From positions 4,680 through 38,554 of the forward strand of contig DYNF01000035.1 of assembly GCA_020721205.1 (NCBI GenBank): 33,875 bases of DNA, written 5' to 3'. Position numbers and translations under genes: made by a program. Source of the stretch: Prochloron sp. SulCav_FS08_3_32_3330. GTDB lineage: Bacteria; Cyanobacteriota; Cyanobacteriia; Cyanobacteriales; DYNF01. Shown here in pieces: positions 1 to 33,875 of the stretch (the first letter of the stretch is position 1; the number at the start of each line of letters is the position of its first letter). The notes under the pieces are model-generated. The model saw nothing but the letters and a program-made list of their open reading frames with translations. It ran no database searches and had not been told where the DNA came from.

Positions 1-167
1 TGCTACGATAGGTTAAAACCGATAGCTACACAGACGAAACCCGTCTTTACGGGTTAAATCAAAAAACCCTCGCAGGAGGGTTTTGTTTAGGTAGCAACGG
101 GTTTTAACCCGTTGCTACGATAGGTTAAAACCGATAGCTACACAGACGAAACCCGTCTTTACGGGTT
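1..167. repeat. Cluster of dispersed hairpin repeats
   Basis: A 55-bp sequence at 1-55 is repeated exactly at 113-167. Between the copies are a perfect hairpin at 91-118 (arms 91-103 and 106-118, 2-nt loop) and a second one at 63-84 (arms AAAACCCTC and GAGGGTTTT). Each 55-bp copy contains a smaller ACCCGT/ACGGGT stem. The same motif family recurs near 20258, 22246 and 33828. This looks like a non-coding, MITE- or REP-like palindrome family; no transposase is visible. Some of the stems could also act as terminators. Confidence 0.8.
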
Positions 168-195
168 TTAAGATTAAATATTAACTAATAACAAA

Positions 196-768
196 TTACC
201 AAATCATTTCAAGATTTAAAGTGAAGTTTGGTAAAATATCTTCCCCTGATAAAGTATGAGGATTATTTAATCTTTCCATTTCTTTCCCTTGACGATAAAT
301 CTCTACTTGACGACTTTTTCGATTAATTAACCAGCCTAATTTTGTCCCATTTTCTACATACTCAATCATTTTATTTTGAGTATTTTCTAATTTATCCGTA
401 GGGGATAATAATTCAATCACAAAATCAGGAGCAAAAGGTAAAAATTTCTGTTGTTGTTTTTGGGTTAAATTATGCCATTTTGTTAAAGGAATCCAAGCCC
501 CATCAGGCGATCGATCCGCACCATTTGGTAATTTAAAACCCGTAGAAGAATCAAATACCATTCCCTTCTTATTTTGCTCATTCCATAACCAAAGTTGAGC
601 AGTAATTCCTGCATTTTTGTTTCCCGTTTCTCCACCAGTTGGTGACATAATAATTAAATCTCCTTTTTTATTTCTTTCAAAACGAAAATTACGATTATGA
701 ATACATAATTGAAAAAATTGTTCATCACTTAAATTAACTCCATAACAATCAATCATTAAATTATTCAT
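196..768 (-). CDS. Uma2 family (DUF820) putative endonuclease
   Basis: This 190-residue protein matches the Uma2/DUF820 family, restriction-endonuclease-fold proteins that are very numerous in cyanobacteria and whose role is mostly unknown. Visible features are the N-terminal region around residues 36-45 (GDLIIMSPTG), an acidic residue at D89 (RSPDGAW), and the core strand PDFVIELLSP with D115 and E119, followed by K133 in a helix. These fit the dispersed PD-(D/E)XK-type active site of the family. The length is standard. It lies alone between a repeat cluster and the divergent M16 peptidase gene, so no operon partner suggests a job. The family call is firm; nuclease activity is inferred. Confidence 0.9.
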   Translation of the reverse strand: MNNLMIDCYGVNLSDEQFFQLCIHNRNFRFERNKKGDLIIMSPTGGETGNKNAGITAQLWLWNEQNKKGMVFDSSTGFKLPNGADRSPDGAWIPLTKWHNLTQKQQQKFLPFAPDFVIELLSPTDKLENTQNKMIEYVENGTKLGWLINRKSRQVEIYRQGKEMERLNNPHTLSGEDILPNFTLNLEMIW

Positions 769-999
769 AAGTTACCCCCTTTAATAATTTAAAATTTATG
801 GATTATTGCTCATTTGTTATTAATTTATCTGAAAAATATAAACTTTTTAACAATTAATTAATAATTGTTTGATAAAAAAATAACTAATGATTAGGAACAA
901 AGGATCCATAACTAATAATAACTTGTTTTAAAATGATAGAACTATTATGATAGATAAAAACCTATCTTTATTTTATCTTAACTATAATTTTTTATCCTA

Positions 1000-2313
1000 A
1001 TGACCTTAACACTTGTTAAAACTTCCACCCTCAATCAACCCACAATCAAGACTTTAAGCAATGGTTTAACCATTATTGCCGAACAAATGCCCATAGAAGC
1101 TGTTAATTTGAATGTGTGGTTAAATGTGGGATCAGCCCTCGAAGCTGATCAGATTAACGGCATGGCTCATTTTCTCGAACACATGGTATTTAAAGGCACA
1201 CCAAGGCTTAAAATAGGGGAATTTGAGCGTTTAATTGAGGAAAGAGGGGCGGTAACAAATGCCGCTACAAGTCAAGATTACACTCATTATTATATTACTA
1301 CTGCTCCCGATGATTTTGAGCATCTTGCCCCTTTACAGTTAGATATTCTCTTAAATACCAGTATTTCTGATAGTGCTTTTGAGAGGGAAAAATTAGTAGT
1401 TTTAGAGGAAATCAGACGGTCTGAAGATAATCCTCGGCGACGCACTTTTTATCGGGCAATGGAAACTTGTTTTGCTTCTTTACCTTACCGTCGTCCCGTT
1501 TTAGGGGCTACGGAAGTGATTGAAAATCTCCAATCTCAACAAATGCGAGATTTTCACCAATACTGGTATACCCCTTCTTCTATGACGGCGGCGGTAGTGG
1601 GAAATTTACCCGTAGATCAATTAATTGAGATCGTCGCTCAGGGTTTTTCTGAGCATTATACTAATTCAATACCAGTTAATTTAGGAGTTAAACACCCTCT
1701 TAATTCCCCTTTTCCCGTAGATCATCCTCACTCAGAAAAGCCCTTTACAGAAATTATCCGCAAAGAATATATAGATGAAAGTTTACAACAAGCCCGTTTA
1801 GTCATGATGTGGCGGGTGCCGGGGATGAATCAACTAACACAAACTTACAGTTTAGATATTTTAGCTGTTATTTTAGGGCAGGGAAAAATCTCCCGTTTAT
1901 TTCGAGATTTACGAGAAGATCGAGGTTTAGTAACTCAGATTGGAGTGAGTAATATGACTCAAGAATTACAAGGAGCGTTTTATATTTCGGCGGTATTACC
2001 ATCAGAAAATATTGAAGAAGTAGAAAAAGCAATTATTGAACATATCAGAAAAATTCAAACAGAATTAATTGATCAAAATGATATTATTCGGATTCGTACT
2101 CAAGTAGCAAATCGGTTTATTTTTAGTAATGAAAGACCAAGCGATCGGGCTAATTTATACGGTTATTATTATTCTCAATTAGGTAATTTAGATTATGCTT
2201 TAAACTATCCTTCTTTAATTGAAAATATAGAAGCAAAAGATTTACAAATTGCCGCTTTAAAATACTTAAATACTTCTGCTTATGGAGTAGTTATTGTCAA
2301 ACCAAAAGAATAA
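1000..2313 (+). CDS. M16 family zinc peptidase (processing-peptidase-like)
   Basis: A 437-residue M16 (pitrilysin/mitochondrial processing peptidase-like) protein. The inverted zinc motif HxxEH is at H57-E60-H61 (AHFLEH), and the third ligand is probably E137 in VVLEEIRR, 76 residues after H61, the usual M16 spacing. The C-terminal half holds the second, non-catalytic M16 domain, including the R/Y-containing stretch near residues 376-394. The length is normal for the bacterial one-chain ~45-50 kDa class, which works as a dimer. No signal peptide is evident, so a cytosolic role in peptide or precursor turnover is likely. Many cyanobacteria carry two adjacent M16 genes; here only one is seen. 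A 49-codon gene follows 52 bp downstream and may be co-transcribed. Confidence 0.92.
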   Translation: MTLTLVKTSTLNQPTIKTLSNGLTIIAEQMPIEAVNLNVWLNVGSALEADQINGMAHFLEHMVFKGTPRLKIGEFERLIEERGAVTNAATSQDYTHYYITTAPDDFEHLAPLQLDILLNTSISDSAFEREKLVVLEEIRRSEDNPRRRTFYRAMETCFASLPYRRPVLGATEVIENLQSQQMRDFHQYWYTPSSMTAAVVGNLPVDQLIEIVAQGFSEHYTNSIPVNLGVKHPLNSPFPVDHPHSEKPFTEIIRKEYIDESLQQARLVMMWRVPGMNQLTQTYSLDILAVILGQGKISRLFRDLREDRGLVTQIGVSNMTQELQGAFYISAVLPSENIEEVEKAIIEHIRKIQTELIDQNDIIRIRTQVANRFIFSNERPSDRANLYGYYYSQLGNLDYALNYPSLIENIEAKDLQIAALKYLNTSAYGVVIVKPKE

Positions 2314-2365
2314 TATTTAAAACTAAGCTTAAAGTTACTTTAATTTTTCCCAAATTTTGAATATT

Positions 2366-2515
2366 ATGGGCGATATTTCTTCTAACTTAGAAACTCAAAT
2401 TAATAATTTATTTCTAACTCAAATTGAAAGTTTAGCTGAGGCAATTTTTGATTTCGAGTCTTTAGGGGATTTAATTAATTGGTTAAATTTTCAATCTCAA
2501 GAAAATCCCTCTTAA
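2366..2515 (+). CDS. Small DUF4351-like protein (49 residues)
   Basis: A short reading frame from ATG at 2366 to TAA at 2513-2515. The peptide contains IESLAEAIFDFESLGDLINW, which closely resembles the DUF4351 motif (leucine-rich helix, EALLDF, then a second helix ending in W) usually found at the C-terminus of cyanobacterial Rpn/PD-(D/E)XK transposase-like proteins. Here it stands alone. In-frame TAA at 2330-2332 limits any upstream extension; TTG at 2357 is an alternative start. A rho-independent terminator follows about 20 bp later, so it could be the last gene of an M16-DUF4351 unit. It may be a real micro-protein or the surviving tail of a lost larger gene; free-standing versions do occur in cyanobacteria. 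Confidence 0.6.
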   Translation: MGDISSNLETQINNLFLTQIESLAEAIFDFESLGDLINWLNFQSQENPS

Positions 2516-2535
2516 AAATATTATTTTCTCTCCTC

Positions 2536-2581
2536 AATCGGAAGTTACGCTTAAAACCCTAACCTCCGATTTTATTTTTTT
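2536..2581 (+). terminator. Rho-independent terminator
   Basis: Arms 2536-2547 (AATCGGAAGTTA) and 2560-2571 (TAACCTCCGATT) pair with one mismatch and are followed by a T-rich tract to 2581. It closes the M16/DUF4351 transcript and insulates the pilin operon promoter. Confidence 0.75.
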
Positions 2582-2701
2582 AGATCAGGATCATCTCAGA
2601 AAAACAATCTCAGTAATTTTGCTTATTCAAAACAAAAACTATCCGCAAATATACTGACATTTGAGCAATTTTTTGTTAAAATAAAGTAACTTAATAATTT
2701 T

Positions 2702-2717
2702 TGTGACAAAAATCACA
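2702..2717 (+). promoter_or_regulatory. Perfect CRP/SYCRP1-type operator
   Basis: The sequence at 2702-2717 is TGTGA-N6-TCACA with both half-sites perfect, the consensus for cAMP receptor proteins including cyanobacterial SYCRP1. Its centre (2709.5) is about 41 bp upstream of the start point predicted from the -10 box at 2738-2743, the class II activator position. It is 93 bp before the first pilin gene. From knowledge of Synechocystis, SYCRP1 activates the minor-pilin operon slr2015-slr2018, which supports this reading. The site is seen; binding and cAMP control are inferred. Confidence 0.75.
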
Positions 2718-2737
2718 TCATCAGTCATGATTAACTT

Positions 2738-2743
2738 TACAAT
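2738..2743 (+). promoter_or_regulatory. Putative -10 box of pilin operon promoter
   Basis: TACAAT at 2738-2743 matches the -10 consensus in 5 of 6 positions. No good -35 box is seen; the CRP-type operator occupies that position, as expected for an activator-dependent class II promoter. The predicted start is near 2750, giving a leader of about 60 nt. Confidence 0.55.
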
Positions 2744-2809
2744 TAAATTAAACTTCAATATATTTATTGGCAATCTTTATATTTATTTCGTATGTAGGAA
2801 TTAGGAAAA

Positions 2810-4294
2810 ATGAAAAATAAAAAATTTAACTCATTCTTAAAATTCGCTTTATCTCATCAAGCCCAAAAAAGCCCAAATCATCAAGGTTTTGTTATTCCTG
2901 TTATTTTAGGATTTGGTTTGTTTATGTTATTAGTAGCGATAATGATGATTACTCGTTCTGGAGATGATAAAGTAACGGCAATTTTACAAAAACAAACCGC
3001 CGAAAGTTTAGGTATTACGGAAACGGGTTTTAGTCGAAGTATAGAAACTCTCAGCACGGGTAATAATGGTGCTTTCTTAAAAAAAAATTATGATCCAATT
3101 AATCCTAACACCGATAAACCCTATTTGGGACCTAGTTCTACCGATGAATGGACAGGAGGTACAACTATTCAAACTACAGTCAGTAATGGGGGCTGTGATG
3201 GTAGTAGCAGTGGCACAATTACTGTTCCATTACCTACCAACTTATTAAATGGTACTACTGATAATGGTCAATACACATTATTAGCTTATAGATATGATGA
3301 TGTTAATGATAAAGGAACATTTATTTTACAAGGGAATGCTATTTTACGGGATGCCGAAGGAAATGAAGAAACTGTAGCTACATCACGCATTCAAACCACA
3401 ATTGATATTGTTGATCGAGAAAAAATATTACCTCAAAGTTTTCCGGGTTTATTTATGGAGGATATTATTAAGCTTGGTAATAATGATATGAATGCAACTT
3501 CAGCCGATCCTAGTAGTATTATCTGTGCTGAATGTGAGATATCTGATCCAGATACGGATTGCGTTGATGGTGTTCCCACAGAAGATGCCATCCATGAAGA
3601 AGCGATGGGTGCTAATCCGGGTGCAGAATTAGTCAATGTAACACCAAAATTAGGTAGACCTAATTTACCTTCCGTACCGACACCATCGGGGAATGAAATT
3701 GCTTTGGGGAGACCCGGATGTCCGGGTGGAGATGCTGATATCACTGCTTTACCACGAGCAGGAGATACTCCAAATACCACAGGTACTTTAAATGATATTC
3801 CTGCATACGAATATACAGTAGAATGTCTAAAAATTAATGGCACCAATAACTTAACAGTTACAACTACAGATTATCCAGTCCATATTTATTTAATTGGTGA
3901 TGGGGCTAGTATGACCATTGGTGGTCAAGGTTCACTCTTTCATGTGGGGGATTTTGGCGAATTTGCTATTTTCGGCAAACAAGATGATGGTACAGATGAC
4001 ACTAATCAAACCATTAGTTTAAATGGGGGCGGTAACTCGCAGTTTTTTGTATTTGCTCCTGATGCGGAAGTAGGGATTAGTGGGGGTGCTTTTGATCCTT
4101 GTGATATGGGTGGTGTAGTTTGGGCAGAAGTTTGGGATGGATCAAGTGGTACAGGGGTTGACTATTGTATTCCTGAAGGTGCGGCGGCGGCTTTAGGTGC
4201 GGCTTTTGGTTTAGATTTTGAAAGAGTTGGTTTAACTACCCGAACTTTTCAACATAGTTCTATCATTGAATGGACGAGAAAGGAGGCTAATTAA
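2810..4294 (+). CDS. PilX/GspK/HpsA-like minor pilin
   Basis: A 494-residue protein with a class III prepilin signal: a basic leader, the cleavage site G26/F27, and a ~20-residue hydrophobic helix (27-47). The mature N-terminus is FVIPV, so the usual Glu at +5 is missing. That is the hallmark of GspK/PilX-type tip pseudopilins, and cyanobacterial HpsA-type proteins are like this. The large exported domain is rich in Gly, Thr, Asn and Asp, with a Cys cluster near residues 242-252 (CAECEISDPDTDC). It begins an operon: its stop is directly followed by the ATG of the next pilin gene. It is likely to sit at the tip of a minor-pilin complex with the next genes. HpsA proteins of Nostoc are longer, so the exact orthologue is uncertain. 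Confidence 0.8.
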   Translation: MKNKKFNSFLKFALSHQAQKSPNHQGFVIPVILGFGLFMLLVAIMMITRSGDDKVTAILQKQTAESLGITETGFSRSIETLSTGNNGAFLKKNYDPINPNTDKPYLGPSSTDEWTGGTTIQTTVSNGGCDGSSSGTITVPLPTNLLNGTTDNGQYTLLAYRYDDVNDKGTFILQGNAILRDAEGNEETVATSRIQTTIDIVDREKILPQSFPGLFMEDIIKLGNNDMNATSADPSSIICAECEISDPDTDCVDGVPTEDAIHEEAMGANPGAELVNVTPKLGRPNLPSVPTPSGNEIALGRPGCPGGDADITALPRAGDTPNTTGTLNDIPAYEYTVECLKINGTNNLTVTTTDYPVHIYLIGDGASMTIGGQGSLFHVGDFGEFAIFGKQDDGTDDTNQTISLNGGGNSQFFVFAPDAEVGISGGAFDPCDMGGVVWAEVWDGSSGTGVDYCIPEGAAAALGAAFGLDFERVGLTTRTFQHSSIIEWTRKEAN

Positions 4295-4750
4295 ATGAAA
4301 AAAACTTTAAATTTTACGAATAAAGAGCAGGGATTTACCTTTATTGAGGTATTAGTGGGTATGTTAATGGCAACAGTCTTTGTTTTAATTACCACACAAG
4401 GAATTGTGATTGGCACGGTATTTAGGGTTAAAGCACAAAGACAGTCAGAAGCTCTTAACTTCATTCAACAAGACTTAGAGGAGGTAAAATTTCAAGCGGC
4501 ACAATTAACTGCGGGTACTTGTGGTAGTTATGCCACAGAATTAAACTCTGCTCTTTCTGCTCCAGACTCTCCTCAAAAGCTAGTCAATAAACCCCATAAG
4601 ATCATCCGAACTCCTACTGCTAATGGGAATGTCTTGGCACTAAGTTATAGTGTTGTTCCCATCAATGATGAAGTTGCTGATTTAACTGGAGATGAAGTTG
4701 TTAATATAACTACGGAGGTAATTCCCGATGTGGCATTTGATTGTGAATAA
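4295..4750 (+). CDS. PilV/HpsB-like prepilin (minor pilin)
   Basis: A 151-residue prepilin. The leader ends EQG, cleavage falls after G13, and the mature N-terminus F14-TFIE has Glu at +5 (E18), followed by a hydrophobic helix and the charged heptad region (RVKAQRQSEALNFIQQDLEEVK) typical of PilV/GspI-type minor pilins. It starts on the base after the previous gene's stop codon and its 3' end overlaps the next gene by 23 bp, so the three are translationally linked. A PilD-type prepilin peptidase encoded elsewhere would process it. Family-level call is firm; the subunit type (PilV/HpsB) is inferred from size and order. Confidence 0.82.
   Translation: MKKTLNFTNKEQGFTFIEVLVGMLMATVFVLITTQGIVIGTVFRVKAQRQSEALNFIQQDLEEVKFQAAQLTAGTCGSYATELNSALSAPDSPQKLVNKPHKIIRTPTANGNVLALSYSVVPINDEVADLTGDEVVNITTEVIPDVAFDCE
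4714..4719 (+). promoter_or_regulatory. Strong ribosome binding site (GGAGGT)
   Basis: GGAGGT at 4714-4719 lies 8 nt before ATG 4728, inside the end of the upstream gene. It fixes the start of the overlapping GspH-like pilin gene; good Shine-Dalgarno sites are otherwise scarce in this window. Confidence 0.75.
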
Positions 4751-5297
4751 AGATAAAGACAAATCCTTTTCCGAAAAGGGATTTACGTTAATGGAACTAC
4801 TGATCGTGATTATCTTAATCGGTATTTTATCAGCGATCGCCGCTCCAAGTTTTTTTAGTTGGCTTGTCAGAGCAAGGGTTAATGATGCTACCAGTATGGT
4901 TAAAGGAGCGATCTCCGAATCTCAACAGGAAGCGATCAGAAAAAGTAAAAGTTGTCTGATTACATTTCCTCCTAGTGATACGGTTGAGCCAACCATTGAG
5001 GGAACTTGTTTAGTCTTAGGAGAACGTATTTTAGATAAAGTCAAAATTCGCCATAATCGTGAGATTGTTTTACCTGATATTGTTAAACCAGACGGGACTA
5101 TTTTTCGACAAAATTTATTTGATTTTAAAGGAAGAACTGACGCATTGAGTGATCATTTAGTAATTGTCATTAGTCCTGAAGATAATGATAGTTATCAAAA
5201 ATGTATCGTTGTTTCCGATGGTTTAGGATTAATTAGGGAGGGTAATTATACCAGTAATGAATCTGCTGTCAATATTGCTAACTGTACCAATAATTAA
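4728..5297 (+). CDS. GspH/FimT-like minor pilin
   Basis: A 189-residue prepilin. After the leader (cleavage G18/F19), the mature protein begins FTLME with E23 at +5, then the helix LLIVIILIGILSAIAAPSFF, the typical GspH/FimT pattern. The C-terminal beta domain has three Cys residues (C66, C85 and near the end), one in KCIVVSDGLGLIREG, a motif also present in the paralogue at 8228-8731. The start is set by GGAGGT 8 nt upstream and overlaps the previous gene by 23 bp. A HIP1 octamer lies in the helix-coding part near 4833. It is probably a priming or shaft-cap pseudopilin of the same complex. Confidence 0.85.
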   Translation: MWHLIVNKDKDKSFSEKGFTLMELLIVIILIGILSAIAAPSFFSWLVRARVNDATSMVKGAISESQQEAIRKSKSCLITFPPSDTVEPTIEGTCLVLGERILDKVKIRHNREIVLPDIVKPDGTIFRQNLFDFKGRTDALSDHLVIVISPEDNDSYQKCIVVSDGLGLIREGNYTSNESAVNIANCTNN

Positions 5298-5376
5298 GCT
5301 ATTTCAAATAGTTAAAAATAGTTTTTTCTTGGATTTATTTAATTTTTATCTTGAATTATAGTTAACTTTAATAATT

Positions 5377-8019
5377 ATGAACTTTTTACATTGGTATTTA
5401 ACAAAATATTTGAAAAGAGGTAAGTCAGAACAAGGATTTACCTTAATTGAGATTTTACTAGCGGTGATGCTTAGTTCCGTTGTGTTACTGGGCATTGGCA
5501 CGGCTTTAGTTTTCGTCTTAAATTCTAATCAGAAAGCTGAAGCAAAAACCCTGCAACGTACTCAATTAAATAGGGCATTAGAATATATTACGGAAGATAT
5601 TAAAACCGCCAGGGTTATTTCTGTTGATACTAATGGCACTCCTAGTGATCTTAGTGATGATAAATTAGTCTTAGAATATTATCCAGATATTACTAACGAT
5701 ACCCCTGTGAAAATTGTGGAATATTATTTAGAGGATAAGGAAAATCCTTGGCTGGGTCCAAAAGTGATGAAAAGATATGAATTAATCCAAAGAGATATTA
5801 ATGGGGATGGTGATATGACTGATACAGTGGATGATGTGGATGAAGCAGTGATCAAAGAAGACCTCAATAATGATGGTGATATGGTTGATACGGGAATAGA
5901 TGATGTAGAGGAAACAACGACAAAAGAACAAACCTTAGTAGATGGCATTACAGAAAATGTTTTAGTTGATCCCTTTGGCTGTACTGGTACGGGAGAAAGT
6001 CTTTTCAACCAATTTGGTTTTCAAGCCTGTATTACCCAAGGTGTAGCTGAGAGTGGGGTAGATATTTATAAAGTGGCTCTCTCTCTTTCGGGTGAACTAA
6101 CTGATAATGCAGGGGATCAAGCAGATTCAGAAGTATTAAATGTCACCAGTAAAATTTTTGCCAGAAGTGTTGACCCTTCAGGCTTTGGTATTCAAGCCCC
6201 CGCAGTTACCTCAGTTCTTAATTATGATACACAAGTGGTTACTGTAACTTGGACTGATGCTACTCAAGGGGTAGAGCCTTATAGTTATTTTGTCTATCGT
6301 TGTAATGATAATATTGGTTGTACTCCGATTCCTCCTGATCCTGATGGTACGGCGGATCCTGATACCACAGAAATTGCTTTTAATATTAGTACCAATAGCC
6401 TCACTGATAATGTCAGTTCTATACCTGATGGTGAGACAATTTGTTATGTGGTTAAGGTGATTGATAATGATGATTATAATGATGTAAGCTCCCGTTCTTG
6501 TGTGACCAAAACTCCTTTATTAGTAGCTCCGAGTATTAGTAGTTTTACTAAATCAGGTACAGATATAACCGTACTCTGGAATCCTGCTACGGGTGGCAAT
6601 CCTGCTTATACCTATAAAATTTATCATTGTCAAGATACGAATATTTGCCCCCCTACTGCCTTTATTGCTGAGGGTGTAACTGGTATTGATTATCTTCATG
6701 AGGGAATCAACACGGATCCTAATATTCGTCATTGTTATAAAGTAGAGGTAAGTGATCAAAATAACACCACTGCTAGTAGTAATGATCGTTGCACCGGAGG
6801 GGTACTTTCACCACCGATTATCAGTAGTATTGATCAAACTAATCTAACTGCACCCGTGATCACATGGGATACGGCTACGGGGGGAACTGAACCTTATAAC
6901 TATACCATTACTCGTTGTGATACTACTCCCACAGGCACTTGTACCACCTATAGTGATATTGACACAGAAACAGCAACCACTTTTACTGATAATATCACCA
7001 GTATTCTCAATGGTCAAAAAGTTTGTTACAAGATAAATGTCAGCGATAGTGCTAGTCCTAATGCCACTGCTCCCAGTACGGAAGATTGTTTTATTAAGGG
7101 AAGTCCCTTAGTCGCACCAGGGGTTAACATTTCTACTGAAACCAGTGGAGTTGTGACTTTAACATGGTCAGCCGCTACAGGCGGTTCTAGTCCTTACACT
7201 TATACGATTGAGCGCTGTGATACTTTTTCTAGTTGTACTGTATTCTCCAGTCAAGGGACAACCTCAAATTTAACTGTTACTAACAATGTAAGCTCGATCG
7301 CTGGAGGACGAGAAATTTACTATCGGATTAAAGTAACTGATAGTGTGGGAACAGAAGAAACGGGTAGTGAAAATCATTTCACCAAAAGTTCAACCCTTGA
7401 TACGCCTACCATCTCGATTGATGGTGCTAATGCTGTTCAACCTAATCTAACTTGGGCGACGATCAGTAATGCTACTGCTTATGATGTATATCGTTGTTCT
7501 GGCTCTAATTGCGATCCTACGACTGGAACTTTAGCACAATCTCCTACTACCAATAGTTATGATGAATCAACTAATCCCACCAATACAGGTGATCAATGGT
7601 GTTATGCGGTGAAAGCTAAAAATACTTCGTTAAATTTAGTGAGTGGTTTTAGTAATCAAGTTTGTGGTTTAACTAATGGTGTGATTGCTCCCACGATCAC
7701 AAGTATTGATTTTAGCAAGAAAAATGTCGCTGGTGATGCTTTTACTCCGAGTCCCTCTACAAGTTCATTTGATGCTGTAGTCAACTGGCAATCGATCGTG
7801 GGTACTACTAGCTATAAACTATTTTACTGCCTCGGAAATGGTTGTACGCCGAATACTAATGAGATTACTCCTAATGCTGTTAATAGTAATCAAACTCATT
7901 ATGATGTAACAGGGACAAAAGATATTTATTACTGTTATGGAGTAAAAACAGTCAAAGATGGAAATATCAGTAATTTAAGTAATGTCGTTTGTGTGCAGTC
8001 TGATCACGAATGGCCCTAA
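5377..8019 (+). CDS. PilW-like prepilin with Cys-rich FnIII-like repeats
   Basis: An 880-residue, unusually large minor pilin. Residues 1-80 are a PilW/GspJ-type prepilin N-terminus (cleavage G20/F21, E25 at +5, then a helix and the NRALEYITEDIKTAR region). Residues 140-183 hold two similar acidic segments, DINGDGDMTDT and DLNNDGDMVDT, like EF-hand/dockerin calcium loops. From about residue 274 there are about six repeats of 85-100 residues. Each opens with (A/S/T)Px(I/V) and a TW strand, has an ATGGxxPYxY-like turn, a Y/R-x-C pair and a CYxxKV strand, resembling Cys-stabilised fibronectin-III domains. Such repeats suggest an adhesive surface structure. The gene lies 79 bp after the previous pilin gene and ends at a strong terminator. 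PilW/HpsC type is inferred. Confidence 0.82.
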   Translation: MNFLHWYLTKYLKRGKSEQGFTLIEILLAVMLSSVVLLGIGTALVFVLNSNQKAEAKTLQRTQLNRALEYITEDIKTARVISVDTNGTPSDLSDDKLVLEYYPDITNDTPVKIVEYYLEDKENPWLGPKVMKRYELIQRDINGDGDMTDTVDDVDEAVIKEDLNNDGDMVDTGIDDVEETTTKEQTLVDGITENVLVDPFGCTGTGESLFNQFGFQACITQGVAESGVDIYKVALSLSGELTDNAGDQADSEVLNVTSKIFARSVDPSGFGIQAPAVTSVLNYDTQVVTVTWTDATQGVEPYSYFVYRCNDNIGCTPIPPDPDGTADPDTTEIAFNISTNSLTDNVSSIPDGETICYVVKVIDNDDYNDVSSRSCVTKTPLLVAPSISSFTKSGTDITVLWNPATGGNPAYTYKIYHCQDTNICPPTAFIAEGVTGIDYLHEGINTDPNIRHCYKVEVSDQNNTTASSNDRCTGGVLSPPIISSIDQTNLTAPVITWDTATGGTEPYNYTITRCDTTPTGTCTTYSDIDTETATTFTDNITSILNGQKVCYKINVSDSASPNATAPSTEDCFIKGSPLVAPGVNISTETSGVVTLTWSAATGGSSPYTYTIERCDTFSSCTVFSSQGTTSNLTVTNNVSSIAGGREIYYRIKVTDSVGTEETGSENHFTKSSTLDTPTISIDGANAVQPNLTWATISNATAYDVYRCSGSNCDPTTGTLAQSPTTNSYDESTNPTNTGDQWCYAVKAKNTSLNLVSGFSNQVCGLTNGVIAPTITSIDFSKKNVAGDAFTPSPSTSSFDAVVNWQSIVGTTSYKLFYCLGNGCTPNTNEITPNAVNSNQTHYDVTGTKDIYYCYGVKTVKDGNISNLSNVVCVQSDHEWP

Positions 8020-8038
8020 AACTTTAAATTAAACAAAG

Positions 8039-8071
8039 AAGTCGGGGATTTTGAACATCCCCGACTTTTTT
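8039..8071 (+). terminator. Strong rho-independent terminator
   Basis: Perfect 10-bp arms at 8039-8048 (AAGTCGGGGA) and 8058-8067 (TCCCCGACTT) are followed by a T-run to 8071. It closes the first four pilin genes, so the last pilin gene at 8228 probably has its own promoter. The same stem sequence is used at 20422-20485. Confidence 0.9.
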
Positions 8072-8227
8072 GTCCTAACCATCTTGTTCTTAGTTTTAAT
8101 TAAATTTTCAAGTCTGGATTTGTTAAGATTTGTAATAAAAGATACTTGTCAAGAATAGACGTTTTATAGTTAAATAATTATTTAATAACTATTAAAATTC
8201 ATCTATACTCTAAACAAAACAGGGTTA

Positions 8228-8731
8228 ATGATTAAATCTTTATATAATAATCAAGGTTTTACCCTCTTTGAAGTGATCGTCGTCACTCTGATTATTGGTA
8301 TATTAAGCGCGATCGCCGTCCCAAGCTTCTTGGGTTTTCTTAATCGTGGGAAAGTTAATAATGGGCTGAATGTTTTACGCAGTACAATCCAAATTACTCA
8401 AAGAGAAGCAATTAAAAGGAGTAAAACTTGTAGCTTAAATTTACCTGATAATGACACAAGTAATCCTATTCTTAATAGTGAATGTTTAAGTGTAGGAAGT
8501 AGAACCTTAAATGATGTAATGATTAAATATAATAATCCTAGTGGTCAAAAAATTAACTTTAATTTTCGGGGTAATACTAGCCCTTTAAGAACAATTGTTA
8601 TTTATAATAATAATACTAAATATAAAAGATGTGTCGTAATTTCTAATGGTATTGGGATGGTGCGTACTGGAGTTTATACTAATAATAATTTAAGTAGTAT
8701 TTCTGCTGATTATTGTGATACTACACCTTAA
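8228..8731 (+). CDS. GspH/FimT-like minor pilin, second paralogue
   Basis: A 167-residue prepilin: cleavage G10/F11, mature FTLFE with E15 at +5, helix VIVVTLIIGILSAIAVPSF with a HIP1 octamer in its coding DNA. It is a paralogue of the protein at 4728-5297: both share REAI(K/R)KSK-C, a second central Cys, and the C-terminal K/R-CVV(I/S)NG(I)GM/L-x-R-x-G-x-Y pattern. It is separated from the operon by a terminator and about 160 bp. It probably belongs to the same pilus or secretion complex but may be regulated apart. A fragment of a third gene of this type lies at 11980-12030. Confidence 0.85.
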   Translation: MIKSLYNNQGFTLFEVIVVTLIIGILSAIAVPSFLGFLNRGKVNNGLNVLRSTIQITQREAIKRSKTCSLNLPDNDTSNPILNSECLSVGSRTLNDVMIKYNNPSGQKINFNFRGNTSPLRTIVIYNNNTKYKRCVVISNGIGMVRTGVYTNNNLSSISADYCDTTP

Positions 8732-8797
8732 ATTCGAGTTTAAAAGTTGGGCAATTTAAAAATATCCTACTTTTGTATGTTATCGTGCCTTTAACCC

Positions 8798-8935
8798 GCA
8801 ATGAAATGAATGATCCTGTTGACGAAATGTTTGTAGTTGGGAATTGGACCCTATCTACCTAGTGCTAAATAGTGCCAATTCCCAACTACGAGCCTAATTT
8901 TTTTAATTCGCCAACAGGATCATGAATTTCATTGC
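8798..8935. repeat. Nested palindromic MITE-like element
   Basis: Outer inverted arms 8798-8826 and 8907-8935 match at 26 of 29 positions and read GATCCTGTTG / CAACAGGATC at their core. A second, perfect 15-bp pair lies inside at 8833-8847 and 8875-8889 (GTAGTTGGGAATTGG). The 138-bp unit has no coding potential. It is most likely a non-autonomous mobile element or a transposed regulatory hairpin. Confidence 0.7.
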
Positions 8936-9057
8936 TAACAAAAATCGTTAACTAAAGTTAACTAAATTGCTGTTATAAATGATCTGCTTTTTAATAATTT
9001 TTGATTTATTAACATCAAAAATAAGCTAAAAACCTAATCAAAAAAGGGTTATAAAGA

Positions 9058-9120
9058 TCATAAAATTTGACTTTGAAAACACCCTACTTCCTGTGGTTTG
9101 AGAATAGGAATATTACTCAT
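9058..9120 (-). pseudogene. hicA: Truncated hicA toxin
   Basis: Starting 15 nt after the hicB stop, a 20-codon frame reads MSNIPILKPQEVGCFQSQIL and then stops. The first dozen residues match the conserved N-terminus of HicA mRNA-interferase toxins (IPxLKPxEV). The dsRBD-like core and the catalytic His are absent. The match ends where the DNA reads TGAAAACACCCTACTT on the + strand, close to the terminal repeat of the MITE-like element at 20224-20427 (TGAAAACGCCCTGCTT), suggesting that an insertion or its imprecise loss broke the gene. HicA cannot be functional. Confidence 0.65.
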
Positions 9121-9135
9121 CTTTTGTCTAAATTT

Positions 9136-9348
9136 CTAGGAGCGGATTAATATTTGTTGTGTACCAATAAACTCTGTTTTAATAGATAATTCTTCATCTT
9201 CTAATAACATCTCAATTACTTCCTGTAAATTAGCTTGTAATTCATCTAAAGTTTCTCCTTGAGAATGAGCGCAGGGGAATCCGGGTACATAACCAACATA
9301 AAGATTAGTCTCAAAATCTTTTTCAATGATAGCGGTAAAAGTTTTCAT
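9136..9348 (-). CDS. hicB: HicB-family antitoxin, toxin partner lost
   Basis: A 70-residue HicB-type antitoxin. It shows the partial RNase-H-like fold signature: FTAIIEKDFETNLYVGYVPGFPCAHSQGETLDELQANLQEVIEMLLED, which is the HicB core of beta hairpin, GxPGxxxxGxTxxEA-like turn and helix. There is no extra DNA-binding C-terminal domain, consistent with short cyanobacterial HicB proteins. The normal function is to bind and block HicA, an mRNA interferase. The downstream hicA is reduced to a stub at 9058-9120, so this protein is an orphan antitoxin. It could still neutralise HicA toxins encoded elsewhere; that is speculation. Confidence 0.88.
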   Translation of the reverse strand: MKTFTAIIEKDFETNLYVGYVPGFPCAHSQGETLDELQANLQEVIEMLLEDEELSIKTEFIGTQQILIRS

Positions 9349-9383
9349 AATGATTTAAGATTAAGATTTAATTTTTAAGATTA

Positions 9384-9452
9384 TTATAGCACTGAATCAT
9401 GGTAAAAACCCTTAGAATGTTGGGTAAATTCTTGTAGTTTAATTTTTTTCAT
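9384..9452 (-). pseudogene. 5' fragment of a second PIN-cassette antitoxin
   Basis: The first 12 codons (MKKIKLQEFTQH) are identical to those of the antitoxin at 10108-10353; the frame then runs into unrelated sequence and stops after 22 residues. It is the left end of the 901-bp-period tandem duplication and marks a lost second copy of the cassette downstream of the intact toxin. Confidence 0.75.
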
Positions 9453-9709
9453 ATTATTTTAATCTTTGAGATTAGATTGTTAAAACTTTACAATACCATT
9501 ATATCTAAAAATTTTAGTTCGTAGGGTGGGCAATAGTTTTTAATGTTTGATTTTTAGTCATAAATTAGATCCATTGCCCACCTTAACACAATCTTAATCG
9601 GTTTGTGTGGTGGATAATCATTAAAGTTATCAGTGAGGAAGCAAAGGTAAGATATAACGGTTTCTTAAATTGTCAATTTTGAGCTAAAAAAATAGTTAAA
9701 GTTTCTGTT
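9417..9709. repeat. Left copy of 293-bp direct repeat
   Basis: Positions 9417-9709 are identical to 10318-10610 (offset 901 bp); homology continues to 9715/10616 with one mismatch. It comprises the first codons of the antitoxin, its upstream region, a GGTGGGCAAT/ATTGCCCACC hairpin and the last codons of the PIN toxin. Confidence 0.93.
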
Positions 9710-10104
9710 GTCCAAGTGGGGCAACCACAGCCAAGAAAATCGCAATCTTGTGTCCAAATACTTGCTTTTAGTAATAAAGCAACAGCCACAGTTTCCCAAT
9801 CATCTAAATCTCTAGGAATACGATTTTTAGCTTGTATTTCTAAATGTTTGTATTCAGATAAAGGAATTTTTTGAATATAAAAATTGATCAAAAAGTCCGC
9901 TAAATTAAGTAAATTTTTGGCATCTTGATCATTAATTTTACCCTGTTTAAGTATCAGATTAACCCGCTTGTTTAATTCGTAAATTGTTTCATCTAAAACT
10001 CTTTCCGAAACATACAGAGTCAGGCGAGAATTTTGAATTAAAATTTGTCCTCGTTTTCTTAATAATTCCCCGATTAAAATATTAGTATCAACGACTAAAA
10101 GCAT
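9673..10104 (-). CDS. PIN-domain toxin (VapC-like ribonuclease)
   Basis: A 143-residue PIN-domain protein. The metal-binding acidic residues expected of PIN nucleases are visible: D6 in VVDTNILI, E39 in the VLDETIYEL helix, D101/D102 in PRDLDDWETVAVAL, and D120/D122 in WTQDCDFLG. Such toxins cleave RNA, often tRNA. It starts 3 bp after the stop of a small Phd/YefM-like antitoxin gene, the classic antitoxin-first order. Its last codons lie in the 293-bp direct repeat, and a second copy of that tail is left at 10574-10616. This is the only TA pair in the window that appears complete. Confidence 0.88.
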   Translation of the reverse strand: MLLVVDTNILIGELLRKRGQILIQNSRLTLYVSERVLDETIYELNKRVNLILKQGKINDQDAKNLLNLADFLINFYIQKIPLSEYKHLEIQAKNRIPRDLDDWETVAVALLLKASIWTQDCDFLGCGCPTWTTETLTIFLAQN

Positions 10105-10107
10105 AAT

Positions 10108-10353
10108 TTAAACAGAAAAAGGGTGACAAGGATCAAGAGTATTAATCAAAGTTTCCGAGTCAATATCGCTATCTTGAGCCATTTTTGCCACAGTTTGATT
10201 GAGAAGTTCCCATAAAGCTTCGATTTTTTTTCCTTCCGTTTGTGGGTAATAAAACCCTAAAACTTGTTCATTTTTTTCTAATGCTAATGGTTGTTGTTCT
10301 TCTATATATTTGTCTATATGTTGGGTAAATTCTTGTAGTTTAATTTTTTTCAT
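10108..10353 (-). CDS. Phd/YefM-like antitoxin of the PIN toxin
   Basis: An 81-residue protein. Residues 1-36 (MKKIKLQEF..., then PLALEKNEQVLGFYYP) have the Phd/YefM-type antitoxin pattern of a short strand, helix and PLxLxKNxxxxGxxxP strand that dimerises and binds operator DNA; the acidic C-terminus would wrap the PIN toxin. It directly precedes the toxin with a 3-bp gap. The first 12 codons and all of the upstream region lie in the 293-bp repeat, so the same promoter exists twice in the window. Autoregulation by antitoxin and complex is expected from the family. The exact antitoxin family is moderately certain. Confidence 0.78.
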   Translation of the reverse strand: MKKIKLQEFTQHIDKYIEEQQPLALEKNEQVLGFYYPQTEGKKIEALWELLNQTVAKMAQDSDIDSETLINTLDPCHPFSV

Positions 10354-10610
10354 ATTATTTTAATCTTTGAGATTAGATTGTTAAAACTTTACAATACCAT
10401 TATATCTAAAAATTTTAGTTCGTAGGGTGGGCAATAGTTTTTAATGTTTGATTTTTAGTCATAAATTAGATCCATTGCCCACCTTAACACAATCTTAATC
10501 GGTTTGTGTGGTGGATAATCATTAAAGTTATCAGTGAGGAAGCAAAGGTAAGATATAACGGTTTCTTAAATTGTCAATTTTGAGCTAAAAAAATAGTTAA
10601 AGTTTCTGTT
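10318..10610. repeat. Right copy of 293-bp direct repeat
   Basis: Identical to 9417-9709. It covers the antitoxin start, the region upstream of it and the tail of a vanished toxin copy. Zero differences over 293 bp point to a recent duplication or ongoing gene conversion. Confidence 0.93.
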
Positions 10611-10616
10611 TTCCAA
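10574..10616 (-). pseudogene. 3' tail of a second PIN toxin copy
   Basis: The sequence encodes ETLTIFLAQN and the stop codon exactly as in the intact toxin's last codons (9673-9709). Upstream coding sequence is gone. It shows that another cassette once lay upstream of the antitoxin gene. Confidence 0.75.
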
Positions 10617-10732
10617 TATTTTTCAAATATTGTCCTTTGATTGAACTGTTTGTATATGCCAACGCTGTTACAGGAAAAATTAAAATTAGTTAAGAAGATC
10701 AAAATTAAAGTAAAATAGAAACAATTAAAACT

Positions 10733-10800
10733 ATGCCCATACCATCCTTAATTCAAGAAAAAAACCACAAATCCTCCAACTTTGCGCCAAATATGGAATT
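10733..10800 (+). pseudogene. N-terminal fragment of a second MNT nucleotidyltransferase
   Basis: ATG 10733 opens a frame MPIPSLIQEK; after a run of seven A (10758-10764) the next frame reads QILQLCAKYGI. Together they match the N-terminus of MNT-type antitoxin nucleotidyltransferases (LIQEKRxxILxLCAKYGI). A one-base indel in the A-run separates the parts, and the fragment ends where the intact MNT gene begins at 10801. It is a relic of a second MNT gene. Confidence 0.55.
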
Positions 10801-11124
10801 ATGGTGACACAAACAGATACAAAAAATCTTAACTTAGAAATAGTTAAAGAAAAATTAAGACAACAACCCCAAATATTAGAGCAGTTTCAAGTAAAAACCC
10901 TTGCTCTATTTGGCTCAACCGTGCGAAACGAAGCCATAGAAACCAGTGACTTAGATTTTTTAGTAGAATTTCAAGGAGAGCTTACCCTTAAAATATATAT
11001 GCAATTAAAATTTTATCTTGAGGAAAAATTTAACAAAAAAGTTGATTTAGTAATAAAATCAGATCTGAAACCCCAAATTAAAGAAAACATTATCAAAGAA
11101 GCCATTAATATTTATGCCTCGTAG
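10801..11124 (+). CDS. mntA: MNT-type nucleotidyltransferase antitoxin
   Basis: A 107-residue minimal nucleotidyltransferase. The pol-beta-type signature GS-x10-D-x-D is clear: G38-S39 in LALFGSTVR and D50/D52 in SDLDFLVEF; a third acidic site is in KKVDLVI. MNT proteins pair with HEPN (DUF86) RNase toxins and inactivate them by AMPylation. The HEPN gene begins 11 bp inside the 3' end of this gene (ATG 11114) in the standard antitoxin-toxin overlap, but it is truncated. The start ATG follows a relic of another MNT gene directly. The symbol reflects the family name; orthology was not tested. Confidence 0.85.
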   Translation: MVTQTDTKNLNLEIVKEKLRQQPQILEQFQVKTLALFGSTVRNEAIETSDLDFLVEFQGELTLKIYMQLKFYLEEKFNKKVDLVIKSDLKPQIKENIIKEAINIYAS

Positions 11125-11284
11125 TTTAAAACTTTATTTAGATGATATTTTAAATAGTATCAATAAAATTCAAAAATATACAGCTAACTTTACCTATATT
11201 GTTTATGAGAGCCTCCTCAATCTTAATTTATGTAATTTTATTAGATATTTTTGTCCTTTTAAATCCCCGACTTTTTATAATTAA
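11114..11284 (+). pseudogene. hepT: Broken HEPN (DUF86) toxin
   Basis: A 56-codon frame overlapping the MNT stop. MPRSLKLYLDDILNSINKIQKYT is a typical DUF86 HEPN N-terminus. Homology is lost after TANFT, and the frame ends far short of the usual ~110 residues. The catalytic RxxxxH motif of HEPN RNases is absent; the short segment IVYESLLNLNL could be a remnant of the region just after it, implying an internal deletion, but that is a guess. The product is very unlikely to be an active toxin. Confidence 0.7.
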
Positions 11285-11358
11285 GGTTAGGGGAAGTAAT
11301 TTATGTTATAATGGGGACAAAAATTAGATTATTTTCCTACTAACAACGAATAGAGATT

Positions 11359-11976
11359 ATGTCCTATAGTGATTTTAGTTTAGCTAGTATTAAGCATAAA
11401 TTCAACTTAAATATTATTGAAAAAAAAGATTTATTCTCGGCTTTTTCCTATGTCAAAGCCAGTAAATTTCTCTTGGAAACTTTAGATGAAAATATATCTT
11501 TAGCGTTGGGAAGTAATACGGAAAAAGCCCGTTCAGAAATGATTATAACGCCAATTTTAATTGAATTAAGAAAACAATTACATCATCAAATAACCTTTTT
11601 TTCTGGTGTTAATTTTACTGTTGATACTGAACAAGGATTAAATGGTAATTGTGATTTTATTATTAATAAGTCCACTGAATTATTAATGATTGTTGCTCCT
11701 GTTGTTACTGTAGTAGAGGCAAAAAAAGAAGATTTAAACAGTGGATTAGGACAATGTATTGCGGAAATGATTGCGTCTCAAATATTTAATCAACGGGAAA
11801 ATAATCAGATTGAGATAATTTATGGTGTGATCACATCGGGAACAAATTGGCGTTTTTTAAAGCTACAAAATACGGATGTTTCGATTGATTTAACCGAATA
11901 TTATTTAACTGATATAGATAAAATTTTAGGCATTTTAGTGGGCAATATTACAGAAGTTTTAGAAGTAAAATGTTAA
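11359..11976 (+). CDS. Lone PD-(D/E)XK-like nuclease-fold protein
   Basis: A 205-residue protein of unknown function. It carries a plausible PD-(D/E)XK core: E60 in a helix (EKARSEMIITPILIEL), D99 in the strand NGNCDFII, the E120-A-K122 triad strand VVTVVEAKKED, and Q132 in the following helix (GLGQCIAEMIAS). This matches a family of cyanobacterial hypothetical proteins resembling the N-terminal nuclease domain of type I restriction subunits (E, D, ExK, Q). No helicase or methyltransferase adjoins it. It sits in the TA-rich region, so a defence or selfish role is possible. The fold is inferred from motifs only. Confidence 0.6.
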   Translation: MSYSDFSLASIKHKFNLNIIEKKDLFSAFSYVKASKFLLETLDENISLALGSNTEKARSEMIITPILIELRKQLHHQITFFSGVNFTVDTEQGLNGNCDFIINKSTELLMIVAPVVTVVEAKKEDLNSGLGQCIAEMIASQIFNQRENNQIEIIYGVITSGTNWRFLKLQNTDVSIDLTEYYLTDIDKILGILVGNITEVLEVKC

Positions 11977-11979
11977 CCT

Positions 11980-12030
11980 AGTTTTACACTCTTTGAAGTG
12001 CTGATAGTCACTCTGATCTACACCATAAGT
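11980..12030 (+). pseudogene. N-terminal fragment of a pseudopilin gene
   Basis: Translation from 11980 gives SFTLFEVLIVTLIYTIS, matching the prepilin signature of the pilin gene at 8228-8731 (GFTLFEVIVVTLIIGIL). The nucleotides align closely to 8257-8300. The cleavage-site Gly has become Ser and no start codon or downstream body remains. It is the relic of another GspH/FimT-like gene, stranded about 3.2 kb from the cluster. Confidence 0.65.
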
Positions 12031-12037
12031 TTAAACT

Positions 12038-12081
12038 AAATACCTGTAGAGACGTAAAATTTTACGTCTCTACAGGTATTT
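12038..12081. repeat. Perfect 44-bp palindrome
   Basis: Arms 12038-12059 and 12060-12081 are exact reverse complements without a spacer; the core is AGAGACGTAAAATTTTACGT. Related GTAGAGACGT palindromes are familiar dispersed repeats in cyanobacterial genomes. It lies between the pilin relic and the end of a Uma2 gene, where it could also act as a bidirectional terminator. Confidence 0.85.
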
Positions 12082-12118
12082 GATGAAGATTGAGAAAATA
12101 ATAAGGTTTTAATTCTGA

Positions 12119-12793
12119 CTAAATTCGATCAGGATCAATGCCATTTTCCCTTAATAAAGTTGCTAATCTTTCTGATTTTTGACGCTGTTCTTCTAACTGT
12201 TGTTGAGTATTATTCAACTGTTGAGAAATCTCATTATAGGATAAAAATTGACTCCCATCAGGACGATAAATAATTAATTCTTCTGAGGATAAATCAAAAG
12301 TTATACCTAAACGGGGACTTCTCCACTGATCAATATTCTCTATAGACTCTAAACCATAATCAGTCCTCAACCAACCCTCTAAAATATTGGTATCAGGATC
12401 ATAAATATAGTATTCTTCTACTCCATAACGCTCATAAAACAGTAGTTTTTGACTCATTTCTTTGGAAGTATTACCCGGAGATAAAATCTCAAAAACTACT
12501 TGAGGAGGAATATTATTTTCCACCCATTGTTTATAAGAGCCTCGATCGCCCTTGGGACGACCAAAAGCTACCATGACATCAGGAGCGTTAACGATTTTAT
12601 TATTGCCCTCGACGGGATACCAAAATAAATCTCCCGCTACAAATACCTCTGGATCCTCAGCAAATAACCAATCTAAATTTTGTTCAATTACTAAAATCCA
12701 GTGAAATTGTACTGTATTATTTGCTATTGGTTTACCATCACTATCAGGATAAATAATTTCTGTCGTTGTGGGACGCTCAAGTTGAGAAACCAT
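12119..12793 (-). CDS. Uma2 family protein, tandem copy A
   Basis: A 224-residue Uma2/DUF820 protein. The family core is visible: MVAFGRPKGDRGSYKQWVE, then PPQVVFEILSPGNTSKEM (the acidic core strand) and YGVEEYYIYDPD. Residues after about 187 form a Gln/Glu-rich coiled coil (QLNNTQQQLEEQRQKSERL) ending in the tail ATLLRENGIDPD, common in this cyanobacterial subfamily. Residues 1-189 are identical to copy B (12895-13569); only the coil differs. Each copy has its own upstream region and hairpin, so they are separate transcription units. Function unknown; a restriction-endonuclease-like fold is known for the family. Confidence 0.9.
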   Translation of the reverse strand: MVSQLERPTTTEIIYPDSDGKPIANNTVQFHWILVIEQNLDWLFAEDPEVFVAGDLFWYPVEGNNKIVNAPDVMVAFGRPKGDRGSYKQWVENNIPPQVVFEILSPGNTSKEMSQKLLFYERYGVEEYYIYDPDTNILEGWLRTDYGLESIENIDQWRSPRLGITFDLSSEELIIYRPDGSQFLSYNEISQQLNNTQQQLEEQRQKSERLATLLRENGIDPDRI

Positions 12794-12889
12794 CTTTTTA
12801 ACCCCTTTTTTTTTGATAATTACTGATTATAACAATTTCTGATCTAATCAAAAGTCGGGTATTTTCAAAATACCCAACTTTTAATTAAT
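12224..12889. repeat. Tandem duplication unit, copy A
   Basis: 12224-12889 matches 13000-13665 (offset 776 bp), with one visible difference in the coding part (GACTCCC versus GACTTCC near 12252). It covers most of a Uma2 gene, its promoter region and the hairpin of the gene upstream. The 3' coding ends (coiled coil) are different. Confidence 0.9.
12850..12882 (-). terminator. Hairpin terminator after Uma2 copy B
   Basis: Arms 12850-12865 and 12867-12882 (AAAAGT-GGGTATTTT type) pair with one mismatch and are flanked by A- and T-runs on both sides. It lies just after the stop of the Uma2 gene at 12895-13569 in the minus direction. Confidence 0.75.
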
Positions 12890-12894
12890 TATGA

Positions 12895-13569
12895 TTAAAT
12901 CAGATCAGGATCAATGCCATTTGCTCTTAATAAAGCGGCTAATTGATCAGCACGTTGACGCTCTTGATCAACACGTTGACGCTCTTGATCTAACTGCATA
13001 GAAATCTCATTATAGGATAAAAATTGACTTCCATCAGGACGATAAATAATTAATTCTTCTGAGGATAAATCAAAAGTTATACCTAAACGGGGACTTCTCC
13101 ACTGATCAATATTCTCTATAGACTCTAAACCATAATCAGTCCTCAACCAACCCTCTAAAATATTGGTATCAGGATCATAAATATAGTATTCTTCTACTCC
13201 ATAACGCTCATAAAACAGTAGTTTTTGACTCATTTCTTTGGAAGTATTACCCGGAGATAAAATCTCAAAAACTACTTGAGGAGGAATATTATTTTCCACC
13301 CATTGTTTATAAGAGCCTCGATCGCCCTTGGGACGACCAAAAGCTACCATGACATCAGGAGCGTTAACGATTTTATTATTGCCCTCGACGGGATACCAAA
13401 ATAAATCTCCCGCTACAAATACCTCTGGATCCTCAGCAAATAACCAATCTAAATTTTGTTCAATTACTAAAATCCAGTGAAATTGTACTGTATTATTTGC
13501 TATTGGTTTACCATCACTATCAGGATAAATAATTTCTGTCGTTGTGGGACGCTCAAGTTGAGAAACCAT
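12895..13569 (-). CDS. Uma2 family protein, tandem copy B
   Basis: A 224-residue Uma2/DUF820 protein identical to copy A in its folded domain. Its C-terminal coil is different: MQLDQERQRVDQERQRADQL, then AALLRANGIDPDLI. The coil is built from 21-bp (7-residue) repeats. Its last 45-50 bp of coding DNA are nearly identical to the 3' end of the third Uma2 gene (13671-14486), although the bodies of these two proteins differ. This suggests recombination through the shared 3' tails. Own terminator downstream at 12850-12882. Confidence 0.9.
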   Translation of the reverse strand: MVSQLERPTTTEIIYPDSDGKPIANNTVQFHWILVIEQNLDWLFAEDPEVFVAGDLFWYPVEGNNKIVNAPDVMVAFGRPKGDRGSYKQWVENNIPPQVVFEILSPGNTSKEMSQKLLFYERYGVEEYYIYDPDTNILEGWLRTDYGLESIENIDQWRSPRLGITFDLSSEELIIYRPDGSQFLSYNEISMQLDQERQRVDQERQRADQLAALLRANGIDPDLI

Positions 13570-13665
13570 CTTTTTAACCCCTTTTTTTTTGATAATTACT
13601 GATTATAACAATTTCTGATCTAATCAAAAGTCGGGTATTTTCAAAATACCCAACTTTTAATTAAT
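13000..13665. repeat. Tandem duplication unit, copy B
   Basis: Partner of 12224-12889. The homology runs on at the right into the 3' end of the third Uma2 gene (12891-12939 versus 13667-13715), so the duplication junction lies within or next to the shared gene tail. Confidence 0.88.
13626..13658 (-). terminator. Hairpin terminator after third Uma2 gene
   Basis: A second copy of the hairpin at 12850-12882, offset 776 bp, directly after the stop of the gene at 13671-14486 in the minus direction. Confidence 0.75.
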
Positions 13666-13670
13666 GATGA

Positions 13671-14486
13671 TTAAATCAGATCAGGATCAATGCCATTTGC
13701 TCTTAATAAAGCGACTAATTTTTCAGCGCGTAATTTTTCTTGATCAGCGCGTAATTTTTCCTGATCAGCGCGTAATTTTTCCTGATCAGCGCGTAATTTT
13801 TCCTGATCTAAATTAAATTTTAATTCCTCAGTAGCTTGTTTTTCTTCTTTAATTAAATTTTCAACAATAGGAGGAGTAATTATTTCATCAACGGTTAAAT
13901 TTAATTGAGGAAATAAAAGAGATTTAATAGTTTCACCTAATAAATAATCTTTAAATTGATACTCCCCTTGTGCCGAATTTGTGCAAATTTTAATGACTTG
14001 TTTATTAGGATCAATAATCCAATATTCAGGAATCTCAATCATCGCATATTCAGCTTTTTTTAAGATATAATCATCACGCCAATTTTGAGAAGTAACTTCA
14101 ATTACTAATTGAGGTTTTTCTCCAAAATCAAGGACTCCTGCTGTTTTTTTCTGACAAATATTTTCTAATAAATTAAGATCACAAACTATCAGATCAGGTA
14201 GTCTAACTGTATCATGTAAAGTTCTTACTCCTAGATCATTGATTGCCACCAAAGACTGTTGAATTTCTGCTAAATGATTTTGTAATATATACAATAAAAA
14301 TTTAATAATTTTTGTATGTAAAGCAGTAGCATTAGGCATAATAACTAAATTTCCTCTAATTAATTCATAACGGTTATCGGTGTGGTCATTATAGTTAAGA
14401 TATTCTTCAAAAGTTAGTTTAATTCTTTGAGTTTGAGATTGGGTTTGATTGACAGTTTTATGGGGTATTAAAATGACAGAACTCAT
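13671..14486 (-). CDS. Uma2 family protein with heptad-repeat coil
   Basis: A 271-residue Uma2/DUF820 protein of a different subgroup from its neighbours. The N-terminal part has the family pattern KLTFEEYLNYND...YELIRGNLVIMPNAT (residues 24-55), then RLPDLIVCDL and KPQLVIEVTSQNWRDDYILKKAEY, with D, E and K positioned for the nuclease-like centre. Residues about 225-258 are a coiled coil of four near-perfect 7-residue repeats RADQEKL, encoded by 21-bp DNA repeats (13724-13807). It ends in the same LLRANGIDPDLI tail as copy B. Enzymatic role unknown; the coil may vary in length by slippage. Confidence 0.9.
   Translation of the reverse strand: MSSVILIPHKTVNQTQSQTQRIKLTFEEYLNYNDHTDNRYELIRGNLVIMPNATALHTKIIKFLLYILQNHLAEIQQSLVAINDLGVRTLHDTVRLPDLIVCDLNLLENICQKKTAGVLDFGEKPQLVIEVTSQNWRDDYILKKAEYAMIEIPEYWIIDPNKQVIKICTNSAQGEYQFKDYLLGETIKSLLFPQLNLTVDEIITPPIVENLIKEEKQATEELKFNLDQEKLRADQEKLRADQEKLRADQEKLRAEKLVALLRANGIDPDLI
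13724..13807. repeat. Four 21-bp coding minisatellite units
   Basis: Units at 13724, 13745, 13766 and 13787, each 21 bp (CAGCGCGTAATTTTTC followed by CTGAT or TTGAT), encode the heptads of the coiled coil. Near-identity of the units indicates recent expansion. Confidence 0.9.
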
Positions 14487-14570
14487 AATTTATGATCCTC
14501 TTAAATTAAGTTAGGGAAGCTAAAAGAGTATGGGATTTAATTATAAAGTATTTATTTAGAAAATTAACAT

Positions 14571-14628
14571 ATTTTTTTCATATTATTATGATCATTAAGA
14601 TTAGATTTCTAAAACCATTATATCATAT
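14571..14628. repeat. Degenerate copy of the PIN-cassette antitoxin leader
   Basis: The stretch from TTTTTTTCATATTATT to ATTATATCAT resembles the antitoxin start and upstream region at about 9444-9506 and 10345-10407, including AAGATTAGATT and ACCATTATATC, but with deletions. It appears to be an old third relic of that cassette upstream of the ABC transporter gene. Confidence 0.5.
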
Positions 14629-14745
14629 TTTCGACAGATTATCAGTCGGTTTTGAGAACAGGATTTTATCTTTTTTATTAAAATTGTATGATAATATAGT
14701 TTATGATGATTCAATTACAACCTAAACCAAATTTTTAATAATTAC

Positions 14746-16479
14746 ATGAAATCTAAAAATTCTTCTAGTTATAAACTACTTTTACCCTATATTCGTCCTG
14801 AAATAAATACAATTATTCAGGCTTTAATTTGTACCATTGGTTTTACAATTTTTTGGCCCATTTTAGCCGCTTTAGCGGGGAAAATGGCGGAATTTATTGG
14901 TGATGGAAATGTTCAAGAAATTATTAAATATGCTGGAGTTGCCGCTATTATTTTTCTGATTCGTGGGGCTGTACAATATGGACAAGATACTTTAATGGCA
15001 AAGGCGGCTTTAAAAATTGCTCTTAACTTAAGATGTAAAGTTTATGGTCATTTACAAACTTTAAGTTTAAATTATTTTGAAACAGCAAAAACTGGAGATT
15101 TATCCTATCGTTTAACGGAAGATATTGACCGGATTGGCGAAGTAATTAATAAGGTTTTTCATCAATTTATTCCTAGTATTTTACAAGTAATTGTGGTAAT
15201 CAGTTATATGTTTTATATTAACTGGAAACTAACAGGAGCGACTTTAATTATTGCCCCTTTAATGGCAATTTTAATTGGATTTTTTGGGGAAAAATTATTA
15301 AAATATAGTCGTAAAAGTCAAAATAAAATTTCTAGTTTATCTTCACTGTTAACTGAAAATTTTAGCGGGATTCGTTTAATTAAAGCTTTTGCCGCAGAGG
15401 ATTATGAGTTAACACAATTTACTCAAGAATCAGAACAAAATCGTCGAGCTAAATTCTCTACAGAAAAAGTTAAGGCTTTACAGTTTGTTGTAGTGGGTTT
15501 TTTAGAGGCAATGAGTGTTATTTTCCTTTTCTTTTTAGGGGCTTGGCAAATTTCGGAAAATAACTTAACGGGAAGTGAATTTGTTGCTTATGTTGCCGCC
15601 GTTGCTTTATTAATTGATCCTATTGCCATTACTACCAGTAATTATAATGAATTTAAACAAGGTCAAGCTTCAGTAGATCGAATTTTTGAATTATTAGAAT
15701 TAGAACCTTTAATAGTAGAAAAAAAAGACGCAATACTACTCCCCCAAATCACAGGAAAAGTTGAATATCAAAATGTTTCCTTTTATTATACCTCGGATAA
15801 ACCAATTTTAACTAATCTAAATTTAATAGTTGATTCCGGGGAATTAATTGCTTTAGTGGGGGCATCGGGAGCAGGTAAAACTACCTTAGTTAATCTCTTA
15901 CCTCGGTTTTATGAAACCTTAGAAGGAAAGATATTAATTGATGACATTAATATTAAAGATGTGACCTTAAAAAGTCTGCGTCAACAAATAGGAATTGTGC
16001 CTCAAGAAACGATTTTATTTTCGGGAACTGTGGCGCAAAATATTGCTTTTGGTCAGGAAAAATTCGATATTCAAGAGGTAGAAACTGCGGCAAAAATTGC
16101 CAATGCTGATCTATTTATTACCGAACTTTCTCAAGGTTATTATACTTATGTGGGAGAAAGGGGTGTGAATCTTTCCGGTGGTCAACGTCAAAGAATTGCG
16201 ATCGCCCGGGCAATTTTTCTTAATCCTCGCATTTTAATTTTAGATGAGGCTACCTCAGCGTTAGACTCAGAATCTGAGGCTTTAGTACAAGAGGCTTTAG
16301 AGCGTATTATGGAAAATAGAACCGTATTTGTGATCGCTCATCGTTTAGCAACTGTGCGCCGTGCTACCCGTATTTTAGTAATGGATAAAGGGGAAATTAT
16401 TGAGTCAGGAAATCATCAAGAATTATTAGATAAAAATGGGCGTTATGCTCAATTTTACGCTCAACAATTTCAAGATTAA
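14746..16479 (+). CDS. ABC exporter, fused membrane and ATPase (MsbA-type half transporter)
   Basis: A 577-residue type IV ABC half-exporter that would act as a homodimer in the inner membrane. Residues 1-310 form the six-helix membrane domain (hydrophobic stretches near 22-48, 62-74, 143-180, 247-268 and 279-295). The nucleotide-binding domain has Walker A GASGAGKTT (372-380), Q-loop Q420, signature LSGGQ (476-480), Walker B ILILDE (496-501), D-loop SALD and H532. Substrate is unknown; lipid, polysaccharide or peptide export is usual for this class. In Synechocystis an ABC transporter gene (slr2019) follows the minor-pilin genes slr2015-slr2018; here the gene lies 6 kb past a similar cluster on the same strand, with accessory DNA between. 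Orthology to slr2019 is untested. Confidence 0.92.
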   Translation: MKSKNSSSYKLLLPYIRPEINTIIQALICTIGFTIFWPILAALAGKMAEFIGDGNVQEIIKYAGVAAIIFLIRGAVQYGQDTLMAKAALKIALNLRCKVYGHLQTLSLNYFETAKTGDLSYRLTEDIDRIGEVINKVFHQFIPSILQVIVVISYMFYINWKLTGATLIIAPLMAILIGFFGEKLLKYSRKSQNKISSLSSLLTENFSGIRLIKAFAAEDYELTQFTQESEQNRRAKFSTEKVKALQFVVVGFLEAMSVIFLFFLGAWQISENNLTGSEFVAYVAAVALLIDPIAITTSNYNEFKQGQASVDRIFELLELEPLIVEKKDAILLPQITGKVEYQNVSFYYTSDKPILTNLNLIVDSGELIALVGASGAGKTTLVNLLPRFYETLEGKILIDDINIKDVTLKSLRQQIGIVPQETILFSGTVAQNIAFGQEKFDIQEVETAAKIANADLFITELSQGYYTYVGERGVNLSGGQRQRIAIARAIFLNPRILILDEATSALDSESEALVQEALERIMENRTVFVIAHRLATVRRATRILVMDKGEIIESGNHQELLDKNGRYAQFYAQQFQD

Positions 16480-16510
16480 GTGAGTTTAATTAATTCAATT
16501 TAAAAATAAA

Positions 16511-16546
16511 TTTCCGAAAAAAAAAGTTGGTATTTCGGAAACTTTT
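16511..16546 (+). terminator. Probable terminator after ABC transporter gene
   Basis: Arms TTTCCGAAA (16511-16519) and TTTCGGAAA (16533-16541) are perfect, followed by CTTTT. The tail is weak. Stems with the same TTCCGAAA core occur at 19657 and 24717, also just after genes. Confidence 0.55.
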
Positions 16547-16734
16547 ACGCTAAAAATAGATATTATTATATTTAATCATATTTCCCGATTGATAAGAAAT
16601 ACTTAACTAAAAATTTTTATCCTTTTTGCCAACTTTCGATTACTATAGGGTTTAATAAATACGTTTAGTGATTAATATTTAATTAAGTCAATGAAAGTAT
16701 TTTTCAGAATATTTAATCAATTATTGGAGTTAAC

Positions 16735-17484
16735 ATGGGACAAGAATTTAATCGAAATTTAAGCCGAAGAACTTTACTCAAGTTTGGGGCTGGAGTGATT
16801 GGCACTGGTGCATTAACGGGGTGGATCGGCAGTAAAGTTTTGGCACAATCAATCAGTAATTCAGAAATTTTGATTACTGAGGGTGATCACCCTGAACATA
16901 GTACATCTGGATTAACTCCTGATCAGGCTTTAGCTAAATTAATGGCTGGAAATCAGAGGTTTGTAGAGCAAAAAAGAGTTAACCCTAATCAAGATTTTAT
17001 GAGGGTAACAGAGGTAGCTACGGGACAAGCTCCTTTTGCCGCTATTTTGAGTTGTGCTGATTCGAGAGTTGTACCGGAAATCGCTTTTGATCAGGGGATC
17101 GGCGATTTATTTGTGGTGAGAGTAGCCGGAAATATTGCCATGCTTGAGGGTATTGGCAGTGAGGAATATGGCGTGGGCGTTCTTGGTGCTTCTGTACTAA
17201 TGGTGTTAGGACATGAGCGTTGTGGGGCGGTAGATGCGGCGTTAAAAGGTGGTGAGTTACCCGGAGTGATAGAATCTCTGGTTTATGCCATTAAACCTGC
17301 GGTAGATACCTCTGAAGGACAATCCGGCGATCGCTTAACTAATGCGATTAAAGAAAATGTGAGGATGCAAGTGGCAAGACTGAAAACTTCTTCCGTTATT
17401 GCCAATGCGATCGCACAGGATAAATTAAAAGTAGTAGGTGCGTACTATGATTTGGATTCAGGGGAAGTAAGTTTAGTAGATTAA
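16735..17484 (+). CDS. Tat-exported beta-carbonic anhydrase
   Basis: A 249-residue beta-class carbonic anhydrase that interconverts CO2 and bicarbonate. Zinc ligands and partners are visible: C107-x-D109-x-R111 (SCADSRVVPE) and H160-x-x-C163 (GHERCGAV). The N-terminus has a twin-arginine signal, SRRTLLKF with R11-R12, a hydrophobic stretch (17-36) and a likely cleavage after VLA at 37, so the folded enzyme should be exported to the periplasm. It resembles periplasmic EcaB-type enzymes of cyanobacteria, where a role in redox/CO2 balance at the cell surface has been proposed. Monocistronic: terminator upstream at 16511 and hairpin downstream at 17526. Confidence 0.93.
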   Translation: MGQEFNRNLSRRTLLKFGAGVIGTGALTGWIGSKVLAQSISNSEILITEGDHPEHSTSGLTPDQALAKLMAGNQRFVEQKRVNPNQDFMRVTEVATGQAPFAAILSCADSRVVPEIAFDQGIGDLFVVRVAGNIAMLEGIGSEEYGVGVLGASVLMVLGHERCGAVDAALKGGELPGVIESLVYAIKPAVDTSEGQSGDRLTNAIKENVRMQVARLKTSSVIANAIAQDKLKVVGAYYDLDSGEVSLVD

Positions 17485-17525
17485 GAGTTTGTTGTGCATC
17501 TTTAGTGCTAAATTTTAATTTTTAA

Positions 17526-17586
17526 GGTGGACAAAGTTAAAATAAAATTGAAATATAGTCAATAAATAATCTCAACTTTGCCCACC
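17526..17586. terminator. Bidirectional hairpin between convergent genes
   Basis: Arms 17526-17538 (GGTGGACAAAGTT) and 17574-17586 (AACTTTGCCCACC) pair with one mismatch around a 35-nt AT-rich loop, between the carbonic anhydrase (+) and CPBP protease (-) genes. The GTGGGCAA motif is shared with the 293-bp repeats and with 33795-33805, so this may be a dispersed element used as a terminator. Confidence 0.6.
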
Positions 17587-17606
17587 CTACATTTTATTTT
17601 TAAGGA

Positions 17607-19142
17607 TTAATTTCCCCCACTTCCTAATAGAAATAAACCTAATAAAGTGCCACTATTCCAGATAGAATGAACTAACATTGGTGCGAGTAAATTTCGACTG
17701 CGAGTATAGACAAAACCGAGGATAATTCCTAACATTAATAAGGGTAAAACTTCCGATAAACTAAGATGTGCTAAAGCGAAAATTAAAGCACTAATTAAAA
17801 TTGCTCCCCACACAGGTAAATATTTAGTTAAAGAGGATAATAAAAAGCCCCTAAACAGGATTTCTTCAAAAAATGGAGCAGCGATCGAAGCAGTAAAGAA
17901 AAAGATACTTAAAGCTAATTTATCTTGTGCCTGTAAAGCAAGAAAAAGTAAATCATTACTACCACCTTGCCCTTGCCAAAATTGCTGATTTATTAAAGAA
18001 GTAATTAACACTAAAGGTAAGGCGACAAAATAACCACTTATTCCCCATAAATACCATTTACTTTCCCCTTTAAAATTAAACCAATCTGATGGTAAAGGGA
18101 AAAAAGATTTGATTGAATAATATAAAACGGATAGCCCTCCCACCGTCATTAAAAGATAAGTTGTTAATACATATAAAGCATTTTGTCGAATATTAAAACT
18201 ACTCGGATCAAGCTTTAAAATTGAAAAAATAAAGCTTAAACTAAAGGGTAAAATTAACTGTTGAACAGTAAAAAAACCAATAATAAAAACAAACCAAACT
18301 GTTTCTCCATCCCAAGGATTTTCCCATTTTAAACCTTGATTAATTGCCAAAATTGAAGTTTCTTTTTTAATAAAAAATTGGACAATTAAAAAGATAATTA
18401 AACCTAATCCTAAAGAACTGCCAATAGCAGGAATACCAGATAAAATTAATAGTTTAAAAATGGCTTGTTCTGCTTTTTTTTGTTGAGTTTCTTCAAGATT
18501 AATTAAAGCCTGATTTTGATTGGTTACTTCATAATATTGATGTAAAACTCGATCCCGAAACCAACCTTTTAAATTTGTATTAATTTGGGTTAAACTCTCA
18601 TCATTAAGATTAGGAGAATTTTGCCAAATATCAATTAAAATTGGTGCAATAGTTGATTTTTCGGGTAAATTTTGCCAAATTTTAACAGCTTCTTTCCGAT
18701 TACCTTGTTGAGCCTGTAAAATTCCTAATTTAAGATTAATTTGATCAATAAATTGATTACTTTTATTAATTAAGGTTTCTAATTGTTTTATTTGAGGCTC
18801 ATTAGTCAAAGAACTATTTTTAATAGTATCTAATTGTTTTTGATAATTTCCGATCGTTATTAAAGAAGTTTCTTTAATTTTATCATATTGTTTTTGTACA
18901 TTAATATAAGGGTTTTCACCTAATAAAGTATTTAAACTTTTAGTTAAATTTTCTTGATTAGATTCTGTGGTATTTACTAAAGTTTCCGTTTTTAATTCTG
19001 CACCCTGTAAAATAAAATTAGTTTGATATAATTCTAATTGACTTTGAATTTGCGGTTCCGTTAAACTACTTCCTAAAGATAGAAACATTTTAATGACAGC
19101 AAAGAGGGTTAAGATAATTAAAATAATGCGTTTAATAGTCAT
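17607..19142 (-). CDS. CPBP family intramembrane metalloprotease
   Basis: A 511-residue membrane protein of the CPBP/CAAX-protease (Abi) family. An N-terminal signal anchor (5-26) is followed by a 200-residue extracytoplasmic Gln/Asn-rich helical region with a TPR-like LGILQAQQGNRKEAVKIWQ segment, then about eight transmembrane helices. The catalytic motifs are clear: EEILFRGF (the EExxxR motif), then FALAHLSL and VHSIWNS supplying the His residues. Family members cleave in the membrane and in bacteria are linked to bacteriocin self-immunity or unknown maturation steps. The long N-terminal region is typical of cyanobacterial versions. It is 15 bp from the next minus-strand gene (HigA-like) and could be transcribed with it. 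Confidence 0.9.
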   Translation of the reverse strand: MTIKRIILIILTLFAVIKMFLSLGSSLTEPQIQSQLELYQTNFILQGAELKTETLVNTTESNQENLTKSLNTLLGENPYINVQKQYDKIKETSLITIGNYQKQLDTIKNSSLTNEPQIKQLETLINKSNQFIDQINLKLGILQAQQGNRKEAVKIWQNLPEKSTIAPILIDIWQNSPNLNDESLTQINTNLKGWFRDRVLHQYYEVTNQNQALINLEETQQKKAEQAIFKLLILSGIPAIGSSLGLGLIIFLIVQFFIKKETSILAINQGLKWENPWDGETVWFVFIIGFFTVQQLILPFSLSFIFSILKLDPSSFNIRQNALYVLTTYLLMTVGGLSVLYYSIKSFFPLPSDWFNFKGESKWYLWGISGYFVALPLVLITSLINQQFWQGQGGSNDLLFLALQAQDKLALSIFFFTASIAAPFFEEILFRGFLLSSLTKYLPVWGAILISALIFALAHLSLSEVLPLLMLGIILGFVYTRSRNLLAPMLVHSIWNSGTLLGLFLLGSGGN

Positions 19143-19157
19143 AATTTTCGTGATAAA

Positions 19158-19544
19158 TTAATAGTTAATAACTAAGGTTTTTTGTTGATCTTGTTTAGCT
19201 AAAAATTCTCGGTATCTTCGCTCACGATTATTCCAAAAATGAGCTGGAATACCTAATACTAATTCAAGCTGTAAAGCAGTTTCTTCAGTAATTTCAGCTT
19301 TCCCATTAATAATTTTATCAATGGTTTTTTCAGATTGTCCTATTTGTTTAGCTAAATCTTTTGAAGCCATACCTCGATCCTCTAAAATTTCTTCTAAAGT
19401 CTCTCCGGGAGGCGAAATATAATCAGGGTAATATTGATTAATCATCGTATTTTTCATTTTGTTTTTTTTTCCATAGATTTTTTCTAACAATTTTTGAGTG
19501 TTAAACTCTTTTTCTAATTTTTTAGTTTTAAATATAATGTCCAT
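19158..19544 (-). CDS. higA: HigA-family antitoxin fused to a HigB N-terminal stub
   Basis: A 128-residue protein. Residues about 38-115 are a HigA/XRE antitoxin: YISPPGETLEEILEDRGMASKDLAKQIG, the HTH QSEKTIDKIINGKAEIT, and the family ending LELVLGIPAHFWNNRERRYRE. HigA represses its own operon and neutralises HigB. Residues 1-29 (MDIIFKTKKLEKEF, then LLEKIYGKKN) match instead the N-terminus of HigB/RelE-type toxins (F-x-x-KKLEK, KxYGK-N). In normal higBA loci higB lies directly upstream, so an in-frame deletion seems to have joined its first codons to higA. The working start could be the fused ATG (19544), or M30 or M34 (19457, 19445) for a plain HigA. Confidence 0.85.
   Translation of the reverse strand: MDIIFKTKKLEKEFNTQKLLEKIYGKKNKMKNTMINQYYPDYISPPGETLEEILEDRGMASKDLAKQIGQSEKTIDKIINGKAEITEETALQLELVLGIPAHFWNNRERRYREFLAKQDQQKTLVINY
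19458..19544 (-). pseudogene. higB: HigB toxin remnant (N-terminal 29 codons)
   Basis: This part of the fused frame matches the HigB start; the RelE-like catalytic core (about 60-70 residues) is missing. It is listed apart because it marks the deletion endpoint, near 19445-19470. Confidence 0.65.
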
Positions 19545-19656
19545 TTTAACATAATTTCAAAAAAATATTAATACTAAAGGTTGATGATATTAGATACAAT
19601 AAGTCAAAACATTTCTTTTAGAAACTAGAGATATAATCTAGCTAGATAGAAGATCA

Positions 19657-19689
19657 AAACTTCCGAAATTCCTAAAATTTCAGAAGTTT
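19657..19689 (-). terminator. Hairpin after the 53-residue membrane protein gene
   Basis: Arms 19657-19670 and 19676-19689 (AAACTTCCGAAATT type) pair with one mismatch. It lies about 20 bp after the stop of the small gene at 19710-19871 in the minus direction; the T-tail is short. Confidence 0.5.
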
Positions 19690-19709
19690 AAAGTAGATTT
19701 AATTTAAGT

Positions 19710-19871
19710 TCAATGATGATCTTGTATCACAGATAAATAAGTGGGACTTAATTCTGTTTTTGAATGATTAATCTGAGTAGTATTAAGTTCATAACCGATG
19801 ATAATAAAGGCAAAAAATGCGATAATAAATAATATCATTTTATCGGTTTTCAGTAAGGACATAAGAGACAT
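19710..19871 (-). CDS. Small single-pass membrane protein (53 residues)
   Basis: A short frame from ATG (19869-19871) to TGA (19710-19712). After a short N-terminus with K8 and K11, residues 12-27 (MILFIIAFFAFIIIGY region) form one strong transmembrane helix; the 26-residue tail (ELNTTQINHSKTE..., ending IQDHH) is polar. The pattern fits a membrane micro-protein with its N-terminus on the positive side. M4 is an alternative start. It occupies an otherwise empty 460-bp gap and is followed by a hairpin, both of which favour a real gene. I do not recognise the family. Confidence 0.5.
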   Translation of the reverse strand: MSLMSLLKTDKMILFIIAFFAFIIIGYELNTTQINHSKTELSPTYLSVIQDHH

Positions 19872-20004
19872 AAATTTTAATTTTACTTATAATTGACTAT
19901 AAATAAGATTGTACCCTAAATTAGAATATTTTAATCATAATTGATTTGTCATTTTGAAAATAATAGGGTAAAATACAAAAATAAAGTGAGATTTTGAACA
20001 AAAA

Positions 20005-20319
20005 ATGACCTTAAATCAGTTGTTAGAACTTCAAGGAATTATTCACTGTGATCCTGAAATTATGAGTGGAGTTCCGGTTTTTGTAGGAACTCGTGTTCCG
20101 TTACAAACTTTTTTTGACTATCTCGAAGGAGAAGGAGGTTTGGCTGAATTTATTAATGATTTTCCCTATTTGGAAACTCAAACAATGAAAGTATTAGAAA
20201 ATAACAATTGTTTTTTGTACACTACTTTTAAAGCAGGGCGTTTTCATTCTTTTTTTTTTCAACGGGTTAAAACCCGTTGCTACCCAAACAAAACCCGTGA
20301 AGACGGGTTTTCTAATTAA
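20005..20319 (+). CDS. DUF433 (VapB45-like) antitoxin with MITE-derived C-terminus
   Basis: A 104-residue frame. Residues 1-68 are a clear DUF433 protein: the IIHCDPEIMSGVPVFVGTRVP core, DYLEGEGGLAEFINDFPYL, and MKVLE at the start of the last helix. DUF433 proteins (~75 residues) are VapB45-type antitoxins, usually next to a DUF5615 PIN-like toxin. From codon ~74 (20224) the reading frame enters a MITE-like element, so about 30 foreign residues (FKAGRFHSFFFQRVKTRCYPNK...) replace the family C-terminus. No DUF5615 partner remains downstream. The protein may be unstable or altered; the gene is best called interrupted. Confidence 0.75.
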   Translation: MTLNQLLELQGIIHCDPEIMSGVPVFVGTRVPLQTFFDYLEGEGGLAEFINDFPYLETQTMKVLENNNCFLYTTFKAGRFHSFFFQRVKTRCYPNKTREDGFSN

Positions 20320-20427
20320 ATATTAACTAATATTAAAAAAATCAACCTGCGAAGGCAGGTTTTGCTTATGTAGCAAGGGGTTTCAACCCTTTGCCTCCCG
20401 ACAATGAAAACGCCCTGCTTTAAAAGT
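20224..20427. mobile_element. MITE-like element with perfect 25-bp terminal inverted repeats
   Basis: Terminal repeats 20224-20248 and 20403-20427 are exact reverse complements; their core is AAAGCAGGGCGTTTTCATT. Between them lie four hairpins: about 20259-20277, 20290-20311, 20344-20360 and 20371-20394, all of the AACGGGTT / GGGTTTT families also present at the window ends. There is no open frame and no obvious target-site duplication. The element forms the 3' end of a DUF433 gene. A partial left end recurs at 22216-22246. Confidence 0.75.
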
Positions 20428-20485
20428 CGGGGATTTTTCTTAAGCACTTTTTTTTCCTAACTATTACTAAAAATCCCCGACTTTT
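20422..20485. terminator. Long-stem bidirectional terminator
   Basis: Perfect 17-bp arms 20422-20438 and 20469-20485 (AAAAGTCGGGGATTTTT) flank a 30-nt loop, between the DUF433 gene (+) and the radical SAM gene (-). The left arm overlaps the right terminal repeat of the MITE by six bases. The GTCGGGGA core is that of the pilin-operon terminator at 8039. Confidence 0.75.
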
Positions 20486-20489
20486 TTAT

Positions 20490-22058
20490 TTAAACTAACA
20501 CTTTTTCTTTCGTTTCGATCGGGGAACTTAAAGCAGATTCTAAACTAGCACAACCTAATTTTTGTTCTAAAATATTCATTACTTCACGCCCAAAATCATC
20601 AGGATTTTGATTCCATGCTTGTAAACAAATTTCCCCAAAAAATGACCCTAAAGGCTCAGGATTCCAAAGCAATTTTTTGGCTGTCCAAGGCATTAAACTC
20701 ATCGGATTATAACCTTTTTTTAATACATTATTTTTAAAGGCATATTCTTCTAAATGAGTATGAGGTTGTAAACCAATAAAAAAGATCGCAGGTTCAACTT
20801 TTTCCGCACCAAAAATATGTTCTAATTCTCGATGATAAGCAATAGTTTGACGGATAGTTTCAAAGGTTTCATCTATCACATTAAAAGAATAATTAACTGA
20901 TACTAAATCGTTAAAACCTGCGGCTTTTAAATCTCGACAATTTTGTAAAACTGTGCGCAAATTATACCCCATTCTCATCTTTCTAACTAATTCTTGTGAA
21001 CCGCTAGTAATCCCAATTTCAAAATAATTCATTCCCGTTTTTACCATTAATTCGCATAATTTTGGGTTTAAATTATCCGCTCGAATATATGCCGCCCAAT
21101 GGATATCTTTCATCCCTGAATCTACTATTTTTTCTAATAATTCGATCGCATCATTAATATATCTTTTAGCCGGAATAAATTGAGCATCAGTAAACCAAAA
21201 ATTACGGATTCCACGCTCATAAAGTTGTCTCATTTCTTTGACGATTTCATCCGCAGGATTTATTCTCACCTGTTTCCCTTCAATAATTGTATAAACACAA
21301 TAACAACAGTTATGAGGACAGCCTCTTTTTGTTTGTACTCCGATATAAAAGTCATTTTCTTCAAAATAATAATCAAAATCAGACCAAATAGTCTCTATAT
21401 AATCATAATCACAAGCACTTTTTTCTAAAGGCGTAGGTTGTTCCTGAATTAAGTTTTCTCTGGGGTTATTTTCTCCCACTACATAACATCTTTCGTCGGA
21501 AATATCTTGATTTCGCAAAAGTTTTTCTAATAACAATTCTCCTTCCCCTACCGATACAATTGTACCTTGAGGTAATTGAGTTTTTAATTGTTCATAAAAA
21601 ACACTCACAGCACCACCACCAACTATGACACGAGCATCCGAATTATATTGACGAGCTTTAGTTAATCCTCGTTTAATTAAACTATTATTACGCCATAATT
21701 CGCTATAATAACTAAGAAAAATTTTTAACCCTCCTAAAGCTCCCCTTAATCTAATTAGAGGATTTTGAGCGTAGTAAAACTCAAAAGCATTTTGGAGAGG
21801 ATTACCCCCTCTACCGCCTACAGGAGCATAAATCTGAATATCTCGCCAAGAAAAGACTAATAAAGTAGGTTTAAACTCATCAATACACTGATCTAAGGCT
21901 TTATTATAATCAAGGGGAGGCACTGTGCCTAAATCAAGAATTTTCTGTTTAATTTCAGGAAAGTATTTATGAACATGATCCGATAAGTATACAACTCCAA
22001 TGGGAAAAATGGGGTTACAGGGAAGGCGGACATATAAAATGTGTTGGGTCATTGTCAA
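20490..22058 (-). CDS. B12-binding-type radical SAM protein (slr0320-like, PSII high-light acclimation)
   Basis: A 522-residue radical SAM protein. The N-terminal ~200 residues resemble a cobalamin-binding-like Rossmann domain (FKPTLLVFSW, ARVIVGGGAVSVFY, IVSVGEGELLLEKLL), but the DxHxxG cobalamin loop is not seen. The radical SAM core begins at RGCPHNCCYC, with cluster ligands C247, C251 and C254 (CX3CX2C); later parts follow the barrel pattern (WFTDAQFIPAKRYINDAIELL, NYFEIGITSGSQELVRKM). It strongly resembles the cyanobacterial proteins named 'photosystem II high light acclimation radical SAM protein' (Synechocystis slr0320). Substrate unknown. Monocistronic, with a strong terminator downstream. 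Confidence 0.82.
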   Translation of the reverse strand: MTMTQHILYVRLPCNPIFPIGVVYLSDHVHKYFPEIKQKILDLGTVPPLDYNKALDQCIDEFKPTLLVFSWRDIQIYAPVGGRGGNPLQNAFEFYYAQNPLIRLRGALGGLKIFLSYYSELWRNNSLIKRGLTKARQYNSDARVIVGGGAVSVFYEQLKTQLPQGTIVSVGEGELLLEKLLRNQDISDERCYVVGENNPRENLIQEQPTPLEKSACDYDYIETIWSDFDYYFEENDFYIGVQTKRGCPHNCCYCVYTIIEGKQVRINPADEIVKEMRQLYERGIRNFWFTDAQFIPAKRYINDAIELLEKIVDSGMKDIHWAAYIRADNLNPKLCELMVKTGMNYFEIGITSGSQELVRKMRMGYNLRTVLQNCRDLKAAGFNDLVSVNYSFNVIDETFETIRQTIAYHRELEHIFGAEKVEPAIFFIGLQPHTHLEEYAFKNNVLKKGYNPMSLMPWTAKKLLWNPEPLGSFFGEICLQAWNQNPDDFGREVMNILEQKLGCASLESALSSPIETKEKVLV

Positions 22059-22155
22059 GGATGAATGGTAAATTTAAAAGAAAATATTTCGTTAAAAAAA
22101 TTTATATATCTTAACTTTAGCGAGAGTTGAAATTTTAAGCAAGGGGTCATTATAG

Positions 22156-22183
22156 TGACCAGTAACCAGTGACCAGTGACCAG
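22156..22183. repeat. Heptamer tandem repeat (TGACCAG x4)
   Basis: Four 7-bp units: TGACCAG, TAACCAG, TGACCAG, TGACCAG. This is a short tandemly repeated repetitive (STRR) sequence of the kind common between genes in cyanobacteria. Confidence 0.9.
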
Positions 22184-22204
22184 TAGGGTTTAACGGCAGT
22201 TAAG

Positions 22205-22262
22205 CCCTGCCCTGAAAGCAGGGTGTTTTCATTCTTTTTTTTTAAGGTTAAAACCCGTTGCC
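22205..22262. repeat. Partial copy of the MITE-like element
   Basis: CTGAAAGCAGGGTGTTTTCATT with the following T-run and GGTTAAAACCCGTTGC match the left end of the element at 20224-20275 with a few substitutions. The other half is missing, and the terminal sequence forms a small CCCTGC/GCAGGG hairpin. Confidence 0.65.
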
Positions 22263-22467
22263 TTCTTGGAATCAGGATTATTAAAATATTATTAAAATAA
22301 TAACAATTAGCTGAAATAGATGCTAGATAAAATAACGTAAAATAAAAACAAGTAATTAGAAATAGTTAGAAATTGGTAGTCTTATTTACAGAGTCGGGGA
22401 TCGCTTAGTGCTAACGTAAAAATTATTAGTTTAGTAAACTCTCTTTAAATTATATTTCTCTGTTATT

Positions 22468-22905
22468 ATGGCTCAGATAATTGATCCCATCCCTCATGAT
22501 GATAAAAATGTTTTGCTTTGTTGTTATGTTAATGCTACCAGTCAAATCCAAGTAGCAAGAATTACAAATATTCGGAATTGGTATTTTGAAAGGGTTGTAT
22601 TTCCGGGACAAAGATTGGTTTTTGAATCTGTTCCTGAAGGTTTATTAGAAATTCATACGGGGATGATGGCAAGTGCTATTTTATCTGATAAAATACCTTG
22701 TAAAACTCTAGTTATTAATGTTGATCCGGTTACTGAAAATCAGGAAGAACCTGAAATTGTTAATCAAAATATTAATCAATCTGTAACGGAAAATAACAGC
22801 AGTGATCAAGCTACTAATCAAAAAATTGAATATCAAGAAAACCTAAGTTTAAAATCTAGTTATTCTCTCAATTCTGGTTTTACTAATATACCTAGTTTTT
22901 GTTAA
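22468..22905 (+). CDS. DUF1830 family protein
   Basis: A 145-residue protein whose first ~92 residues are a DUF1830 domain, a family nearly confined to cyanobacteria: LLCCYVNATSQIQVARITNI, then NWYFERVVFPGQRLVFESVPEGLLEIHTG. The Cys pair C18-C19 is typical. Residues 93-145 are a low-complexity Asn/Gln/Glu-rich tail, probably disordered. No signal peptide or membrane segment is seen. Function unknown. The gene is convergent with the 2H phosphoesterase gene; a hairpin separates them. Confidence 0.88.
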   Translation: MAQIIDPIPHDDKNVLLCCYVNATSQIQVARITNIRNWYFERVVFPGQRLVFESVPEGLLEIHTGMMASAILSDKIPCKTLVINVDPVTENQEEPEIVNQNINQSVTENNSSDQATNQKIEYQENLSLKSSYSLNSGFTNIPSFC

Positions 22906-22922
22906 TTTATTAATTAAGTTCG

Positions 22923-22964
22923 TTGTTATGCTTTAGCATTCTTAGGGATGCGTAAGCATAACAA
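22923..22964. terminator. Bidirectional hairpin between convergent genes
   Basis: Perfect 11-bp arms TTGTTATGCTT (22923-22933) and AAGCATAACAA (22954-22964), with a further GCAT/ATGC pairing inside, lie between the DUF1830 gene (+) and the 2H phosphoesterase gene (-). Confidence 0.7.
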
Positions 22965-22975
22965 TAAACTTTAAT

Positions 22976-23545
22976 TTATCCTAGTCTAAACTGCTCAGAT
23001 ATTTCCCATTTTTTTTCCTGATGAAATAATAAGGTTAATTCGGATACAGTAAATTCAAAATGAATTGTTTTATTTTCATATTTTGCCCAAGCTTTAGTAT
23101 AATTATCTTGAGTTAAATCTCGATGGGCAAGGGTTAAATGGGGATGATATTCTGGATTTTTTGAGCGATCATCTCTAATCCCTAGATTAGATTTTAAATA
23201 AAGACTTAATTCTTGTTGAATATTTAATAATTCAGGGGTTTTCACTACATTAATATAAATTACCCTCGGTTTAAAAGAACCAAAATTATTTAAAATTATC
23301 GGAATTGAATTTTGATTTTTGACAAAATTTGCTAAGGTTTCTTTTAATAATTGAACTTGTCCTATTTGCCATTTAAAAGGCGGTTGTACAGTGAGATGAG
23401 GCGGAGATTTTAACCCATGTTTACTCTGATAAATATTGGCAAATTCTTCTTTCATTTCTTGGGCAATTTTTTGCACATTTAACGGTGGTAAAAGTGCTAA
23501 AAAAAATAATCTTTTTTCCTTGGGATTTATTTCTCTGTTATTCAT
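22976..23545 (-). CDS. 2'-5' RNA ligase / 2H phosphoesterase family protein
   Basis: A 2H phosphoesterase (LigT-like) of about 189 residues. Both signature motifs are present: PPHLTVQ in the N-terminal half and HPHLTLAH in the C-terminal half, the paired HxT motifs that cleave or form 2'-5' or cyclic phosphodiester bonds. I chose ATG at 23545 (MNNREINPKEKRLFF) because extension to 23614 would translate an AT-rich tandem repeat zone (MLFVICYF...) not found in the family. It is divergent from the SRPBCC gene and ends at a shared hairpin. The substrate (RNA end or nucleotide) is unknown. Confidence 0.85.
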   Translation of the reverse strand: MNNREINPKEKRLFFLALLPPLNVQKIAQEMKEEFANIYQSKHGLKSPPHLTVQPPFKWQIGQVQLLKETLANFVKNQNSIPIILNNFGSFKPRVIYINVVKTPELLNIQQELSLYLKSNLGIRDDRSKNPEYHPHLTLAHRDLTQDNYTKAWAKYENKTIHFEFTVSELTLLFHQEKKWEISEQFRLG

Positions 23546-23594
23546 GATCACAAGATTAATAATTGATTGATCAATTATGATATGATATAAAAAG

Positions 23595-23629
23595 TAACAA
23601 ATAACAAATAACAAATAATAAATAACAAT
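23595..23629. repeat. Heptamer tandem repeat (TAACAAA x5)
   Basis: Five 7-bp units: TAACAAA three times, then TAATAAA and TAACAAT, ending 8 bp before the ATG of the SRPBCC gene. It occupies the shared divergent promoter/leader region, so its copy number could affect expression of both genes. Confidence 0.9.
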
Positions 23630-23637
23630 TTAATTTT

Positions 23638-24093
23638 ATGAAAGACTGGTTAAAACATAGTGTAGAAGTAGAGGTTAATGTGCCGATCGAGTTTGCTTGG
23701 AGTTTATGGGCTGATCTTGAACAAATGCCCCGTTGGATGAAGTGGATCGAGGAAGTACATATTTTAGAGGATAAATCCGATTTATCCCGTTGGAAATTGG
23801 CTAGTGGCAATTTTGAATTTAGTTGGTTATCTCGCACTTTAAAAGTGATTCCTAATCAAATTATACAATGGGAATCTGTAGATGGACTACCGAATAAGGG
23901 GGCGATCCGTTTTTATGATCGTCATGAACGTAGTATTGTGAAATTAACGATCGCTTATGGTATTCCGGGCATCTTAGGTAAAATTATGGATAATTTATTT
24001 TTAGGGCGGGTAGTAGAATCAACTATTCAAGCTGATCTTGAGCGTTTTAAAGTTTATGCTGAAAAGAAACATCAAACTTTAATTAATAAATAA
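23638..24093 (+). CDS. SRPBCC (START-like) family protein
   Basis: A 151-residue single-domain START-like/'cyclase-dehydrase' protein. It opens with the typical strand-helix HSVEVEVNVPIEFAWSLWADLEQMPRWMKWIEEVHIL, has the central WxS/WESVDGLPNKGAIRFY strand and ends in a long C-terminal helix (VESTIQADLERFKVYAEKKHQ). Such proteins bind hydrophobic ligands (ubiquinone/COQ10-like, RatA-like, polyketide cyclase-like). Cyanobacterial members occur near carotenoid or membrane genes, but no such neighbour is present here. A short CCAGCGA/TCGCTGG hairpin follows the stop codon. Ligand unknown. Confidence 0.87.
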   Translation: MKDWLKHSVEVEVNVPIEFAWSLWADLEQMPRWMKWIEEVHILEDKSDLSRWKLASGNFEFSWLSRTLKVIPNQIIQWESVDGLPNKGAIRFYDRHERSIVKLTIAYGIPGILGKIMDNLFLGRVVESTIQADLERFKVYAEKKHQTLINK

Positions 24094-24096
24094 AAA

Positions 24097-24116
24097 CCAG
24101 CGAATACGATCGCTGG
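24097..24116 (+). terminator. Small hairpin after SRPBCC gene
   Basis: Perfect 7-bp arms CCAGCGA (24097-24103) and TCGCTGG (24110-24116) with a 6-nt loop, 4 bp after the stop codon. The downstream tract is A-rich then T-containing, so termination is likely but weak. Confidence 0.5.
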
Positions 24117-24291
24117 GGAAAATCTTTAATTGTTGTTGTTGTTAATCATTGAAGGTAATCTGAATGTGGCGTTCCAATGTCTTGGCAACCTGTCAGATAT
24201 CTCAATAAAATTGTAACAGAATATACAACACTTTTCACAACAAATTTTTAATTTTTTTTGAAAAAATAAAAAACAAGCAGATTGTTTAATT

Positions 24292-24489
24292 TTATTTTCT
24301 TAATTTTTCTTTAATTGCTTGTTTCATAATTTTCAGATTTTCTGGAGTATTAGGGCAAGGGAAACTATTGACAGACTCATTATTTTTAAACCGATCTATC
24401 AACAGATAAAACGCTTCTTTATCCTCATTATGTCCTAAAATATAATGACGTAATTCGGCTATAGTCATATTTATTAATTGAGTTTTCAC
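24292..24489 (-). CDS. DUF6887 family protein
   Basis: A protein of about 65 residues whose core, MTIAELRHYILGHNEDKEAFYLLIDRFKNN, matches the cyanobacterial DUF6887 family (helical, acidic middle). I chose GTG 24489 as start: GGAGG at 24497-24501 lies 7-8 nt upstream, and the GTG overlaps the stop of the DUF6888 gene in the sequence TAGTG, typical of translational coupling. ATG at 24468 is an alternative. The gene is the second of a two-gene unit with DUF6888. Function unknown; the small paired layout resembles a TA or regulatory pair, but nothing shows that. Confidence 0.78.
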   Translation of the reverse strand: MKTQLINMTIAELRHYILGHNEDKEAFYLLIDRFKNNESVNSFPCPNTPENLKIMKQAIKEKLRK

Positions 24490-24704
24490 TATAAAAACCT
24501 CCAATTTCCATTTACTTCAATCACAATTTCAATTTCTTCTCCGGCTAAGATAATTAATCTTTGATCCCGTTCATCTAATCTTACCAAATAAATAGGAATA
24601 TACAATTCTGTCAAGTCAAGACATATTTGTACACAACTAATACACTGGTTTATTGTTGGGAAAATAGGACTACCTCCTGCTAATTGATCAACTAATATTA
24701 TCAA
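24489..24704 (-). CDS. DUF6888 family protein
   Basis: A 71-residue protein with the DUF6888 pattern: FPTINQCISCVQICLDLTELYIPIYLVRLDERDQRLIILAGEEIEIVIEVNGNWRFL, i.e. two Cys-bearing turns of a helix, then YxPIYLVRxDER, the LAGEExEI strand and the terminal NGNWRFL. This family occurs almost only in cyanobacteria, generally next to DUF6887, as here with a one-base overlap. No catalytic motif is evident; the end could bind nucleic acid or a partner protein. First gene of the pair, with the ychF terminator hairpin upstream. Confidence 0.8.
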   Translation of the reverse strand: MIILVDQLAGGSPIFPTINQCISCVQICLDLTELYIPIYLVRLDERDQRLIILAGEEIEIVIEVNGNWRFL

Positions 24705-24716
24705 TATTAATTCAAA

Positions 24717-24744
24717 ATTTCCGAAATCTCAAGATTTCGGAAAT
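24717..24744 (-). terminator. Terminator after ychF
   Basis: Perfect 13-bp arms ATTTCCGAAATCT (24717-24729) and AGATTTCGGAAAT (24732-24744), 11 bp past the ychF stop in the minus direction, followed by TTTTGAATT. It separates ychF from the DUF6888-DUF6887 pair. Confidence 0.75.
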
Positions 24745-24754
24745 CTTGAATTAT

Positions 24755-25846
24755 TTACACATTAAATCGGAATAAAAGCACATCTCCCTCTTGAACTACA
24801 TAATCTTTACCCTCACTACGCACTAATCCTTTTTCTTTAGCCGCACTCATACTACCACATTTTATCAAATCCTCATAAGCCACCGTTTCAGCACGGATAA
24901 AACCACGCTCAAAATCCGTATGAATTACTCCGGCGGCTTGGGGAGCTTTCATCCCTTGATGAATAGTCCATGCCCGGGTTTCTTGCACTCCAGTGGTGAT
25001 ATAAGTGCGTAATCCTAATAAATCATAAGTAGCACGAATTAAAGATTTTAAACCACCTTCTTCTACTCCTAAAGATTCTAAAAAGTCCTTTCTTTCTTCC
25101 TCAGAAAGCTCTACTAATTCCGATTCTACTTGAGCGGAAATAATCACCACTTTTGAATTTTCAGCGTCGGCGATTTTTCTCACTTCTTCTACCCATTTAT
25201 TGCCCGTAGCTAAATCATCCTCAGATACATTAGTCGCATAAATTACAGGTTTTAGAGTTAACAACTCTAAATTTTGAATTAAATTTAATTCATCTTCACT
25301 TAAATCTAATTGACGAACTAATTTATTTTCATTTAATTCATTAATTAATTTCTCTAAAACTACTAATTCCTCGGCGGCTTCCTTATTATTTTTAGCTTGT
25401 TTTCTAACTCTTTCAATGCGTTTTTCCACCTGAGCCAGATCAGCAAGAGCTAATTCTAAATTAATTACCTCTATATCCCGTGCCGGATCCACCGAGCCTG
25501 AAACGTGGATAATATCGTCATTTTCAAAACATCTTACCACTTGAACGATCGCATCAACTTGACGAATATGAGATAAAAATTTATTCCCTAAACCTTCTCC
25601 CTGACTTGCCCCTTTGATTAAACCTGCGATATCCACAAACTCGATCTGAGTAGGTACAATCCGTTTCGAGCCTGAAATCTTCATCAGAAGATTTAAGCGC
25701 TCATCAGGCACAGAAACAACCCCCACATTAGGCTCGATCGTACAAAAAGGAAAATTTGCCGCATCGGCTTTGGCATTTTCCACCAGTGCATTAAATAAGG
25801 TTGATTTTCCTACATTGGGCAAACCCACAATACCAGCTTTTAGCAT
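24755..25846 (-). CDS. ychF: Redox-regulated ATPase YchF
   Basis: A 363-residue Obg-related P-loop NTPase of the YchF/OLA1 family. G1 is GLPNVGKST (residues 8-16), G3 DIAGLIKGAS, and the G4 position reads TNVSEDD in place of NKxD, which explains the family's preference for ATP over GTP. The C-terminal TGS domain (TYITTGVQETRAWTI to VLLFRFNV) is complete, including HTDFERGFIRAE. YchF binds ribosomes and acts in stress and translation quality control. Length is standard. A terminator follows; tRNA-Ala lies just upstream on the same strand. Confidence 0.97.
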   Translation of the reverse strand: MLKAGIVGLPNVGKSTLFNALVENAKADAANFPFCTIEPNVGVVSVPDERLNLLMKISGSKRIVPTQIEFVDIAGLIKGASQGEGLGNKFLSHIRQVDAIVQVVRCFENDDIIHVSGSVDPARDIEVINLELALADLAQVEKRIERVRKQAKNNKEAAEELVVLEKLINELNENKLVRQLDLSEDELNLIQNLELLTLKPVIYATNVSEDDLATGNKWVEEVRKIADAENSKVVIISAQVESELVELSEEERKDFLESLGVEEGGLKSLIRATYDLLGLRTYITTGVQETRAWTIHQGMKAPQAAGVIHTDFERGFIRAETVAYEDLIKCGSMSAAKEKGLVRSEGKDYVVQEGDVLLFRFNV

Positions 25847-25957
25847 AATTGTTAAAAATAAAATTACTCAATAAAATATAAGTTTTTGACTTGCTGTTTC
25901 AACCCCAAAAGCGGTGATAACACTCCACCTTGAGGTTGAATGTACAACAAAAACTAA

Positions 25958-26030
25958 TGGAGCATAGGAGGCTCGAACTCCTGACCTCTGCGGTGCGATC
26001 GCAGCACTCTACCAACTGAGCTAATGCCCC
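25958..26030 (-). tRNA. trnA-CGC: tRNA-Ala (anticodon CGC)
   Basis: The 73-nt minus-strand sequence folds into a full cloverleaf: acceptor GGGGCAT/ATGCTCC with the G3-U70 pair that identifies alanine tRNAs, D-arm GCTC/GAGT, anticodon stem CTGCG/CGCAG with loop ATCGCAC (anticodon CGC, reading GCG), T-arm AGGAG/CTCCT with TTCGAGC, and discriminator A73. CCA is not encoded. A HIP1 octamer GCGATCGC (25995-26002) covers the anticodon. Confidence 0.95.
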
Positions 26031-26238
26031 TTGAATTTTGATTATAACAAATTTGTTTAAGAAGATCAATAGAAATTTTTAAATTATTGATCAATGGAAA
26101 AAGAAAAAAAGAAGAAATTAATGATTTTGAATTGCTTTGTTAAACTGAAATTGTAAGAGGGGTAACTTTTTCAAATTTAATCAATAAATATTAAGTTAAT
26201 TAATGTGTCTAATAAATCTTGAATCGAAACATCAATAT

Positions 26239-29545
<3,307 letters not shown>

Positions 29546-29595
29546 TTGTTTTAACTTTTTCTTATTTTTATATCAGTAAATATCCTTTATAAGCA

Positions 29596-29712
29596 TTATA
29601 TCATGATTATCCAGTTAAACACATCAGGAGAAGCATTAACCAAGTTAGAAACAGCGTTTCCTAACTGATTAAGGAGTTGACGAGTATTTTCTAATTTTGT
29701 GTGGATGTTCAT
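29596..29712 (-). CDS. Possible micro-ORF (38 residues)
   Basis: A frame from ATG (29710-29712) encodes MNIHTKLENTRQLLNQLGNAV, then SNLVNASPDVFNW and a hydrophobic end. It could form an amphipathic helix and fills part of a 259-bp gap between the helicase and hydrolase genes. No family is recognised, and no clear ribosome site or terminator is seen. It could be a relic or chance frame. Confidence 0.25.
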   Translation of the reverse strand: MNIHTKLENTRQLLNQLGNAVSNLVNASPDVFNWIIMI

Positions 29713-29804
29713 AAATTATAGCGTTTTAATACTAATTTTAGTATAAACTATAATTGCGTAATTGATTAAATTTTCCTTTACTTCCTACTTTTTCCTAAAA
29801 TAAA

Positions 29805-31400
29805 TTATTCAGAAATACTATAATTTTTAACTAATAATAAGGGCATTAAATCTTGACTAAGATATTGCGCATAACGGCTAGTTAAATAATAATTATATTG
29901 GGGTTTATTTCTTCCATAACTATTAAAAAAAGCTAAAGTTATTACTTTTAAATATTCCTGTGCGATCGCTGGATCCGGTCCTACCGTTTCTTGAGGAAAA
30001 CTAACATTTCCTTCCACTTTTGCTAAAGTAGAAAAATGAGTCCCTTTTTTTAAGATCATTAAATATTTTTCTTTGCTTCCTAACCAAGAAAAAGGAATAA
30101 TTTGTTCCGTAATCGCAGGGGTAATCGGATCAGAAGTACCCGCTACAAACATAGTCGGAATTGTTACTTTATTTAAGTTTTGTTCCCCAAAAATTAAACT
30201 TGTTAACGGATTAATTGCTACAATTGCTTTAATTCTTGAATCTTGTAAATTCATCGTTATTCGAGGAGATTCTAATAAACGACATTGTAATAATAAAGAT
30301 AAATTTAAAAGATGATTGGCGGAGGGACATTGTTCTTTTAAAAGATTAAAATTAAGAGAAGAACCTACTAAATTTAAACCTGTATATGCCCCTAAAGATT
30401 GACCTAAAAAACCGACTTGATCAAAATTAATTTCGGGTGCATAATCCTGTTCTAATTGATTTAATAAAGCCTTAATTGCTAAAGGACGTTCAATTAATTC
30501 TCCGGTGGAAATTAAATCATGATCTGCCCCCATTAAAAGGTCTTGTAACTGTTGAGAATTACTGCCCGGATGTTCCGGTATAGCCACGATCCAACCGTAA
30601 GAAGCAAAATGTTCAGCTAGATAAGCAAAGGTTTGACGATCTGAACCTAAACCATGAGAAATAATAATTAAAGGTAAAGGTTCTTTTTCTACTAATTGCG
30701 GAAAATATAAATCTACTTTAATATTATTATTAAAAGAAAAGTTTTTTAAAGTAATCGTTTCTTTCTCAAAATTATAGCCCCCTTTTTGTCTAATATCGGG
30801 TAATAATTGAAAATCAATGGGCATTTCTGCCTGAATATTTTGCTGAAATTGTGTTTCAATCAGATTGAGAGATTCTTGAGTATCTTTAATTAAATTACTC
30901 AATTGATCCATAAAATCAAAACCAATTGCTGAATTAATTTTAATGCGAGGGAGAGGAAATTTTTTCAGAATATTTAAAAGTGTTAAACCTTCTTGATCCG
31001 CCGAAGCTAAAATTAAAGCGGATCTAATCGCATAAAATCCATGTTGATGTGCTGGAGTTTGAACAATTTGCCCTAATCTTTCTAAAATAGTTTCCCCTTG
31101 AGATGAGTAAAAAAATTGGGCTACAGCTACCGGAGTTAAATCAGCTTTTACGATTAAAAGACTTTTGAGATCAGTTAATTGTTTTTCCGTTAAAAAATTA
31201 GCAAGTAAACCTAAATCTGACTCAATTTCTCCAGTATTTACATATTTTTCTAAGGATTCAATCGAAACGGAAAATTCTAAAATTCCATAATTAAAAGCAA
31301 TATCTTCCGCCCCTAATCCTATTTTTGGTAGCAAAATAGAAGCAAAAGATAAGGTTAAAATAGTAAGAGATTTGAACAAGAATTTTCCTAAATTAAACAT
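29805..31400 (-). CDS. DUF1400 / alpha-beta hydrolase, exported
   Basis: A 531-residue protein. Residues 1-31 are a signal peptide (KSLTILTLSFASILLPKIGLGAED). Residues ~33-165 are a DUF1400 domain, a helical module specific to cyanobacterial hydrolases. The rest is an alpha/beta hydrolase: oxyanion region SHGLGSDRQT, nucleophile elbow GQSLG with S335, acid in VAGTSDPITP and His in KGTHFSTL. It probably acts outside the cytoplasmic membrane on an ester (lipase or dienelactone-hydrolase-like); the substrate is unknown. Length and domain order are standard for this family. HIP1 site near 29962. No partner gene is implied by the context. Confidence 0.9.
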   Translation of the reverse strand: MFNLGKFLFKSLTILTLSFASILLPKIGLGAEDIAFNYGILEFSVSIESLEKYVNTGEIESDLGLLANFLTEKQLTDLKSLLIVKADLTPVAVAQFFYSSQGETILERLGQIVQTPAHQHGFYAIRSALILASADQEGLTLLNILKKFPLPRIKINSAIGFDFMDQLSNLIKDTQESLNLIETQFQQNIQAEMPIDFQLLPDIRQKGGYNFEKETITLKNFSFNNNIKVDLYFPQLVEKEPLPLIIISHGLGSDRQTFAYLAEHFASYGWIVAIPEHPGSNSQQLQDLLMGADHDLISTGELIERPLAIKALLNQLEQDYAPEINFDQVGFLGQSLGAYTGLNLVGSSLNFNLLKEQCPSANHLLNLSLLLQCRLLESPRITMNLQDSRIKAIVAINPLTSLIFGEQNLNKVTIPTMFVAGTSDPITPAITEQIIPFSWLGSKEKYLMILKKGTHFSTLAKVEGNVSFPQETVGPDPAIAQEYLKVITLAFFNSYGRNKPQYNYYLTSRYAQYLSQDLMPLLLVKNYSISE

Positions 31401-31436
31401 AAATAAAAAGCAAAATAAATTGGATTGAACCTTTAG

Positions 31437-31643
31437 TTAATAACTTAATTTTAAAGCATTAACGGGTACATCATCCCAAGATTCTACCGTTCTTAAACTG
31501 ACTTTCCAACCGCTATTTTTTTGTTCTTGAGTTAAATCTTCTGTCCAACTTTCGTAACAATCTTGAGCGGAATCTTGGTTATTGTAAGCAATACAAGAAT
31601 AAACAATTCCTGATGGATCAATTTGTTCATTTAGCCAAATCAT
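31437..31643 (-). CDS. Conserved-looking hypothetical protein (68 residues)
   Basis: A small soluble acidic protein (MIWLNEQIDPSGIVYSCIAY..., SWTEDLTQEQKNSGWKVSLRTVESWDDVPVNALKLSY) with four Trp and two Cys. The composition is like folded cytosolic proteins rather than a shadow frame, and it fits between two same-strand genes without overlap. I do not recognise the family and assign no function. The start is the only in-frame ATG. Confidence 0.6.
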   Translation of the reverse strand: MIWLNEQIDPSGIVYSCIAYNNQDSAQDCYESWTEDLTQEQKNSGWKVSLRTVESWDDVPVNALKLSY

Positions 31644-31721
31644 AATTTTTAGACCTTTGATTATTAAAAATTTTGTACTCTTATTTTATAACATTTTTTA
31701 TTCTTTAATCAATCTAAATTT

Positions 31722-32102
31722 TTATAATTGCCATTTTAGAGCAGTTAATAAGAGAAAAAACCACCCTAATAAAAATGCTAAACCGCCAAAAGGTGTAATT
31801 ATTCCGAGCCATTTTACCTCGGATAAACTTAAAGCGTAAAGACTACCAGAAAAAAGGACAATTCCCACAATAAAACTAATTCCGGCGTTATTTAATAAAG
31901 TTTTAGAAATGCCCTCTTGAGTTAATAAAAATACCACTAATAATAAAGCAAGGGCGTGATACATTTGATATTTTGTCCCTGTTTCAAAAATTTCTAATGC
32001 TCTTTCGCTGATTTTTGCTTTTAAAGCATGACTAGCAAATGCTCCTCCCGCAACGGATAAACCCCCAAATATTGAGGCGATCGCCAAGAATATTTTAATC
32101 AT
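31722..32102 (-). CDS. DUF423 family membrane protein
   Basis: A 126-residue protein of four transmembrane helices, matching DUF423 (YwdK/YgdD-like): IFLAIASIFGGLSVAGGAFASHALKAKIS, then FETGTKYQMYHALALLLV, GISFIVGIVLFSGSLYALSL and LGIITPFGGLAFLLGWFFLLL. The GAFGAHALK-like motif and the TxxxYQMYHALA motif are family hallmarks. Function is unknown; it lies in the plasma or thylakoid membrane. Complete length. HIP1 site near 32078. Confidence 0.93.
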   Translation of the reverse strand: MIKIFLAIASIFGGLSVAGGAFASHALKAKISERALEIFETGTKYQMYHALALLLVVFLLTQEGISKTLLNNAGISFIVGIVLFSGSLYALSLSEVKWLGIITPFGGLAFLLGWFFLLLTALKWQL

Positions 32103-32138
32103 AATTTTTATTATTAAGTGCTAAAGTACAACAAAGAA

Positions 32139-33686
32139 CTAAATAGGAATAGTAATAGAAAAAGTAGTTCCTTCGCCATTTTTTGAGGAACAAGTAAGGT
32201 TTCCATTATGTTTTTCTACGACAATTTGATAACTAATAGCTAAACCTAAACCTGTCCCTTTACCAATTTCTTTTGTGGTAAAAAATGGATCAAAAATTTG
32301 CTTTTGTACCTGCTCAGGAATACCCTTAGCATTATCAGTTATTTTAATCGTAACATATTTATTAACTAATTGAGTTTCAATCGTTAATTGAGGTTCTTTA
32401 ATATTATGTTCTTCTAATACATCAATCGCATTAGTAATAATATTCATAAATACTTGATTAAGTTGAGCCGCATAACATTCAATTAAAGGTAAATCTCCAT
32501 ATTTTTTAATAATTGAAATTGTCGGATGATTGTCTTTAGCTTTTAAACGATGTTGTAAAATTAATAAAGTATTATCTATCCCTTCATGAAGATCCACTGC
32601 TTTCTTTTCCGCTTCATCTAAACGAGAAAAAGAACGTAAAGATAAGACAATTTCCCTAATTCTTTTTGCCCCTATTTCTAAAGATTGTAATATTTTTGGT
32701 AAATCTTCTGTTAAATAATCTAATTCCACATCTTCCATAAAATCCCTAATTTCTTGATCCGGTTCGGGATAAAAATTCTGATATAATTCTACTAATTCTA
32801 ATAAGTCTTTACTATAACCTTTTAAATGCCCAATATTGCCATAAATAAAGTTAATTGGATTATTAATTTCATGGGCAACTCCTGCCACTAATTGACCTAA
32901 ACCTGCCATTTTTTCCGTTTGAATAAGATAGGCTTGAGTTTGTTTAATTTTTGCTAAAGCTTGACTTAATTCTTGTGCCTGTTGTTGACTTTTTGCTAAT
33001 AATTCTGCTTGATATAAAGCGATCCCTAATTTAGCAGAAATTCGGGTTAATAATTCCACTTCATAATCTTCCCATTGACGAATCTTGCTATTTTGATAAA
33101 CCGCTAATAAACCCCATAAATGTTGTTCTTGATAAATACCAGAAATAATATAAGATTGGGCTTGTAATTTGTTTAAAATTTGTAAATAACAGTTAGAAAA
33201 TCCCGCATTATTAACATCATCACAAACTCGATAAGTTTCCCCTTTTGTAAATCTTCCCCCTTCAGTTTTTTGTAAATAAGTATCTTCGATCGCAATTTGT
33301 GCCAAATTTTTTAAACTACATTCACTAATATTTTCTTTAATGTCAGGTTCTGACCATTGTTGATCTAATATTTTATGCCAATTACCTTGATTATTCACCG
33401 ATTCAAAAATATATTCCCCACTCCAATCCTCATTAAAACGATAAATTACCACTCGATCAGCATCCAGCCAATTTCTAATTTCTTCTGTCGTAGTGCGAAA
33501 AATAAAAGCTAAATCTAACGAACTACGAATTTTGTCCACAATATTAGTTAAAATTTGTTGACTTGCAATCATTTTTTGTTGATCTTTAGCAATTTGTAAT
33601 AATTGCTCATAACTAAGATTAGGATTTTCTAACCACAATTCTTGATGGTCAGTTAAATTATGATTAGATAACTTATTATTTTTCAT
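32139..33686 (-). CDS. GAF-domain sensor histidine kinase
   Basis: A 515-residue soluble hybrid-free histidine kinase. Residues ~45-230 are a GAF domain of the phytochrome/cyanobacteriochrome-like lineage (ADRVVIYRFNEDWSGEYIFESV, then GLLAVYQ). The chromophore-site region reads GFSNCYLQILNKLQAQSYI: a Cys is present (C166) but the usual following His is Tyr, so bilin binding is uncertain. A coiled coil (232-258) leads to HisKA with phospho-acceptor H272 (GVAHEINNPINF), then HATPase_c with N-box NIITNAIDVL, G1 DNAKGIP, F-box DPFFTT and G2 GKGTGLGLAIS. No response regulator gene adjoins it. Output unknown. Confidence 0.92.
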   Translation of the reverse strand: MKNNKLSNHNLTDHQELWLENPNLSYEQLLQIAKDQQKMIASQQILTNIVDKIRSSLDLAFIFRTTTEEIRNWLDADRVVIYRFNEDWSGEYIFESVNNQGNWHKILDQQWSEPDIKENISECSLKNLAQIAIEDTYLQKTEGGRFTKGETYRVCDDVNNAGFSNCYLQILNKLQAQSYIISGIYQEQHLWGLLAVYQNSKIRQWEDYEVELLTRISAKLGIALYQAELLAKSQQQAQELSQALAKIKQTQAYLIQTEKMAGLGQLVAGVAHEINNPINFIYGNIGHLKGYSKDLLELVELYQNFYPEPDQEIRDFMEDVELDYLTEDLPKILQSLEIGAKRIREIVLSLRSFSRLDEAEKKAVDLHEGIDNTLLILQHRLKAKDNHPTISIIKKYGDLPLIECYAAQLNQVFMNIITNAIDVLEEHNIKEPQLTIETQLVNKYVTIKITDNAKGIPEQVQKQIFDPFFTTKEIGKGTGLGLAISYQIVVEKHNGNLTCSSKNGEGTTFSITIPI

Positions 33687-33794
33687 AGTTAATAGTTAGG
33701 TCGAGTTTTATTTTTTGATTATAAATTAATCTTGTTAAATTTTAATCTTACTATAGCAATTTTCAAGAAATTTAAACCATTGCAATTTCAATTG

Positions 33795-33875
33795 TAGGGT
33801 GGGCAATGCTTACCAATATCTTTTTTTTCAACGGGTTAAAACCTGTTGCTACCCAAACAAAACCCGTCTTTACGG
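33795..33875. repeat. Dispersed repeat copy at the window edge
   Basis: GTAGGGTGGGCAAT at 33795-33808 matches the motif in the 293-bp repeats. From about 33822 to the window end the sequence follows the inner part of the MITE-like element (20251-20305): T-run, CAACGGGTTAAAACCTGTTG hairpin, ACCCAAACAAAACCCGT. Its terminal repeat is missing on the left, and the right part lies outside the window. Confidence 0.75.

What the first reader, a model, noticed from the sequence alone, without database searches (positions are those of the whole stretch)
2702..2750. Perfect CRP operator in class II position before the minor-pilin operon
TGTGA-N6-TCACA is exact, centred ~41 bp before the start predicted by TACAAT at 2738. 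A SYCRP1-controlled minor-pilin operon (slr2015 onward) is known in Synechocystis, where cAMP controls motility. This predicts light/cAMP control of this Cys-rich FnIII pilin complex in another lineage.
Basis: partly seen in the sequence, partly recalled or inferred. Interest (0 to 1): 0.7.

Follow-up and report, generated by a model that had tools for sequence, protein, structure and literature searches.

The report
cAMP-CRP operator before minor-pilin operon
A perfect binding site for the cAMP-sensing regulator CRP sits just before a set of cyanobacterial genes for minor parts of the cell's retractable pili, and the same arrangement recurs in related cyanobacteria that have the regulator but not in those that have lost it, so pilus make-up is probably under cAMP control well beyond the one model species where this was known.

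Summary
The palindrome is real: TGTGACAAAAATCACA at 2702-2717, 100 bp (centre) before ORF1. Perfect copies are not in excess genome-wide (7 found, about 4.7 expected), so one copy proves little alone. Comparison settles it. ORF1 is a PilX-type minor pilin related to the Synechocystis equivalents of the known SYCRP1 targets CccS (slr1667) and PilX2 (slr0442). Upstream of 120 homologous genes in 99 genomes of the order, a palindrome with at most one mismatch occurs in 25 of 92 loci where the genome has a CRP orthologue (shuffles: 0.45) and in 0 of 28 where it has none. The window's genome has that CRP (cAMP-pocket and RETxxR residues intact) and many adenylate cyclases. TAN3T boxes are enriched 20-23 nt past the promoter-proximal half-site; the window's TACAAT lies at 20 nt, supporting class II geometry, though a class I promoter (TTTACA-17-TATATT, centre -61.5) is not excluded. 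Many relatives carry an extra TCACA half-site two helical turns downstream. Light or cAMP control here is inferred, not shown. The FnIII label is weak. This contradicts a 2009 conclusion that CRP control of pilus genes is restricted to two strains.

The parts
2702..2717 (+). CRP operator, perfect TGTGA-N6-TCACA
   Evidence: conserved upstream of homologues
2737..2741 (+). TTACA: degenerate match to the extra TCACA half-site that relatives carry 22-23 bp downstream of the operator's second half
   Evidence: in the window one mismatch and 1-2 nt further off, so uncertain here
2738..2743 (+). Candidate -10 box TACAAT, 20 nt after the operator (class II; predicted start near 2750)
   Evidence: same hexamer 21 nt after the site in the slr1667 equivalent (L151)
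2736..2764 (+). Rival promoter TTTACA (2736-2741) - 17 nt - TATATT (2759-2764); would put the operator at -61.5 (class I)
   Evidence: 10 of 12 consensus matches; not more such sites than chance in the region
2810..4294 (+). ORF1, PilX-type minor pilin-like protein (494 aa), first gene of the operon
4295..4750 (+). ORF2, PilV-like minor pilin (151 aa)
   Evidence: N_methyl, PilV model weak; homologous over full length to a Synechocystis minor pilin, E=5e-25
4728..5297 (+). ORF3, GspH/FimT-like minor pilin (189 aa), overlaps ORF2
   Evidence: N_methyl; pilin/pseudopilin models
5377..8019 (+). ORF4, PilW-like minor pilin with a long cysteine-rich C-terminal extension (880 aa, 24 Cys)
8039..8067 (.). 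Strong GC hairpin after ORF4, possible terminator
8228..8731 (+). ORF5, GspH-like minor pilin (167 aa); operon membership uncertain because of the hairpin

Best explanation
2702-2717 is a functional operator for the cAMP-CRP (SYCRP1-type) regulator that activates the PilX-PilV-GspH-PilW minor-pilin operon starting at 2810. Adenylate cyclases raise cAMP; the cAMP-loaded CRP dimer binds the palindrome through its RETxxR helix; RNA polymerase is recruited to an adjacent promoter, most likely with TACAAT (2738-2743) as -10 and start near 2750, i.e. class II at about -41; the operon then supplies the minor pilins that set pilus function. Shown: palindrome, CRP orthologue, cyclases, gene order, conservation limited to CRP-bearing genomes, -10 spacing statistics. 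Inferred: binding, activation rather than repression, start site, physiological signal.
For: Exact palindrome. CRP orthologue L008, one of 14 cNMP-domain proteins, keeps the E and R-S of the cAMP pocket and RETVTR in the recognition helix and has orthologues in 335 of 391 order genomes. At least seven cyclases with the lysine and aspartate typical of adenylate cyclases. Palindrome with at most 1 mismatch in 25/92 CRP+ loci against 0.45 in shuffles, 0/28 in CRP- loci, Fisher p=0.0009 by locus, 0.01 by genome; control patterns near zero at this stringency. Such sites come from the window's family and at least five others. ORF1 belongs to the family of the slr1667 and slr0442 equivalents, whose sites are letter for letter those published (PMC2633013 Table 1). 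TAN3T at 20-23 nt past the proximal half-site in 13/31 against 4.1, matching the published ~22 bp (PMC2633013).
Against: No genome-wide excess of perfect sites. Most homologues (67 of 92 CRP+ loci) lack a site with at most 1 mismatch. Two f29 relatives with the most similar operon have only 2-mismatch versions, and the closest ORF1 relative (L019, 39%) has one only at -251. The 20-23 window and the re-alignment on the proximal half-site were chosen after seeing the data, and the simpler -10 scan was not significant. No binding or expression data.
Confidence: 0.85

Rival explanations
1. CRP operator, but class I: promoter TTTACA(2736-2741)-17-TATATT(2759-2764), start about 2771, operator centred at -61.5. 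TACAAT is not the -10.
For: Consensus scan finds this pair with 10 of 12 matches; -61.5 is a standard class I position (general knowledge).
Against: Such pairs are as common in shuffles. Across 31 non-redundant relatives TAN3T is enriched only at 20-23 nt past the proximal half-site; cyanobacterial CRP promoters are reported with the -10 about 22 bp downstream (PMC2633013).
Confidence: 0.25
2. Chance palindrome without function.
For: 7 perfect copies in the genome against about 4.7 expected; two of the seven lie in coding sequence and one in a likely terminator.
Against: Expected 0.0002 in this upstream region; same element at similar distance before homologous genes far above shuffles and absent from CRP-less genomes.
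Confidence: 0.05
3. The site is bound by another CRP/FNR-family protein rather than the L008 CRP.
For: The genome has 14 cNMP-domain hits, including a CRP-like paralogue (L010) and NtcA.
Against: NtcA prefers GTA-N8-TAC (general knowledge); L010 lacks the RETxxR helix and scores below the Pfam HTH cut-off; site presence follows presence of the L008 orthologue.
Confidence: 0.07

Closest known systems
SYCRP1-activated slr1667 (cccS) promoter of Synechocystis PCC 6803
   Same: Same palindrome type; TACAAT about 21 nt downstream in the Synechocystis equivalent (L151); the product is a homologue of ORF1.
   Different: cccS stands apart from pilV/gspH/pilW genes in the Synechocystis genome examined, whereas ORF1 leads the whole minor-pilin operon here; lineage differs.
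slr0442 (PilX2), under SyCRP1/2 control
   Same: Homologue of ORF1 with a perfect CRP palindrome upstream (L200).
   Different: Single gene, longer protein, larger distance from site to start.
slr2015-slr2018 (pilA9-pilA12) operon, positively regulated by SYCRP1
   Same: A multi-gene minor-pilin operon activated through SYCRP1, as proposed here.
   Different: Published candidate site is weak (GGTGTTTATTGTCACA at -346, PMC2633013); direct orthology with the window operon could not be tested.
hps operon pseudopilins (HpsB, HpsC)
   Same: Weak pseudopilin N-terminal similarity of ORF2 and ORF4.
   Different: Scores far below the curated cut-offs.

Membership tests
cAMP-CRP (SYCRP1-type) controlled cyanobacterial promoter | TGTGA-N6-TCACA palindrome upstream of the gene | tested here: met
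   2702-2717, no mismatch
cAMP-CRP (SYCRP1-type) controlled cyanobacterial promoter | -10 box TAN3T about 22 bp downstream of the site | tested here: met
   TACAAT 20 nt after the site; 20-23 nt is the enriched spacing in relatives
cAMP-CRP (SYCRP1-type) controlled cyanobacterial promoter | CRP orthologue with cAMP pocket and TGTGA-reading helix in the same genome | tested here: met
   L008
cAMP-CRP (SYCRP1-type) controlled cyanobacterial promoter | Adenylate cyclases present | tested here: met
   15 PF00211 hits, at least seven with adenylate-type residues
cAMP-CRP (SYCRP1-type) controlled cyanobacterial promoter | Conserved only where CRP is present | tested here: met
   25/92 against 0/28 loci at up to 1 mismatch; phylogenetic non-independence not corrected
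cAMP-CRP (SYCRP1-type) controlled cyanobacterial promoter | Direct CRP-cAMP binding and cAMP-dependent transcription | not testable with these tools
   needs gel shift and expression data
CccS/PilX2 (DUF7305) family of PilX-type minor pilins | Full-length profile match to the slr1667 and slr0442 equivalents | tested here: met
   hhalign probability 100 and 99.8 with the ORF1-family profile; direct pairwise hit of ORF1 to the CccS equivalent only E=6e-6
CccS/PilX2 (DUF7305) family of PilX-type minor pilins | Pfam DUF7305 domain | tested here: inconclusive
   Found in relatives, not in ORF1 itself even at E=10
slr2015-slr2018 operon | Orthology of the genes | tested here: inconclusive
   PCC 6803 not held; a Synechocystis pilV-gspH-gspH-pilW operon with a 1-mismatch CRP site (L235) is homologous, but published primers for pilA9-slr2018 do not match it

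The most novel reading that the evidence does not exclude
Across one cyanobacterial order the PilX-led minor-pilin loci form a conserved core of the cAMP-CRP regulon, with a hitherto undescribed two-part operator in many lineages: a strong palindrome plus a TCACA half-site 22-23 bp downstream, so that a second CRP dimer, guided by a single half-site, takes the class II position and the palindrome moves to about -64.
Probability: 0.5. Interest if true: 0.65.

Novelty: new member of a known kind. Interest (0 to 1): 0.52.

Why it matters
A 2009 genome-wide study concluded that CRP control of pilus genes is likely restricted to two strains (PMC2633013). The conserved operators found here point the other way: cAMP control of the minor pilins that define what a pilus does appears widespread in the order and is absent where CRP is absent. 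It makes a question raised in a 2025 review, how different minor pilins define pilus function and are selected by signals (PMC12288463), testable in many strains through one operator.

Tried and rejected
Genome-wide excess of perfect palindromes: none to speak of. A simple -10 scan from the palindrome end showed no significant single spacing; only after separating loci by the proximal half-site did the 20-23 nt peak appear. Identifying L235 with the published pilA9 operon by primer sequences failed; its neighbour, a copper-ATPase-like gene, suggests pilA5-pilA8 instead, which is inference from memory. Autoregulation of crp: no site with at most 1 mismatch in the 500 bp upstream of nine orthologues. 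HpsA identity for ORF1: no NCBIfam hit.

Full report
Observation. TGTGACAAAAATCACA lies at 2702-2717 on the + strand, exact in all ten specified bases, and is the only perfect copy in the window. Its centre is 100 bp before the ATG of ORF1 at 2810. TACAAT starts 20 nt after its end (2738-2743). By composition 0.00019 perfect copies are expected in the 293-bp upstream region, 0.034 in the window and 4.7 in the 4.73-Mb genome. The genome has 7: this one, two before tandem copies of a high-light-inducible-type gene, two inside coding sequence, one in what looks like a terminator 3' of pstB and one near a contig end. So the palindrome by itself is weak evidence; position and conservation have to decide.

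The regulator. The genome holds 14 cNMP-binding-domain proteins. Orthologues with the same motifs are in Synechocystis-type genomes and most of the order. A second CRP-like protein, L010, keeps the pocket but not the recognition helix. Fifteen class III cyclase domains are present, seven of them strong hits with the lysine (EKIKTIGD) and aspartate (YDLWGD) typical of adenylate cyclases, several fused to CHASE2, CHASE4, PAS or GAF sensors. Type IV pilus-type ATPases are present.

The genes. ORF1 (494 aa) has no Pfam or NCBIfam hit of its own, but its homologues do (DUF7305). Its N-terminus (GFVIPVILGFGLFMLLV...TAESLGITETGFSR) and its place in front of PilV-like, GspH-like and PilW-like prepilins make it a PilX-type minor pilin; this name is inference. 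The order PilX-PilV-GspH-PilW recurs in relatives (L202, L205, L206, L207, L210, L212, L236). ORF4 is PilW-like at its N-terminus and then carries a long extension; 24 cysteines are confirmed, while fn3 is only E = 1.7. A strong hairpin at 8039-8067 makes membership of ORF5 uncertain.

Link to known CRP targets. In a Synechocystis-type genome (G291) two ORF1 homologues carry, letter for letter, the sites listed for slr1667 (TGTGATCTGGGTCACA, L198/L151) and slr0442 (TGTGATCCAGATCACA, L200) in PMC2633013 Table 1. The ORF1-family profile, built without them, matches both over most of their length (hhalign probability 100 and 99.8). slr1667 is directly bound by SYCRP1 (PMC7076178) and is CccS in the literature; slr0442 is now called the minor pilin PilX2 and counted among genes under LexA or SyCRP1/2 control (PMC12313861). 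So ORF1 belongs to the protein family of established CRP targets. A named genome, Synechocystis salina LEGE 00031, shows the same (L213, site TGTGATCCGGGTCACA).

Conservation test. First set: 28 upstream regions, excluding the window; 11 have a palindrome with at most 2 mismatches at -50 to -150, against 0.96 in dinucleotide shuffles (maximum 5 of 1000 runs) and 0 for the reversed pattern. Second set: 120 loci in 99 genomes including most of the first. In genomes with a CRP orthologue 13, 25 and 38 of 91-92 loci have 0, at most 1 and at most 2 mismatches (shuffles 0.01, 0.45, 6.45); in genomes without it 0, 0 and 1 of 28 (shuffles 0, 0.05, 1.39). Fisher p for at most 1 mismatch is 0.0009 by locus and 0.01 by genome, 0.003 and 0.034 if low-completeness genomes are dropped. 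These tests ignore shared ancestry. Sites with at most 1 mismatch come from five other families of the order besides the window's (handles). About three quarters of CRP+ loci lack such a site, so control is frequent, not universal.

Promoter geometry. In the slr1667 equivalent TACAAT lies 21 nt after the palindrome, in the window 20 nt. After removing near-duplicates (31 loci), TAN3T measured from the palindrome end, or from an extra TCACA-like half-site where present, is enriched at 20-23 nt (13 of 31, 4.1 expected; none of 5000 shuffles as high) and in no other 4-nt bin. This agrees with the ~22 bp reported for cyanobacterial CRP promoters (PMC2633013) and with class II activation. Caveat: the bin and the re-alignment were settled after inspection; without re-alignment the scan was not significant. 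The rival promoter TTTACA-17-TATATT would put the operator at -61.5.

An unexpected extra. In 10 of 31 non-redundant relatives an exact TCACA lies 17-20 nt after the palindrome (0.13 expected; no other TCACA within 60 nt), i.e. 22-25 bp from the palindrome's second half. In several of these the -10-like box moves about 22 nt further down (L180, L023: TAAAAT at 44). I read this as a second CRP dimer, with one good half-site, in the class II position next to the upstream dimer. In the window the corresponding letters are TTACA at a slightly longer spacing and overlap TACAAT, so here I keep the simple single-operator reading.

What is known and what is new. Known: SYCRP1 binds cAMP and TGTGAN6TCACA, binds upstream of slr1667, positively regulates slr2015-slr2018, and blue light acts through Cya1 and cAMP in Synechocystis (PMC2633013, PMC7076178, PMC7690835). 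New here: the operator in front of the intact PilX-led operon in another lineage, its recurrence across the order and its absence where CRP is absent. PMC2633013 had concluded that the function is likely restricted to two strains. Light control in this organism remains a prediction.

Noticed in passing
L001 and L002, site at 1501-1516 (G000:C37:50185 and 50824): Two tandem identical high-light-inducible-type genes (81 aa), each with the perfect site TGTGATTAACATCACA about 92 bp upstream and TACAAT about 24 nt after it: a second candidate CRP target in this genome.
   Followed up: partly
L023, L092, L150, L180, L189, L191 and others, 17-20 nt after the palindrome: Extra exact TCACA half-site phased 22-23 bp downstream of the palindrome's second half, far above chance: possible two-dimer CRP operator.
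   Followed up: partly
L203:3595-3833 and L208:5995-6281: A perfect CRP palindrome lies between ORF1 and a divergent prepilin gene, so one operator may serve both.
   Followed up: no
L235:2065-2080: Synechocystis-type pilV-gspH-gspH-pilW operon without a leading pilX, with a 1-mismatch CRP site; in L236 pilX heads the same set, suggesting the operon was split in part of the Synechocystis lineage.
   Followed up: partly
L005:1501-1516: Perfect CRP-like palindrome inside a longer inverted repeat (AATTGTGATTTTGATCACAATT) downstream of pstB, probably a terminator rather than an operator.
   Followed up: no
window 12119-12793 and 12895-13569: Two nearly identical adjacent 224-aa genes on the minus strand (recent tandem duplication, diverged only near the C-terminus).
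   Followed up: no
genomes of family f14 (G013, G040, G063, G082, G099, G116): A group without a detected CRP orthologue that keeps ORF1-family pilins but not the palindrome: a natural test case for loss of cAMP control.
   Followed up: partly
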